Of a stretch of 64,000 bases of DNA, positions 1 through 64,000 are shown piece after piece. The stretch's first letter is position 1. Each line of letters opens with the position of its first letter. The DNA lies in the NCBI GenBank assembly GCA_026705925.1, contig JAPOZT010000011.1, positions 462,857 through 526,856 on the forward strand. Reading direction: 5' to 3'. The notes under the pieces were generated by a model. The model saw nothing but the letters and a program-made list of their open reading frames with translations, did not search any database and had not been told where the DNA came from. The DNA is from Gemmatimonadota bacterium (GTDB lineage: Bacteria > JAAXHH01). The translations under genes and the position numbers were made by a program.

Positions 1-558
1 ATGGCGTCCTGGTTCGACTTCATCTTCCCCAAACACTACTACTGGCACCGGGGCTTCGACGGCATGTACGGGACGGTCTCCCGCTGGGTGCAGCGGCTGC
101 GGAAATGGAATCCGTCGCTTACCGAGGAAGACGCCTTCGACGTGGTGAAGCTGCTCTTCGGCATCGACCTGCCGGGCGTGCGTACCCTGATGGACATGGA
201 AATGGGGTTTCCCGAGGAGTTCTTCTCCACCATTGTGTACGGAGAAACCCGCCGCGCCCTGGAAGCCATCGGCGATACGGACAAGTGCATCTGCTGGGTC
301 TCCACGGGACGCGCGCCTCACGCGGGCGACGCCATGCCGGCCCGGGACCTGGCCGGTATCCTGAACGCCTCCAGGGAAGCCGGGCTCAAGCGCTTCCTCT
401 TCCATCCCGATCCGGATATCGGCGCGGCCGAGTGGCACATCCTCACCAACATGTGCGGCAACCCCTGGCAGGAGTCCAATGACGCCGTGTACTGGCCGCC
501 CGATACGCCCCGGCTCGATTCCTTCAGTCACTCGCGCAAGCCGACGCGGACGGACTAG
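1..558 (+). CDS. C-terminal part of an unidentified protein (5' end probably cut by window)
   Basis: The reading frame is open from the first base, so the in-frame ATG at position 1 may be internal; the gene probably starts outside the window. The 185 visible residues are rich in aromatic residues (HYYWHRGFDGMYG near residue 12, AEWHILTNMCGNPWQ near 141) and end in a charged tail. The segment DLAGILNASREAGLKRFLFHPDPDIG (shown by its position, about 115-140) has the rhythm of a late strand-helix unit of a TIM-barrel-like enzyme, but I do not recognise the family. No signal peptide or membrane segment is visible. It is followed by a 109-bp gap and then a methyltransferase on the same strand. 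Confidence 0.6.
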   Translation: MASWFDFIFPKHYYWHRGFDGMYGTVSRWVQRLRKWNPSLTEEDAFDVVKLLFGIDLPGVRTLMDMEMGFPEEFFSTIVYGETRRALEAIGDTDKCICWVSTGRAPHAGDAMPARDLAGILNASREAGLKRFLFHPDPDIGAAEWHILTNMCGNPWQESNDAVYWPPDTPRLDSFSHSRKPTRTD

Positions 559-667
559 GGACAACGCGGCTCGGCGGAAGCCGGTGCGGACCGATCACTA
601 AGCGGGCCTCGCGCGCAATCCGTCGCGGACCGACCTGGCCGCTCGAAACGTTGAAGGAATCACCCGC

Positions 668-1360
668 ATGGCGCTGTCCGATTTCACGGGACCGGACTAC
701 ATCGATGCGTGGACGGAGGACCTGGATCGGCGATGGCCCGAGCGGGCGGCGATGGCAGATTGCGTCGTGCAGACACTTGTCGGATGGCGGGGCGAGTGGC
801 GCGAACAGGAACATCACCAGGCGAAATCGCCCGGGAGTGATCATCACGCAACCATCCGCTTGCTGGAACTTGGTGTCGGCGCGGGCGGACTCGCCCAGGC
901 CGTGCTAAGTGCGTTATTCGATGGGGCAGAGTCGGAGAGGACTAGTGCCGTCGAATACACAGGGATCGACGTCGAGCCGGCACTGGTTCAACACGTAGAC
1001 GAAGTGCTCGAAGATTCAGGCTACCAAGACGCACGCCTGATTCAAGCCGACCTGAGGGGCGACGCCTGGGCCAGCGGGCTCAGTCCCTTCGACGCCATCT
1101 TCACCCTTCAGACCCTACACGATCTCGGCGGCGTCGACGCCCTCGAAGCCATCTACCGTCAGGTCCACGGACTCCTGGCACCCGATGGCATCCTGGTCAA
1201 TGCGGATTTCGTCGTGCCCTTCGAGAAAGACGACCCGGATCGTCTCCGACGATTGCCCGTCGAAACGCATCAGGACCTGCTTTCCGGCCTGGGATTTGTC
1301 AATTTCAAGTGTGGACTGCAAGGAGGGAAGATGGCGTGTATGTCGGCAAGGCGGGTGTAG
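668..1360 (+). CDS. Class I SAM-dependent methyltransferase
   Basis: A 230-residue protein with a Rossmann-type methyltransferase core. Motif I, LLELGVGAGGLAQ, is at about residues 70-82; the acidic residue after strand 2 lies in YTGIDVEP (about 97-104); motif post-II is in LIQADLRGDAW; and motif IV, FDAIFTLQTLHDLGG, is near residue 140. These are the usual S-adenosylmethionine-binding elements. The substrate cannot be told from sequence. The ATG at 668 is chosen because a GAAGGA ribosome-binding site lies about 10 nt upstream. It stands alone between the truncated first gene and the opposing hicAB pair. Confidence 0.8.
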   Translation: MALSDFTGPDYIDAWTEDLDRRWPERAAMADCVVQTLVGWRGEWREQEHHQAKSPGSDHHATIRLLELGVGAGGLAQAVLSALFDGAESERTSAVEYTGIDVEPALVQHVDEVLEDSGYQDARLIQADLRGDAWASGLSPFDAIFTLQTLHDLGGVDALEAIYRQVHGLLAPDGILVNADFVVPFEKDDPDRLRRLPVETHQDLLSGLGFVNFKCGLQGGKMACMSARRV

Positions 1361-1444
1361 CAGATTCTTAAATCGTGTTGGAGTCCATTCCGTCTGCCAC
1401 GAGCGCATGAAGAAGGCGGTCTACACCATAGATTCAACCACAAA

Positions 1445-1660
1445 TCAGGATACTATTTCGAGGTAGGTGGATTTGGCAGTAGGTTCGGGTATGGGATACC
1501 CTTCTTCTTTCATCCCGTCGAGATGAAACTCCATTGCTTCCTTCATGTTCGCTTCCACTTCTGTCCTCGTAGCCCCCGTTGAAACGCAACCGACAAGGTC
1601 GGGCGAATACGCTGAGAATCCTGTTCCTGTCTTTTCTACAACGATCAGGTAACGGCTCAT
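1445..1660 (-). CDS. hicB: HicB-family antitoxin
   Basis: A 71-residue protein with the partial RNase-H-like fold of short HicB antitoxins: the N-terminal strand MSRYLIVVEKTGTGFSAY, the conserved DLVGCVSTGATRTEVEANM segment, and the terminal GYPIPEPTAKSTYLEI. HicB proteins bind and neutralise HicA and usually repress the operon. It overlaps the end of hicA by one base (TAATG junction), so the two are translationally coupled with the toxin first, the common order for hicAB. No separate DNA-binding domain is visible in this short form. Local base composition is less GC-rich than the surroundings, as expected of an acquired module. Confidence 0.9.
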   Translation of the reverse strand: MSRYLIVVEKTGTGFSAYSPDLVGCVSTGATRTEVEANMKEAMEFHLDGMKEEGYPIPEPTAKSTYLEIVS

Positions 1661-1857
1661 TATTTCCTTCCCTGCGTAATCTTTGACTGCTTCAGAATAC
1701 TATTTTGCGTACCACTGGCCAGATCATCATTCAGATTTCCTGGAACAGTCACCAGTCCTTCTTTCCAGGAATGCTTATACTGCCGATGACTACCTCTCGT
1801 CCGTACAAGATACCAGCCGTCGTTCTCGATAAGACGGATGACTTCCCGTACCTTCAT
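1660..1857 (-). CDS. hicA: HicA-family mRNA interferase toxin
   Basis: A 65-residue protein matching HicA in length and motif order: MKVREVIRLIENDGWYLVRTRGSHRQYKH, with the catalytic histidine in the GSHRQYKH motif (about residue 23), followed by VTVPGNLNDDLASGTQNSILKQ. HicA toxins have a double-stranded-RNA-binding-like fold and cleave mRNA. It is the first gene of the hicAB operon and appears intact, so the module could be functional. Roughly 200 bp of AT-richer DNA upstream (1858-2061) separates it from the epimerase and presumably holds its promoter; I see no clear promoter hexamers there. Confidence 0.9.
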   Translation of the reverse strand: MKVREVIRLIENDGWYLVRTRGSHRQYKHSWKEGLVTVPGNLNDDLASGTQNSILKQSKITQGRK

Positions 1858-2061
1858 CGCCTCGTTCTACTCCGTCCATACTCTGATGAATTTCAAAGAT
1901 TACGGTTCTTAAAGCTAAGTCTTGATGCTCGTGTAAATCAATAAGAAAACAGCAGACACTATACCGCAACGTACCAAATCCGATGGAATCCGGTAGTGGT
2001 CTCTACTAGGACCAGGCGAACGCGCCCAACCAACTCAGACACGCTTCGCGTTGCCCTAGCC

Positions 2062-2814
2062 TCAAATCCCTAACTTCTTCCTTGCTACAGGCTCCCACCC
2101 CAGGAGTTCACGAGCCTTCGCCATGTTCATTTCCTCGCAGTCTTCATCTCCGGAAATGAAGAACACCTCGCAGTGGCCTTTGCCGGACTGGTCGAGGAAT
2201 TTCAAGCCGGCCAGGTAGGCCGCGGCCATGTCCTCCTCGTCGGTGTAGTAGAGCTTTGGCCCGCCGGGCGGGTTTTTGATCCGGTCGATGAACATGGCCC
2301 GGTTGCAGGGCCCGGTGATGCGGTACACGAGCAGGTTCATGTCGTACTCGCGGGCGAAGTACCGGCAGATCTCCTCCGTCAAGCCCTTGGTCAGGCCGTA
2401 TACGTTGGGGCCGTCCAGGGGCACCTCCTCCTCGGAGGGGTACCAGGTCCGGTGCCGGTTGTGGACGCTCATGGTGCCGGTGTAGATCCCCCGCGTGATT
2501 CCCATCTCGAAGGCGGTCAACAGCAGCACGTGATGGCCCAGGCAATTTACGGTGTAGTTGTCGATCACCTGCTCCATGGTGTGGTGCCGGTCGTGGCCGC
2601 CCTGGCCGCCTTTCATCGCCATGGTGATGAATCCGTCCATGCCGTCCAGGGCGCGGCGCACCGCTTCGGGATCGGCGATGGATCCTTCCACGTACTCGAC
2701 GTCATCGTGTTGGGGAGCGTTGAGGTCCAGCACCCGCAGGTTGTGGTGTGGCTGGAGGTAGGGCGTGATGGCCGTCCCGACGAGACCGGAACCGCCGACC
2801 AGCAACAGGTTCAT
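2062..2814 (-). CDS. NAD-dependent epimerase/dehydratase (extended SDR)
   Basis: A 250-residue extended short-chain dehydrogenase. It opens with the NAD(P)-binding motif LLVGGSGLVGTAI (residues 3-15). A YGLTKG motif (YxxxK) supplies the catalytic Tyr and Lys and follows YTGTMSVHN, where the active-site Ser/Thr is expected. The last third carries GPCNRAMFIDRI and a C-terminal GWEPV segment typical of sugar-nucleotide epimerases. The ATG at 2812-2814 is chosen because the nucleotide-binding strand begins immediately; upstream codons in this frame overlap cysS and make no sense as protein. It lies 14 bp downstream of cysS and is probably co-transcribed. The substrate is unknown. Confidence 0.82.
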   Translation of the reverse strand: MNLLLVGGSGLVGTAITPYLQPHHNLRVLDLNAPQHDDVEYVEGSIADPEAVRRALDGMDGFITMAMKGGQGGHDRHHTMEQVIDNYTVNCLGHHVLLLTAFEMGITRGIYTGTMSVHNRHRTWYPSEEEVPLDGPNVYGLTKGLTEEICRYFAREYDMNLLVYRITGPCNRAMFIDRIKNPPGGPKLYYTDEEDMAAAYLAGLKFLDQSGKGHCEVFFISGDEDCEEMNMAKARELLGWEPVARKKLGI

Positions 2815-2828
2815 GGCAGAGGGTCTTG

Positions 2829-4229
2829 TCAGTTCGCCGCCTCGGTCGCGACGGCCCTGGGGGTGATTTCCGGTCCCTTTGGCGTGTCCTTGATATCGAA
2901 ACCGGCGGTGATGATCTGGTCGCGCAGCGCGTCGGCGTCGGCATACCGTTTTTCCGCGCGGGCCTGGCGCCGTTGTTCGGCAAGGGCCTGGATGTGGTCT
3001 GGCACCGCCGTCTCTTCTGGTGTCCATTCGGCCAGGCTCAGCCCCAGTAATTCGTCGAACCGCATGATGGTGGCCTTCTTCAGGCTGTCCGGCAGATCGC
3101 TGCGGACCAGGTCCCAGGTAACGGACATGGCGCGGGGCATGTTCAGGTCGTTGTTCACGACTTCCGTAAAGCGCTGCATGTAGGCCTCGTCCGCTTCCGC
3201 GTCGGGCTCGCCCCATCCGTGGACGGCCAGCCGCAGCCGGTTCAGCTGCCGCGCGGCGCCTTCGATGCTCTCCCATTTGAAGTTGAGCTTGGACCGGTAA
3301 CTCGCGCTGAGGCAGAACAGCCGGTAGACGAGGGGATCGTATCCTCGGTCGATCAGCGTCTGCACCCGCAGGAACCCGCCCGCGGATTTCGCCATCTTGG
3401 CGTCTCCCAGCTGCAGGAAGTAGCCGTGCATCCAGAAGTTGGCCAGGCGCGTGCCGTGACAGGCCTCGGTCTGGGCGATCTCGTTGGCGTGGTGCACCGA
3501 AATGTGGTCTTCGCCGCCCAGGTGGATATCGAAATAGGGACCGAGGAACTTGGCCGACATGGCCGAGCACTCGATGTGCCATCCCGGGAACCCGACGCCC
3601 CAGGGGCTGTCCCATTCCATCTGCCGCTGCTCATCCGGCGGGCTGAACTTCCACAAAGCGAAATCGGTGATGCTACGCTTCTTCGCCATGTCGACCCGGG
3701 CGCCCGCCTCCAGTCCCTCTACGTCCAACCGGGCAATAAAACCGTAATCCGGCTGCTTTGACGTATCGAAGTAGATCCCGTCGGAAGTTCGGTACGTGAA
3801 TCCCTTGGCTTCGATGCACTGGATTTCCTTGATCTGTTCTTCGATATGGTCGGTCGCCCGGCACCAGGTGTCCGGCTCGAGGATGTTGAGCCGCCGCATG
3901 TCCTTCTTGAAGACATCGGTATAGAACTCGGCGATCTCCCAGGCCGTCTTCCCGGCGCGGCGCGCGCCCTCCTCCATCTTGTCCTCGCCGGTGTCCGCGT
4001 CGGACGTCAGGTGACCCACGTCCGTGATGTTCATCACGTGCCGGACCTTGTACCCGTTGAAAACCAGCGCGCGGCGCAGCAGGTCGCCGAACACGTAGGT
4101 GCGCATGTTGCCGATGTGGGGGAAATCGTAGACCGTGGGGCCGCAGGCGTATAGCCCCACCTCGTCCGGGGACAGCGGTTCGAATTCACGCAGGCTGCGG
4201 GTGTAGGTGTCGTACAGGACAAGGGACAT
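2829..4229 (-). CDS. cysS: Cysteinyl-tRNA synthetase
   Basis: A 466-residue class I aminoacyl-tRNA synthetase, a normal length for CysRS. The zinc/HIGH region is CGPTVYDFPHIGNMRTYV (about residues 29-46), where C29 is the expected first zinc ligand. Further zinc ligands are expected in WHIECSAM and in GGEDHISVHHANEIAQTEA. The second signature reads KMAKSAGGF instead of the usual KMSKS, an Ala for the first Ser. The C-terminal part has the anticodon-binding helices and an ARAEKRYADADALRDQI segment typical of the family. The protein attaches cysteine to tRNA-Cys in the cytoplasm. It is followed 14 bp later by the epimerase. Confidence 0.96.
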   Translation of the reverse strand: MSLVLYDTYTRSLREFEPLSPDEVGLYACGPTVYDFPHIGNMRTYVFGDLLRRALVFNGYKVRHVMNITDVGHLTSDADTGEDKMEEGARRAGKTAWEIAEFYTDVFKKDMRRLNILEPDTWCRATDHIEEQIKEIQCIEAKGFTYRTSDGIYFDTSKQPDYGFIARLDVEGLEAGARVDMAKKRSITDFALWKFSPPDEQRQMEWDSPWGVGFPGWHIECSAMSAKFLGPYFDIHLGGEDHISVHHANEIAQTEACHGTRLANFWMHGYFLQLGDAKMAKSAGGFLRVQTLIDRGYDPLVYRLFCLSASYRSKLNFKWESIEGAARQLNRLRLAVHGWGEPDAEADEAYMQRFTEVVNNDLNMPRAMSVTWDLVRSDLPDSLKKATIMRFDELLGLSLAEWTPEETAVPDHIQALAEQRRQARAEKRYADADALRDQIITAGFDIKDTPKGPEITPRAVATEAAN

Positions 4230-4451
4230 GAAACAGGGCTCCGGCGGAACGCGTTACACGGTCGATTCGAGTTTGTACCAGATACGCAGGAGGGCGGGCT
4301 ATGTCAAGCGGGAATTGGGTGAGACAGGCATCATCATCGGGTACGATTTTCATATCAATGCAATTCGCACGAGGATTTGGCCAAGAGTCAGACTGAATCA
4401 ATTAGAACCGAAAAATGATTGTGTATTTATGGTGGTTTCACTATAATTCCA

Positions 4452-4499
4452 ATGAACACATCGATACTCAAACCGATTGAATGGGTGGGCTCCAGCAGG
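4452..4499 (+). pseudogene. N-terminal remnant of a HigB/Gp49-like toxin gene
   Basis: The frame starting at ATG 4452 reads MNTSILKPIEWVGSSR, which resembles the conserved opening of phage-Gp49-like HigB toxins (K-P-[LI]-E-W-[VI]-G-S-S). After that the resemblance is lost and only about 50 bp remain before the antitoxin-type gene at 4552, so roughly 80 codons of a normal toxin are missing. The rest of the 322-bp gap 4230-4551 is AT-rich and holds nothing else I can name. The family assignment rests on about ten residues recalled from the family, so it is inference. Confidence 0.5.
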
Positions 4500-4551
4500 T
4501 TAAAACCGCGAAGCTACATTATCAAGTACACTACGCAGGAGAATCAGATTC

Positions 4552-4878
4552 ATGAAAACTCAAAGCGTGAAAATCGAACGCGGCAGCGGAAACGTCTTTG
4601 CTGATCTTGGCTTGCCGGATGCCGAAACGTACTTACTTAAAGCTGAACTGGTGACGGGCATCGACAGGATCATTCGCCAACGTAGGCTGAAGCAGGTCGA
4701 GGCGGCAAAGTTGCTCGGCTTGTCTCAACCCGATGTGTCGCGACTGATGAGAGGAGACTTCAGGGAATACTCGATGGATCGGCTTCTGCGCCTTTTGACC
4801 GCACTTGGACGTGACGTTGCCATCATCATTCAGGACTCGGACGCCGGCCGACCGGGACGACTCAGCGTCCAGGCTTGA
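4552..4878 (+). CDS. XRE-type HTH protein, HigA-like orphan antitoxin
   Basis: A 108-residue protein with a helix-turn-helix: RLKQVEAAKLLGLSQPDVSRLMRGDFREYS at about residues 45-74, where LSQPDVSRLMRG is the recognition region, followed by MDRLLRLLTALGRDVAIII. This arrangement, including the N-terminal FADLGLPDAETYLLKAELVTGI segment, is that of antitoxins paired with Gp49-like HigB toxins. Such proteins bind the toxin and repress their own operon. Here the toxin gene is only a fragment (4452-4499), so the protein is either a relic or a free-standing repressor. Its 5' end sits in AT-rich DNA. Confidence 0.82.
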   Translation: MKTQSVKIERGSGNVFADLGLPDAETYLLKAELVTGIDRIIRQRRLKQVEAAKLLGLSQPDVSRLMRGDFREYSMDRLLRLLTALGRDVAIIIQDSDAGRPGRLSVQA

Positions 4879-4913
4879 ATGCCTCCAAGACGCCAGTTCC
4901 GAAGTATTAGCGC

Positions 4914-5750
4914 CTACTGGTCCGGCGCCACATCCTCCTCCCAGTCCAGCGTCTTGAACCAGTAATCCCGTCGTTCCTTCAGCCATCCGTCCTCGGTCCG
5001 CAGCAGAATCCAGTTGTCGAAGAAATTCAGGGCGTCCGTTTCTCCCTGCCGGATCGCGATGGCCTCGGCGCCGCGGTCCAGGGGATCGTCGAAGGGGATG
5101 AACAGCCGGTTGCTGTTGCGCAGGACCTCGTGTTCCGGTTTCGGCGAGGAGGCGATGACGGCTTCGGCGTTGCCGTTCAGCACTTCCTGGAAGGCGAGGA
5201 TGTCGTCGTCGAACTGCTGTATGGTTGCGCTGGGGAAGTTCTTCCGCGCCGCCTGGACCGAGGTCGAGCCGCGGCGCACCGTGATGGTCACGTCGGCGCT
5301 GTCGTAGTCCGCCTTATCGACAAGATGGCCCGCCTCATCCTTGCTGGCGGCCAACAGGAGCTCCGAATGGGAATAGGGACGGGTGAAATTCACGCTCAGG
5401 TTCCGCGCGGGGGTAATGGACATGCCGGCGATGATCACGTCGAACTTGCCGGCCAGGAGTCCAGGGATGATCCCGTCCCAGGCCGTGGGGATGAACTCGA
5501 TTTCCAGGCCGGCATCGGCCGCCAGGCGACTGGCCACGTCGACCTCGAAGCCCACCAGTTCCCCCTGCTTGTTGCGCATGGCCCAGGGGACGAAGGTCGA
5601 TACGCCGACGCGTATGGTGCCCCGCTGCTTGATCTGGTCGAGCAGGCTTGGGCGGGACGTCTCCGATGTGGACCCGCAGCCCGAAACGAAATACGCGGCC
5701 ATGAACACCGAGCAGACGGCGGTCAGGACGCGCTTGCTTATGAATGTCAT
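4914..5750 (-). CDS. Amino-acid-type ABC transporter substrate-binding lipoprotein
   Basis: A 278-residue family-3 periplasmic binding protein. The first 25 residues are a lipoprotein signal with lipobox VSGC and Cys25 as the lipidation site. The mature part begins with the classic IKQRGTIRVGVSTFVPWAM, then GFEVDVASRLAADAGLEIEFIPTAWDGIIPGLLAGKFDVIIAGMS (given by landmarks at about 65-110), the hallmark of polar amino-acid binding proteins. It should capture a small polar solute outside the cytoplasmic membrane. No permease or ATPase gene is adjacent, so the partner must be elsewhere, or the protein acts as a sensor. It follows a PhyH gene on the same strand by 86 bp. Confidence 0.88.
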   Translation of the reverse strand: MTFISKRVLTAVCSVFMAAYFVSGCGSTSETSRPSLLDQIKQRGTIRVGVSTFVPWAMRNKQGELVGFEVDVASRLAADAGLEIEFIPTAWDGIIPGLLAGKFDVIIAGMSITPARNLSVNFTRPYSHSELLLAASKDEAGHLVDKADYDSADVTITVRRGSTSVQAARKNFPSATIQQFDDDILAFQEVLNGNAEAVIASSPKPEHEVLRNSNRLFIPFDDPLDRGAEAIAIRQGETDALNFFDNWILLRTEDGWLKERRDYWFKTLDWEEDVAPDQ

Positions 5751-5836
5751 GTGGAGGGATCCCCTGGTAAGTGTAGGTTAATGGCCGGTGTTCCTCTGTG
5801 GCGGACGCCACCGGCGGTCTGGTCGTTGTCGACAGA

Positions 5837-6628
5837 TCATTGCGCGGGACTCAGCGCCCCCTCGCCGAAAATGACGGGGAAAGTGTGCCCTGCCCGTGAC
5901 CGCGTCGCCGCATCCATGAAGCATATGCTGAAGGCGCGCCGCGCCGTGTCGGTGCGGTTGGTCCCGGAACTGTGCAGCATCCAGTTGTGCATGAGCACGG
6001 TTTCGCCGCAGGCCACTTCCATGTTGATGGGCTCGTTCTCGGCCACGGCGGCCTCCGCCTGCTCCTCCGTCAGGAAACCCGACCCGTGGCTCGGATTGAT
6101 GAGCCGGCGGTGCGAGCCGGGTATGATCTTCACGCAGCCGTTCGCTTCCACGGCAGGATCCAGCGCCGTCCAGAGCGTGACGAGCGGGTCGCGGTCCAGG
6201 TCGGTCCACCGGTCCTGGTGCCAGACCAGGGGCGTCCCTTCGCCGCTGGGCTTGTTCATGAACATCGCGCGAAAGCAGGCTACCGGCGTATTGGGACCGT
6301 ATATCCGATCGCAGATCGCCTCGAAGACCGGCTTCCGCATGAAGGACAGGTAGACCGGGTCCAGTTCCAGGTCCTGGATCTTGCGGTAGCTGAGCGTGGC
6401 CCCCTTGTGCCCCCTGGACTGGGGACCGGGCCGGTCACCCCCGCGCTCCGGGTCGCGGTCGAGCTGCATCATTACCCGGCCGTAGTCGATGTCGGCCCGG
6501 CCCAGCATGATGTCGTCGATGCGTTCCTGGAGCCGCTCGAGCTCGCCCGGTTCCATCACGCTGCCGAGACGAAGGTAGCCCTGTCGTTCGAATACCGCCC
6601 ACTGGTCTTCGGTGATCCGGGCATTCAT
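5837..6628 (-). CDS. Phytanoyl-CoA dioxygenase-like (PhyH) Fe(II)/2-oxoglutarate oxygenase
   Basis: A 263-residue double-stranded beta-helix oxygenase. The iron-binding HxD is WHQDRW (H137, D139); the distal histidine is most likely H219 in NWMLHSSGTNRT; and the 2-oxoglutarate-binding Arg is R230 or R231 in TARRAF. IIPGSHRR before the distal site is also typical. Members hydroxylate diverse small molecules using iron, oxygen and 2-oxoglutarate; the substrate is not predictable here. It is the first gene of a two-gene minus-strand set with the binding lipoprotein downstream. This is one of four PhyH-type genes in the window. Confidence 0.9.
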   Translation of the reverse strand: MNARITEDQWAVFERQGYLRLGSVMEPGELERLQERIDDIMLGRADIDYGRVMMQLDRDPERGGDRPGPQSRGHKGATLSYRKIQDLELDPVYLSFMRKPVFEAICDRIYGPNTPVACFRAMFMNKPSGEGTPLVWHQDRWTDLDRDPLVTLWTALDPAVEANGCVKIIPGSHRRLINPSHGSGFLTEEQAEAAVAENEPINMEVACGETVLMHNWMLHSSGTNRTDTARRAFSICFMDAATRSRAGHTFPVIFGEGALSPAQ

Positions 6629-6739
6629 GGTGGTCGCTCCTGTTGGTCGGGAGAGGGGTCTGGATCTTAATCAGGTCGCATGATCATTCACGGCCCGTTC
6701 CGGGTTACGTTGGGATTCCGGGCCTGGTCGCTTTCCAAT

Positions 6740-7876
6740 TTACGCCGAATCTGCAGCCCCGAGCAACCGTTCAAACCGGAAAGTGTCATTGGCGATCGTG
6801 TTGGGCTGCCCCAGCGCCGTTTCGGCCAGCCATTCGCCGAAGGTGCATGAGAACTTGAACCCGGTCCCGCTGAAACCGCAGCCCACGGTCACCCGGTCAT
6901 GGGCCGGATGCCGGTCGAGCACGGGCATTTCGTCCGCCGTGCGGGTATACATGCAGATCCGCATGGCCGTTAGCGGACCGTCCGCATCGGGAATGAACCG
7001 TCGCAGGCACTTCCGAACCTCCTCCTCGTCTTCCGGACGGGCATTGCGGTCCAAGTGCTCGGGATCGGACGTCTCCCCGAAAGAGTGTAGCGCCAGCTTG
7101 AACCCCGGATGGTCCGGCATCATGGGGAAACCATAGTATTCGCCATCATATTCGGGCGCGGGGATCTGCCAGATCGGCAGCGCGCCCACGTCGAAGGACG
7201 CCGCGTTCCGCGCGGGCCACACCCAGGCCAGGGGCTGCCGGGAGACGGTCAGGGTGATGCCCAGGTCCGCGATCAGGCGGTCGGTCCAGGACCCGCCGGT
7301 GAAGACGACCTGGTCCGCGCTGTAGCGGGCGTGTTCGGTCTCGACCTCCACGCTATGGGCCGTCTCCTTCCAACCGGTCACGGCTTCCCGGCCGTGGATT
7401 TCGGCGCCGCGCCGCAGCGCCTGGATGAGGTGGCTCGCGATGCCCAGTTCCGGACGCAGAAGTCCGCCGACCGGATCGTACAGGCCTTGGTAGTCGGACG
7501 CGAGCGTGAACTGAGGATACCGGTAGGCTACTTCGTCGGCGGTCAGGACTTCGTGCCGGACCTTGCCCAGCAAATGGTCCCACGAGCCGGAGTCGGACAT
7601 GAGCAGGTAACCCGTCGTCACCAGGATCTGCTGGCTAGTCTCGCCCTCGAGCAGCCGCCAGAGCTCGAAGGACCGCTCAATAAAAGGTTCGAAGGGCGTA
7701 TCCACGTATACCACCGTCTTCGTGTGGCGGGAGTACCCGTGGGAACTGCCCTGGGCGTGGGGCAGGTCGAAGCGTTCCAGCCCGAGGACCTTCGCCCCGC
7801 GGGAGGCCAGGTGGTAGCAGGTGGCCGAGCCCATGGCGCCCAGGCCCACCACGATGACGTCGTAGTGGTTATTCAT
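6740..7876 (-). CDS. N-methyl-amino-acid oxidase (SolA / monomeric sarcosine oxidase-like)
   Basis: A 378-residue flavoprotein of the D-amino-acid-oxidase superfamily. The FAD-binding motif VIVVGLGAMGSATCYHLASRG is at residues 8-27, followed by GLERFDLPHAQGSSHGYSRHTK, characteristic of sarcosine and N-methyltryptophan oxidases. C308 in RICMYTRTADEMP sits where the covalent 8alpha-S-cysteinyl-FAD attachment is made in the family, and GCGFSGTGFKF (331-342) completes the flavin site. It would oxidatively demethylate an N-methyl amino acid. Its start overlaps the end of the upstream ACP-phosphodiesterase-like gene by 4 bp, so it is the third gene of a coupled trio. Confidence 0.88.
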   Translation of the reverse strand: MNNHYDVIVVGLGAMGSATCYHLASRGAKVLGLERFDLPHAQGSSHGYSRHTKTVVYVDTPFEPFIERSFELWRLLEGETSQQILVTTGYLLMSDSGSWDHLLGKVRHEVLTADEVAYRYPQFTLASDYQGLYDPVGGLLRPELGIASHLIQALRRGAEIHGREAVTGWKETAHSVEVETEHARYSADQVVFTGGSWTDRLIADLGITLTVSRQPLAWVWPARNAASFDVGALPIWQIPAPEYDGEYYGFPMMPDHPGFKLALHSFGETSDPEHLDRNARPEDEEEVRKCLRRFIPDADGPLTAMRICMYTRTADEMPVLDRHPAHDRVTVGCGFSGTGFKFSCTFGEWLAETALGQPNTIANDTFRFERLLGAADSA

Positions 7877-8553
7877 CGTCCCCCCGCCCCCTCATGCGTG
7901 GTGCCGGCTGGTTTTGGCCGCGCTACTTCATGCGTCGTGCCGGCCGGTCTCAGCCGCGCCGCCTCACGAGTCTGGCCAGGTCCGGTCTCCATGTGCCGGA
8001 CCAGGTCCGGGAAGAACCGCAGGAACTGCCCTTCCATTTCGTCGTAGTTGGCTTCGAGTTCCTCCACGGAACCCGCCAGCGTGTTGGGCCGCCGGAGGCG
8101 CATGGACAGGCCGTCCAGCGCCCGGCCGATCCCCGCGATTTCCCGGTAGCCGTGCAGCCAGTCGTGCCTCACCATGTGCCGGATCACCCGCGAAAGGACC
8201 GGCGGCATGTCGCCCCGATAGTCGCTGAGGGACTGGTAACTCCGCTCGATGAACGCGGAGAGCGGCTCGTCCGAAAAGCGCGGCCAGTTACGCGCGAGAA
8301 AATGGTCGTAGCAGATATCGACGATGATCCCGGCGAAACGGCGGCGGGTGGGGCTGATGAGCGCCTTGCTTTCGCGTACCACGTCGTGGCTGTCGGTATA
8401 GCGGTCCACGGCCACGTGGCTCCGCATGCCCCGCATGACAGCGCCGTTGTACGGCTGCCGGTCCACGGGTCCCCGGACGAAATCCGCCATCAGGTTCCCC
8501 ACGCAGGACTCGGGCGTGTCTTCGGCGAAGTAGAGATGGGCGAGATAGTTCAT
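7873..8553 (-). CDS. ACP phosphodiesterase-like protein (DUF479 family)
   Basis: A 226-residue protein beginning [28 protein letters not shown], the diagnostic opening of the AcpH family, followed by [13 protein letters not shown] and the [14 protein letters not shown] segment with the metal-binding His/Asp residues of an HD-like fold. AcpH removes the phosphopantetheine arm from acyl carrier protein. The family is usually about 195 residues; the extra C-terminal tail here (about residues 195-226) contains an imperfect duplication, [11 protein letters not shown] and [11 protein letters not shown]. It overlaps both its neighbours by 4 bp, making it the middle of a translationally coupled operon. 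Confidence 0.85.
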
Positions 8554-9797
8554 GGGTCGTATAGCCGGGTCTCCACCAGGATCTCCGAATGGAGCGCCCG
8601 GTGCACAGGACAGCGGTCGGCGATTTCGAGCAGGCGGACCTGCTGCTCACCGGACAGGTCGCCGATCAGTTCGATTTCGCGCTCGATCCGGTCCACCTTC
8701 CCTTCGGTGGTCTCGCAGGTCTCGCAGTGGCTGGCGTGGATCTTCGCGTGGCTGAGCCGGACGACGATCTCCTCCAGCGGCCAGGACTTCCGGTCCGCGT
8801 ACATTCGCAGCGTGATGGATGTGCAGGAACCCAGCGCCCCGAGCAGCAGGTCGTAGGGCGTCCCGCCCCGGTCCGTGCCTCCCACCGATTCGGGTTCGTC
8901 CACGGTCATGCGGTGGCCTGAGGCGACGACCTCGGTATAGTAGTGTTCCCGGCCCGTGCGCACCACCACCTGGCTTCCCGCTGCTTCGGGACCGCCGTCC
9001 GCCGCTGCATCGGGATCGCCGTCCGCCGCGGCGGGCACGTCCAGGTATCGCGTCGCCCACGCCGCGGCGGCCCGGCCCACGTAGAAGGCATCGGCCTCGC
9101 TCGAAAGCAGGTGGTCCGCCTTGTCGAGAGAGAGGAAGCTCTTGGGATGCATGGCGGCCTGGAAGATGCGGGAGGCGTTCTCGATCCCGACCGTCTGGTC
9201 GATGGGCGAATGGCACACCAGCAGGGCGCGCCGCAACCCACGGATCGTCTCTTCCATCCGCGTCTCTTCCAGGTCTTCCAGGAACTGCTTCTTGATCAGG
9301 AAAGAACGGCCGGCGAGGGTGACGGTCGCCTGGCCGGACTGTTCGATGGTCTCCCGGGCGTCCCCGATCAGGTGGGCCACGTGCTTCGGATCGGCCGGCG
9401 CGCCGATGGTCACGACGGCCTTGCAGGAAGGAATGGACGCCGCCGCCTTGAGCACGGCCGCGCCGCCCAGAGAGTGCCCGATCAGCACCCGGGGCGCCTC
9501 GTGGCGGGACGCGAGATACCTCGCCGCGGCAACCAGGTCGTCCACGTTGGACGCGAAGCCGGTATCGGAGAAGTCCCCTTCGCTGTCGCCCAGGCCGGTG
9601 AAGTCGAACTGCAGCACGGCCATGCCGTGGTCGGACATCTCCTGGCTGATGCGCCGTACGGCGTTCAGGTTCCGGTTGCAGGTGAAACAGTGGGCGAAGA
9701 GGGCGTAGGCGACCGGCCTGCCGTCAGGCGGCAGGCTGAGCCGCGCGGCAAGCAGATCGCCGTGGTCATTGGGAAAGCTGAGTGTCTGAACGGGCAT
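8550..9797 (-). CDS. Bifunctional alpha/beta hydrolase - OsmC family fusion
   Basis: A 415-residue two-domain protein. Residues 1-250 form an alpha/beta hydrolase with nucleophile S109 in GHSLGG; D200 and H229 (KADHLL) are placed to complete the triad. A Gly/Ala/Asp-rich linker with a small repeat (about 255-275) joins it to an OsmC domain at about 278-415, where C325 (ALGSCTSI) and C396 (DRCPVHR) are the expected peroxidatic pair. This fusion architecture is known in many bacteria and is presumed to reduce organic hydroperoxides and cleave an ester. It is the first gene of the trio with the ACP-phosphodiesterase-like and SolA-like genes, with a 4-bp overlap downstream. Confidence 0.92.
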
Positions 9798-9836
9798 GGC
9801 TGTCCCCGGTCCGCCTGGTCCGCGTCCGACCCGTTC

Positions 9837-12689
9837 CTACTCCAGCTGCGCGGCCTCGTCCGAAAGGCGCCGGAGTACGTTCTCCAGCTGCTGCAGCGAA
9901 GCCCCGTATTCGGACCAGTCGCCCGCCTGGAGGTGGCCCTGGGCCTCGTCGAAGTGGGACACCGCCCGCCTGGCCAGATCGTTCAGCGTGACACTCCTCG
10001 GTTGCGGAACGACCTGTCCGTCGCTCGTCTGCGTCGTCTCCAGGGCGAGGGTCGCGCCGTCGAAGGCGAAAATGGCCGAAAGCGCCTGGTCGAGGGTCTC
10101 CCGCATGGCGATGCGGTTGCCGTAGGCGACGATCACCCGCTTGAGTTCGGGCAGGCCTCCCCGGGTGGACCGCTGCCGCAGGTAAAGCGGCTCGATATAG
10201 AGCAGCGACTCCTGGATCGGCACGACGATGATGTCGCCGCGGATCACCTGGGAGCCCTCCTGGTTCCAGAGGGTGAGCTCCTTCGCGATATCGGCGTCCT
10301 GGGTGATCCTCGCCTCGATCTGCATGGGGCCGTAGACCAGTTCCTGCTTCGGGAAGTTGTAGACCTTGATGCGGCCGTAGAGCGGCGCGTCGCAATGGGC
10401 GGCCATCCAGCCGATCATGTTTTCCTTGTTGGCCGGCGTGAAGGGCAGCAGGAGGAGCATTTCCTCCCTCTCCATCAGGGCCGTCTTCATCACGGCGTAG
10501 TAGGGGTACACCTGCTGTTCCTGCTCCGCGTACACCTGCTGGGGCACCGCCCAGAGGTCTTCCTTGTTGTAGAACACCTGGGGATTGCGCATGTGATAGA
10601 TGCGGTACATGGCCGCTTGGATGGCGAAGAGGTCGCGGGGATACCGGATATGATCTCGGATCGGCTGCGGCATCTCGCTCAGCGGCCTGAACAGCGTCGG
10701 GAAGATCTTCTGGTACGTCAACACCATCGGGTCCGTCTCATCCACGAGGTAGAAGTCGGTCTCTCCGGTATAGGCGTCGATGACCACCTTCACCGAGTTG
10801 CGGATGTAGTTGATGTTCTGCAGCGTGGGCTGGTTCTGTACGAACCTGCGCTGCGGCGGCGGGTTCAGCCCGGGAATATCCGATTGCGGTCCGGTGCCCA
10901 GGTCGCCCGAGTCCGGCATCTGCAGGAGACCGCTGAAGCGCTGCGAATAGGGATAGGAGCCCGTGGTCGTGTAGGCGTCGATCATCCAGTACAGCTTGCC
11001 GTCGGCGATGACCAGGTAGGGATCGTGATCATAGTCCAGGAAGGGCGCGACGTTCTCCACCCGGCTCTGCAGCTGACGGTAGAACATCACCTGGCTTTCG
11101 TCGGTGATCAGCGGGCTGATGACGAAATTGACCTCGCTGAAATACCGGGCGAAGGCCAGGCGGCGGAAGTAGGAGCTGAGTTCCACCCCGCCGTCGTCCT
11201 GGTACCGGCTGAACTTGTTCTCGTCACCCTCCGGATAGTCGAACTCCTCCTGCGTGGTCTTCACGACCGCGTAGGCGTCCATGTTCTCGCCGAAGTACAG
11301 TTCCGGCCGCCGCACGACGAGGTCGTCGCTCGTGGAAACAGGCGGGATGTCTTTGACGAAGAGGTCCGGCAGTCCCTCGGGCGTGGCGGTGTTCACCGGG
11401 CTCAGGCACAGGCCGTAGCCGTGGGTGTAGAACAGGTGCCGGTTCTGCCAGGTGGGCGAGGGAAGCTGGGCGTAGGACAATTCCCGGGCCGCCAGCATGA
11501 CCTGGCGGTACTGACCGTCGATCATGTACCGGTCCTCGTCCACACTGGAGAAATCGTAGTAGGTCCGGATCTCCTGGAGCTGCTGGTACGTGCGCCTGAG
11601 CGGACGCTTGTCCTGGACCTTGAGGTTGTTGATGGTCGTGATGTTGTTCTGGATGTCCCCCGCGCCGAGGTTCTCCTGAATCTGGAAGGGCACCTCGTCG
11701 ACCCCTTCCAGGCCGTATGCCTGCAGCGTGTAATCGATACTGTGCTGGATGTACGGCGCCTCCCGGTCGTACTCGTTGGGCGCCACCACGAAATACTGGA
11801 CGAGTCCGGGATACACCGAACCGACGACCAGGGACGAGACGATCATGCCGCCGATGGCAATGAACGGCAGGTTGCGGCGCTGCGAGCGGAGCGTCATCAG
11901 GAACAGCCCGGCGCAGCCAATGGCCACGAAGAGCATGATCCACAGCGCGTACATCCGGGCATGCAGATCGGTGTACCCCGCGCCGAAGGCGAATCCCGAT
12001 TCGGAAAACAGCAGGCGGTACATGTCGAGCCGGTAGCCCCATGCCATGAGCAGGAAGACGATGGCGCCCAGGACGCAGATGTGGTTGCGGGCGTACGACC
12101 TTATCTGTATGCCGCGCTCTTCGATGGTGACGGCGCCGCGGTAAAGATAGTAGAGGGTTACCGCGATGGCCGAGGCCACGACGAGGAGCAGCAGCCAGAA
12201 CCGGACGAAATGCCAGATCGGCAGCGAGAAGACGAAGAACCCGATATCGAGATTGAATATGGGATCGGTAGCGCCGAAGGCCTCCTGGTTGAAGAACCGG
12301 AGCATGCCGTCCCAGTTGGCCAGGCCGATCAGGCCCATGATGGCGGCGATGACCAGGATGCCGATGATCGTCACGACCTCGATCAGCCTGGAGTTGGAGA
12401 AAAGCTGTTCGAGTTCCGACATCTCCTCGTTGAACAGGTGCAGTTCGGTGAGGCGCGTGGAGAAGTACCGCGCCAGGTAGACATTCGCCCCGAGGCCCAC
12501 CAGCGCGACCAGTCCGAAGACCAGTCCCGTGAAGAACTTGGCGCCGATCGTCGTCCAGAACACGTCGTCGAAGCCCAGTTGGCCGAACCAGAGCGCCTCG
12601 ACGAAGATGTTGGCCCAGAATCCGCTGAGGATCCACAGACCGATTACGACTGCGGCCGCTATGAAGAGTAGTGATCTGAATCTGCCCAA
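9837..12689 (-). CDS. UPF0182 family integral membrane protein
   Basis: A 950-residue protein with about seven hydrophobic helices in the first 310 residues and a large non-membrane remainder, the normal plan and length of the UPF0182 family. Typical landmarks are YTHGYGLCLSPVNTATPEGLP and VWYNK-like NPQVFYNKEDLWAVP. Function of the family is unknown. The start is TTG at 12687-12689, preceded by GGAG at a good distance; there is no suitable ATG before the first membrane helix. The C-terminal 100 residues form predicted helices ending in RRLSDEAAQLE. It stands alone in the minus direction, 53 bp after the kinase gene. Confidence 0.93.
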   Translation of the reverse strand: MGRFRSLLFIAAAVVIGLWILSGFWANIFVEALWFGQLGFDDVFWTTIGAKFFTGLVFGLVALVGLGANVYLARYFSTRLTELHLFNEEMSELEQLFSNSRLIEVVTIIGILVIAAIMGLIGLANWDGMLRFFNQEAFGATDPIFNLDIGFFVFSLPIWHFVRFWLLLLVVASAIAVTLYYLYRGAVTIEERGIQIRSYARNHICVLGAIVFLLMAWGYRLDMYRLLFSESGFAFGAGYTDLHARMYALWIMLFVAIGCAGLFLMTLRSQRRNLPFIAIGGMIVSSLVVGSVYPGLVQYFVVAPNEYDREAPYIQHSIDYTLQAYGLEGVDEVPFQIQENLGAGDIQNNITTINNLKVQDKRPLRRTYQQLQEIRTYYDFSSVDEDRYMIDGQYRQVMLAARELSYAQLPSPTWQNRHLFYTHGYGLCLSPVNTATPEGLPDLFVKDIPPVSTSDDLVVRRPELYFGENMDAYAVVKTTQEEFDYPEGDENKFSRYQDDGGVELSSYFRRLAFARYFSEVNFVISPLITDESQVMFYRQLQSRVENVAPFLDYDHDPYLVIADGKLYWMIDAYTTTGSYPYSQRFSGLLQMPDSGDLGTGPQSDIPGLNPPPQRRFVQNQPTLQNINYIRNSVKVVIDAYTGETDFYLVDETDPMVLTYQKIFPTLFRPLSEMPQPIRDHIRYPRDLFAIQAAMYRIYHMRNPQVFYNKEDLWAVPQQVYAEQEQQVYPYYAVMKTALMEREEMLLLLPFTPANKENMIGWMAAHCDAPLYGRIKVYNFPKQELVYGPMQIEARITQDADIAKELTLWNQEGSQVIRGDIIVVPIQESLLYIEPLYLRQRSTRGGLPELKRVIVAYGNRIAMRETLDQALSAIFAFDGATLALETTQTSDGQVVPQPRSVTLNDLARRAVSHFDEAQGHLQAGDWSEYGASLQQLENVLRRLSDEAAQLE

Positions 12690-12742
12690 GATATCGCTCC
12701 TTGCCCGTTGTGTTGAGGGTGTTTATGTGCCGTACATGCAGT

Positions 12743-13720
12743 TCAAACGTGGCGCAATCCCGCCACCGTTATTTCGTCATCCAGCATCATGGGTCGGGCG
12801 GCCTGGCGAATGCGTGCCCTGACCCCGTCGTCGGTGATATACCGGACCTGGTTGATCCCGTCGATGCGGAACAGCATCTCGAGACCGGCCTGCTGAAGGG
12901 CCGTCGTTTCCGTTGCTTCAGGCAGCAGGTCGCCCATGCCCTCCGCGTATGTGCTCCAAATGCGTTCGACGGCGTCGAAGACGGCATCCGCGACCCGTGG
13001 ATTGTTGTATGCGTGAAGCAGGTAGTGGGCCATGATGAAGCCGGCGTCCTGGGCCGGGTGCCCGTAGTTGACGAATTCCAGGTCGAAGGTACGGACCCGT
13101 TTTTCCGCGGCGATCACGCTGGCCGTCCAGAAGTCGCCGTGGAGCAGCGCCTGTTTCGTCTCCGTGAAAGTCTCCGCCAACCGGCGGGCGACTCGGTTCA
13201 ACGCCGGATCTTCTACGAAATAGAAACAGTACTTGTACCTCAGGCCCTGCATGGCCTCGTTGTCGAATTGCTCCCGCAGTGCCCGGTCGTCCCAGGTCTG
13301 CCGGTGCAGGGTCGAAAGAAACCCGCCGAGTTGCTCCGCCACGGCAGTTTCGATGCGTCCCCGCTCCAATTCGGATTCCAGGGACGGGCGCTTTCCGAGG
13401 TCCGACATGACCAGGATGCGATCCGCGTCGTCGAATTGCAGGACGGCCGGAACCGTCCCCTCGGGGAACAGCCCGTTCAAAACCCGGAGGGCCCGCGTCT
13501 CGTAGACGATCCGGTCGGTGGTGACTTTGAGGTCCGGGAACAGGCGCAACGCGTCCAGGGCCTGTTTCACCACGACCGATCGGTCGTCGGCAGTGACCCG
13601 CAGCACGGTGTTCAGAAACCCGCCGCCCAGTTCTTCCACCGTGCAGGAACCCTCCTGCGGCGGGGCCAATAGATTTCTTGTGTGTACGTACTCCGCTACA
13701 TTATCTTTGTCGATGTTCAT
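12743..13720 (-). CDS. Aminoglycoside-phosphotransferase-fold kinase, methylthioribose-kinase-like
   Basis: A 325-residue APH-fold kinase. It shows VEELGGGFLNTVLRV as the glycine-rich loop, VVVKQAL with the ATP-contacting Lys, ALLHGDFWTASV as the catalytic loop (HGD), and TFDLEFVNYGHPAQDAG as the metal-binding segment. The combination HGDFWTASV plus DLEFVNYGHP is closest to S-methyl-5-thioribose kinase, but no mtnA is adjacent, so the substrate is uncertain. The ATG at 13718-13720 is chosen because the conserved fold begins soon after it; codons further upstream overlap the divergent gene. A 60-bp divergent region separates it from the DUF2064 gene. Confidence 0.82.
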   Translation of the reverse strand: MNIDKDNVAEYVHTRNLLAPPQEGSCTVEELGGGFLNTVLRVTADDRSVVVKQALDALRLFPDLKVTTDRIVYETRALRVLNGLFPEGTVPAVLQFDDADRILVMSDLGKRPSLESELERGRIETAVAEQLGGFLSTLHRQTWDDRALREQFDNEAMQGLRYKYCFYFVEDPALNRVARRLAETFTETKQALLHGDFWTASVIAAEKRVRTFDLEFVNYGHPAQDAGFIMAHYLLHAYNNPRVADAVFDAVERIWSTYAEGMGDLLPEATETTALQQAGLEMLFRIDGINQVRYITDDGVRARIRQAARPMMLDDEITVAGLRHV

Positions 13721-13780
13721 GACCAAAGTGGCTTCATCGCGAGCGCGATTCCTATCGCGCCAAGCCATGCCTTCCGGCCA

Positions 13781-14530
13781 ATGATTCCGTATCCGCCCAC
13801 CGCACTCGTCCTGCTCGCCAAGTACCCCGAACCCGGTACCGTCAAGACCCGGCTGGTCCATGGCACGGCAGAGAACGGTTATGCCGGCCTCAAGGACATG
13901 CGCGACCGGTCGGGCGCATTGCTCGGTCCGGACGAAGCCCATCGCCTGGCGGCCGGTATGTACCGCGCGTTCCTGGTGGACCGGTTCGCGGCGCACCGGG
14001 GACGGGACTACGACGTCCTGCTGGCCACGTCCCAGCCTGAATACGCGGACGCCTTCCGATCCATTACCGGACCGGACGTCCCGTACCACGCAGTGTCCGG
14101 CGCGAATTTGGGTGAGATGATGCTCGGCCTGTTCGAGGATCTGCTCGGTAGATACCCATACGTGCTGATCTCCGGGAGCGACATGCCCCGGCTGGAGGAA
14201 ACGGTCATCGATCGAGCCCGCGAGTCCCTCTCATCCCACGATATTGTGCTTGTCCCGGCCCAGGACGGCGCGTACAATCTTATCGGCATGCGCAAGCCGC
14301 ACCGCATATTCGATATCTCGCGCTGGAGTTCGGGATCGGAACTCGAGGAGACCGTCGCCCTGCTTCGGCGGCGCCGGATCACCCACGAGGTGCTCGACGA
14401 GTTCCGCCTGCTGGACATCGATACGATCGAAGACCTGGTGCAGTTGATGCGCGGTCCTGAAACCGTCGACGCACCGGAAACCAACACCTTTCTGACGGCG
14501 CTCGACGAACGACTGGACTTCGCGGATTGA
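13781..14530 (+). CDS. TIGR04282/DUF2064 family transferase (arsenosugar-type glycosyltransferase-like)
   Basis: A 249-residue protein beginning MIPYPPTALVLLAKYPEPGTVKTRLV, the nucleotide-binding signature of the DUF2064/TIGR04282 group of nucleotidyl- or glycosyl-transferase-fold enzymes. It continues with VLISGSDMPRLEETVIDRA (the metal-binding Asp is in GSDMP) and VLVPAQDGAYNLIGMRK. The family fold is that of GT-A sugar transferases; its role is not settled. The ATG at 13781 places the conserved strand at residue 7. The frame is open further upstream, but that part overlaps the divergent promoter region. murD starts 42 bp downstream on the same strand. Confidence 0.85.
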   Translation: MIPYPPTALVLLAKYPEPGTVKTRLVHGTAENGYAGLKDMRDRSGALLGPDEAHRLAAGMYRAFLVDRFAAHRGRDYDVLLATSQPEYADAFRSITGPDVPYHAVSGANLGEMMLGLFEDLLGRYPYVLISGSDMPRLEETVIDRARESLSSHDIVLVPAQDGAYNLIGMRKPHRIFDISRWSSGSELEETVALLRRRRITHEVLDEFRLLDIDTIEDLVQLMRGPETVDAPETNTFLTALDERLDFAD

Positions 14531-14572
14531 ACCCGCGAATCAACGCCGTATATTAAACCGGGCGGACTTCGG

Positions 14573-16135
14573 GTGTCAAGGGAATTCAAAGGCAAACGGG
14601 TTACCGTACTGGGGCTCGGCGTGCTCTCCGGCGGCGCCGCGTCCACGCGGTATTTCGCCGCGCGGGGAGCGGATGTTACCGTCACCGACCTGCTGCCCGC
14701 GGAAGCCCTCCGGAAGTCCATCGCCGCACTGGATCCATGGCCGGTCCGCTACGTGCTCGGGGAGCACCGGGAGGAGGACATCACCGGCGCGGACCTCGTG
14801 GTGGTCGGGCCCGCCGTCCGGGACGACAGTCCGTTTCTCCAGCTGGCGCGGGACCGCGGGGTTCCGCTGACCACCGAGATCAACGTGGTTTTCGAGACCT
14901 GCCGCCGGCCGGTCATCGGCATCACGGGCAGCAACGGGAAGACCACCACGACCCGGCTTCTCGGCGCGCTGCACCAGGCGGTCGACCCGAAAACGCTGGT
15001 GGGCGGAAACATCGGCCGGGCCGTGCTCAACGAGCTTGAAGGGGATCGCACGGGGGAAGGGGAGCCCGGCGGGTCGAATGGTAGGGCGGTCGGCACCGAC
15101 AGACAGCGCGAAGCGGATGGATCGGATGACGCTCCGAGCGCCGGCAGTCCCGTAGTCCTCGAGCTTTCCAGCTTCCAGTTGCACCGGCTGGCCTGGATCC
15201 GGCGAAGTCCGGGCCTGGCGGTGGTGACGAACCTGTCGCCCAATCACCTGGACTGGCACGGGACATTCGACGCCTACGAACAGGCTAAGCGGCACATCGT
15301 GCACTATCAGTCGCCGGAGGACGTGGTCGTCCTGAACGCCGATGATGAGCGGCTGCGTACATGGGCGGCTTTCTGCCCGGGACGGGTCGCGTGGTTCAGC
15401 ATGGAAGACCCCGTCGAGACCGGATGCTACGTGCGGGACGGACAGGTGGTCTTCCGCGACAGTTCCGGCGAACACGCCATTTGTCCCGTGGACGCCCTCC
15501 GGCTGCCGGGTCCGCATAACCTGGCCAACCTGCTGGCCGCGGTGACGGCCGCATGCCTGGGCGGGATCCCGCCATCGGTCATCCGGTCGACGGTCGAGGC
15601 GTTCCGCGGCGTGGAGCACCGCCTGGAAGAGGTCGCCGTAATCGATGGCGTGAGATACTACAACGATTCGGCCTGCACCACGCCGGCGTCGACGGTCACG
15701 GCGCTCCGGGCATTCGACGCGCCGGTCGTCCTGATCGCGGGCGGGTACGACAAGGGGACGGCCTTCGACGACATGGCGAAGGGAATCGTCCGGCGCGCCC
15801 GGGCAGCCGTGTTGATCGGTACGACCGCGGACGCGATTGAGACTGCGATCGGGAAAGCCGGTGGGGCCGATTCAGACGGCGTGTATTCGGACGGCGGTGA
15901 TACGGGCGGCGCAAAACCGGCCGTCGCGAATTCGGCTGGCATGAAACCATCCGTTGCGCATCCGCCCGTCATCGTCCGCGCCGAAACGCTCAATGACGCC
16001 GTGCGGCAAAGCGCCCGTCTTGCGCGGCCCGGCGACGTGGTCGTGCTGTCGCCCGCCTGTGCCAGTTACGACATGTTTACCAACTTCGAGGAACGCGGCC
16101 AGCGGTTCAAGGAAGCCGTGGCAGCGCTGAAGTGA
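14573..16135 (+). CDS. murD: UDP-N-acetylmuramoyl-L-alanine--D-glutamate ligase
   Basis: A 520-residue Mur ligase that adds D-glutamate to UDP-MurNAc-L-Ala in peptidoglycan synthesis. The N-terminal UDP-binding domain has VTVLGLGVLSGGAAS (about 10-24); the ATP loop GITGSNGKTTTT is at 116-127; VTNLSPNHLDWHG and YNDSACTTPAS are family signatures; IAGGYDKG and LSPACASYDMFTNFEERG close the C-terminal domain. The start is GTG at 14573. At 520 residues it is about 70 longer than usual because of two Gly/Ser/Asp-rich insertions, at about residues 158-192 and 424-465. No other mur gene is nearby, which is unusual for murD. Confidence 0.95.
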   Translation: MSREFKGKRVTVLGLGVLSGGAASTRYFAARGADVTVTDLLPAEALRKSIAALDPWPVRYVLGEHREEDITGADLVVVGPAVRDDSPFLQLARDRGVPLTTEINVVFETCRRPVIGITGSNGKTTTTRLLGALHQAVDPKTLVGGNIGRAVLNELEGDRTGEGEPGGSNGRAVGTDRQREADGSDDAPSAGSPVVLELSSFQLHRLAWIRRSPGLAVVTNLSPNHLDWHGTFDAYEQAKRHIVHYQSPEDVVVLNADDERLRTWAAFCPGRVAWFSMEDPVETGCYVRDGQVVFRDSSGEHAICPVDALRLPGPHNLANLLAAVTAACLGGIPPSVIRSTVEAFRGVEHRLEEVAVIDGVRYYNDSACTTPASTVTALRAFDAPVVLIAGGYDKGTAFDDMAKGIVRRARAAVLIGTTADAIETAIGKAGGADSDGVYSDGGDTGGAKPAVANSAGMKPSVAHPPVIVRAETLNDAVRQSARLARPGDVVVLSPACASYDMFTNFEERGQRFKEAVAALK

Positions 16136-16188
16136 GTAGTCGCGCGTAGCACCGAAAAACCTGAAGTACAGCACCCGGAGGATCCGGC

Positions 16189-17040
16189 ATGGCCATTGAG
16201 ACGGTGGGCGTCATTGGATGTGGATTGATGGGATCGGGCATCACGCAGGTGTGCGCCCAGGCGGGTTACCGGACGATCGTCCGCGAGGCATCCGACGATC
16301 TGGTGGCCGGAGGCATCGGTCGGATCGACGGCCTCCTGTCGCGGAACGTCTCCAAGGGACGCATGACGGAAAACGAAAAGGCGGCCGTGCTCGGGCACAT
16401 CACGGGCACGACGGAATTGTCCGACCTCGCCGAATGCGACCTGGTGATCGAGGCGGTGACCGAGAACCTGGAAACCAAGCAGGAGGTCTTCCGCACCCTC
16501 GACGGCATCGCACCGCCCGGCGCCATCCTGGCCAGCAACACCTCCTCCATTTCCATCACCGAACTGGCCGCGGCGACAGACCGGCCGGAGCAGGTGCTGG
16601 GCCTTCATTTCTTCAATCCCGTGCCCGTCATGGGACTTATCGAAATGGTCGTCGGACTGCAGACCAGCACGGAGACCGTGGGAGCGGCCCGGCAGTTCGG
16701 CGAATCGCTGGGCAAGCAGGTGATCCAGGTCAAGGACACGCCGGGTTTCATCGTCAACTACCTCCTCATCCCCTACCTGCTGGACGCGGTGCGCCTGGTC
16801 GAATCGGGCGTGGCCACGAAGGAGGACATCGACGCGGGCATGGTCCTGGGGTGCAGCCACCCCCTCGGTCCACTCAAGCTGCTCGACTTCATCGGCCTGG
16901 ACACCACGCTCTACATCGCGGAAGTGCTACATGACGCCTTCCGCACCGACCGCTACGCTGCCCCGCCCCTGCTGCGCCAGATGGTCGCCGCCGGAATGAA
17001 CGGCAGGAAGAGCGGGCGAGGATTCTATGAGTACGATTGA
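16189..17040 (+). CDS. 3-hydroxyacyl-CoA / 3-hydroxybutyryl-CoA dehydrogenase
   Basis: A 283-residue single-domain dehydrogenase. NAD binding is at VGVIGCGLMGSGITQV (residues 6-21). The catalytic dyad is H140 in GLHFFNPVPVM with E152 in LIEMVVG, and S119 lies in ASNTSSISI. The C-terminal domain begins with KDTPGFIVNYLLIPYLLDAVRL and includes HPLGPLKLLDFIGLDT. It interconverts 3-hydroxyacyl-CoA and 3-oxoacyl-CoA in fatty-acid or butyrate-type metabolism. It lies 53 bp after murD and 36 bp before the M24 peptidase on the same strand, possibly one transcript. Confidence 0.93.
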   Translation: MAIETVGVIGCGLMGSGITQVCAQAGYRTIVREASDDLVAGGIGRIDGLLSRNVSKGRMTENEKAAVLGHITGTTELSDLAECDLVIEAVTENLETKQEVFRTLDGIAPPGAILASNTSSISITELAAATDRPEQVLGLHFFNPVPVMGLIEMVVGLQTSTETVGAARQFGESLGKQVIQVKDTPGFIVNYLLIPYLLDAVRLVESGVATKEDIDAGMVLGCSHPLGPLKLLDFIGLDTTLYIAEVLHDAFRTDRYAAPPLLRQMVAAGMNGRKSGRGFYEYD

Positions 17041-17076
17041 TGTACTACTGGGCAGATTCATACGAAAGGCAGCAGA

Positions 17077-18216
17077 ATGACCGCTTCACCCGGTAACGAG
17101 GCCATCCTGCTCATCGCGGACAGCGAGTTGAACGCCGACATGCTGTACGCCGCGGGGCTGTTCGTCCCCGATCCTTTCACCTTCCTGCAGGTGGACGGCC
17201 GGACGACCATCATGATGAGCGACCTGGAAATCGATCGCGCGCGGGCGCAGTCGAAGGTCGATGAAGTGGTATCGCTCACGGACTATACGGACCGCGCGAA
17301 GAAGACCGTCAACGCGGATCCGGGACTCGTGGACGCCGTGGTCGAGCTCCTCCGGGAACGGGAAGTGAAGCGCGTGAGCGTGCCGAACGGCTTCCCCCTG
17401 GGTTACGCCGACAAGCTTCGGGATCGGGGATTCGCGGTGGCGTCGAAGGAGGATCCCTTCTGGGACCAGCGCCCGGTGAAGACCGACGACGAGGTCGCAG
17501 CCATCTCGAACGCCTCCCGCCACACGGAAGACGCCCTGCGCATGGCCTTCGATATCCTGGCCGAAGCTGCCGTGAAGGACGGCCTGCTCCACGGGCCGGA
17601 AGGGCCGCTGACTTCCGAGTACATCCGGAAGCGTATCCACGTCTACCTGCTGGAACGGGACTGCATCGCCCAGCACACGATCATCGCCGGGGGCGTCCAG
17701 GGCTGCGACCCGCACAACGGGGGTTCCGGACCGTTGCGCGCCGGCGAGCCCATCATCTTCGACCTGTTTCCCAAGTCCACGAAGACCGGGTACTTCGCGG
17801 ACATCACCCGCACCGTGGCGAAGGGGCCGGTGTCCGACACGTTCCGGCGGCTGTACGATACGGTGCTGGAAGGACAGGAAATCGCGCTCTCTCAGGTCCG
17901 GGCCGGGGTGGACGGACGCGATATCCACGGAGAAGTGGAACGGCTGTTCGAAAGCAGGGGTTACGAGACGGGCGCGAAAAACGGGCGCATGCAGGGCTTC
18001 TTCCACGGTACGGGCCACGGCTTCGGCCTGGAAATCCACGAACCACCCCGCATATCGAAGGTGTCGCAGGTCCTTGTGGCCGGCCACGTCGTGACCGTGG
18101 AACCGGGTTTGTACTACCCCGATCTCGGCGGTGGCGTTCGGATCGAGGACAATGTGGTCGTGACCGAAAGCGGATGCGTCAACCTGACGCGGGTGGAGAA
18201 GGTATTCGAGTTGTAA
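17077..18216 (+). CDS. M24 family Xaa-Pro peptidase
   Basis: A 379-residue pita-bread-fold metallopeptidase. An N-terminal creatinase-like domain (about 1-130) precedes the catalytic domain. Metal ligands are visible in order: Asp in IIFDLFPKS and Asp in YFADITRTV, His in HGTGHGFGLEIHE, Glu in TVEPGLYYP and Glu in GVRIEDNVVVT. This set is complete, so activity on Xaa-Pro bonds is plausible. Like other prokaryotic prolidases or aminopeptidase P homologues, it should be cytoplasmic; no signal peptide is visible. Its stop is only 7 bp from the stop of the convergent serine hydrolase gene. Confidence 0.9.
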   Translation: MTASPGNEAILLIADSELNADMLYAAGLFVPDPFTFLQVDGRTTIMMSDLEIDRARAQSKVDEVVSLTDYTDRAKKTVNADPGLVDAVVELLREREVKRVSVPNGFPLGYADKLRDRGFAVASKEDPFWDQRPVKTDDEVAAISNASRHTEDALRMAFDILAEAAVKDGLLHGPEGPLTSEYIRKRIHVYLLERDCIAQHTIIAGGVQGCDPHNGGSGPLRAGEPIIFDLFPKSTKTGYFADITRTVAKGPVSDTFRRLYDTVLEGQEIALSQVRAGVDGRDIHGEVERLFESRGYETGAKNGRMQGFFHGTGHGFGLEIHEPPRISKVSQVLVAGHVVTVEPGLYYPDLGGGVRIEDNVVVTESGCVNLTRVEKVFEL

Positions 18217-18223
18217 CGCCGCT

Positions 18224-19531
18224 TCAGTCCACCAGCGCCTGGTAGACGAGCGCCCGGATGCGCTGATGGTCGTCGAGACCCTGGGCGGGGATGACCTGCG
18301 TCATGTAGGAAACCACCAGTTCCTCGGCAGGATCGACCCAGTACGTGGAGTGATAGGCTCCTCCCCAGTTGTAGGCGCCCGGAGAACCCGGCAGGCCGCT
18401 CCAGCCGATCTCCTCCGTAATACCGAACCCCAGGCCGAACCCGCCGCCGTCGCCCTGCCACGCGTCGTGGACATGATCGACGGTCATGAGCTCCACGGTC
18501 TTGGGCGACAGAATGCGCGCCCCGTCCAGCGTGCCGCCGCGCCGGAGCGCCTCGAGAAAGCGGGCGTAATCTCCCGGCGTGGAGACGAGCCCCGCGCCGC
18601 CCGAGAAGCTCCTGCGCGGTCCCTCGAGGTACATGCCCTGTCCGACCATGTGGCCCGGATCAGGCGCGCGCTCCATCCCCATTTCATCCGTTACTGAGTA
18701 TACGACGGTGAGCCGTTCCGCTTTCTCCGGCGGCACGTAGAAGTGCGTGTCAACCATGCCCAGCGGTTCGAGGATCTCGACCCGCAGGAACTCGTCCAGC
18801 GGCATGCCGGAGGCTCGCTCGATCACCACGCCCAGGATATCCGTGGCGTAGCCGTACACGAATGCCCCTCCCGGCTGGCCAGCCATGGGCAGATCCGCCA
18901 TGCGCTCGACGGTATCGGCAATCGGTTCTTCGCGGTCCGCGAAATACCAGCCCACGATGCCGGCCTCCTCCCAGGCCCGGGTGCCGGGGCTCCACCCGTA
19001 CCCGATGCCGGCGGTGTGGGTGAGCAGGTCGCGTACGGTGATCTTGCGATCTGCGGGGACCACCTCGTAGCCCCCGTCCTCGGTTGCAACGGCGACGGTC
19101 GTGCTGTCGAACTCGGGAATGAAGTCGCCCAGGTTTTGGTCGATTAACAGACGCCCCTGCTCCTGGAGGATCATCACGCCCACCGAGATGACCGCCTTGG
19201 TCTGAGAAGCGATGCGGAAAAGGTCCGTGATCTCGAGCGGCTCCCCCGCCTCGCGGTCCCGGTAGCCGAAGGCCTTGGCGTAGACCACGTGCCCGCGCCG
19301 CCCGATCACGAGCGCGGCGCCCGGCAGGCGTTCTTCCTCGACATAGGCTTCAAGCGCCGCATCGATGCGCGCCAGCCGATCGGAGGACACGCCGACCTCC
19401 TCGGGGGTGGCCGGGACAAAGGATTGGGCGAAGACCCGCGGCGCGGTAAGCGCGGCGGGTACGCAGAGGAGTGACGCCGCGAGCAGAGGTAGTAGCATGC
19501 GGTTATAGTACATTGACCATATTGACAACAT
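18224..19531 (-). CDS. Secreted serine hydrolase of the beta-lactamase/transpeptidase-like family
   Basis: A 435-residue class-C-beta-lactamase-fold protein. A signal peptide spans about residues 1-36 (LLPLLAASLLCVPAALTAPRVFAQ). The nucleophile motif S-x-x-K is S109-QTK112. The second motif (usually YxN) most likely reads YAT in VYGYATDILG, a substitution of the Asn. A glycine-rich C-terminal region with GGAYHSTYWVDP is at about 390. Members are esterases or D-aminopeptidases more often than true beta-lactamases. ATG 19531 has an AAGGA ribosome-binding site about 10 nt upstream and a near-consensus promoter at 19572-19600 overlapped by a dyad, so it is probably repressor controlled. Confidence 0.87.
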   Translation of the reverse strand: MLSIWSMYYNRMLLPLLAASLLCVPAALTAPRVFAQSFVPATPEEVGVSSDRLARIDAALEAYVEEERLPGAALVIGRRGHVVYAKAFGYRDREAGEPLEITDLFRIASQTKAVISVGVMILQEQGRLLIDQNLGDFIPEFDSTTVAVATEDGGYEVVPADRKITVRDLLTHTAGIGYGWSPGTRAWEEAGIVGWYFADREEPIADTVERMADLPMAGQPGGAFVYGYATDILGVVIERASGMPLDEFLRVEILEPLGMVDTHFYVPPEKAERLTVVYSVTDEMGMERAPDPGHMVGQGMYLEGPRRSFSGGAGLVSTPGDYARFLEALRRGGTLDGARILSPKTVELMTVDHVHDAWQGDGGGFGLGFGITEEIGWSGLPGSPGAYNWGGAYHSTYWVDPAEELVVSYMTQVIPAQGLDDHQRIRALVYQALVD

Positions 19532-19571
19532 GATTGCCGGTCCTTTTTGGGGTTGTCGTGGCGATGCGGTT

Positions 19572-19600
19572 ATTCTATGCCATTCACGCTATAATGTCAA
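19572..19600 (-). promoter_or_regulatory. Near-consensus sigma-70-type promoter for the serine hydrolase gene
   Basis: Read on the minus strand, TTGACA (19600-19595) is followed by exactly 17 nt and TAGAAT (19577-19572). Transcription would begin near 19565, giving a leader of about 33 nt before the ATG at 19531. The first operator dyad covers the -35 element and much of the spacer. Confidence 0.75.
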
Positions 19601-19664
19601 TCTAGCGTGAATTTACCCGTGTAAATGCGTGCTATTCACGCTTTATTGCAGAAACACCGTGAAT
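19582..19664. promoter_or_regulatory. Two 31-nt dyads with ATTCACG/CGTGAAT half-sites, 52 nt apart
   Basis: Dyad 1 (19582-19612) has perfect 10-bp arms ATTCACGCTA and TAGCGTGAAT around 11 nt. Dyad 2 (19634-19664) has arms ATTCACG and CGTGAAT around 17 nt, so both have the same total length of 31 nt. Their start points are 52 nt apart, about five helical turns. Between them lies ATTTAC-CCGT-GTAAAT (19611-19626). Dyad 1 overlaps the -35 and spacer of the serine hydrolase promoter, as expected for a repressor that binds cooperatively or loops DNA. The regulator is unknown; no regulator gene is adjacent. Confidence 0.65.
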
Positions 19665-19796
19665 GACATCCGGCCAGGAACCTTCAAGCAGGTCCGCATC
19701 CATGCATCCAAAGGCGTATCAGTTAAGTGCCGCGGCTAACGCGGCACCCGGAACGTGGTATTCGGAGCACGGCCATCACCCCGGGACCCATCCAAC

Positions 19797-20801
19797 ATGA
19801 AAATCAGCACCCTCGAACTCGACCAGGCGTCCGTCCTGACGGACTTCTACAATGAACAGTTCTCCGGTATGCCGTACTGCTATCCGGTCACCGAGGATGA
19901 ATTCGGGACCGGCGTCATCTGGCACGAAGAAAGGGACGAACCCTACGAGGACCTTTCGGAAGAGTCGATCCTGGTGGTGGAAGACGAGGGCGGCGCCGTC
20001 GCGGGCTTCGCCCACGTGGCCATCTGCCGCAAGGGCAAGGAGCACGACCGCGTTGGACTCCATCCGGTCGAGGAGCTGCTGGAGGACCGCATCGGCCTTA
20101 TCCGGTTCTTCCACTACCGGGCCGGGGCGAGGCCGGCCGGGCAGGCGCTCCTGGAGGCAGCGGAAGCTCACTTGCGGAGCTTCGGCATCGGCCAGATACG
20201 GGCCTTCAGCTACTTCGGATACCGGTTCTACCGCTTCTGTCACGCGTTCCAATCCGACCGGATGGGCCATGTCGGCGCCCTGCTCTGCATGAACGACTAC
20301 CGCATTACGCGGGGGATCATCCTCCTCGAACTCCCGGGTTTTGCGGTACCCGATCCCGTACTGCCGGACCCCGGCGTGACCACGCGGTTCGACGTCCGTC
20401 CCGGTCGCGGCAGGCTGCCCAACATGGATTTCCAGCTCAACCGGGAAGATCAGTGCATCGGCCAGGGGTTCGCCCAGTCGCTGGGGGATTTCTGCCGGTC
20501 GCCCCTGGCGCAGGATACCTTCTATATTCCGTGGTTCTCCATCGAAGGCAGCCCGGTGGGAGGACGGGTCAGCGAGGGGGAGCAGGGCAAGGGGTTCGGG
20601 CGGTACATGATGGAAGTGCTGCTCAGGGAAATGCGCCAGCTCGGATACCGCCACGCGACCACCCAGGCGAACACGGGCAGCCCCCGGCCCATTCTCCTGT
20701 ACACCAACATGGGGTACCGGGTCGTAGACACCAACTACCAGTATTTCAAGGATTTTGAGCGGGAGATACCGCTGGAAGTGTTCAAAGAGGTGGGGTTCTA
20801 G
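19797..20801 (+). CDS. GNAT-family N-acetyltransferase
   Basis: A 334-residue protein. The C-terminal third reads GGRVSEGEQGKGFGRYMMEVLLREMRQLGYRHATTQAN (about residues 255-292): the Q-G-K-G-x-G/A acetyl-CoA pyrophosphate loop and following helix, then LYTNMGYRVVDTNYQYFKDF, the usual end of a GNAT fold. The N-terminal half (DDEGGAVAGFAHVAI, then ALLEAAEAHLRSFGI) looks like a second, degenerate GNAT-like domain. The substrate is unknown. ATG 19797 is preferred; a GTG at 19755 would add 14 residues. It is divergent from the serine hydrolase across the operator region and convergent with transketolase, 15 bp away. Confidence 0.78.
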   Translation: MKISTLELDQASVLTDFYNEQFSGMPYCYPVTEDEFGTGVIWHEERDEPYEDLSEESILVVEDEGGAVAGFAHVAICRKGKEHDRVGLHPVEELLEDRIGLIRFFHYRAGARPAGQALLEAAEAHLRSFGIGQIRAFSYFGYRFYRFCHAFQSDRMGHVGALLCMNDYRITRGIILLELPGFAVPDPVLPDPGVTTRFDVRPGRGRLPNMDFQLNREDQCIGQGFAQSLGDFCRSPLAQDTFYIPWFSIEGSPVGGRVSEGEQGKGFGRYMMEVLLREMRQLGYRHATTQANTGSPRPILLYTNMGYRVVDTNYQYFKDFEREIPLEVFKEVGF

Positions 20802-20816
20802 GAGGTCGGGCTCTGA

Positions 20817-22889
20817 TTACCCGCCTGCACCGATCAGCGCCTTTGCCCTGCCGGCAATGTTTTCCGCCGTGAAGCCCAGGTGCTCGAACACGTCCTGGTA
20901 AGGCGCCGATGCGCCGAAGCGTTCCAGGCCGATGACGTCGCCCCGCGGGCCCACGTACCGTTCCCAGCCCAGCGTGACGCCGGGTTCCACGGCCAGGCGC
21001 GCGGTGACCGACGCCGGGAGCACGGACTCCCGGTATTCCTCGGCCTGCGCTTCAAACAGTTCCCAACTCGGCATGCTGACCACGCGCGCAGCCACCCCAT
21101 CACCCGCCAGCGTTTCACGGGCCTCGAGCGCCAGGTGGACCTCCGAACCGGAAGCGATGATAATCACGTCCGGCGTACCATCGGCATCGGCGAGGACATA
21201 GGCGCCCCGGTGCAGGCCGTCGGCGGACGCCAGACCCTTGGTGGACGCCTGACCCGAGGCGGGTGCCAGTCCCTCGGAGGGTGCCGCGCCGTTCCCTTTA
21301 CGGTCCAGCACGGGCAGCTTCTGCCGGGTCAGGGCCAGGGCGACGGGACCGTCCGTGCGCCTTAGCGCCGCCACCCATGCTTCCGCCGTTTCGGCGGCGT
21401 CGGCGGGGCGGATCAGGGTGAGGTTGGGGATGGCCCGTAGCGCCATGTAATGTTCGATGGGCTGGTGGGTCGGACCGTCCTCGCCCAGTCCCACGCTGTC
21501 GTGGGTGAATACGTAGACCGGCGCGATACCCATGAGGGCCGCCAGGCGAATGGCCGGGCGCATGTAGTCCGAGAACACGAGGAACGTGCCGGCATACGGG
21601 CGCAGGCCCCCGTGGAGCGCCATCCCGTTCAGCGCAGAGGCCATGGCGTGTTCGCGCACGCCGAAGTGCAGGTTGCGGCCCGCGTAGTTGCCGGCGGCGT
21701 AGTTCGATTCGGCCTCCACCATGGTGTTGTTGGACCCGGCCAGGTCCGCCGAACCGCCCAACAGGCCCGGGATGCGTTGGGACAACGCGTTAATCGTCAC
21801 GCCGGACGCCTGCCGCGTGGCCATGTCCCCCTGGTCGGGCGAAAAAGTCGGAAGGTTTTCGTCCCAGCCGCCCGGCAGTTCCCCGTCCATGGCCCGTTTC
21901 CAGGTCTCTGCCAGTTCGGGAAAGGCGGCCGCATAGGCATCCACGGCCTGACGCCAGGCCAGTTCCCAGCCCTTGCCGTATGGGACCATCTGCTGGAACC
22001 AGGCGCGCACGTCCTCCGGGACCAGGAACTTGGGTTTCAACGGCCACCCGAGGTTTTGCTTGGTCAGTTCGACTTCCTCTTCGCCGAGGGGCTCGCCGTG
22101 GGCCTTGGACGTGCCGGCCTTGTTGGGACTGCCGTAGCCGATGACCGTGCGGCACACGATGATCGAGGGTCGATCCGTCTCGTTCCGCGCCATTTCGACC
22201 GCGGCTTCGACCCGGGCGAGGTCGTTGCCGTCCAGGACCCGCTGCACGTGCCACCCGTAGGAGTCGAACCGCAGGCCCGTGTTCTCGGAGAAGGCCAGGT
22301 CCGTACCGCCGTCGATCGTGATGCTGTTGTCCAGGTAGAGGACGATCAGCTTGCCCAGGCCGAGGTGCCCCGCGAGGGAGCAGGCCTCGGAGGCGACGCC
22401 CTCCATCATGTCGCCGTCGCTGGCGATGACATAGGTGTAGTGGTCGACGACCTCGTGGCCGGGACGGTTGTACCGGGCCGCCAGGTGGGCCTCGGCCATA
22501 GCCATGCCCACGGCGTTCGCAATACCCTGTCCGAGCGGTCCCGTGGTGGTCTCCACGCCGGGCGTGTCGCCGTACTCGGGATGGCCTGGCGTCTGGCTTT
22601 CCCACTGTCGGAAGTTCCTGATCTCATCGAGGGAAAGGTCGTAGCCGGTGAGGTGCAGCATGGCGTAGAGCAGCATGGACCCGTGCCCGCCGGAGAGGAC
22701 GAAGCGGTCGCGGTTCGGCCAGCCGGGATTCTTCGGGTTGTACCGCATGAGGCGCGTCCACAGCACGTAGGCGATGGGCGCGGCTTCCATGGGAAGACCC
22801 GGGTGGCCGCTGTTGGCCTGCTGGACGGCGTCTACGGCCAGCATGCGGATGGTGTTGATGCATCGTTGCTCGAGATCGTTTGCAGACAC
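20817..22889 (-). CDS. tkt: Transketolase
   Basis: A 690-residue thiamine-diphosphate enzyme of the pentose phosphate pathway. The start is GTG at 22887-22889 with AAGGAC upstream. Landmarks are [20 protein letters not shown] near the N-terminus; GDG(D)MMEGV-type ThDP motif in [14 protein letters not shown]; the catalytic-region [20 protein letters not shown]; the [19 protein letters not shown] signature; and a C-terminal [11 protein letters not shown]. An extra Ala/Gly/Ser-rich stretch of about 28 residues (near 560-590, encoded about 21215-21300) separates PVLDRKG from RGAYVLAD and looks like an expanded loop. It transfers two-carbon units between sugar phosphates in the cytoplasm. Confidence 0.96.
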
Positions 22890-22980
22890 GGTTCGCGTCC
22901 TTTTCGGTTCGGGTTTTATATGCGGCTCGTTTGTTCAAGTTCGCCAGTTTCAGACGCCCGCTAAGATACAACCCGGCCCT

Positions 22981-24579
22981 TCAACTGTCCATCATCATAT
23001 CGTACAGATCCTGCTGCCGTTTCATCGCTTCCCGGTAGCTGTCCCGGTTCGCCGGATCCGGTGCATAGGTCTTTCCCAGGGGAACCGGCGCGGCGGCCAG
23101 GTCTTCCACTGCGCCGGAGGCCTCCAGCGCCAGCAGTGCGGCGCCGCGGCTCGAGGCCTCGGTCACGGTCGAGGCGGTGATGGGCCGTTCCAGTACGTCG
23201 GCCAGCATCTGCATCCAGACGGGCGACTGCAGCAGACCCGCGCCCGAAGCGACGATTTCGACGGCATCTCCCCAGATCGACCGCAACCGGTCATGGATAT
23301 TCGCGAAACAGTAGGCCGTGGCCTCCAGACTGGCCCGCATGACGTCCAGCGGCGTGGTGTGGAGCGTCATGCCGGTAATGGCCGCCCTGGCGGCGTCGTG
23401 CCAGCCCGGGCTGCGTTCGCCCGCCCAGAAGGGCAGCACCGTAAGGCCGTGGCTGTCCGGCGCCATCCCGCCCAGGTCCCGTTCGACCTGCTGTTCGCCG
23501 GCGAGGCGCAGCGTGTCGCGCATCCAACCATAGACGTTCCCGCCGTTGCTCAGGGCGCCGCCCATGAGGATCCTGCGGCGGTCCGACCGGTAACACCACA
23601 GGCCCTCCGGGATCGAGAACTCCTGGGCACGCCGCATGACCCGCATGGCGCCGGAAGTGCCCACCATCAGGGCGATGCGGCCTTCGTCCACGCAACCGCT
23701 GCCGATGTTGTTGCAGGCGCCGTCGCCGATGGCCGGATACCAGGACGCATCGGCCAGGACGGACCAGCGGGAAGCGAATTCATCCTTCAGGCCCCGTACC
23801 GGTTCGTCCGCGTCGGTTACCGGCGTCAACTGGTCCCGCGCCACCGGCAGCGCAGCCAGCGTCTCGTCGTCCCAGTCGCACCAGTGGGCGTTGAACAATC
23901 CGGTGCCGGATGCCATGGATACGCTGCAGGCCGGTGCGCCGAACCACCTGAGGAAGAGGTATTCGCCGATGGACATCCAGCGTTCCACCCGTGCGAACGT
24001 ATCGGGATCGGTCCGGGCGAACCAGCATATCTTGGCGGGCAAATAGGACGCGTGGAGCACGCACCCGGTGCGCCCGTGTGTGGCGGGGGCGTCGAGACGC
24101 TCAGCCAGCTCGGGGATGGCCGTCCCCGGCCGCGTGTCGGCCCAGCTGATCAGCGGGGTCACGGCGCGGTCTCCCTCCACGCCCACGACGTTGTGCCAGA
24201 ACGTGGTCATGGCCACGCCGTCGATCGCGGGATGGCCGCCCGTGGGATGGCCGCCCGTGGGATGGCCGCCCCCGGCAAGTCCACCCGTTGCCTGCCCACT
24301 CCAGGCGCAGAAGTCGTCGAGCACCGAACCCACCTCCGCCGCCAGGCGGTCCGCGTCGATAAACACTCCGCCGTCCGGCGTGGTATCCATGTCGTAGGTT
24401 TTTTGAAAGGCGGGGGATGCGATCCGGGCCGATCGGTCGAAGAGAATCGCCCGTACGGACGACGTTCCGATGTCGATGGCCAACACGCGGGGCGGCTGAA
24501 TCGTGTCGGGGGACGGTTGTATCGGGTTGCGGGGCGCCCTTGTAGCGGTTCGGGGCAACTGAGTCGGGTCGCGGGGCAT
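22981..24579 (-). CDS. FGGY-family carbohydrate kinase (gluconokinase/xylulokinase-like)
   Basis: A 532-residue sugar kinase. After a Pro/Thr/Arg-rich N-tail of about 30 residues with an internal repeat, VLAIDIGTSSVRAILFD forms the first phosphate loop. LISWADTRPG and the GDGACNNIGSGC segment with the catalytic Asp are in the middle; GTSGAMRV is the second phosphate loop; IVASGAGLLQSPVWMQMLADVLERPI is the usual C-terminal FGGY signature region. The substrate is a sugar or sugar acid, which I cannot fix; gluconate-type enzymes look most alike. A 15-bp repeat encodes GGHPT three times at about residues 108-122. It lies 91 bp upstream of transketolase in the same direction, a sensible pentose pathway pairing. 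Confidence 0.85.
   Translation of the reverse strand: MPRDPTQLPRTATRAPRNPIQPSPDTIQPPRVLAIDIGTSSVRAILFDRSARIASPAFQKTYDMDTTPDGGVFIDADRLAAEVGSVLDDFCAWSGQATGGLAGGGHPTGGHPTGGHPAIDGVAMTTFWHNVVGVEGDRAVTPLISWADTRPGTAIPELAERLDAPATHGRTGCVLHASYLPAKICWFARTDPDTFARVERWMSIGEYLFLRWFGAPACSVSMASGTGLFNAHWCDWDDETLAALPVARDQLTPVTDADEPVRGLKDEFASRWSVLADASWYPAIGDGACNNIGSGCVDEGRIALMVGTSGAMRVMRRAQEFSIPEGLWCYRSDRRRILMGGALSNGGNVYGWMRDTLRLAGEQQVERDLGGMAPDSHGLTVLPFWAGERSPGWHDAARAAITGMTLHTTPLDVMRASLEATAYCFANIHDRLRSIWGDAVEIVASGAGLLQSPVWMQMLADVLERPITASTVTEASSRGAALLALEASGAVEDLAAAPVPLGKTYAPDPANRDSYREAMKRQQDLYDMMMDS
24229..24270. repeat. Three copies of a 15-bp tandem repeat inside the FGGY kinase gene
   Basis: GGGATGGCCGCC separated by CGT occurs three times without a mismatch, encoding repeated Gly-Gly-His-Pro-Thr. 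Perfect identity suggests recent slippage expansion. Confidence 0.9.
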
Positions 24580-24840
24580 GGACGAGGCCTGAAGTCCTGA
24601 TTGATGAAATCACCGTGTCCTGGCGCCGGGCGGTCCGGCCGTGATCATCGGACGCGGAGCGGGGAGCGGGAAACGTCCGCAGGCGGTATTATATGGTCGG
24701 GTGGATCGCGATTCAAGCCAAAAGCGAGCGGCCAAGAAAGGATTGACAGACGGGCTTCAGGCGCGTTTTTTACCGATCCACGCTACAGTGGACACTCGGA
24801 GTAGGAATGAAGTAAACCGGTCGAGGAGTTACAACAGAAG
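24580..24840 (+). promoter_or_regulatory. Divergent intergenic region with a possible aldolase promoter
   Basis: This 261-bp gap separates the FGGY kinase (minus) from the aldolase (plus). A perfect -35 box TTGACA lies at 24743-24748, but the sequence 17 nt later is only a T-run (24766-24771) followed by TTTACC, so the -10 element is poor. GAGGAG upstream of the aldolase ATG is a plausible ribosome-binding site. Nothing else is recognisable. Confidence 0.3.
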
Positions 24841-25866
24841 ATGCCTTCCAAACTGAATGAGATCGCCCGTGCCATGGTCGCCCCGGACAAGGGGATCCTG
24901 GCCGCGGACGAAAGCAGCGGCACCATCAGGAGCCGGTTCAACGCCATCGGACTGCCGTCGACGAAGGAGAACCGCCGCGCCTACCGGCACATGCTGTTCA
25001 CCACCGAAGGCATGGAGCAATTCATAAGCGGCGTCATCCTCTACGACGAAACCTTGCGCCAGAAGGCCCTGGACGAAGCCGAAACGCCTTTCCCCAGACT
25101 ATTGTCCGACAAAGGCGTGATTCCCGGGATCAAGGTGGATACCGGCATCCATGACCTGGCCGGTTTCCCCGGTGAGAAAGTCACCGAGGGGCTCGACGGC
25201 CTGCGCGCGCGCCTGACCAGGTACGGTAAGCTGGGCGCCCAATTCGCCAAGTGGCGGGCGGTCATTACCGTTGGGAAAGGCATTCCCACAGACGTCTGTA
25301 TCGACGCCAACGCCCATGCCCTCGCGCGTTACGCCGCGCTGTGCCAGGAATGCGGCATCGTACCGATCGTCGAACCCGAGGTGTTGATGGACGGCGACCA
25401 TAACATCTACCGGTGCGACGAGGTTACCGGCGTTACGCTGCGGCAGGTGTTCGAGGCTCTGGCCGTGCACGAGGTCAAGCTGGATGGGATCGTCCTGAAA
25501 CCCAGCATGGTCATCTCGGGTTCGGAATGTCCTGAACAGGCTTCCGTGGAAAAAGTCGCGCGTCGCACGGTGAACAATTTCCTGCGAAACGTCCCGCGTG
25601 AGGTACCCGGCGTCGCTTTCCTGTCGGGCGGGCAGTCTTCCGAGACCGCCACGGCGCACCTGAACGCCATGAACCACATGTTCGGCGAGCTCCCGTGGGA
25701 ACTCAGTTTCTCCTACGGCCGCGCACTGCAGGCGGCCCCGTTGCGGGCATGGGGTGGAGACCCCGCCCGTTTCAAGGCGGGTCAAGAAGCCTTTTTCCAC
25801 CGTGCCATGTGCAACAGCGCCGCCCGGACCGGCACGTACAGCGCCGACATGGAAACCGCGGCATAG
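24841..25866 (+). CDS. Class I fructose-bisphosphate aldolase (eukaryotic-type family)
   Basis: A 341-residue aldolase of the metal-independent family familiar from animals and plants. The signature opening is ARAMVAPDKGILAADESSGTI with TKENRRAYR; catalytic features are KWRAVI and the Schiff-base lysine in GIVLKPSMV; GVAFLSGGQSSETATAHLNAMN is the phosphate-binding region; the C-terminus keeps the terminal Tyr region in GTYSADMETAA. It cleaves fructose 1,6-bisphosphate in glycolysis. This family is less common in bacteria than class II or FbaB-type aldolases. Transketolase and the FGGY kinase are close by on the other strand, so the locus is devoted to sugar phosphates. Confidence 0.93.
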   Translation: MPSKLNEIARAMVAPDKGILAADESSGTIRSRFNAIGLPSTKENRRAYRHMLFTTEGMEQFISGVILYDETLRQKALDEAETPFPRLLSDKGVIPGIKVDTGIHDLAGFPGEKVTEGLDGLRARLTRYGKLGAQFAKWRAVITVGKGIPTDVCIDANAHALARYAALCQECGIVPIVEPEVLMDGDHNIYRCDEVTGVTLRQVFEALAVHEVKLDGIVLKPSMVISGSECPEQASVEKVARRTVNNFLRNVPREVPGVAFLSGGQSSETATAHLNAMNHMFGELPWELSFSYGRALQAAPLRAWGGDPARFKAGQEAFFHRAMCNSAARTGTYSADMETAA

Positions 25867-25936
25867 CGTCCCAGCAAAAAACCGCGGCAACCTGGCCAGC
25901 TTGGCCAGCATAGCCAGCCAGACCGCGCCGGAACCG

Positions 25937-27034
25937 ATGTCCAGACCCCCTTACTCCGAAATCGTCGAGAACCTGCCTTCCGTGACCCCCTTCGTGGGTC
26001 CCGAGACCATCGAACGACAGCAGGGAAAACCGTTCCGGGTGCGTATCGGCGCCAACGAAAGCGCCTTCGGCGTCTCACCCCGGGCCGCGGCGGCCATGAG
26101 CGAAGCCGCGCGGGGCGTCGCCTGGTACTGCGACCCGGAAGGCTATGAACTGCGGGCCGAACTGGCCGCGATGCACGGCGTGGACATCGAGAACGTGACC
26201 CTCGGCGCCGGGATCGACGACCTGCTGGGGCTGATCGTCCGCATGTACATGGACCCGGGCGACGCGGTCGCCGCGTCCCTCGGATGCTACCCCACCTTCG
26301 TCTATCACGTCGACGGCTTCGGCGGCCGGCTGGAAACGGTGCCCTACCGAAACGACCGCAACGATTTGACGGCGCTGACGGACCTGGCCGCGAAACAGCA
26401 GGCCTCCATCCTCTATCTTTCAAATCCGGACAACCCGACGGGTTCCTACTATGGCAGCAACGCCATCTCCGATCTCCTGGACCGCGTGCCGCCGGAATGT
26501 CTCTTCATTCTCGACGAGGCCTACCTCGACTTCGTGCCACCGGACACCATTCTCCCCATCGACGTGGACGACCCCCGGCTGATCCGGGTGCGCACCTTCT
26601 CCAAGGCCCACGGAATGGCGGGCGCACGGGTCGGTTACGCCATCGCCCACCGGGATGTCATCCGGACCTTCGACAAAGTCCGCCTGCATTTCGGCGTGAG
26701 CCTGGTGGCACAGGCCGGCGCGCTGGCGTCTCTGCGCGACCCGGAATTCGTAGCGAGCGTGGTAAAGGCCGTGGAAGCGGGAAGGGAAGACTACCGTGAA
26801 CTGGCCGCGGACGCGGGGATTACCTCGCTGCCTTCCCAAACCAATTTCGTCGCCTTCGATTTCGGTACGGGCGAACGGGCCGGCGCGGTGATGAATACCC
26901 TCATCGAGCGCGGCGTGTTCCTGAGAAAACCCGCCGCGCCGGGACTGGACCGCCTGGTCCGGGTCACGGTGGGCACGCCCGGCGACCGGGCCGTCTTCTC
27001 GGAGTTGTTCCTGGAAGTCATGAACGAGGCGTAG
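25937..27034 (+). CDS. Histidinol-phosphate aminotransferase-like enzyme
   Basis: A 365-residue fold-type I PLP aminotransferase. Visible are IGANESAFGVSPRA near the N-terminus (the LxxNExxxGPS motif of HisC-like proteins), LGAGIDDLLGL, LYLSNPDNPTGSYY, LFILDEAYLDF with the PLP-pyridine-binding Asp, and TFSKAHGMAGARVGY containing the Schiff-base Lys. The arginine that binds the substrate carboxylate is expected in RVTVGTPGD. No his gene is adjacent, so the true substrate may be another amino acid. The ATG at 25937 is chosen since the upstream open frame overlaps the end of aldolase. It lies about 70 bp after aldolase. Confidence 0.88.
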   Translation: MSRPPYSEIVENLPSVTPFVGPETIERQQGKPFRVRIGANESAFGVSPRAAAAMSEAARGVAWYCDPEGYELRAELAAMHGVDIENVTLGAGIDDLLGLIVRMYMDPGDAVAASLGCYPTFVYHVDGFGGRLETVPYRNDRNDLTALTDLAAKQQASILYLSNPDNPTGSYYGSNAISDLLDRVPPECLFILDEAYLDFVPPDTILPIDVDDPRLIRVRTFSKAHGMAGARVGYAIAHRDVIRTFDKVRLHFGVSLVAQAGALASLRDPEFVASVVKAVEAGREDYRELAADAGITSLPSQTNFVAFDFGTGERAGAVMNTLIERGVFLRKPAAPGLDRLVRVTVGTPGDRAVFSELFLEVMNEA

Positions 27035-27043
27035 GCTGCGGGT

Positions 27044-27086
27044 CGTGGCGGGCGCGCCAGGGCAAGTGAACCGTGGCGGGCGCGCC
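27044..27086. repeat. Direct repeat of 15 bp between two genes
   Basis: CGTGGCGGGCGCGCC occurs at 27044-27058 and again at 27072-27086, a 28-bp spacing, in the 117-bp gap between the aminotransferase and the PhyH gene. Each copy contains the palindrome GGCGCGCC. Confidence 0.8.
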
Positions 27087-27151
27087 GGATTCGAAATACC
27101 AAAGGTACCGGTCGTCAGTCACGAGGCGGTTCGTGAGAGGACGCTCCAACC

Positions 27152-27889
27152 ATGGTCGATCTCGATTTCTTCAGGCAGAACGGCTACGTGAATCTCGGAC
27201 AGCCCTTTTCGCCGGAAGAGGTCAGTCGCTTCGTCGAACTGTACGACCGCGACCGTTCGGAGACGGGGTATTTCTGGCGGCCCATCGCCTTCGACGGCCA
27301 CCAGAGCGTGAACTGCGAGCCGCTCATCTCCTCCCCGGAATTCGACGGGCTCATTCGCCATCCCGCGCTCATCGACCCGATCGAGACCATCTTCGAAGGG
27401 CCCAGTTGCCTCGCGGAGGCCTGCCTGCGGCACATGGCGCCGCACGAGGGCGACCCGGTGGAAGTCTGGCACCGTGACCGGCGGCACATGACCGACCGGC
27501 CCTACCGGTGCGGCTACCTCCACATGATGCTATACCTGTCCGACGTAAGCGAGGAAACGCACTGCTTTTCGATCTCGCCTGAACCCTGCGACGGCCCCAT
27601 ACTGGAAATTGAGGAACAGGTCAAGCAGCGCGGCGGGGTCCACCTGCACGGACCGGCCGGCACGGTCATCCTCTTCAACCTGTCCGTGGTCCACGCCGCC
27701 ACCGTGCGGAAAACCACCCACGAACGCAAGTCCGTCCAGGTCTACTACGGCCATCGCGACGGACCCGTCCTCAGCCAGTATACCACCATCCCCACGGGCC
27801 TCTGGCGCGACCACCCCGATCCTGAAGTGCGCGGGTTCTACAGCCTGCTCAACACGCGCTCGCGGAAATTCGCCGAGGCGTTTGGGTGA
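27152..27889 (+). CDS. Phytanoyl-CoA dioxygenase-like (PhyH) oxygenase
   Basis: A 245-residue Fe(II)/2-oxoglutarate oxygenase. The facial triad is H107 and D109 in VWHRDRRHM and H181 in LSVVHAATVRKT; R192 in HERKSVQ is the likely 2-oxoglutarate-binding residue. The N-terminal LDFFRQNGYVNLGQPFSPEEV is the usual opening of this family. It shares only the motif framework with the other three PhyH proteins of the window, so it is not a recent duplicate. The gene follows the aminotransferase by 117 bp on the same strand. The substrate is unknown. Confidence 0.88.
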   Translation: MVDLDFFRQNGYVNLGQPFSPEEVSRFVELYDRDRSETGYFWRPIAFDGHQSVNCEPLISSPEFDGLIRHPALIDPIETIFEGPSCLAEACLRHMAPHEGDPVEVWHRDRRHMTDRPYRCGYLHMMLYLSDVSEETHCFSISPEPCDGPILEIEEQVKQRGGVHLHGPAGTVILFNLSVVHAATVRKTTHERKSVQVYYGHRDGPVLSQYTTIPTGLWRDHPDPEVRGFYSLLNTRSRKFAEAFG

Positions 27890-28082
27890 GTCGGCAATAC
27901 GTCGCTAGTCTGTCTGACATGACCAGCGAGGTTGTCGAGAAATCTTTACGAAACGAAGAGATCGGGGGGGTAAGTGCTGTTTTCAGGCCGGCGGGATTTC
28001 AATCCACATAGAAATAAGTGGAAAACGTAATCGTGCAGGCATCAATCTTTGGTCCGACCCATAACACAAACACAGCAACAAA

Positions 28083-28397
28083 TCATACGTGTATTGCACC
28101 CGCGCGCCGTTGGGCAGAGGCGCGATCACGGCGCGCCTGCGCAAGCTCGTAGCTCGCCTGTAACCGCATCCAGTGATCGGCAGTACTCCAGCCTATGTCT
28201 TCCAGCGCCAGTGCCAATTTGGCGGATATCCTCGCTTTACCGTTCAGAAGACGCGACAGTGTCCCTCGCTCACAACCGAGCCGAGTGGCCGTCTCTGTTA
28301 CGTTCCAACCCACATCGTCCATGCTCTCGCGGATCAGTTCGCCCAAGTGCGGCGGATTCAGCATCGGGCCAACGCGATCGCTATCAACATCGCGCAT
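28083..28397 (-). CDS. higA: HigA-family antitoxin
   Basis: A 104-residue protein whose core, LNPPHLGELIRESMDDVGWNVTETATRLGCERGTLSRLLNGKARISAKLALALEDIG (about residues 12-68), is the HigA addiction-module antidote signature with an XRE-type helix-turn-helix. This is followed by the usual ADHWMRLQASYELAQAR. The C-terminus ends in an Arg/Ala-rich stretch. ATG at 28397 is preferred; a GTG at 28406 would add three residues. It follows the toxin gene by about 18 bp, the normal higBA order, and should bind the toxin and repress the operon. Confidence 0.9.
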   Translation of the reverse strand: MRDVDSDRVGPMLNPPHLGELIRESMDDVGWNVTETATRLGCERGTLSRLLNGKARISAKLALALEDIGWSTADHWMRLQASYELAQARRDRASAQRRAGAIHV

Positions 28398-28415
28398 GAT
28401 CGTCACTCTCCCTTG

Positions 28416-28691
28416 TCAATGATAGTCGACCAGATCCACATCCACGACTTCACCGTCCTCAAACCGAAACACTACCCGCCAGTTACCTGAAACTCGGACG
28501 CTCCACTGGCCCGCACGGTCACCCTTCAGGGGATGCAGCCGGAAGCCCGGTGCGTCGGCGTCACGCGGATGCGTCGCCTCTTGCAGCCGAAACAGGATGC
28601 GTCGGAGCCGTGGCACCAGTTCAGTAGGCAGCCCACGCGTGGCGTTGTCCCACTCATGAAGTGCTCGCAGACCCTTGTGCCTGATTCTCAT
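28416..28691 (-). CDS. higB: HigB-family (RelE/ParE superfamily) toxin
   Basis: A 91-residue protein of the plasmid-maintenance killer type: KGLRALHEWDNATRGLP, then LVPRLRRILFRLQEATHP, and the catalytic-sheet segment QWSVRVSGNWRVVFRFEDGEVVDVDLVDYH, which is diagnostic for this group. Such toxins cleave mRNA on the ribosome. It is complete and upstream of its antitoxin, so the pair looks functional. The 243 bp upstream (28692-28934) are AT-rich, contain a weak inverted repeat at 28879-28902 and probably hold the promoter; no gene is visible there. Confidence 0.9.
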   Translation of the reverse strand: MRIRHKGLRALHEWDNATRGLPTELVPRLRRILFRLQEATHPRDADAPGFRLHPLKGDRAGQWSVRVSGNWRVVFRFEDGEVVDVDLVDYH

Positions 28692-28934
28692 GTTTCACTG
28701 TAATGGGCTGCGAGTTTTCTCTATAAACAACGATAATCCTGCCGGACAGCGACCAAGGCCTCACAGGGATGCTTCGCTTTTCCAACCCATCGGGTCAGCT
28801 TTAAAATCCAGTACCAATCTGCTGGTAGGATAACAATTTCATCAATATCTGACAAGTTGAAGTTTAACCTTCCCAACTACTGTATATACGACTGAATACA
28901 GTTGTAATATGACCGGAAACTTGAGTCGGAAATC

Positions 28935-29990
28935 TTACCCTTCTCCCCACGGCACATCGGACAGCCAGTTCCCCAGCCTGTCTCCGTAGGCAAACAGGGC
29001 CGGCAGTCCACCCGTATGGACGAACAGCACGCGGCTGCCGGCCGGGATGATGCCGGACCGCACGTGTTCGATCAACCCCGCCATCGTCTTGCCGGTATAG
29101 ACCGGGTCTAGGAGCAGCCCCTCCTGGCGGGCCGCCAGTGCGATCGCTTCGCGCACCGCGTCGTTGAGCCGACCGTAACCCGACGCCAGAACGCCGTCGA
29201 ATGCCATAACGTCGTCCGCGTCGAACACCTCCGGACGGTCGATCATCGAGGCCAGTTGCTCCGCTACTTTGCTTACACGTGCTACCTGGCTGCCGGTGTC
29301 GCGCCGCACGCAAATCCCGAATACAGGCACCTTCTTGCCCAGGGCCCGGAAGCCTACCAGAAGCCCCGCGTGTGTAAGTGCGCTGCCCGTGGGACAGACC
29401 ACGGCGTCAAATTCGAGATCAAGGTCCCGGGCCTGCGCCAGGGTCTCCTCGGCGGCGAGCACGTATCCGAGCGCGCCGAGTGGCGGATGGGCGGGGGCGA
29501 GATGGATCACGTAGGGCCTGCGGCCTTCCTCCGCGAGCGATTGGGCCAGAAGGTCCAGCGACGTGTCCGCCGCGGGTTCGTCCTCTCCGACCGGGAAGGA
29601 ATGCAGCGTCGCGCCGAAGAGCCGGTCGAGCAGCACGTTGCCGGATGACCGATAGAGGGCGTCCACGTCCGGTACGCGCTCTTCCATCTGAATGTGGGTC
29701 TCCATGCCGAGCTGGCGTCCGGCTGCAGCGGCCACGCGGACGTAGTTCGACTGCACCGCGCTCGTGATCAACAGGGTGTCGGCATCCCGGGACTGCGCCT
29801 CGCCCAGGGGGAATTCGAGCTGTCGGACCTTGTTGCCGCCCATGGCCAGCCCTGTGCAGTCGTCCCGTTTGATCCACAGCTCGATGCCGAGGGCCGCACC
29901 CAGACGCGGAGCGGCGTCCAGCGGCGTCGGGGCGTGGCCCAGCCGGACCCGGGGGAACTTCTCGATGGCTTTGGTGAGCGGGCTGTTCAT
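28935..29990 (-). CDS. PLP-dependent D-cysteine desulfhydrase / ACC deaminase family
   Basis: A 351-residue fold-type II PLP enzyme. LWIKRDDCTGLAMGGNKVRQLEF contains the Schiff-base lysine K54. LLITSAVQSNYVRVAAAAGRQLGM follows, with SNY replacing the usual SNH/QNH segment. VCPTGSALTHAGLLVGF is the phosphate-binding Gly-rich region (the family has GSGGT) and here reads PTGSALT. LLDPVYTGKTMAGLI is the family C-terminal signature. Known members degrade D-cysteine or 1-aminocyclopropane-1-carboxylate to ammonia and a keto acid. It is the last gene of a six-gene minus-strand operon, 7 bp after the GH32 gene. Confidence 0.88.
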   Translation of the reverse strand: MNSPLTKAIEKFPRVRLGHAPTPLDAAPRLGAALGIELWIKRDDCTGLAMGGNKVRQLEFPLGEAQSRDADTLLITSAVQSNYVRVAAAAGRQLGMETHIQMEERVPDVDALYRSSGNVLLDRLFGATLHSFPVGEDEPAADTSLDLLAQSLAEEGRRPYVIHLAPAHPPLGALGYVLAAEETLAQARDLDLEFDAVVCPTGSALTHAGLLVGFRALGKKVPVFGICVRRDTGSQVARVSKVAEQLASMIDRPEVFDADDVMAFDGVLASGYGRLNDAVREAIALAARQEGLLLDPVYTGKTMAGLIEHVRSGIIPAGSRVLFVHTGGLPALFAYGDRLGNWLSDVPWGEG

Positions 29991-29997
29991 GATGGGA

Positions 29998-31467
29998 TCA
30001 ACCCGTTTCCCACGCGGACCGAAGTTCGTGAACTACGAGTGATACGATGCGGACGCCGCCGTGCGTGCTCCCATCGTGCACGCTTCCACAGTTCGCCTTT
30101 AAGGCCAGCCGGTGATTGGTCGCGGCCGGCAGGAAGCAGAAGGACATGGACACTTCGCCCTGGTTGCCGAAGATCTCCAGCGAGGTCCGGTCGATCAGCA
30201 ACTGGAGGCTGACGCGACCGTCGATGGTACGCAGCGGCGCGGTTCGTCCCATACAGGACAACGTCCCCGCTTCCGCATCGTATTCCAAGGAATGGCCCTG
30301 GACTTCGACGGAAAATCCTCCGGCCTGGGCTTCCACCTCAACCTCCATCCGCACGTCGAACAGGTCGCCCTCGTCTGCCAGGACGAGCCGGCTTTCGGCC
30401 TCGCGCAGGTCCGTGACTGCGTAGCTGCTGATCGCTCCCGATTCGAACCGCTGATGGAACTGTTCGGCCGCCAATACCGCCAGGTCGCCGACAGGCCAGA
30501 TGTGCGTCCCGGTATGCAGCAGCTCGATTTCCCGCACCGGCTCCCTGCACAGCCGGATCCCATCCGGCAACGTCCTGAGCGTCAGATCAACCGGGAAGGA
30601 CATCTGCTGGTTGAAGGGCATGGACGGGTACCGGCCGCCCCGCATCCACGAGATCTGGATCCGCCGGCCGTCGTTCGACGGGATATCGCTCCAGGTCTGG
30701 GCGGCGTAACCGTTGGCGCCCTGCTCCGCCTGCAGGACATCCGTCTCGGGCGTGAACTCGCGGCCGTCGAACCTTCCCAGCAGGTAGCCGCCGCTCGCGC
30801 CCCAGAAGACCCACCGCGTGTTCGAGGGGTCGCCGTCCACCGGCAGCTCGAAGAAATCGGGGCACTCGGACACGCCGGGCAAGGTCAGGTCCTGCAGGTG
30901 CGTCCACGACTTCAGATCCGGTGACGAGAACAGGGCATAGTCGTTGTCATCCATGAACAGCGTCATGATCCACCGCGAAGTCGGTTCGTGCCAGACCACT
31001 TTCGGATCCCGGTTCTCCGCGCGGATGTGTCCGATGACCGGATTGCCGGCGTACTTCGTCCACGTCCGGCCGCGGTCGTTGCTGTGGGCGATACATTGTA
31101 TACACCGGCGACCGGGGAATATCTTTTCGCCGCCCGCCGTGTAGAAGGCGATCAGCGGCGGCGCGTCTCCGTCCCGGAACCCGCCGGTGTCATGATGGTC
31201 CACCGCCGCGGACCCCGACCACATCCAGCCCGTGTCGTCCACGTCCAGCGCGGCGGTGTGCAGCTGTTTCCAGTGCACCAGGTCCGTGCTGACCGCGTGT
31301 CCCCAGGTCGTGCGGCCGTGCACCATGCTGCCCGGCGTATGCTGGAAGTAGAGGTGGTACTCCCCGTCAGAATACACCAGACCGTTCGGATCGTTGATCC
31401 AGTGTTTTTGCGCCGTGAAGTGGAATTGGGGGCGTAGGGTTTCCCGGTAGAGGGTGTCGTTGGTCAT
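29998..31467 (-). CDS. Glycoside hydrolase family 32 (beta-fructofuranosidase/levanase type)
   Basis: A 489-residue GH32 enzyme with all three signature motifs: the nucleophile D26 in WINDPNG, the transition-state stabiliser D154 in NRDPKV, and the acid/base E201 in SECPDFFEL. A five-bladed propeller is followed by a beta-sandwich containing IDRTSLEIFGNQGEVSMSF, the usual end of family 32. There is no signal peptide, so it probably acts in the cytoplasm on sucrose-like or short fructan substrates. It lies between a PhyH gene (9 bp upstream) and the PLP enzyme (7 bp downstream). No sugar-specific transporter or fructokinase is immediately adjacent; a PfkB-type kinase lies beyond the operon at 37.7 kb. 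Confidence 0.94.
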   Translation of the reverse strand: MTNDTLYRETLRPQFHFTAQKHWINDPNGLVYSDGEYHLYFQHTPGSMVHGRTTWGHAVSTDLVHWKQLHTAALDVDDTGWMWSGSAAVDHHDTGGFRDGDAPPLIAFYTAGGEKIFPGRRCIQCIAHSNDRGRTWTKYAGNPVIGHIRAENRDPKVVWHEPTSRWIMTLFMDDNDYALFSSPDLKSWTHLQDLTLPGVSECPDFFELPVDGDPSNTRWVFWGASGGYLLGRFDGREFTPETDVLQAEQGANGYAAQTWSDIPSNDGRRIQISWMRGGRYPSMPFNQQMSFPVDLTLRTLPDGIRLCREPVREIELLHTGTHIWPVGDLAVLAAEQFHQRFESGAISSYAVTDLREAESRLVLADEGDLFDVRMEVEVEAQAGGFSVEVQGHSLEYDAEAGTLSCMGRTAPLRTIDGRVSLQLLIDRTSLEIFGNQGEVSMSFCFLPAATNHRLALKANCGSVHDGSTHGGVRIVSLVVHELRSAWETG

Positions 31468-31476
31468 CGCGGTCTT

Positions 31477-32316
31477 CTACTTCAGCGCCTGCCCGGGCAC
31501 GCGGTTCCACGCGATGGGTTCCGCCTCGCCTTCGTATACCGCAGTCAGCGGCTTCAGCGCGCCCCGGGTCGCGTCCGTCCACGTATCCGGCCGGGGATGG
31601 CGTGCCAGGTAGGCCTGGATGCGGCCGGGCAACTGGTGATACAGGGGGATGTACCAAAGGGTGATCACCGTGCGGCGCTGGTCGCTCTTGTTCCCGTGGG
31701 CCGCGTGCAGCAGGCGGGAATCCCCGATGACCAGATCTCCGGCCCGGACCGGCACGTCCACCTCGTTCACGGCGGGCTGGTAGGCCGGGTGATCGGGGTC
31801 AGCCATGGCCCGCAGGTCGCCCGTGTGCGCCTCCTCGACATACTGGTGAAGGGGATGGCGGTTCAGGTGGGAGCCGGCAATCACGCGGAGGCACCCGTTG
31901 TGCCGGTCGGTATCGACCAGGTAGTACATCAGGAAAACCTGCTGCGGCGGCGGCTCGTAGCTGCAGGGATCGTCCCATCCCCACCAGTCCTGGTGCCAGA
32001 ACAGCGCCGGGCTGCGGGGCGGCTTGCTGATGACGTACCCGGAGGACCAGGTGGGCCGGTCGAACCCGAGATCTGCGAGCGCGGCGAGCGGCGGAGGATA
32101 CGAGACCAGTTCGGCGAAGAACACGTCGTCGAAGACGCTGACCATGCTGCCCGTAGATTTCTGCTCCTCGAAGTGGGACGGGGACTGGGCGTCAAGCAGC
32201 CGGTCGGAGACGGTTCGCACGCGTTCCAGCATTTCGGGCTTCAACACCCCCTCGACTACGCAGAAGCCGTCTCTCAAGAGCTGGTCGTACTTGTCCTGCG
32301 CCGATCGAGCTGCCAT
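31477..32316 (-). CDS. Phytanoyl-CoA dioxygenase-like (PhyH) oxygenase
   Basis: A 279-residue Fe(II)/2-oxoglutarate oxygenase. H108 and D110 in FWHQDWWGWDDP are the first two iron ligands. H204 or H207 in SRLLHAAHGNKS is the third and R214 the probable 2-oxoglutarate anchor. VIAGSHLNRHPLHQ precedes the distal half. The stretch of Trp and acidic residues after HxD is common in PhyH enzymes that act on polar small molecules. It is embedded in the ABC/DUF1854/GH32 operon, 27 bp after the DUF1854 gene and 9 bp before GH32, so its substrate is probably related to whatever the exporter handles. Confidence 0.9.
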   Translation of the reverse strand: MAARSAQDKYDQLLRDGFCVVEGVLKPEMLERVRTVSDRLLDAQSPSHFEEQKSTGSMVSVFDDVFFAELVSYPPPLAALADLGFDRPTWSSGYVISKPPRSPALFWHQDWWGWDDPCSYEPPPQQVFLMYYLVDTDRHNGCLRVIAGSHLNRHPLHQYVEEAHTGDLRAMADPDHPAYQPAVNEVDVPVRAGDLVIGDSRLLHAAHGNKSDQRRTVITLWYIPLYHQLPGRIQAYLARHPRPDTWTDATRGALKPLTAVYEGEAEPIAWNRVPGQALK

Positions 32317-32343
32317 TGCCTTCCTCCCGCGCTCGCCGATCCG

Positions 32344-32892
32344 TCACACATTGGTCTCGATCAACTGTATGCTGTGGGCATCCAGGCGGGTGTAATCCAC
32401 TACCTCGAACCGGTTGCCGTCGACGTCGGTGAGCAAGAGCCGCGAATCCGACGCCCAGTGGGTGTTCTCGTGGCCGCGGATGACGAACTCGCGCTTGCCC
32501 CGGTCGGTCATGACGTCCCAGTAGGTGACGCCGTATTCCATCTGTATGGAGTTCACCCGTTCGATCGTCGCCCGCAGGTACCGGTGGGCCAGCTCTTCCT
32601 CGATGACCTTTCGGGAATCTTCGTCCAGGTCGTTCAGGTCCTTGATGAAGGCCACTTCCTCGTTCTTGATGTCCAGGAGCGACACGTACCGGTCCGAGTG
32701 AGCCATGGGGGAGGCGTTGACCGGCCGGACGCGGATGTAGGACCGCTCGTCGCGGACCGTCATGCGCACGGTGTTCTTCGGCGCCCGGAAGACCCGGATC
32801 TCGCTCGCCTGGTAGGGTTCGACGGGGGCGTTCTCGATCCCCGTCTCGAATTCAAAGGTGTCCGGCGCGTCTACGCCAGGTTCATCCGGCAT
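32344..32892 (-). CDS. DUF1854 family protein
   Basis: A 182-residue soluble protein. The central part reads VRDERSYIRVRPVNASPMAHSDRYVSLLDIKNEEVAFIKDLNDLDEDSRKVIEEELAHRYLRATI (about residues 55-120), which I recognise as the DUF1854 pattern, and it ends with a beta-rich part LLLTDVDGNRFEVVDYTRLD. In other bacteria DUF1854 genes occur beside an ABC exporter near cyanophycin genes; no cyanophycin synthetase is visible here. The gene follows the two ABC genes with a 14-bp gap. Its molecular role is unknown; it may be a cytoplasmic partner of the exporter. Confidence 0.82.
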   Translation of the reverse strand: MPDEPGVDAPDTFEFETGIENAPVEPYQASEIRVFRAPKNTVRMTVRDERSYIRVRPVNASPMAHSDRYVSLLDIKNEEVAFIKDLNDLDEDSRKVIEEELAHRYLRATIERVNSIQMEYGVTYWDVMTDRGKREFVIRGHENTHWASDSRLLLTDVDGNRFEVVDYTRLDAHSIQLIETNV

Positions 32893-32906
32893 CTCGATCT
32901 CCCCGC

Positions 32907-35213
32907 TCAGTTTGTATGTCCGTTGGCGCCGCGGTTCGGGTCGGCCTTGCCCCCGCCCACGGCCATGACCGCGGTGCTCGCCCGCTGCGTTTCGACCATG
33001 CGGTAGAAATGGCCCTTCATGTCCAGCAGTTCCTCATGGGTGCCCGTCTCCACGATCTTTCCCGCGTCCAGTACCACCAGGCGGTCCGCCCGGCGGAGGG
33101 TCGAAAGCCGGTGGGCGATGGCGAAAGTCGTCCGGCCCTTCACGAGGTTGGCGATGGCCTCCTGGATGAGCTTCTCCGTGTGGGTGTCCACCGACGAAGT
33201 GGCCTCGTCCAGGACCAGGATGCGTGGATCGTGGATGATGGCCCGCGCGATGGCGATCCGCTGCTTTTCGCCACCCGACAGCTCCTTGCCGTTCTCGCCG
33301 ATCTGCGTGTCGTATCCGTCGGGCTTCGCGCAGATGAAATCGTGGGCGTTCGCCGTCCGCGCCGCCCGCATGATCTGATCGATCGAGGCGTCCGGACTGC
33401 TGTACCGGATGTTCTCCGCGATGGAGCCGCTGAAGAAATAGGAGTCCTGCAGCACGACGCCGATCTGCCTTCGCAGGTCCTTCAGGCCGATGTCCCGGAT
33501 CGGCACGCCGTCGATCTCCAGGTTGCCGTCGTCGATATCGTAGAACCGGCAGAGCAGGTTGGTCATCGTCGTCTTGCCCGACCCGGACTTGCCCACCAGC
33601 CCGATCATCTCGCCGGGCTGCACGTGGAGGCTGATGTCGTGGAGGACCGGCTTGCCCGCCTCGTAGGCAAAGGTAACGTCTTCGAATTCCACCTCGCCCT
33701 TCATGTCCTTCATCTCGACCGGGTCATCCCGGTCCTCGGTTTCCGCCGGGGTGTCGACGATTTCGAAGACCTTCTCCGCACCGCTCATGGCCCGGCTCGA
33801 CCAGGTGTTCAGCTCGCCGAACCACCGAAGGGGTTCGTACAGCATCCAGAGGTAGGCGATGAACATGATGAGGGCGCCGGTGGTGAAGGTGTCGTCAATG
33901 ACGGCGATTCCCCCGTAATACCAGACCAGGATCATTCCGGACGACGTCAGCATGCTGACCGTGCTGAAGAAAACGGCCGCTTCCTTCTCGCTCTCGTAAT
34001 CGCCCCGGAAGACCCCTTCGTTGCTGCTCCTGAACCGGCGCATCTCCCGCTTTTCCTGGACGAAGGTCTTTACGACGCGCACCGAGGAAAGCATCTCGCC
34101 CGCCATGCCCACCAGCTTGCCCCAGCGGTAGTATTTCGTCCGGAACGCCCGGATCAGCCGGACCCAGAAATACCCCCCGCCGATGACGAGCAAAGGTATG
34201 GGAATGAGCACCATGAGCGTCAGTTGCCAGCTGGTCACGAATAACAGGACCAGGATGCCCACCAGGAGCAGGAGGTTGGTCAGGATATAGGGCACGCCGT
34301 CGACCAGGAACCACATCATGCTTTCCGTGTCATTGGACACCCGTGAGATCAGGGACCCCACCTGCCGCTTGTTGTAGAACTTCATGCTCAGGCGGGAGAG
34401 GTTTTCGTACAGGTCTTCGCGGACGGACACGATCACGCGGCCACCAAGCCAGACGGAAAGGCGGTCCTTGAAGATCTCCAGGACGAAGGATACGAGGCGG
34501 ATGACCGCGTAGGCGACGACGAGCAGGTAGAGGAACGCGAACGGGTCCCCGGCCACACCGTCGGCAGGGACGCCGCCGGCCGAGACGCCAAGCACATCGT
34601 CGATGATGCGCCCCATGATGTAGGGCGGGCCGAGTTCGGCCAGGGTGAACAGGAGCGACAGGAAGACCATCAGCGCGAGCTTGCCCTTGAACGGCAGGGC
34701 GTATCGGGCGATCCGCTGCATCATCGCGAGCCGGTTTGTGCACGCCGAACAGATCCCGTTCGGTTCGGGCAGGAGGCGTCCGCACCGGTCGCACCGGGTC
34801 TTGTCGACCTCCCCCTGCATGTCGACCGGATCTTCCTTGATGAGCTGGTCGATACCCCGGGCGATCCGCGCAAACTTGGCGCGCTGGGACGGGGTGTAGC
34901 GGATGACCTCGACGTCTTCGTTCCCGATCACCACGTTGATCCGGCCCGAGCCGACCAGTTCCTCCACGGCGGCGCTCTTGGCGTCGGACAGCTCGATGGA
35001 CGCGTCCCCGTTTCCCGTGCCTGCCCCGTTCGAATCGAACCGCAACAGGCGCTGGTCCGTCACCAGGAGCCAGCGTTCCTCGAACCGCAGGTCTTCGGTA
35101 AGGTCGGTCGCCGCCGCGATGCGGATGGACTCTCCTTCCCGCAGCGCCGCCTGGCAACGGTCGGCCAGGGCGTCGGGCATCCGCTCTTTGTAGGTGGCCC
35201 TTGTGTCGGTCAT
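32907..35213 (-). CDS. ABC exporter (fused TMD-NBD) with N-terminal PH-like domain and zinc ribbon
   Basis: A 768-residue half-exporter. About residues 1-125 form a beta-rich domain (RFEERWLLVTDQRLLRFD resembles bacterial PH-like domains). A zinc-ribbon-like CDRCGRLLPEPNGICSAC (two CxxC pairs) follows at about 141-158. A six-helix exporter membrane domain spans about 170-460. The ATPase domain has Walker A GKSGSGKTT, signature LSGGEKQR, Walker B ILVLDEATSS and the H-loop in AIAHRLSTL. It is expected to pair with the product of the overlapping upstream gene (4-bp ATGA overlap) as a heterodimer in the cytoplasmic membrane. Extra N-terminal domains of this kind are unusual for exporters. The substrate is unknown. 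Confidence 0.9.
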   Translation of the reverse strand: MTDTRATYKERMPDALADRCQAALREGESIRIAAATDLTEDLRFEERWLLVTDQRLLRFDSNGAGTGNGDASIELSDAKSAAVEELVGSGRINVVIGNEDVEVIRYTPSQRAKFARIARGIDQLIKEDPVDMQGEVDKTRCDRCGRLLPEPNGICSACTNRLAMMQRIARYALPFKGKLALMVFLSLLFTLAELGPPYIMGRIIDDVLGVSAGGVPADGVAGDPFAFLYLLVVAYAVIRLVSFVLEIFKDRLSVWLGGRVIVSVREDLYENLSRLSMKFYNKRQVGSLISRVSNDTESMMWFLVDGVPYILTNLLLLVGILVLLFVTSWQLTLMVLIPIPLLVIGGGYFWVRLIRAFRTKYYRWGKLVGMAGEMLSSVRVVKTFVQEKREMRRFRSSNEGVFRGDYESEKEAAVFFSTVSMLTSSGMILVWYYGGIAVIDDTFTTGALIMFIAYLWMLYEPLRWFGELNTWSSRAMSGAEKVFEIVDTPAETEDRDDPVEMKDMKGEVEFEDVTFAYEAGKPVLHDISLHVQPGEMIGLVGKSGSGKTTMTNLLCRFYDIDDGNLEIDGVPIRDIGLKDLRRQIGVVLQDSYFFSGSIAENIRYSSPDASIDQIMRAARTANAHDFICAKPDGYDTQIGENGKELSGGEKQRIAIARAIIHDPRILVLDEATSSVDTHTEKLIQEAIANLVKGRTTFAIAHRLSTLRRADRLVVLDAGKIVETGTHEELLDMKGHFYRMVETQRASTAVMAVGGGKADPNRGANGHTN

Positions 35214-37411
35214 GCCACCTCCATGATCTCGGATGTGGCTTTCTGCAGCCGCACCAGGTGATGGAAGTGACCGCGGTTGGCGATCAGTTCTTCGTGGGTG
35301 CCTTCTTCGACGACCCTGCCCTGCTCCAGCACCACCAGCCGGTCGGCGTCCCGCAGCGTGGACAGGCGGTGGGCGATGGCGATCGTCGTGCGGCCCTTGA
35401 TCAGCCGAGCGATGGCTTCCTGGAGCTGTTTCTCCGTCTCGGCGTCTACCGAGGACGTGGCCTCGTCCAGGATCAGGATGCGGGGGTCGTGAAGGATCGC
35501 CCGGGCGATGGAGACGCGCTGCTTCTCGCCACCCGACAGCCCCGTGCCCTTATCCCCGAGAATCGTATCGTATCCATCGGGCTTCGCGAGAATGAAGTTG
35601 TGGGCGTTGGCCGCCCGGGCCGCCGCCATGATGTCCTCGAAACTCGCGGCGGGCTTCCCGTAGGCGATGTTCTCCCGGATCGTCCCGTTGAAAAGGATCG
35701 GTTCCTGCAGGACGACCCCGATATGGCCCCGCAGGTCCTCGAGCCGGATGTCCCGCAGGTCCACGCCGTCCAGCGTGATCGAACCGTAGTTCACGTCGTA
35801 GAACCGGCAGATGAGATTGATGGTCGTACTCTTCCCGGCGCCCGACTTGCCGACCAGCCCGATCATCTCGCCGGGCCGGATATGGAGATTGACGTCCCGC
35901 AGCACCGGCAGCGCGGCGTCGTACCCGAACGTCACGCCGTGGAACCTGATCTCGCCCCGCGTTTGCAGCATCTGCTTCGCGTTCTTGTCCTCGTAGTTCT
36001 CCGGTTCCATGTCGATAAGCTCAAAGACCCGTTCGGCGGCGCTCATGGCCCGCGTCATCCAGCTGTTGACCCGGCCGAGCCACCGCAGCGGACCGTAGAA
36101 CATCTGCAGGTAGAAGTAGAACAGGATCAGTTCGCCCAGGGTGAGTTCCTGTCCGAGCACCTGCCCGCCCCCCACCAGCCACACCACGATGAAGCCCAGG
36201 AAGTTCAGCAGGCCCATGGTGGAGAAGTAGTAGATCCACTGTTTCTCGGTCCAGTACTCCAGGGCGAACATGTCCCTCGCGTTGCGTTTGAACCGGCCTA
36301 CCTCCCTGTTCTCCTGGGCGAAGGCCTTGACGATCCGTATCCCCGACAGGGATTCCTGGATGTGGGTGAAAAACCCTTCCCACTGGCGCCACATGCGGGT
36401 GTAGTAAGTCCGCAATCTCCGGTACAGGACCCTTCCCCAGATGATGATGAGCGGCACGGGGATGAGGATGTAGAGCGTGAGCACCCAGTTGGTGTAGAAC
36501 AGTATGCCGATAATCCCGAGCGTCGTCATCCAGCGGAGGATGAGGAAGGGCAGGCCGTCCACCAGGAAACTGCGCACGTTCCGGGTGTCCCGCGTCACGC
36601 GCGAAAGCAGGCCGCCCGTCTTCTGCTTGTCGTGGAAGCCCAGCGAAAGGTATTCGACGTGATGGTACACCTGGGCCCGGATATCCGCCACCACGCGGGC
36701 GCCCACCCAGGCCGTCAGCCAGCCGTTCGCCATCTCCCCCAGCCAGCGGAGGACGAGCAGGCCGGCCATGGCCGCGACGAACCAGAACAGCAGGTCCACG
36801 TCCTCGTTCGCGAAGGCGTCGTCGATGATGAGCTGCGTTATCTTGGGCGGAAGGAGCTCCGCCACGCTGAGCACGGCGAACAGCGCCACCATGGCGATGG
36901 CCTTGGCCCGGTGGGCGCCCAGGTAGGCGCAGATCCGCTTGAGCATGCCCCACTTGCTGACGCAGGCGGGACACAGCCCGTCCCGGGTGGGCAGGCGCCT
37001 GCCGCAGGTTTCGCAGACCACCCGGGGGAATTCCGTCTTGACCTGGAACGGCTTTTCCTCGATGTGCTGCTCGATGCCGCGCTGCGCCTCGTTGAAGACG
37101 TCCACGCGGCTCTGGGAATAGCGGATCAGCGGAATCGTGTCATCGGCCGTGGAGACCTCAAGGCAGGAGCCGCCTACCAGGGGTTCCACCGCCACCCTGG
37201 TCAGGTCCTCCAGCGGGACGGCGATGTCGTCGCCGGCGCCGTTGAGTTCCAATGCCATGACGCGGCGGTCGGTTACGATGAGCCAGGAGGGCTGGAAACG
37301 GCCTTTCGCATCCAGGTCCGATTCCAGGGTGATGTGGATTTCTTCGTCGGTTTCCAGTACGGGGTAGAGTTTCTTTTGAATCTGATCCGGCAGGGGATCG
37401 GCCAGGCGCAT
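35210..37411 (-). CDS. ABC exporter (fused TMD-NBD) with N-terminal PH-like domain and zinc ribbon, second subunit
   Basis: A 733-residue protein with the same plan as the next gene: N-terminal beta-rich domain (PSWLIVTDRRVMALELNG), a zinc ribbon CETCGRRLPTRDGLCPAC at about 158-175, six membrane helices, then an ATPase with GKSGAGKSTT, LSGGEKQRVS, ILILDEATSS and AIAHRLSTL. Both ATPase sites of the pair therefore look intact, unlike many heterodimeric exporters. The ATG at 37411 is chosen because AAAGGAAG lies 6-7 nt upstream; the frame is open to 37474. It is the first gene of the operon ABC-ABC-DUF1854-PhyH-GH32-PLP enzyme. Confidence 0.9.
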   Translation of the reverse strand: MRLADPLPDQIQKKLYPVLETDEEIHITLESDLDAKGRFQPSWLIVTDRRVMALELNGAGDDIAVPLEDLTRVAVEPLVGGSCLEVSTADDTIPLIRYSQSRVDVFNEAQRGIEQHIEEKPFQVKTEFPRVVCETCGRRLPTRDGLCPACVSKWGMLKRICAYLGAHRAKAIAMVALFAVLSVAELLPPKITQLIIDDAFANEDVDLLFWFVAAMAGLLVLRWLGEMANGWLTAWVGARVVADIRAQVYHHVEYLSLGFHDKQKTGGLLSRVTRDTRNVRSFLVDGLPFLILRWMTTLGIIGILFYTNWVLTLYILIPVPLIIIWGRVLYRRLRTYYTRMWRQWEGFFTHIQESLSGIRIVKAFAQENREVGRFKRNARDMFALEYWTEKQWIYYFSTMGLLNFLGFIVVWLVGGGQVLGQELTLGELILFYFYLQMFYGPLRWLGRVNSWMTRAMSAAERVFELIDMEPENYEDKNAKQMLQTRGEIRFHGVTFGYDAALPVLRDVNLHIRPGEMIGLVGKSGAGKSTTINLICRFYDVNYGSITLDGVDLRDIRLEDLRGHIGVVLQEPILFNGTIRENIAYGKPAASFEDIMAAARAANAHNFILAKPDGYDTILGDKGTGLSGGEKQRVSIARAILHDPRILILDEATSSVDAETEKQLQEAIARLIKGRTTIAIAHRLSTLRDADRLVVLEQGRVVEEGTHEELIANRGHFHHLVRLQKATSEIMEVA

Positions 37412-37628
37412 GTAACTTCCTTTGGGACCTTGCTGCGGGGCGTGCCGCCTTGAGGACTGAACGGGACCGGTCATATATCAATAAAGTGGATGCATCCGTA
37501 ACGTTTCACTGCTTCGAATGCGAATTGAAGTCCTGGGACAGGGTGAGGAAATCGCGGCTCGCTCCAGTTCGCAAAGGTACACTTTCTAAGCCCGAAAATC
37601 AAGGAAAAGCAGCCTGCCGAAATCGTTT

Positions 37629-37641
37629 ATTTACTGTAAAT
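37629..37641. promoter_or_regulatory. Small palindrome upstream of the PfkB kinase
   Basis: ATTTAC-T-GTAAAT, a perfect 6-bp inverted repeat around one base, lies about 40 bp before the PfkB start in AT-rich DNA. The same arms ATTTAC/GTAAAT occur at 19611-19626. It may be an operator; the evidence is slight. Confidence 0.3.
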
Positions 37642-37679
37642 ACTTTGATTTACGTCCACTGGATCTTACATTGCCTGAG

Positions 37680-38696
37680 ATGACTCCATACCGCCTCGAA
37701 AGCCTGCTGTCCCGCTTCGCCGGCCTATCCATCATGGTCGTGGGCGACTTCTTCCTGGACAAGTACCTGGTCCTCGATCCGGCACTGGACGAACCGTCCC
37801 TGGAGACGGGGCTGGCCGCGCGCCAGGTCGTGGCCAGACGCTGCATGCCCGGCGCCGCGGGCACGGTCGTGGCCAACCTGCACGCCCTGGGCGTCGGAGA
37901 CCTGTTCGCCGTGGGGATCACGGGCGACGACGGGGAGGGGTACGAGCTCAGGCAGGGCCTGGCGGCCATGGGGGTCCGCCTCGACGGACTGGTCGAATCC
38001 CCGGACCGGTTCACACCCACCTACATCAAGCCCATGAACCGGGAATCGGGAGGAGAACGGGAATCAAGCCGCATCGACATACAGAACCGGACGCCCACGC
38101 CGCGTGACCTGGAAGGCCGGTTGATCGAATTCATGGAAGACATGACGCCCGGGGTGGACGGCGTGGCCGTCCTGGACCAGGTGGGACAGCGCAACACGGG
38201 GGTTGTCACGGACCGGGTCCGGGATGCGCTCTGTGGCCTGGGCAGGACATTGCCGGACAAGGTCATGCTGGCGGATTCGCGCGAACGCATCAGCGAATTC
38301 CGCCACGTCATCCGCAAGGGGAACCGGGACGAGATGCGCGGAGCGTCCGAAAAATCGGGGTTGGGAAAGATGCGCGGAACGGACGTAGGAATGGCGCGGC
38401 CGGTTTACGTCACCCTCGGCGCGGACGGCCTGCTGCTGATCGACGGCGAAGACCGCCGGCATGTGCCCGGCATACGCGTTCCGGGGCCCGTGGACACCGT
38501 CGGGGCCGGGGACAGCGTCACGGCCGGGATCGTGGCCTCGCTGGCCGCCGGCGCGACGCCCATGGAGGCCGGCCTGGTCGGCAACCTCGCGGCTTCGGTC
38601 ACCGTCCGTCAACTGGGAGTCACGGGAACGGCCTCGCCCACGCAATTGGCGGAAGCATTGAAGATACTGATGGAAGATAAGAAGACGCCGGGCTGA
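37680..38696 (+). CDS. PfkB-family carbohydrate kinase
   Basis: A 338-residue ribokinase-fold protein resembling the kinase half of heptose-phosphate kinases (RfaE/HldE) in its opening RLESLLSRFAGLSIMVVGDFFLDKYL. Gly-rich motif 1 is AARQVVARRCMPGAAGTVVANLHALGV; the C-terminal PfkB signature is GPVDTVGAGDSVTAGIVASLAAGA with the catalytic Asp in GAGDS. The internal part has an inserted charged loop around HVIRKGNRDEMRGASEKSG. The substrate cannot be fixed. ATG 37680 is preferred to a TTG nine bases upstream. It is divergent from the ABC operon across about 270 bp. Confidence 0.85.
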   Translation: MTPYRLESLLSRFAGLSIMVVGDFFLDKYLVLDPALDEPSLETGLAARQVVARRCMPGAAGTVVANLHALGVGDLFAVGITGDDGEGYELRQGLAAMGVRLDGLVESPDRFTPTYIKPMNRESGGERESSRIDIQNRTPTPRDLEGRLIEFMEDMTPGVDGVAVLDQVGQRNTGVVTDRVRDALCGLGRTLPDKVMLADSRERISEFRHVIRKGNRDEMRGASEKSGLGKMRGTDVGMARPVYVTLGADGLLLIDGEDRRHVPGIRVPGPVDTVGAGDSVTAGIVASLAAGATPMEAGLVGNLAASVTVRQLGVTGTASPTQLAEALKILMEDKKTPG

Positions 38697-38774
38697 GGGG
38701 GTCGTATCCAGTTTCGGAGTTGCGGCCGAACAGGTGGTTCGGCACGGCAGGTGGTACGGCACGAATTAAATCGT

Positions 38775-39410
38775 CTAACGAGGATCTACCTTCCAGAAAT
38801 TGAAGACCACTGAGGCGGCGACCGGAATCCACTGGACGTTCCGGTTGTTGAATGCGCGAATGTACCGGACGTCCAGCGCCAGGCCGACCGTGGACGTCAT
38901 CGGCAAATGCACGCCGCCGCCGATGAGGATGCTGAATGAAGTCTCTGAACTGAACGCGGTCAACTTCGTGCCGCGCATGGTACCGAAGAACCGGTCGATT
39001 GCCCTGGAGTAGCCGATGCCGCCCACCCCGTAGACAGCCGCGGGGGAAGTGGCGGTCTTGTACATCAATCCGAAGTTGGCGCCTTCCAGGCTTACGTTGG
39101 CATCCACGTCCGGTCCTAGTCGCTGCAGCGCGTCGTCACTCAGGCGATCCCGGTCGTGTTGGCCGCGTTTGACGGAAAAGAGGTTGTCATAGCCGTTGAA
39201 CGCGAGATGAACGGATTCGGAAACGCGTACCGTTATCCCCAGGAGGAACAGGGATCCTCTGGTTTTTCCGTCCGCAAAATCGCCTGAAGGAATACTCCGC
39301 CCGCCGCCCAGGCTGATCGACATGCGCTTTTCAGGGTCCTGGGCGAATCCCTTGCCGGTGGCCGGCAACGAGACTGCGGTAGCAAGCAGGATTAAGACGA
39401 TCTTCTTCAT
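38775..39410 (-). CDS. Putative outer-membrane beta-barrel protein
   Basis: A 211-residue protein. The first 23 residues are a signal peptide (MKKIVLILLATAVSLPATGKGFAQ). The rest alternates hydrophobic and polar residues in short strands, with SISLGGGRSIPSGDFADG near the N-terminus and a final VAASVVFNFWKVDPR ending close to an aromatic residue, as in OmpA/OmpW-like barrels of about eight strands. I do not recognise a specific family. The ATG at 39408-39410 is the one directly before the signal peptide. It lies about 62 bp after the helicase gene in the same direction and would sit in the outer membrane, implying a diderm organism. Confidence 0.7.
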   Translation of the reverse strand: MKKIVLILLATAVSLPATGKGFAQDPEKRMSISLGGGRSIPSGDFADGKTRGSLFLLGITVRVSESVHLAFNGYDNLFSVKRGQHDRDRLSDDALQRLGPDVDANVSLEGANFGLMYKTATSPAAVYGVGGIGYSRAIDRFFGTMRGTKLTAFSSETSFSILIGGGVHLPMTSTVGLALDVRYIRAFNNRNVQWIPVAASVVFNFWKVDPR

Positions 39411-39472
39411 GCAAGTCGCCCGTGACCGGCTGTCAGGGCCATCGAGATGCGCCGGTCCGCATTTCGTGCGCA

Positions 39473-44014
<4,542 letters not shown>

Positions 44015-44376
44015 TGGGTTTCTGTTCTTGTGATTCAGATTTCAGACGGACCGTCGCGTTTCCGGTGAACTTTCGCGCATACGGCAAAACGGTCCGGCGA
44101 AGGAAAGTGCTATACTTAAGAAGGAAGTCGATTTCTTTGTTACAATCAAGTGTTGAGTGCGATCCCTGTGCCGGGTTTCTCTTCCGCGGTCGACGTGCGG
44201 TCACAGGGCCGGCGCATCCATGACAAACCGGTGGTTTCCGGTCCGGAGGTAACCAGCCGGAGCGGATATGAACACCTGGTTGGCCGCCTGCGTCAGAATG
44301 TCGGAAAACGTCCGGAAGATACTGGGCGGCAAGGGTTCTCGCGACAGGTGACGATAGCTGGTACAGGTAACGACGG
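44015..44376. other. Intergenic region with no recognised feature
   Basis: These 362 bp between the start of lhr and the end of the 54-residue membrane protein gene hold no convincing gene on either strand. The part near lhr (about 44100-44160) is AT-rich and probably contains the lhr promoter, but I cannot place -35 and -10 boxes confidently. No clear hairpin plus T-run terminator is visible. Confidence 0.5.
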
Positions 44377-44541
44377 CTAGTAGGCAATGGCGTAGATCAG
44401 CAGGCCAGCGCCCAGGATGAGCGCGACCAATCCCCGGTTCCGGGTGGTGAGCCCGATCCGCTCCACCGTCCTGCCGCCGGCCCATACGACCACGCCCGAT
44501 ACGAAGAGGTAGATTCCGGCGGCGATCAGTAACACGCTCAT
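44377..44541 (-). CDS. Small two-helix membrane protein (54 aa), paralogue of its neighbour
   Basis: A 54-residue protein: a hydrophobic helix (SVLLIAAGIYLFVSGVVVW, residues 2-20), a conserved hairpin AGGRTVERIGLTTRNRG (21-37), and a second helix (LVALILGAGLLIYAIAY). The hairpin matches that of the gene just upstream (44582-44776) at AGG-x-x-[VM]-ERIGL-[ST]-T-x-x-RG, so the two are tandem paralogues. No known family comes to mind. It is probably the last gene of a minus-strand transcript with the M20 amidohydrolase, the PhyH oxygenase and its paralogue; it lies 40 bp after the latter. Coding status is supported by conserved protein similarity rather than length. Confidence 0.72.
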   Translation of the reverse strand: MSVLLIAAGIYLFVSGVVVWAGGRTVERIGLTTRNRGLVALILGAGLLIYAIAY

Positions 44542-44581
44542 GATACTGGCCGAAGCTGAGATTGTGGGGTCCGGGAAAACG

Positions 44582-44776
44582 TCAGGTCAGCAAGGTAACT
44601 CCGATGGTGTTCAATACAACGCCCACTGCCATGGCGATCTTGCCGCGCCTCGGAGTGGACAGGCCGATACGTTCCATGTTGTTGCCGCCGGCCATGGCGA
44701 GCAGACCCGTGATGAAGAGAAACATGCCCACGAGCATCAGTGGGAAGATAAAGACTGCGTCCAACACTTCGCTCAT
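44582..44776 (-). CDS. Small two-helix membrane protein (64 aa), paralogue of its neighbour
   Basis: A 64-residue protein with a membrane helix at about 8-28 (VFIFPLMLVGMFLFITGLLAM), the hairpin AGGNNMERIGLSTPRRG at 29-45, and a second helix (KIAMAVGVVLNTIGVTLL). It starts with a soluble MSEVLDA absent from the 54-residue paralogue. GGAGCCACC just before the ATG supplies a ribosome-binding site. It follows the PhyH gene by 39 bp. Function unknown; both halves of the hairpin carry positive charge, which would place the loop in the cytoplasm by the positive-inside rule. Confidence 0.75.
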   Translation of the reverse strand: MSEVLDAVFIFPLMLVGMFLFITGLLAMAGGNNMERIGLSTPRRGKIAMAVGVVLNTIGVTLLT

Positions 44777-44815
44777 ACCGGGTGGCTCCTTGTTGAATGA
44801 CGACCCTTAATTGAA

Positions 44816-45619
44816 TCACGCCTCGTATAGCACCGGGCAATAGGCGGGATCGTCCAGGTGCTGCACGTAGTAGTCGTTGCGGCCCTCCACCGGCCGGACG
44901 TTTTCCGTGCGCAGGTGGAAGGCGAAGCTGCGGCGCGGCGTGTCCGATACATTCGGCCCGCTGGCGTGGTAGGTGTGGCGGTCGTGGAAACTGACCGCGC
45001 CGGGAGGCAGGGCCGCCTCGACTTCTTCCCAGCTTTCTCCCTCGGGTACGGGGATGTCCTTCTGCTGCGCCTCGTGGTCATGGCCGAAGAAGTCGCCGCT
45101 GTCCAGCAGCCCCCACCGGTGCGAGCCCCGCAGGAACCGCATGGGACCGGACTCCGCAGTCACATCGCTCACGGCGACCCAGGCCGTAAACAGCTCGCCA
45201 TCCAGGTACTTCCAGTACTGCTTGTCCTGGTGCCAGCCGACGTTGCCGGACACCCCGCCGACCGAGCCGACCGGCGGCTTGTAGAGCATCTGCGACGCCC
45301 ACAGCTGGACGCGCTTCGCCCCCGACAGGGCGGCCGCCCAGCGCCCGATAGCGGGGTGCGAGGCCAGTTCGTAGATGGTGCGGTCCGACAGATGCGCCTG
45401 GTCGATTTTCCGGATGCGTTTCGGGTCGTCTCCAGGGTTCCAGGACCGGCGCGGCGGTTCCCCGGTCTCGTATTCGCCGGCCATGACCGCATCCATGCGG
45501 GCGGTCACGCGTTCGATCAGTTCGGACGGCAGAATCGGCGGCGAGAAATAGAAACCGTCTCGCCGGTATCTTTCGCCGGCGTCTGGGGGAATCCGCACCG
45601 TGGAAATGGAGATGGTCAT
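44816..45619 (-). CDS. Phytanoyl-CoA dioxygenase-like (PhyH) oxygenase
   Basis: A 267-residue Fe(II)/2-oxoglutarate oxygenase. Iron ligands H130 and D132 are in GNVGWHQDKQYW, the distal H218 in RHTYHASGPNVS, and R229 or R230 is the 2-oxoglutarate anchor. MRFLRGSHRWG precedes the distal half, and ERYRRDGFYFSPPILPSELIERV is the family opening. ATG 45619 is chosen since the preceding 17 codons of open frame overlap the region just after the M20 gene and lack family similarity. It lies 54 bp after the M20 amidohydrolase gene and 39 bp before the small membrane protein pair. Confidence 0.88.
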   Translation of the reverse strand: MTISISTVRIPPDAGERYRRDGFYFSPPILPSELIERVTARMDAVMAGEYETGEPPRRSWNPGDDPKRIRKIDQAHLSDRTIYELASHPAIGRWAAALSGAKRVQLWASQMLYKPPVGSVGGVSGNVGWHQDKQYWKYLDGELFTAWVAVSDVTAESGPMRFLRGSHRWGLLDSGDFFGHDHEAQQKDIPVPEGESWEEVEAALPPGAVSFHDRHTYHASGPNVSDTPRRSFAFHLRTENVRPVEGRNDYYVQHLDDPAYCPVLYEA

Positions 45620-45673
45620 ACGGTCCTTACTCGTCAGGCCTTCGGGCATTCGCCCACGATTGCCAGACACGCA

Positions 45674-47080
45674 CTACGCCTCAGGCAGCGCACTCTTGTA
45701 CGTCTTGCCGTCTCTCGCCTCGTCGAATTCCTCGTTGGCGCGTTTGAGCAGGTCCGGGTCCCGCAACAGGTCAAGGCCCGTCAGCGCCAGGGACTTGGCC
45801 GCGAAGAGCATGCCTCTGCTGCCGATGCTCGAACCGGAGGAGGCCACCATCTGCCAGCTGTGGGCCGGCGTGCCCAGGGGCCAGCAGCAGGTCGTGAGCT
45901 GCCCCGTGGGCGCGATCCAGCTCACATCGCCCACGTCCGTCGAACCTTCCACGTGCGGGGGGGTATCGGTATGGGGAAGCACCTGCGTCCAGAGGGGATT
46001 CTCGATGCTTTCGGCAATGGAATCCTTGACCGTCGATTTCTCCATGCGCTCGTAGGCCGACTGGACCGCGTTCTCGGGAAAGGTCGCCTGCAGCTGCCGG
46101 GCGAAGCGGCGCTCCTCGGCGGTGAATGCGAGATCGTTCACGGCCTGCATGTTCTTCAGCATCAGGTCGGAGATCGTGCCGTTCGGTAGGACCTCGTAGG
46201 CGCCCCCGATGAACTCGATATCGTGGGTGGTGCCGCTCATCAGCGCGGCACCCTTCGCGATGTCGAGCACCCGTTCGTACATCTCGTCCACCTCGGCGCG
46301 TTTCGGGGACCGGATGTAGTACCACACCTGAGCATAGGCCGGCACCACGTTCGGCGCCTCCCCACCGCTCGTGACCACGCTGTGGATGCGGGCCTCGGGG
46401 ACGACGTGCTCCCGGAGGTAGTTCATGCCCACGTCCATCAGCATCACGCCGTCGAGGGCGCTGCGTCCCTGGTGCGGCATGGCCGAGGCATGGGCGGCCA
46501 CGCCGTGGAAGTTCACCTTGAAGGAGTTGAGTGCGAGCGACGAACCGTTCCAGACCACGTTCGTTGCGCCGGGATGCCAGGTGATGGCGGCGTCGAGGTC
46601 GTCGAATACGCCGTCGCGCGCCATGAGCACCTTGCCCACCACCTGCTCCTCCGCGGGACAGCCGTAGTACCGGATCGTGCCGCCGATGCCGTCCCGTTCC
46701 ATCGCGCGCTTCAGGGCCTTTACCGAACCCAGGCACGCCGTGCCGAAGAGGTTGTGGCCGCAGCCGTGGCCGGGGCCGCCCGGTTCGATGGCTTCCCGCT
46801 CGGTGGAAACCGTCTGCGACAGGCCCGGCAGTGCATCGTACTCGCCCAGGAACCCGATGATGGGATCTCCCGAGCCCCAGGTGGCGACGAAGGCCGTTTC
46901 CATCCCCCCGGCGCCCCACTCGATGGTAAAGCCGTCCGCTTCCAGATCCTTTGCCTGCAGTTTCGACGCGTAGGTCTCCTGCATCGCGATCTGCGGATGG
47001 TCCCAGATGTCCATGGCCATCCGGGACAGGTCGTCGTCCTGGTCGCTTATGTAATCGATGATCAGTTTTTCCGCGGTCAT
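45674..47080 (-). CDS. M20-family amidohydrolase (AbgB-like)
   Basis: A 468-residue M20D peptidase-like amidohydrolase, most like the p-aminobenzoyl-glutamate hydrolase subunit AbgB. Metal-binding motifs: FLGEYDALPG (the Asp/Glu pair), GPGHGCGHNLFG (His), YYGCPAEEQVVGK with the catalytic Glu-Glu, AAITWHPG (His), and near the end PTGQLTTCCWPLGTPAHSWQM with the last His. The dimerisation lid starts at NFHGVAAHASAMPHQGRSALDG. Substrates are N-acyl or N-aroyl amino acids. ATG 47078-47080 is selected because similarity begins there; upstream open frame runs into AT-rich repeat DNA. It heads the group with PhyH and the two small membrane proteins. Confidence 0.9.
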   Translation of the reverse strand: MTAEKLIIDYISDQDDDLSRMAMDIWDHPQIAMQETYASKLQAKDLEADGFTIEWGAGGMETAFVATWGSGDPIIGFLGEYDALPGLSQTVSTEREAIEPGGPGHGCGHNLFGTACLGSVKALKRAMERDGIGGTIRYYGCPAEEQVVGKVLMARDGVFDDLDAAITWHPGATNVVWNGSSLALNSFKVNFHGVAAHASAMPHQGRSALDGVMLMDVGMNYLREHVVPEARIHSVVTSGGEAPNVVPAYAQVWYYIRSPKRAEVDEMYERVLDIAKGAALMSGTTHDIEFIGGAYEVLPNGTISDLMLKNMQAVNDLAFTAEERRFARQLQATFPENAVQSAYERMEKSTVKDSIAESIENPLWTQVLPHTDTPPHVEGSTDVGDVSWIAPTGQLTTCCWPLGTPAHSWQMVASSGSSIGSRGMLFAAKSLALTGLDLLRDPDLLKRANEEFDEARDGKTYKSALPEA

Positions 47081-47184
47081 GGTCGGGCTCTCCGGTCGGT
47101 GCACGGGATATTCGTGGAAAATGAGGGATTTGGGATGTCGATGCGGTATACAAGGGTATATTATAACTGTCGTCAGGCCTACAT

Positions 47185-47240
47185 GCAACGTAGATGCGAC
47201 GTAGATGCCAACGTAGATGTAACGTAGATACATTGTAGAT
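47185..47240. repeat. Five degenerate 11-12-bp tandem repeats in a divergent intergenic region
   Basis: Units of the form GCAACGTAGAT (47185, 47196, 47207, 47219, 47230) end each time in GTAGAT; the third has one extra base. They fill the space just before the GIY-YIG gene (ATG 47252) and face the M20 gene on the other side. The 11-nt period is about one helical turn, so this could be an array of protein sites or a slippage product. Confidence 0.85.
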
Positions 47241-47251
47241 ACGAATACACC

Positions 47252-48109
47252 ATGCGCCAGTTCGACCGGAAATTCGGCGAGCGCCTTATCGAAGAATCGC
47301 CCATGACGCCGGCGGTCTACCTGTTCAAGGACGGGCAGGGTGCCGTTATCTACGTCGGCAAGGCCGCGAACATAAGGCGGCGCCTCCAGCAGTACCGAAA
47401 CGCCTCGCGCCGCAAGGTGCACCGCAAGATGCGGATGCTGGTCCGGGAGGCGAGCACCCTCGAGATCATGCCGCGTGAGTCGGAACGCGAGGCCCTGCTG
47501 CTCGAGAACGAACTGATCCGCAAGCTGCGGCCGCCGTACAACGAGGACGGCACCTGGGACTTCTTATACCCGGCCCTCGGCCTGGGCGGCACGGAGAAGC
47601 AGGTCCTGCTCTGCTTCACGACCCATGTGGATGCGTGGAAGGAACTGGACCTCAAGTGGTATGGCGTGTTCAAGTCGCGGCGGCGCGCCCTGGCCGCCTT
47701 CGACGCGCTGGTCTACGTGTTGAAGCTGATCGGGCATATCGAACCGGTCCGGCATCTCCCGCCCCACGAACGAATCCGGGGTTCCCGCCTCACCGGCTTC
47801 CGCCAGGTGCCGCCGGAAGTCGTTGCCTCCCTCGAACGCTACCTGTCCGGCGCTGGGTCCGACGCCCTTGTTCCCCTGACCCACGGCCTGCTGGAGAAAC
47901 CCGTCGCCCGACTCAGCGCTTCGGAAGTCCAGCGGAACATCCGTTTTCTGGCGCACTTCCACGAACAGGATCTCGCACCGCTGCGCGCGGCCATGGAATC
48001 GGCGGACCGTCCGGGAATGTACGTGCCGCAGGACGATCGGGACGCGCTGTTCCTTGCCACGGATGAGCGCATTGCCGATAATATCGATGGAGAATCACCT
48101 GTTCAATAG
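47252..48109 (+). CDS. GIY-YIG nuclease domain protein (UvrC N-terminal/Cho-like)
   Basis: A 285-residue protein with a GIY-YIG nuclease domain in the first 95 residues: TPAVYLFKDGQGAVIYVGKAANIRRRLQQYRN (the two signature tripeptide positions here read VYL and YVG), the catalytic Arg in the KAANIRRR helix, and ESEREALLLENELIRKLRPPYN with the metal-binding Glu. This layout matches the UvrC N-terminus and the Cho endonuclease, which incise beside DNA lesions. The C-terminal 190 residues lack UvrB-binding and helix-hairpin-helix motifs, so it is not full UvrC. It neighbours a 3'-5' exonuclease gene 54 bp downstream. Confidence 0.85.
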   Translation: MRQFDRKFGERLIEESPMTPAVYLFKDGQGAVIYVGKAANIRRRLQQYRNASRRKVHRKMRMLVREASTLEIMPRESEREALLLENELIRKLRPPYNEDGTWDFLYPALGLGGTEKQVLLCFTTHVDAWKELDLKWYGVFKSRRRALAAFDALVYVLKLIGHIEPVRHLPPHERIRGSRLTGFRQVPPEVVASLERYLSGAGSDALVPLTHGLLEKPVARLSASEVQRNIRFLAHFHEQDLAPLRAAMESADRPGMYVPQDDRDALFLATDERIADNIDGESPVQ

Positions 48110-48163
48110 CTTAGCAGAAAGGACAATTATGACTGAATCAATCATCCAAACCCGAGACCGATC

Positions 48164-49021
48164 ATGTTCAAAAGCGTAAAACACGATGTGTGGGCCTTCG
48201 ACGCGGAATGGGTACCCGACCCCGATGCGGGACGTTTGCTCTACGACCTGCCGGCCGAAATGCCCGACTTCGAAGTCGTCCAGGAGATGTGGCGCCAGAA
48301 CGGGGCCACCGAAGAAAAGCCGCGGCCCTTTCTCAAGTATGCCATGTCCCGCCTGGTCTCCATCGCCATGGTGACCCGAAACCAGGATCCCCAGGGCAAT
48401 GTTACGATCGACCTGCGCGTACAACCCCGGGACCCGGACAACCCCGACGATTGCGACGAAGCCACGATTCTGTCCCGGTTCCTCGAAAGCGTGGGCCGAC
48501 GCCTGCCCCAGCTCGTCGGCTTTAACTCCACCGGATCGGACCTCCCGATCATGATCCAGCGAGGGATCATCAAGGGCATCACCGCCGCCGGGTTCTGCAA
48601 GCGGCCGGACAAGCCCTGGGAGGGCTACGATTACTTCTCGAGGGCCAGCGAGTGGAACGTGGACCTGATGACGGCCATCGGTGAGTGGGGCAAGGCGCGC
48701 CCCTCCCTGAAAGAGATGGCGGTGCTGTCGGGCATCCCGGGCAAGATGGGCGGTTTCGACGGGGACAGCGTCGCCGAGGCCTGGCTCGACGGCGGCATCC
48801 GGCGCATCGCCCAGTACAACCAGCACGACGCCGTGACGACCTACCTCGTCTGGCTTCGCATCGCCCATTTCGCCGGGTTCTTCAACGACGGCCAGTATAG
48901 GGAGGAACAGGACCTGGTGCGGTCCATGCTCGAAGAGAAGGCGAAATCACCGGAGAACGGGCACCTGGCCGAATACGTCCAGGAGTGGGACCGGCTCAGG
49001 GGTATGCTCGGAGAAAGGTGA
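48164..49021 (+). CDS. 3'-5' exonuclease, PolB-type DEDD family
   Basis: A 285-residue predicted exonuclease of the DnaQ-like superfamily (PolB exonuclease-like group). The first catalytic pair is in VWAFDAEWVPD (D and E, about residues 12-14), the second Asp in LVGFNSTGSDLPIM, and the final Asp in YNQHDAVTTYLVWLR. Family landmarks WNVDLMTAIGEWGKARPSLKEMAVLSGIPGKM precede it. Such proteins degrade single strands from the 3' end and may proofread. The ATG at 48164 puts exonuclease motif I near residue 10. Its position beside a nuclease and the mutagenesis cassette suggests a DNA-repair neighbourhood. Confidence 0.85.
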   Translation: MFKSVKHDVWAFDAEWVPDPDAGRLLYDLPAEMPDFEVVQEMWRQNGATEEKPRPFLKYAMSRLVSIAMVTRNQDPQGNVTIDLRVQPRDPDNPDDCDEATILSRFLESVGRRLPQLVGFNSTGSDLPIMIQRGIIKGITAAGFCKRPDKPWEGYDYFSRASEWNVDLMTAIGEWGKARPSLKEMAVLSGIPGKMGGFDGDSVAEAWLDGGIRRIAQYNQHDAVTTYLVWLRIAHFAGFFNDGQYREEQDLVRSMLEEKAKSPENGHLAEYVQEWDRLRGMLGER

Positions 49022-49104
49022 ATGTAGCGTCCGGTGCGGGCCCGGATTTCATGTATTCATTTACCAAATACTCGTCTACCAAATACTCGTCGGTCACGCC
49101 GGCT

Positions 49105-49551
49105 TCATATGAACATCTCCAGGCACCACGTCTTGAAGCCGTGATTCCGGTAGAACTTAAGCACGCGGTCCAGGTCCATGGTGGCCGAGTGTACGCGGAA
49201 CCGCCGGATGCCGTTCCGCCCGGCGATCTCCTTCATGCGTTCGACCAGCTTGCCGCCGACTCTGGCGCTGCGGTAGGGTGCCCTGACGTACAGGTCGTAT
49301 ATTTCCAGGTAGCGCTCCCCTTCTTCGAATACACACAGGTCGCGGCTGACGTGGACCTCGCCGCGGCTGTACCCGATGACTTCGTCCTCTGCGACGGCTA
49401 CAAGCAAATAGGGTCCCAGGGCTTCTCTGATCTCGTCTGAAGAACTGGGTCCGAAGCCGTATGTAACCCCTTCGGACTCCCAGTCCAGGTCCAGCTGATG
49501 AACGCCTTCCACGTCTTCGGGTTCGCATTCACGTATGACCAGGTTATCCAT
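49105..49551 (-). CDS. GNAT-family N-acetyltransferase
   Basis: A 148-residue single-domain GNAT: LVIRECEPEDVEGVHQLDLDW at the start, LLVAVAEDEVIGYSRGEVHV as the central strands, LEIYDLYVRAPYRSARVGGKLVERMKEIA containing the acetyl-CoA loop (R-S-A-R-V-G-G), and LKFYRNHGFKTWCLEMFI at the end. The acceptor is unknown. The ATG at 49549-49551 is preferred; the 15 codons before it consist of the 11-bp tandem repeat and are unlikely to be translated. It is convergent with the exonuclease gene across 83 bp. Confidence 0.85.
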   Translation of the reverse strand: MDNLVIRECEPEDVEGVHQLDLDWESEGVTYGFGPSSSDEIREALGPYLLVAVAEDEVIGYSRGEVHVSRDLCVFEEGERYLEIYDLYVRAPYRSARVGGKLVERMKEIAGRNGIRRFRVHSATMDLDRVLKFYRNHGFKTWCLEMFI

Positions 49552-49567
49552 TTGTGCGTCTCTCCTT

Positions 49568-49609
49568 GAATCGCGTTGGAATCGCGTTGGAATCACGTTG
49601 GAATTGCGG
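49568..49609. repeat. Four 11-bp tandem repeats upstream of the GNAT gene
   Basis: GAATCGCGTTG is repeated at 49568 and 49579, then GAATCACGTTG at 49590 and the partial GAATTGCGG at 49601. They lie about 17 bp before the GNAT ATG on the minus strand, in its 5' leader or promoter. Confidence 0.88.
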
Positions 49610-49704
49610 AACCATGTTGAAGAAACTGGTGTCGATTTGTATTGAGGAATGATAATGATTAAATCGGCACGAAGGCGACTGTATTTTCTGGGAGGCGGGT
49701 CAAG

Positions 49705-50031
49705 ATGAGCGACAACGTGTTAGCCGACCGGATTCGTCCCATGCTTTCATCGCATCCGGGCTACTTCGAGAAAAACATGTTCGGAGGCGTCTGCTTTAAG
49801 ATCAACGGGAACATGTGCGTGGGGACCTGGAAGGGTTCGCTTATCGTACGGCTCGAGCGGGAGAAGCACGAGGAGACGCTGGCCGAACCGCACGCTAAGC
49901 CTGCCGACATCGCGGGACGGACCATGAGGGGATGGGCCCGGGTGGAGCCGGCAGGCATTGCGACCGAGGATGACCTGGCGACCTGGGTGGCCCGCGCCGC
50001 TGATTACGCGGCTTCCCTGCCGGCGAAGTGA
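49705..50031 (+). CDS. TfoX N-terminal-domain protein
   Basis: A 108-residue protein consisting of the TfoX/Sxy N-terminal domain alone: DRIRPMLSSHPGYFEKNMFGGVCFKINGNMCVGTWKGSLIVRL, with the K-x-M-F-G-G-V-x-F motif diagnostic of the family, then GRTMRGWARVEP and a C-terminal helix DLATWVARAADYAASLP. Full-length TfoX activates competence genes, but many bacteria carry only this domain and its role there is unclear. GGGAGG lies upstream of the ATG. It is convergent with dnaE2 and separated from it by the phased ATTGCAA repeats. Confidence 0.87.
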   Translation: MSDNVLADRIRPMLSSHPGYFEKNMFGGVCFKINGNMCVGTWKGSLIVRLEREKHEETLAEPHAKPADIAGRTMRGWARVEPAGIATEDDLATWVARAADYAASLPAK

Positions 50032-50065
50032 ATCGACCGAAGTGGATGTTCGCAGATTGGATTTA

Positions 50066-50144
50066 CGGCTGATTGCAAGTTTTATGCCGTCCAATTGCAA
50101 GTTTGGCAGCGGCTGATTGCAAGTTCTATGCCGTCCAATTGCAA
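50066..50144. repeat. Phased ATTGCAA array: 35-nt unit repeated at 44 nt, with a 22-nt subperiod
   Basis: CGGCTGATTGCAAGTT(T/C)TATGCCGTCCAATTGCAA (described by its landmarks) occurs at 50066 and 50110. Within it ATTGCAA appears at 50072, 50094, 50116 and 50138, exactly 22 nt apart each time, about two helical turns. The array ends 4 nt before the dnaE2 stop. Its position between two convergent genes argues against a promoter role. Confidence 0.9.
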
Positions 50145-50147
50145 CTC

Positions 50148-53410
<3,263 letters not shown>

Positions 53411-53414
<4 letters not shown>

Positions 53415-54931
53415 TCCACCCGGCCCTGGACGTACCAGCGGCCGCTCCCGTGGTCGTAGTAGACCCAGAGGGTTTCGCCCCGCGCGGTGTCGACGAAACG
53501 GTAATCCCTCCGGATTTCCCGGACCCACCATCCGCCGCTGACCAGGTGCTCCGGGGGCGGGCCAAGCGGGCCGGGGCCCGAAGGCGCCTGCCAGTTCACG
53601 GGCTGGCCTTCCAGGAGCCGGGGACTGGCGTGGGCGCGGCGTACCAGGGCGCGCACGGCCACCGGCCGGGGGGTGGCCGCGGCGAGCTTGCCGAAGGGCT
53701 GCCACCCGAAACGGGCTTCCGGGAGATGTCCCGACGCCAGCCGCGCCGTGAGGACCGCACCGGGGCCGAACTCGGCCCGGACCCGCGCCAGGGCCCGCAT
53801 GGCCGAACCGGTGTCGCGGTCCGGATTCTCCTGCAGGAGGTTCAGCTTGTCGGCGGTGACGGGCACGCCCTCCACCTCGAGGGCCAGCTCCACCGGGGGG
53901 AAGGGGAAGGAAATCGTTTCCAGGCGCAGGCCCACCAGCTCCAGCAGGACCCGGGCGTCCAGCGTCGGTTCGGCCGCCTGGACCCGGCAGCGGTGGCGCG
54001 TGCCGTTCTCCTGCCGGAACGCCAGCCGGAGGGCGGCGGCCGCATGGTATCTTTCGCCCGCGGCCTTCAGCAGGGGAGCCAATAGCTGGGACACCCGGAA
54101 CTGGAGGCCCCGGGCGTCCGATTCGTTCGCGTCCAGTTCCATCCGGGCGCGGAGCGGTTCGGAAAGGCCCCGCGGCTGAAGGGGCAGGGACCGGTCTCCC
54201 GCCGCGAAGCGGTAGAAGGCACGGGCCTGCTCGCCGAGATGCCGGGCGATCCGCTCCCCGGGAAGGGCCAGGAAATCCCCCACGGTATACACGGCCAGCT
54301 TGTCCAGCCGTTCCCGCAGCTTCGGCTCGAGTTGCAGATCGAGCAGCCGCACCTTTCGACTCTCGGCTTCCTCGGCCGCCATGGTAGGAAGCACGACCAC
54401 CCCGTTCCGCGCCTTGGCGACGGCATAGGTGCCGAAGCGGCCGAAACCGACCGCGACGCTCGCCGGCAGTTCCAGTCCGGAGAGGGCGGCGTGCATCTGC
54501 CCGGCCCAGTCCTCCAGCGACGCGTAGAGCCGGTCCAGTCCTCCCGCGTCCACCCAGAAGATCCCCGGCTCCTCCGCGCTCGGCTCCACCCGGGGGCTGA
54601 AACGGTCCAGCGCGCCGTGGACCTGCCGGACCGCCGCCCCGACCTCCTCCTCCGAAACCGTCCCGGCGCACAGGCCGCGGTCCAGGGAGAGGGCCGCGGC
54701 GTACTTCATGCCCGGCCGGATCCCGCCCCGGGCGGCCGCGGCGTTGAGCCACAGGATGGGGCTCAGGGGCTTATCCTCTTCCACCACCGCCACCGGCCGT
54801 TCCCGCCACTGCGGATGGCTCCTCAGCAGGAGCCGGAGCGGCAGCGCCCGGATGTTAATGCAGGCCGTCCGGATGTTAATGCAGGCCGTCCGGCCCGCGG
54901 CAGATTTCGGTGTGGCGCCAGCCCGGTCCAT
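53411..54931 (-). CDS. imuB: ImuB, Y-family polymerase-like mutagenesis protein
   Basis: A 506-residue protein of the ImuB group. The Y-family palm/fingers part spans about 20-190 ([40 protein letters not shown]), with a thumb helix-hairpin-helix at [20 protein letters not shown] and a little-finger domain behind. Catalytic residues appear lost: the first-strand Asp is absent (CINIRALPL) and the SxDE motif reads SAEE. ImuB normally lacks activity and links ImuA, ImuC and the beta clamp. The N-terminus contains a 7-residue duplication (TACINIR twice) caused by a 21-bp repeat that also overlaps the end of imuA; the true start is therefore uncertain within 54931-54890. Confidence 0.87.
54849..54890. 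repeat. 21-bp tandem duplication at the imuA/imuB junction
   Basis: Two perfect copies of CGGATGTTAATGCAGGCCGTC (54849-54869 and 54870-54890). On the minus strand each copy carries the imuA stop codon TAA in the imuA frame (54876-54878 and 54855-54857) and TACINIR in the imuB frame. Confidence 0.92.
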
Positions 54932-55526
54932 GACGTTTGTCCTTCAGGATTTCGATTTCGCATTGAAAACGGTCCACCGCCAGGCGGCGGCAGGAAGTCT
55001 GGCCCCTCAGGGTGACCATCGGCCCCAGCGAAGGCGCCTCGCGGGACTTGGCGGTCAGGCACAGGAGGGCGGCGTGGTGGTCCCGCGCCTGCCGGGCCAG
55101 GCGCACCTGCAGGGGCACGGGGATCCTGGAATCGGCGTGCAGGTCCATCACCACCAGGCCGAAGCCGCCCGAACGCAGGACCCGGTCCGCCGACCGCGCC
55201 GCGGCCCGCGCGTCCGGTACGCGGATGACCACCAGGGCGTCCAGGTCCACGCCGCTCTCCGCCGCGTCCGGCGCGAAGAAGGTGTCCGGCGTCGCCGTGA
55301 TCCAGGCCGCCGGCTCTCCCTCGAGCTGGGCGTCCAGCACCAGCCGGAAGGCGGCCGTCAGCAGGGCGGCCCCGGGGACGGACGAGAGCTCGCAGAGGCG
55401 CCCGGCCAAATGCGACCGCGACCAGCACGGCCGCTCCTCCCGCTTTCCGGCGGGCATCCGCGTGAAATAGGGTTCGAGATCCTGCAGATCCCGGTCCTGC
55501 AGATCCCGATCCTGCAGGGACGACAT
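54876..55526 (-). CDS. imuA: ImuA-like RecA-fold protein
   Basis: A 216-residue protein resembling ImuA of lexA-imuA-imuB-dnaE2 cassettes. RLCELSSVPGAALLTAAFRLVLDAQLEGEPAAWIT gives the RecA-like core start, VDLDALVVIRVPDARAAARSADRVLRSGGFGLVVMDL the Walker-B-like strand, and LARQARDHHAALLCLTAK the next strand. The Walker A lysine motif (GKT/S) is absent, so ATP hydrolysis is unlikely. The N-terminal tail has a 15-bp repeat encoding LQDRD. The ATG at 55524-55526 is 61 bp after lexA in the same operon. Its 3' end overlaps imuB by 56 bp if imuB begins at 54931. Confidence 0.8.
   Translation of the reverse strand: MSSLQDRDLQDRDLQDLEPYFTRMPAGKREERPCWSRSHLAGRLCELSSVPGAALLTAAFRLVLDAQLEGEPAAWITATPDTFFAPDAAESGVDLDALVVIRVPDARAAARSADRVLRSGGFGLVVMDLHADSRIPVPLQVRLARQARDHHAALLCLTAKSREAPSLGPMVTLRGQTSCRRLAVDRFQCEIEILKDKRHGPGWRHTEICRGPDGLH
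55478..55517. repeat. 15-bp tandem repeats at the start of imuA
   Basis: GATCCTGCAGATCCC (55478), GGTCCTGCAGATCCC (55493) and the partial GATCCTGCAG (55508) encode Leu-Gln-Asp-Arg-Asp repeats immediately after the start codon. Confidence 0.88.
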
Positions 55527-55587
55527 GATGATTCCTTCGGTTGTGCGATGTGTGCGATGTGTTACTCGACGCGGCAGCCCGGCCGTC

Positions 55588-56202
55588 CTATTCAACGCTC
55601 CGCCGTATCTCGATGACCTTGCCCAGCAGCGAAAAGGGCGCGCCGTCCTCCCGGGGGATGATCGGGTCGAAGGCCTCGTTCTCCGGATGCAGCTCGACGC
55701 GGCCGTCCCGCTCCCGGTACCGCTTGACCGTCGCCTCGTCGCCCACCAGGGCCACCACGATGTCCCCCGGACTGGCCGTCGGCTGCCGGCGCACGATCAC
55801 CATGTCCCCCGGCAGGATGCCGGCATGAAGCATGCTCTCCCCCTCTACGGTCAGGGCGAAGAGTTCATCGTCGTCGAAACGCGTCTGCACCATGATGTAT
55901 TCCGGCGGATCCTCCATGGCCTCGGTCAGCTCGCCCGCCTGTACGCGCCCCAGCATGGGGATCAACTGGGTGGGGCTGGCCTTGCCGAACTCCGGCAGCC
56001 GGTAACCCCGGGACCTGCCGTCCACCTTGGCGAGCTTCCCCTCGAACACCAGCTTCTCCAGGTGCTGGCGGGCGGACTGGACCGCACGGAACCCGAAGGC
56101 GCGCTGCACGTCCCGGGTCGTGGGCGGGGTCCCGCTCAGGATACGTTCCCGCACGAAATCGTAGATCTTCTCCCTGGTCTTCCCAGGCGATGTGTAGGCC
56201 AT
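55588..56202 (-). CDS. lexA: LexA SOS repressor
   Basis: A 204-residue LexA. The winged helix-turn-helix is in residues 1-70 (PPTTRDVQRAFGFRAVQSARQHLEKLVFEGKL, an unusual recognition helix). The self-cleavage site is A89-G90 in LGRVQAGE; the catalytic dyad is S123 in EGESMLHAG and K160 in GDEATVKRY, spaced as in other LexA proteins. RecA filaments on damaged DNA trigger cleavage and release the cassette lexA-imuA-imuB-dnaE2 behind it. Its promoter spacer is occupied by a perfect 18-nt palindrome (56318-56335), almost certainly the operator, so it should be autoregulated. Confidence 0.95.
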   Translation of the reverse strand: MAYTSPGKTREKIYDFVRERILSGTPPTTRDVQRAFGFRAVQSARQHLEKLVFEGKLAKVDGRSRGYRLPEFGKASPTQLIPMLGRVQAGELTEAMEDPPEYIMVQTRFDDDELFALTVEGESMLHAGILPGDMVIVRRQPTASPGDIVVALVGDEATVKRYRERDGRVELHPENEAFDPIIPREDGAPFSLLGKVIEIRRSVE

Positions 56203-56313
56203 GATGGTCTCCTCGGTCCGGGCCGGGGACGGTCAGAAATGGGCCAGTAGCAAGGGCCAGCGCGATGGAGCGCTGAAACGGGACGGCGCGCCAAAACGAG
56301 CGCCTGAAAATCC

Positions 56314-56342
56314 ATAAAACAGACATTTGTCTGTTATGTCAA
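56314..56342 (-). promoter_or_regulatory. Promoter of the lexA-imuA-imuB-dnaE2 operon
   Basis: On the minus strand TTGACA (56342-56337) is followed by exactly 17 nt and TTTTAT (56319-56314), which matches TATAAT at four positions. Transcription would start near 56307, about 105 nt before the lexA ATG. Confidence 0.68.
56318..56335. promoter_or_regulatory. Candidate LexA operator (SOS box)
   Basis: AACAGACA-TT-TGTCTGTT is a perfect 18-nt palindrome lying between the -35 and -10 boxes of lexA. Its core ACAGACATTTGTCTGT differs from the enterobacterial CTGT-N8-ACAG, the Gram-positive GAAC-N4-GTTC and the alphaproteobacterial GTTC-N7-GTTC boxes. Position and symmetry make it the obvious binding site for this LexA. 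Confidence 0.75.
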
Positions 56343-56452
56343 GCAGTTTTTAGGGAATTGGGAGTTGGAACAGATGAGCGCCAATCGTGGAGTAGTGGAG
56401 TGGGTAGTTACAAAAGTGAGTCGGGAGCGGTTTATGAAATGGCAATCATGCG

Positions 56453-56509
56453 TTAATGGGCTATTTCATGGTAAGTGGATTTCGCTGTCGGCTCGGGTAT
56501 GGGATACCC
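56453..56509 (-). pseudogene. C-terminal fragment of a second hicB
   Basis: Read on the minus strand, 18 codons give GYPIPEPTAKSTYHEIAH followed by TAA; the intact hicB at 1445-1660 ends GYPIPEPTAKSTYLEIVS. Fourteen consecutive residues except one are identical, and DNA identity is high. Immediately upstream is TGA (56510-56512), and no N-terminal HicB sequence follows, so this is a remnant. The 5' side (56343-56452) and the 3' side (56513-56583) show nothing else recognisable. Confidence 0.75.
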
Positions 56510-56597
56510 TCACTGAACCGGTGACGCGACATCTCAATCTCTCCTCGCGTCACAAATCAAAGGCATCTTTTCAATAATACGCCTTGCTTATTGGCAC

Positions 56598-56611
56598 AAT
56601 TAACGTTAATT
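56598..56611. promoter_or_regulatory. Perfect 14-bp AT-rich palindrome before the DUF4143 ATPase
   Basis: AATTAACGTTAATT lies 9 nt before the ATG at 56620 in AT-rich DNA and overlaps where a ribosome-binding site should be; none is visible. It could be an operator in the leader of the ATPase gene. Confidence 0.4.
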
Positions 56612-56619
56612 ATATCTAT

Positions 56620-57810
56620 ATGATGACAGAATTATACATTCCTCAGGCACAACTCACCAGACTCGTCCACCTGGTGACGCCGGGTAAAGTCGTCGTGGTC
56701 TACGGTCCCAGGAGAGTGGGCAAAACCACGCTGATTAAACGCTATATCCGGGAACACGACCCAGACGCCCTGCTCGTGACGGGGGAGGATATCGTGGTCC
56801 GGGAGTATCTCGAGAGTCAGTCCCTGGCTAAATTGACGTCTTTCGTTGGCCGTCGTCGTACACTGATCATCGACGAAGCGCAGCATATCCGGGAAATCGG
56901 ACTGAATCTCAAGCTGCTCGCCGATCACGTCGAGGGACTTCGGATCATTGCCACGGGCTCGTCCTCCTTCGACCTGGCCCATCAGACCGGAGAGCCCCTG
57001 ACCGGCCGCAAGTATACCCTGTTGCTACTGCCCCTCGCACAACTGGAAATCCAGGAAACCGAATCCGCGCACCAGACCAGGGCCCACCTCGAACAAAGGC
57101 TGATCTACGGGTCGTATCCTGAAGTCGTGCTCATGGACTCGAACGAAGATCGGCAGCTCTATATAAAGGAACTGATCGCTTCCTATCTTTTCAGGGACAT
57201 CCTTCAGCTCGAAGGCATACGCCATGCGGACAAGCTGCTCAGGTTGCTACAACTGGTAGCCTTCCAAATCGGACGAGAGGTATCGACTTCCGAACTGGGT
57301 ACCCAGTTGGGCATGAACGCAAGCACCGTTGATCGCTATCTCGACCTGCTGGAGAAATCCTATATCCTCCACAGCCGCCGTGGATTCAGCCGCAACCTGC
57401 GCAAGGAGATAACCAAGAGCCGACGCTATTACTTCTACGACAACGGCATAAGGAACGGTTTGATCAACAACTTCAACCCGCTGACCATACGGGATGACGT
57501 TGGGGAATTGTGGGAAAACTACATCCTGGCGGAACGTCTGAAGTACAACCTGTACAACGGCCGCCTGGTCGAAAGCTACTTCTGGCGTACCTACGACCGC
57601 CAGGAGATCGACCTGGTCGAGGAGTGGGGGGGCAAACTGCTTGCCGCGGAACTGAAGTGGCCTGCCAAATCAAGCCGGGCACCAAGCGCCTGGCGCAAGG
57701 CCTATCCGGACAGTTCGTTCCAGGTCGTTCATCCGGAGAACTATCTCGAGTTTATAACTGGCTCCGCACCTAAATCTAGCTCTGAGCCTAAAACTAGCTC
57801 TGCGCTGTGA
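56620..57810 (+). CDS. AAA ATPase with DUF4143 domain
   Basis: A 396-residue protein of the AAA-14/DUF4143 group. Walker A is VVVVYGPRRVGKTTLIKRY near residue 28 and Walker B LIIDEAQHI near 85; a sensor-like IIATGSSSFDLAHQTGEPLTGR follows. The C-terminal DUF4143 part includes STSELGTQLGMNASTVDRYLDLLEKSYILHSRRGF (a winged-helix-like block), YYFYDNGIRNGLINNF and a nuclease-like SYFWRTYDRQEIDLVEEWGGKLLAAELKW with an E-x-D-x(n)-E-x-K pattern. Function of this common family is unclear; it is often on mobile or defence DNA. The start may be ATG 56620 or 56623. The C-terminal tail has an 18-bp repeat and overlaps the convergent OsmC gene by 17 bp. Confidence 0.87.
   Translation: MMTELYIPQAQLTRLVHLVTPGKVVVVYGPRRVGKTTLIKRYIREHDPDALLVTGEDIVVREYLESQSLAKLTSFVGRRRTLIIDEAQHIREIGLNLKLLADHVEGLRIIATGSSSFDLAHQTGEPLTGRKYTLLLLPLAQLEIQETESAHQTRAHLEQRLIYGSYPEVVLMDSNEDRQLYIKELIASYLFRDILQLEGIRHADKLLRLLQLVAFQIGREVSTSELGTQLGMNASTVDRYLDLLEKSYILHSRRGFSRNLRKEITKSRRYYFYDNGIRNGLINNFNPLTIRDDVGELWENYILAERLKYNLYNGRLVESYFWRTYDRQEIDLVEEWGGKLLAAELKWPAKSSRAPSAWRKAYPDSSFQVVHPENYLEFITGSAPKSSSEPKTSSAL
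57763..57798. repeat. 18-bp tandem repeat at the end of the ATPase gene
   Basis: TCCGCACCTAAATCTAGC (57763) and TCTGAGCCTAAAACTAGC (57781) encode SAPKSS and SEPKTS. The second copy also supplies the stop codon of the convergent OsmC gene (CTA at 57794). Confidence 0.82.
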
Positions 57811-58270
57811 CCATCTCCGCCTCGTGATCCACCGGGAAGTTTACGGACCGGGCGATAAAGCACATGGCGTTGGCCTTCTCGTGCAGCTGCTCCGCGGTAG
57901 CCGCGTCGCTTTCCGCCGTAATCGTAACACGGGGCCTGAGGGTCACGCGCGCGAACTGGCCCGATCCGTCCTGATTCAGTTCCAGCACGCCTTCCGCACG
58001 GTCTTCGTAGGCGGTCACCACGACCTTGCTCACCGTGCAGAGATGCAGATACCAGAGCATGTGGCAGGCCGAAAGTGAAGCCAGCAGCATGTCTTCCGGA
58101 TTATGGCGCGCGGCGTCGCCCAGGTAACCGGGGTCCGCGGAACCCCTGATCACCGGCTTGCCCTCGCATGCGATGTCGTAATCCCGCGTATAGCCCCTGT
58201 ACGTGCTCGTGCCATCGCCCTGATTACCCGTCCATGTTACTCCGACCTCGTACGAATGTTGCTTATTCAT
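57794..58270 (-). CDS. OsmC family protein
   Basis: A 158-residue OsmC/Ohr-superfamily protein. GDAARHNPEDMLLASLSACHMLWYLHLC contains the first redox Cys (in LSACHM) and KANAMCFIARSVNFPVDHEAEM the second (AMCFIARSV). The pair forms the thiol peroxidase site of the family, so it likely reduces organic hydroperoxides or similar thiol targets. The ATG at 58268-58270 is preferred. It is single-domain, unlike the hydrolase fusion at 8550-9797. Its last 17 bp overlap the end of the convergent ATPase gene. Confidence 0.9.
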   Translation of the reverse strand: MNKQHSYEVGVTWTGNQGDGTSTYRGYTRDYDIACEGKPVIRGSADPGYLGDAARHNPEDMLLASLSACHMLWYLHLCTVSKVVVTAYEDRAEGVLELNQDGSGQFARVTLRPRVTITAESDAATAEQLHEKANAMCFIARSVNFPVDHEAEMVTAQS

Positions 58271-58398
58271 GATGCCTCCGATCAACTGCCGGATACCCGG
58301 GCAAACTGAATTCGACGCGTATTACCCTCTTGACTCATTCCGTTTTAGCATATCCCAATTAGGCGGCATTCCGGTGATTTTGAAAGTATATTGGTAAC

Positions 58399-59220
58399 AT
58401 GGAATCAAAAGACAGACAGGAAACCTGGGCGCAGACCAACAGTCTCCTGCTCCTGGGCATCGTCGACCTGCTCGAAGAGAAAGGGTTGCTGGACAGGGAC
58501 GGTTTCCTTGAGCGCCTGGCCACGTTCAAGGACGAATCCATCGATATCGGACTCTTCCGGAACACGGAAGACGAACTGCGGGGAGACGCGGGTTATCACT
58601 GCGGCGGGCAACAGGCCACGGTGCGCATGGCTGAGCGGATCGGCCTTTCATCGGAAGACCTGGTGCTGGACGCGGGGTGCGGCGCGGGCGGACCGGCCAG
58701 GCACCTGGCCGAAGCATGGGGCTGTTCGGTGGTCGGACTGGACCGCGAATACGACCGCCTTCTCATAGCGACCGTCCGTACGCGATTGATGGGTCTGCTG
58801 GACAAGGTACGTTTCAGGTTTGGGGATGCGGCCGAAATGCCCTTCGAGGACCACAGCTTCGACGTGGTATGGAGCCAGGGGGCATTGCCCTTCACCGGCG
58901 ATGTGAAGCGGATCTTCCAGGAATGCTATCGCGTGTTGCGTCCGGACGGAAGGCTCGCGGTACAAACTTCCTTTTTCACCGCCCGCCACACGGCCGAAGA
59001 CGACCGGCGCCATCCCGATTTCCTGCCGATCGGACCGCGGAATTACCTGGAACCGACCCTGGACTGCCTGAAAACCGTGGGTTTTGACCGGGTCGAATCC
59101 GAATGGGTCAAGGAATCGGTCGCCTTCTACAGCGAAAGATACCCGAAAGCGTCCGCCTGGTTCCGCGATCGAAAATACGGTTCATATATAGTAACCGCGA
59201 AGAAGTTCGAACATTCGTGA
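58399..59220 (+). CDS. Class I SAM-dependent methyltransferase
   Basis: A 273-residue methyltransferase. The N-terminal 70 residues include YHCGGQQATVRMAERIGL, a motif seen before the core in several small-molecule and sterol/tocopherol-type methyltransferases. Motif I is LVLDAGCGAGGPARHLAEAWGCSVVGLD (about 91-118), motif II VRFRFGDAAEMPFEDHSFDVVWSQGALPF, and IFQECYRVLRPDGRLAVQT completes the core. The substrate is unknown; small amines or lipids are possible. ATG 58399 starts the only plausible frame. It lies 24 bp before the MFS transporter gene, so the two may form a unit. Confidence 0.85.
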   Translation: MESKDRQETWAQTNSLLLLGIVDLLEEKGLLDRDGFLERLATFKDESIDIGLFRNTEDELRGDAGYHCGGQQATVRMAERIGLSSEDLVLDAGCGAGGPARHLAEAWGCSVVGLDREYDRLLIATVRTRLMGLLDKVRFRFGDAAEMPFEDHSFDVVWSQGALPFTGDVKRIFQECYRVLRPDGRLAVQTSFFTARHTAEDDRRHPDFLPIGPRNYLEPTLDCLKTVGFDRVESEWVKESVAFYSERYPKASAWFRDRKYGSYIVTAKKFEHS

Positions 59221-59244
59221 AGCTGAAATTGAGTTCAGAAAACC

Positions 59245-60552
59245 ATGCCGATACTCAAGACGATCTCCAGACAACTGATTAAGATCACAGAATTTGGAAT
59301 CTGGAAGCCGTTATTGAACCGCGACTTCAGATTGTTGTGGTTCAGTGAGACATTGTCATTCCTGGGAGATCGTATTCATTTCATCGCTATCATCTGGTTG
59401 ACCTATGAGGTTTTCGAATCAGGATTTGCGATGGCCACTGTCCTTGCCGTTTCCTCCATACCAAGATCGGTCTTCATGTTGGTAGGCGGGGCGATCAGCG
59501 ACTGGTGGTCGCCGAAGAAAATCGCACTGTACTCCAATTTAATACGGGCTGTTCTGCTCGTTGTATTCATCATTCTGATTAACACGGAAGTAGTGTCACT
59601 CGGCATGCTTTATGTATTCGCCGTTATCTTCGGATTTATCGGTGCCTTTTCATATCCGGCGTTTATGTCTCTTATCCCAATGACTACGAATAGAAAGAAT
59701 CTGGAAGCTGCAAACGGACTTATGCAAGGCTCTTCCCGGTTTTGTGGTATGGTGGGTCCGGCAATCGCAGGTCTGATCGTTGCAACATTCGGGGCATCGG
59801 TCGCCTTCAGTATTGACGCCGCAACCTTTGCCATCGGGGCAGCAGCCCTGTCCTTGATCCGGGTTAGGCATCAAGATACCGAATGCACAAATCAGGATGA
59901 AGTACGTACCGTCAGGGCGGTTTTTAGAGATATTCGTACAGGCATTTTGTTTGTCTGGCGAGATCCATTCTTGCGTGCTGTCTTGTTGGTGGTGTTTGTG
60001 TTGAACTTTTCCATGAGCGGTCCCTTTATCATAGGACTAGCCACATTGTCCAACACCGTATTTGACAGTGGCGCTTTAAATTTCGGGATCTTGCTTGCGG
60101 CGTATAGTGGTTCTGGATTGGCAGGCATGTTCATCGCGGGATCTGCCAAACGATTTAAAACCCGGAGTATAATCCTATTTGCCGTACCTGCGATCGTGGG
60201 TTTGGGTATGATCTCGCTAGGTCTGAATCATGACGTGGTGTTTTTCCTACTCGTCATTGCCATCATGGGCATAGTCATGGCCTATGGTAACGTGGTTGTC
60301 TTCGCATGGATTCAAAGGGTTGTCCCCTCGGACATCATCGGAAGGGTGATGAGTCTTATCATGGTTGCCTCGGTTGGCTTGGAACCGGTTTCTTACGCGA
60401 TTGCCGGCATGTTTGTTGATCAGCACGTAGAGTTGGTTTTTATAGTTTCCGGCGCAATGATCGCCTCTATTGCGGTCATACTACTGGCCAACGGTACGAT
60501 TATGAGTCTTTACAAGGCAGAACAGGAAGTGACTTTCGACGCTTCAGATTAA
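59245..60552 (+). CDS. MFS transporter (EntS-like exporter group)
   Basis: A 435-residue polytopic protein with about twelve hydrophobic segments. It begins, after a short basic N-tail, with NRDFRLLWFSETLSFLGDRIHFIAIIWLTYEV, the usual opening of the EntS/macrolide-efflux-like MFS subgroup. The intracellular loop GGAISDWWSPKKIALYSNLIRAV carries the MFS motif A (G-x-x-x-D-x-x-x-x-K/R). AFSYPAFMSLIPMTTNRKNLEAANGLMQ is a further family landmark. It probably exports a small molecule by proton exchange. The gene is visibly richer in A and T than almost everything around it, a sign of horizontal transfer. Confidence 0.88.
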   Translation: MPILKTISRQLIKITEFGIWKPLLNRDFRLLWFSETLSFLGDRIHFIAIIWLTYEVFESGFAMATVLAVSSIPRSVFMLVGGAISDWWSPKKIALYSNLIRAVLLVVFIILINTEVVSLGMLYVFAVIFGFIGAFSYPAFMSLIPMTTNRKNLEAANGLMQGSSRFCGMVGPAIAGLIVATFGASVAFSIDAATFAIGAAALSLIRVRHQDTECTNQDEVRTVRAVFRDIRTGILFVWRDPFLRAVLLVVFVLNFSMSGPFIIGLATLSNTVFDSGALNFGILLAAYSGSGLAGMFIAGSAKRFKTRSIILFAVPAIVGLGMISLGLNHDVVFFLLVIAIMGIVMAYGNVVVFAWIQRVVPSDIIGRVMSLIMVASVGLEPVSYAIAGMFVDQHVELVFIVSGAMIASIAVILLANGTIMSLYKAEQEVTFDASD

Positions 60553-60730
60553 ACTTATACTTGCACAGTGTATAGGATCTTGTAATAGGATATCTGTCCG
60601 AAGGATATGGGTAATGCCCTTCGTTATACCCCATTGTTAAATCCATAATTTAACATTTCCTTCTCGTGGCATGACGGCACGTCGTCAAGTCCTGATCGTA
60701 TTCAAGGGCATGAAATGAAGGAGAAGCAAC

Positions 60731-61393
60731 ATGACAACCTGGCGTGAAGTCACCTTTCGTGTCGAGTCTCAGGAAGCCGCTGAACTCGTAATCGATGATG
60801 AACGCGCAACAACCATCCTCGATCCCCTTCGCTCGCGTATCTTGGAGATTCTCGAAGCAGGAAAATCGGTGACGGAGATCTCAGATGCGATCGATGTTAC
60901 GGATGCCCGGGTGCTGTACCACGTGCAAAGACTGGCGGAGACGGGCGTCGTACGTCTGGAGGATGATGGAGCGGCGGCCCCCCGGAAATGGCGTTGTCTG
61001 CCTACGGCGGGAGTGATCCGCGTCCGGGCGGAGCAGGCGGTGGGCGATGATCCATTCGGACCGGGTGACGACCGGGACAAGGGGGGTAGTCAGGCCACGG
61101 AGGACGACCGAGCAGGGGAAGCTATCCCGGCGGACGTTGCCGGCCAGTTCAACCAGGCCTTTCGCGAAGCGGCCGAGGGGATGTACGGGCCGTCCTGCCA
61201 GGTGTCGATCAACCACAACCGCGCACGGATTTCGGAAGCACAGGCCGCCGAATTCAACCGCCGGCTGCTTGCACTCATTGAGGAGTACTTCCCACCCGGC
61301 AAAGGAGAACGGTCGGGTATCAAATACGGCTTCCACGGCGTGCTCACGCCGATCGATCTCCATCCACTTGGAGATGCTGATTCCGAAGATTAG
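60731..61393 (+). CDS. Winged-helix (ArsR-like) transcriptional regulator
   Basis: A 220-residue protein. Residues about 25-95 form a winged helix: ATTILDPLRSRILEILEAGKSVTEISDAIDVTDARVLYHVQRLAETGVVRLED, where TDARVLYHVQRLAETG is the recognition helix and following strand. The rest is an effector or dimerisation domain, with FNQAFREAAEGMYG and AQAAEFNRRLLALIEEYFPPG. A GGAG sequence lies upstream of the ATG. Its 178-bp upstream region contains the inverted repeat TATAC-N9-GTATA (60556-60574). It may control the MFS gene before it, but that is only proximity. Confidence 0.78.
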   Translation: MTTWREVTFRVESQEAAELVIDDERATTILDPLRSRILEILEAGKSVTEISDAIDVTDARVLYHVQRLAETGVVRLEDDGAAAPRKWRCLPTAGVIRVRAEQAVGDDPFGPGDDRDKGGSQATEDDRAGEAIPADVAGQFNQAFREAAEGMYGPSCQVSINHNRARISEAQAAEFNRRLLALIEEYFPPGKGERSGIKYGFHGVLTPIDLHPLGDADSED

Positions 61394-61491
61394 AGGGCCT
61401 TCGCGGCTACGATCCTCACCGCGGAAATATCCCCTGGGAAAAGAAGCGCCAGGTCACCGGAATTCCCATCCATCTCGTACCTCACGGAAGG

Positions 61492-61893
61492 TCATTGCTG
61501 GTTCTCGACAGCCTGCCGTCGCACCTCGTCATTCATCAGCACATCCGCGACGATCGCCACGATGTAAAACTTTCCTTCGAGCAGGTGTTCGTTGCTGTAA
61601 ATCGGTTCCAGTTTTATCCACCTTCGCAGGTTCAGGTTCCCCCGGACCGTGTTAAAAATAACGTCGTAAAACTTCTGCGTATCGTCAAACACCCAGTCCT
61701 TGGTGAAAATGATCCAGAATCCGATCTCTTCCGGTATGCCGTCCCAGTCGTTCGCGACCGCCCAGTTGATCTCGATTTCCGGATCGCTTTCGTATTTGAT
61801 GGACTTCGATTCCGTGCCCATGACGATACGGAGATGCAGATCCATATCGTTGATCCGGCTGAGCACGCCGTTCACGTCCTCGATGATGGCCAT
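61492..61893 (-). CDS. Hypothetical protein, 133 aa
   Basis: I do not recognise the family. The protein is soluble and acidic, with alternating strands and helices: an N-terminal helix MAIIEDVNGVLSRINDMD, strands LHLRIVMG and IEINWAVANDW, the aromatic GFWIIFTKDWVFDDTQKFYDVIFNTV, and a final helix after KFYIVAIVADVLMNDE. GGGAG upstream of the ATG gives a good ribosome-binding site, which supports it as a real gene. It lies between the regulator (convergent) and the ICMT-like gene (same strand, 44 bp upstream). Confidence 0.62.
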   Translation of the reverse strand: MAIIEDVNGVLSRINDMDLHLRIVMGTESKSIKYESDPEIEINWAVANDWDGIPEEIGFWIIFTKDWVFDDTQKFYDVIFNTVRGNLNLRRWIKLEPIYSNEHLLEGKFYIVAIVADVLMNDEVRRQAVENQQ

Positions 61894-61937
61894 TTACGCT
61901 CCCTGGTAAGTCAGATCCTAAGTTAAGTCCATCCGTT

Positions 61938-62441
61938 TCACGGCCCTTCCCACGGCCGTATCCTCGGTATCCAGCGCGGTACGTTTGCCTTGTACAGCCG
62001 GTAGAGTTCACCGAACCGGCGCTCCAGGCCCGGTTCCTCGTGGAGCGGGAAGTAGATCGCGCACACCGCGAAGAACACGCACATCCAGCCCGCCAGATAC
62101 CATGAGCCGAAGAGCAGGGATTCGGCGCCGAGGATGAGCAGCATGCCCGAATTCATGGGATTGCGCAGGTGGCGATAGGGGCCGAGGACGACCAGCTTCT
62201 CGGGCGGGGCCCACGGCGCCGGCGTACCCTTCCCGATCCGGTCGAACAGTGCCATGGTCCACGCCGCCAGGACCAGGCCGTCCAACGCCATCGCGATCAC
62301 GATCCAGAAGCGGAACTGGTTGGGCTCCGCCGGCGACAGTGCGCCCGGTGTATCGGCCAATACCCACAAGATCACGGCCGGGACATAGATCGTAGCCGCC
62401 GCCGGAAGAAGGACGACAGCCTTCGCGGTGGTCCATTTCAC
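61938..62441 (-). CDS. Isoprenylcysteine carboxyl methyltransferase-like membrane protein
   Basis: A 167-residue protein with four hydrophobic segments (about 5-27, 42-65, 98-115, 118-135). The C-terminal half contains GPYRHLRNPMNSGMLLILGAESLLFGSW and then HEEPGLERRFGELYRLYKANVPRWIPR; the PYRHLRNPM and E-P-x-L-x-x-x-F-G-x-x-Y patterns are the SAM-binding signature of ICMT/PEMT proteins. It probably methylates a lipid or small molecule at the membrane. GTG at 62439-62441 is chosen because GGGAG lies upstream; a TTG at 62462 would add seven residues. Confidence 0.83.
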   Translation of the reverse strand: MKWTTAKAVVLLPAAATIYVPAVILWVLADTPGALSPAEPNQFRFWIVIAMALDGLVLAAWTMALFDRIGKGTPAPWAPPEKLVVLGPYRHLRNPMNSGMLLILGAESLLFGSWYLAGWMCVFFAVCAIYFPLHEEPGLERRFGELYRLYKANVPRWIPRIRPWEGP

Positions 62442-62654
62442 AGGTGGCGCTCCCTGCCTCAATCGATGGTGTCAGCCCTATTCATGGCACCTGTTTTATA
62501 CGTTTTCCCGGCCAGCTGCACGATGGTATCTTACCGCGGCACCGGCATCCATGACAAAGGGGCTAAAAGCGGCTCGTGTCAAGCGATTGTGACCGCGTGA
62601 CTGAACCCTCTGCCTGGCCTCCTGAAATAAACGACTTGCAAACGTTTGTCGTTT

Positions 62655-62684
62655 TTGACAATATACTTAACCCATTCTAAGCTA
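62655..62684 (+). promoter_or_regulatory. Possible promoter of the M48 protease gene
   Basis: TTGACA (62655-62660) is a perfect -35 box; 17 nt later TAAGCT (62678-62683) is a poor -10, while TATACT at 62662-62667 is a better hexamer but wrongly spaced from it. The 10-nt palindrome CAAACGTTTG lies just upstream (62638-62647). The region 62463-62723 holds no gene. Confidence 0.35.
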
Positions 62685-62723
62685 TGTGAATCCGTTCCAA
62701 TGTACACAGCCGGGAGGTTTAGC

Positions 62724-63749
62724 GTGCAAAATGCCGGAAACGACTATCCATTGGAAGACGAGCGGGTACCTGCAGACGGATTAGACCAGACGAATCGAAC
62801 GGACCGGGCGCAGCCGGCGGACCAGCCGGAACAGGCGGACTGCGCCGGTGACGAAACGTACCGAGCAGACCAGACCGTTGACGATACGATCCGGCTGAAC
62901 TGGCGTGAGAAGCTGGTCGAATTCGGCCTGGTAATGGCGATGGCCATGTTCGGCACGCTGATCGGGGTATTGGTCGCCGTGACTTCTCTGATTACCATGC
63001 GCAATACCCTGGAGGATTTGGCGCCGGGATTCACGGAGGCGGGATCGATCCCGTTCATCATCCTGGTCGTCGTGGCCGTGGCTATCGGCAATGTCTGTTC
63101 GTTCAGCTGCGCGCCTTACATCATACGTCTCCTCTATCGCGGCAACGAGTTGAAGGACGAGCGGATGGACCGCGCCGTGCAACGCTTGGTATCCGTGACC
63201 GGGATGGACATCAGAGCCGAGAAGATCTACGCCATAAAGGGCAAGACTGCCAACGCCGTCGTGTCAGGTCTTTTCCGCAAGGCACAGTACATCTTCTTTA
63301 CCGACAAACTCCTGGAGCGAATGAGCGAAGGAGAGATCATGGCGGCCCTGGCCCACGAACTGGCTCATGGGCGGCACCGGCACATGCCCTGGATGTTCCT
63401 GGTTCTCCTGCTATGGACCCTCGCCGTCCAGGTATTCCTGAGTCTGATCGACTATTATGCCTACTTCGAGTCGATCGGAGAGTCCTGGAAAATGTGGGTG
63501 TTTTCCGGAATTAACTTAGTGAATATCTACCTGCTTATGTTACTCGTCCTGTTCCCGCTTTCGAGGCGTAACGAATACCAGGCGGACGGGACCGCTGCCC
63601 TGTGGGTGGGCATCGGCCTGTACAAGCAGGCCCTTTACCGGCTGCATCAGATCAACGACCAGCTGAAACCGCCGCGAAAGTTCCTCGCGAAGCTGGGCAC
63701 CCATCCGACGATGCAGGAAAGGCTGGAGCGGGTAGGGAGTCTGGAATAG
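62724..63749 (+). CDS. M48-family membrane zinc metalloprotease (HtpX/Oma1-like)
   Basis: A 341-residue protein. An N-tail of about 60 residues rich in Asp, Gln and Thr precedes two membrane helices (about 68-92 and 110-128). The catalytic motif HELAHGRHRH follows LLERMSEGEIMAALA, and the third zinc ligand is the Glu of RRNEYQADGTA near 290. Two more membrane segments lie between them. HtpX-type proteases degrade damaged membrane proteins. The start is GTG at 62724: GGGAGG lies six bases upstream, whereas the upstream ATG at 62700 has no such site. Confidence 0.9.
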   Translation: MQNAGNDYPLEDERVPADGLDQTNRTDRAQPADQPEQADCAGDETYRADQTVDDTIRLNWREKLVEFGLVMAMAMFGTLIGVLVAVTSLITMRNTLEDLAPGFTEAGSIPFIILVVVAVAIGNVCSFSCAPYIIRLLYRGNELKDERMDRAVQRLVSVTGMDIRAEKIYAIKGKTANAVVSGLFRKAQYIFFTDKLLERMSEGEIMAALAHELAHGRHRHMPWMFLVLLLWTLAVQVFLSLIDYYAYFESIGESWKMWVFSGINLVNIYLLMLLVLFPLSRRNEYQADGTAALWVGIGLYKQALYRLHQINDQLKPPRKFLAKLGTHPTMQERLERVGSLE

Positions 63750-63796
63750 CGCACCATTGGTGCGTTCCGCAACCGATCTGCTTTGGTTTAACGGAC

Positions 63797-64000
63797 TCAC
63801 TCCTGGTTCATCGCATCCACCGGGCTCAACTGCGATGCCTTCAAGGCCGGATAGATACCTGCGCAAAGACCTATGGCCAGTGAAATCGCCAGCGATACGA
63901 GGATATTCGATACCGAAGCGCCGCTCGTGAAAGCAAGGTCCCACACCTGATTCAAGACAAACGAGAAAACCGAACCGAGACCCAGTCCCAGCGATATACC
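63797..64000 (-). CDS. C-terminal part of an ABC permease of the MacB/FtsX type (cut by window end)
   Basis: Only the last 67 codons are visible. They read GISLGLGLGSVFSF near the window edge, a membrane helix SVSNILVSLAISLAIGLCAGIY, and end PALKASQLSPVDAMNQE before the stop at 63797-63799. The pattern A-G-x-Y-P-A-x-K-A-[SA]-x-L-x-P-[VI]-[DE]-A-[ML] is the universal end of MacB/FtsX-like permeases that drive tripartite or lipoprotein-type transport across the cytoplasmic membrane. The N-terminal part and any ATPase partner lie beyond the window. Confidence 0.85.
   Translation of the reverse strand, partial: GISLGLGLGSVFSFVLNQVWDLAFTSGASVSNILVSLAISLAIGLCAGIYPALKASQLSPVDAMNQE

Follow-up and report, generated by a model that had tools for sequence, protein, structure and literature searches.

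An ABC exporter gene pair with a DUF1854 companion in a Gemmatimonadota bacterium, and the enzyme genes behind it

Described relatives and layout of the locus

Both the exporter type and the DUF1854 protein considered here have already been named by NCBIfam, as NF052233 (CphA_assoc_ABC) and NF052234 (CphA_assoc_prot), respectively. These are the best NCBIfam models of the first three proteins encoded by the locus, and the exporters are matched over nearly their full length, including the N-terminal module. However, the scores lie below the curated cut-offs (625.6 bits for ABC1 and 609.2 bits for ABC2 against 880, and 102.2 bits for the DUF1854 protein against 150), the exporter genes stand in tandem, and there is no cyanophycin synthetase over its cut-off in the genome. 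We regard the core of the locus as a heterodimeric variant of an exporter family that is named but uncharacterised. As in type IV exporters of the MsbA kind, ABC_membrane and ABC_tran are fused in both ABC1 and ABC2, with canonical Walker A and B motifs (Walker A intact, the Walker B glutamate present), the signature and the H-loop; the MsbA_lipidA model, however, gives them 481.5 and 448.9 bits, below its cut-off of 602, and the exporters of the window (the whole stretch of 64,000 nucleotides that was analysed) add a predicted PH fold, a four-cysteine ribbon and the DUF1854 companion. Compared with the bacterial PH domains bPH_3 and DUF1696, the predicted PH domain of the window precedes an ABC exporter and is followed by the ribbon. 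In the open-access literature (PMC), nothing was found under DUF1854 or PF08909, nor anything joining an ABC exporter with a pleckstrin homology domain and a zinc ribbon, and the available parts of two cyanophycin articles (PMC5178258 and PMC5670224) do not mention the DUF1854–exporter pair. The original prediction that no described system has this set of genes holds for the set as far as the search extended.

The anatomy first read from the sequence, with six minus-strand genes running from 37474 (or 37411) to 28935 and junctions of −4, 14, 27, 9 and 7 bp, was confirmed from the open reading frames and Pfam (as shown in Table 1). All six products, namely two ABC exporters, DUF1854, PhyH, GH32 and PALP, pass the Pfam cut-offs. 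A scan of the intergenic region in front of ABC1 found no promoter-like site, and Rfam gave no match at gathering score over 27800–38800.

Table 1. Features of the gene cluster, in positions of the window
Feature	Position	Strand	Basis and remarks
ABC1, exporter half 1	35210..37474	-	ORF, Pfam, NCBIfam, predicted PH fold, motifs; probable start 37411; order: PH-fold domain (predicted), CxxC-x10-CxxC ribbon, ABC_membrane, ABC_tran ATPase
ABC2, exporter half 2, architecture as ABC1	32907..35213	-	Pfam, NCBIfam, motifs; 4-bp overlap with ABC1 stop
DUF1854 protein, 182 aa, motif DVDGNRFE	32344..32892	-	Pfam PF08909, NF052234, alignment, model
PhyH-family 2-oxoglutarate/iron dioxygenase	31477..32316	-	Pfam
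GH32 fructosidase/exo-inulinase-like	29998..31467	-	Pfam, nearest solved structure
PLP enzyme, D-cysteine desulfhydrase / ACC deaminase / CuyA group	28935..29990	-	Pfam PALP, NCBIfam
Divergent intergenic region, ABC1 versus PfkB-like gene (37671-38696, +)	37475..37670	.	

The exporter halves and their DUF1854 companion

The reading favoured here is that the first three genes probably form one functional unit, in which a heterodimeric MsbA-like ABC exporter has a soluble DUF1854 protein as its obligate third component, the PhyH, GH32 and PALP proteins not being parts of the pump. Among 80 rows of the exporter family, Walker A, the H-loop and the ribbon were present in all, Walker B in 79 and the plain signature pattern in 70; adding the paralogue described below brings the counts to 81 of 81 rows for Walker A and the H-loop and to 80 for Walker B. 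Five of the ten rows in which the plain signature pattern failed were inspected, and they read LAGG (three), MSGG (one) and LSVGE (one). The predicted fold of the N-terminal domain matches solved PH domains and is assigned to the PH superfold on that ground, and two conserved CxxC pairs, a putative zinc ribbon, occur in 59/59 chosen exporter rows; a sequence match to bPH_3 at E ≤ 0.01 was obtained in only 14 of these 59. The PH-like domain and two-CxxC zinc ribbon originally noticed at both N-termini are thus borne out by the predicted fold and the cysteines. A sequence kinship of DUF1854 with the exporter N-terminus was also considered and rejected (hhalign probability 1.1).

A quick maximum-likelihood tree with SH-aLRT support was built from 81 exporter rows, leaving out one copy each of L073 and L097 (internal stop), places under 1.9 kb, and four loci of the own genus that are near-copies (L031, L032, L034 and L035). 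Outside the own genus, first and second halves fall into two clades with SH-aLRT 100 each, so the exporter pair is, at least there, an old heterodimer. The first-half clade holds 23 rows and the second-half clade 29, the latter made up of 24 second halves and five single copies, four of them from Poribacteria records. A separate clade is formed by 20 single-copy exporters, mostly from Armatimonadota records, and the Poribacteria single copy L060 stands alone. ABC1 and ABC2 of the own genus sit on long branches outside both clades, and their placement is unsure.

The DUF1854 protein passes PF08909 (137.5 bits, cut-off 26.8) and is judged by its sequence to be soluble. It had no match among the sequences of solved structures and nothing firm among known folds, and the plasmid records searched for DUF1854 gave no match. 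Gene order was surveyed at 80 DUF1854 loci, the best of 153. A family exporter lies at most 1 kb upstream, in the same orientation, at 55 of them (30 with two in tandem, 16 with one and room for more, and 9 with one near a contig edge), no exporter lies within that distance at 19, and at 6 the contig edge is too close. For seven of the 19, the same strand carries an exporter 1.0–5.2 kb upstream, and for the other 12 this test finds none; the genomes of these 12 contain the PH–ribbon N-terminus somewhere in every case (12/12, E 4.2e-43 or better). One of the 12 loci, L048, shows exporter pieces. In Armatimonadota records, DUF1854 is often unlinked from the exporter, which is odd for a stoichiometric subunit.

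Co-occurrence was examined across 288 genomes, 16 from the own order (own genome G000 counted in) and 272 from across the rest of the domain, scoring up to 12 first-look candidates in each genome. DUF1854 was found in 25 of them, the exporter N-terminal profile in 24 and both in 23; with genomes taken as independent, the Fisher value is 1.2e-30, or 1.4e-11 when restricted to the 272 genomes from other orders. These values were computed from the raw 25, 24 and 23 of 288, before inspection by eye of the three discordant genomes. In the two with DUF1854 only (G121 and G325), a family exporter of 36–39% identity with a diverged N-terminus lies directly upstream, and in the one with the profile only (G300), the match resembles methionyl-tRNA synthetase. 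With G121 and G325 included by eye, an exporter of the window's family is present in 25/25 DUF1854 genomes of the set, which argues that DUF1854 serves this exporter class; this is the strongest functional statement of the analysis, and the link between DUF1854 and ABC exporters named in the original prediction is upheld, the co-occurrence being very strong. Regulation, or membership of one pathway, could also produce such a co-occurrence.

Proposed working, substrate and the binding-protein module

Under the favoured reading, ABC1 and ABC2 would form the pump, each half carrying its PH-fold domain and four-cysteine ribbon on the cytosolic side. DUF1854 would dock on the cytosolic face, most simply at the PH–ribbon module, and together with these modules it may present or recruit the substrate at the cytosolic mouth, or gate ATP hydrolysis. 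The PhyH, GH32 and PALP genes would be parked behind the core, perhaps partly co-transcribed with it. As the weakest step, outward transport of an amphipathic or envelope-bound molecule is tentatively guessed, because of the MsbA-like fold, the PH fold and a MacA-MacB-TolC-like set seen by eye beside the relative in G121. Among the loci examined, no substrate-naming neighbour was found at a fixed place across distant groups. Response regulators, PhyH-like proteins, short-chain dehydrogenases and sulfatases were seen by eye near 4–9 DUF1854 loci, at varied places and from longest-ORF gene calls, which are crude in GC-rich DNA.

The own genome has a second module, composed of a periplasmic binding protein, a PH-type ABC and DUF1854. 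This order is found in 9/12 genomes of the genus, the own genome included, the other three loci lying at contig ends, and it recurs in G013, G014 and G015. The binding protein belongs to Peripla_BP_2 and passes the TroA_like subfamily, while BtuF and others match below cut-off. A paralogue placed behind a periplasmic binding protein would suit import and counts against the outward-pump reading. Exporter-fold importers, such as IrtAB, exist, and with the three genes in this order in the genus and in G013–G015, the DUF1854–ABC class might itself be an exporter-fold importer, in which the paralogue takes its ligand from the BtuF-like protein; the window pair could then likewise be an importer. 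We regard this as unlikely: the binding protein had no match at L031–L110 or at the type-I loci L112–L123, and the MacA-MacB-TolC-like set precedes the pair in G121 (by eye). Moreover, since each genome of the genus has one FecCD permease, the binding protein is not necessarily the partner of the ABC and could serve that permease instead.

The enzyme genes and the meaning for the family

The PhyH protein passes PF05721 (98.0 bits, cut-off 22), and its nearest solved relative is the distant SnoK (5epa, E 5e-8). The GH32 protein passes PF00251 (221.0 bits, cut-off 22.1) and is nearest to an exo-inulinase (8i12, E 1.2e-65); no signal peptide was seen by eye at its N-terminus. The PALP protein, whose nearest solved structure is 7ysk (E 1.7e-75), is by sequence D-cysteine desulfhydrase-like. 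It shares the PALP family with D-cysteine desulfhydrase, CuyA cysteate sulfo-lyase and ACC deaminase, but all three curated cut-offs are missed (357.2 bits of 450 for CuyA, the best NCBIfam model, 277.1 of 429 for the best DcyD, and 226.5 of 392 for ACC deaminase).

These three enzymes had been proposed as working partners of the exporter, so that all six genes would be one pathway that makes and exports a polar metabolite. PhyH would hydroxylate this metabolite, and GH32 and the PLP enzyme would serve in its maturation or salvage. The tight co-directional spacing in the window speaks for such a pathway, as do the six genomes (G000, G002, G003, G005, G006 and G011) of the 12 in the genus that keep the six genes contiguous, and G009, which shows five genes up to the contig start, with PALP in two overlapping pieces. 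Against it, the set is broken in other members of the genus. G001 has the triad and PALP alone; there, no match to GH32 reaches E ≤ 1e-20 and none to PhyH exceeds 39%. In G007 the triad is followed by an island and then by PhyH-GH32-PALP across a contig break (read from two contig ends, L165 and L166), in G008 (L118) by an island and GH32-PALP without PhyH, and in G010 a gene for an LRR protein lies between DUF1854 and GH32-PALP, the exporter N-termini being on another contig. No type-I DUF1854 was found in the fragmented assembly G004. PALP orthologues are present in 12/12 genomes (85–100%, except 76% for the second G009 piece; one partial, one split), GH32 in 10/12 and PhyH (87% or more) in 8/12. 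The records closest to the window bear the titles Gemmatimonadetes or Candidatus Latescibacterota; they are MAGs, probably of sponge origin.

The island of G007 and G008 consists of three opposite-strand genes that follow DUF1854 and precede the enzyme genes; the products are a protein with a weak C2H2-like match, one without firm family and an Hsp70-like protein, and PADLOC gave no match for the three. Judged by gene orientation, a separate transcript has to begin at GH32 (or PhyH) behind this island, which in these two relatives counts against a single transcription unit.

Outside the genus, tblastn matches over 60 bits on the same strand within 8 kb of DUF1854 were sought in the best 80 of 153 loci. 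Of the loci outside the genus, 66 have 3 kb or more of downstream sequence (49 of these have 8 kb or more), and in none of the 66 was a match to the window's PhyH, GH32 or PALP found behind DUF1854, as compared with matches in 5/6 own-genus loci, L036 ending at a contig edge. Among the loci examined, a PhyH matching that of the window stands behind DUF1854 in the own genus alone. PhyH-like proteins too distant for a 60-bit match were seen by eye near seven DUF1854 loci; those of L052 and L067 are downstream in the same orientation. In G054 (L127), a PhyH match of 26% follows DUF1854 at a distance of 4.6 kb. Such neighbours could be counted for the pathway, but they are probably due to chance in PhyH-rich genomes, the own genome having 73 first-look PhyH candidates and this genus dozens per genome. 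In summary, the expected conservation of the six-gene order in related genomes was found in 6/12 genomes inside the genus and 0/66 loci outside it (best 80 of 153), where the triad without the enzymes is the rule. The single pathway was rejected on this conservation and on the insertions at the DUF1854|PhyH junction, and we consider it improbable; as far as gene content indicates, PhyH, GH32 and PALP are lineage-specific genes behind the core, and nothing found ties them to the pump except their variable position.

A role of the exporters and DUF1854 in the transport of cyanophycin or a similar polymer of amino acids, which the names of their best NCBIfam models suggest, is very improbable and was rejected: all three proteins fall short of those models' cut-offs, and cyanophycin synthetase (TIGR02068, cut-off 850 bits) reached at best a partial 106.9 bits in the own genome, whose assembly is about 94% complete, and exceeded the cut-off in 0/51 DUF1854-bearing genome entries (49 distinct genomes, since G059 and G083 agree with G013 and G012 in places and scores) and in 1/14 genomes of a control set, with at most 14 first-look candidates scored per genome. 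The lack of a cyanophycin gene, first noted for the locus, thereby extends to the whole genome.

For annotation, names that point to cyanophycin could mislead, because no synthetase over the cut-off was found in the own genome or in the 51 entries; the six-gene "pathway" is likewise a poor lead. What is new is the co-occurrence of DUF1854 with the PH-type exporter class. We put at about even the chances that DUF1854 is the obligate cytosolic subunit of a widespread, unrecognised ABC class, distinguished by a PH domain at the N-terminus, whether or not the zinc ribbon accompanies it, having no cyanophycin tie in the tested genomes, and branched into heterodimeric forms (as in the window), single-gene forms (Armatimonadota, and Poribacteria lacking the first half) and BtuF-like-coupled forms; DUF1854 itself might have a new fold, or might be another PH-like module that meets the exporter's own. 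Since DUF1854 accompanies one exporter class in every genome examined, from Latescibacterota to Armatimonadota records, it offers a tractable case for the function of a partner protein.

Variants of the exporter and DUF1854 genes

At locus L048, a single 419-aa frame holds the PH-ribbon and membrane sequence of an exporter with DUF1854 at its end; either part of the sequence was lost in frame or the assembly is wrong at this place. The second exporter halves of loci L040, L043 and L106 carry LAGG as the ATPase signature, not LSGG. The paralogous DUF1854 locus of the own genome (L111) contains a PH-type ABC that lacks the cysteine ribbon, and its order of Peripla_BP_2 protein, PH-type ABC and DUF1854 is found in 9 of the 12 genus genomes (own counted) and also in G013, G014 and G015. 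A third type of DUF1854 within the order is represented by loci L153, L154, L156 and L158, in which one ABC (39–42% identity to ABC1) accompanies a divergent DUF1854 (27–28% to that of L111).

Genes in or beside the cluster

At locus L120, an LRR/Big_2 frame replaces PhyH in the DUF1854-GH32 interval. The HigB-HigA pair behind PALP also occurs in genus members G001, G006 and G007; in others it was not found, or only in pieces. The opposite-strand island, present in two genus genomes (one pieced from two contig ends), encodes a protein with a weak C2H2-like match, an unknown protein and an Hsp70-like protein, and PADLOC gave no match for the L118 island proteins.

Locations of the variant and neighbouring features
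Feature	Location	Arrangement
419-aa exporter-DUF1854 frame	L048	starts ~795 bases ahead of DUF1854 match
1124-aa frame, LRR + Big_2 domains	L120:2439-5813	between DUF1854 and GH32, in PhyH's place
Second DUF1854 locus	G000:C24 = L111:6493-10321	Peripla_BP_2 protein, PH-type ABC, DUF1854
HigB-HigA toxin-antitoxin pair	window 28083-28691	immediately behind PALP
Second PhyH gene	window 27152-27889	
Three-gene island	L118:5826-9808	strand opposite DUF1854, at DUF1854 end
Three-gene island, second genome	L165:1-3103 + L166:1165-2080	two contig ends; opposite strand, DUF1854 end

Abundance of PhyH

Since the PhyH query returned 54–91 first-look candidates per genome across 17 genomes, with 73 in the own genome, these counts suggest a large PhyH expansion.
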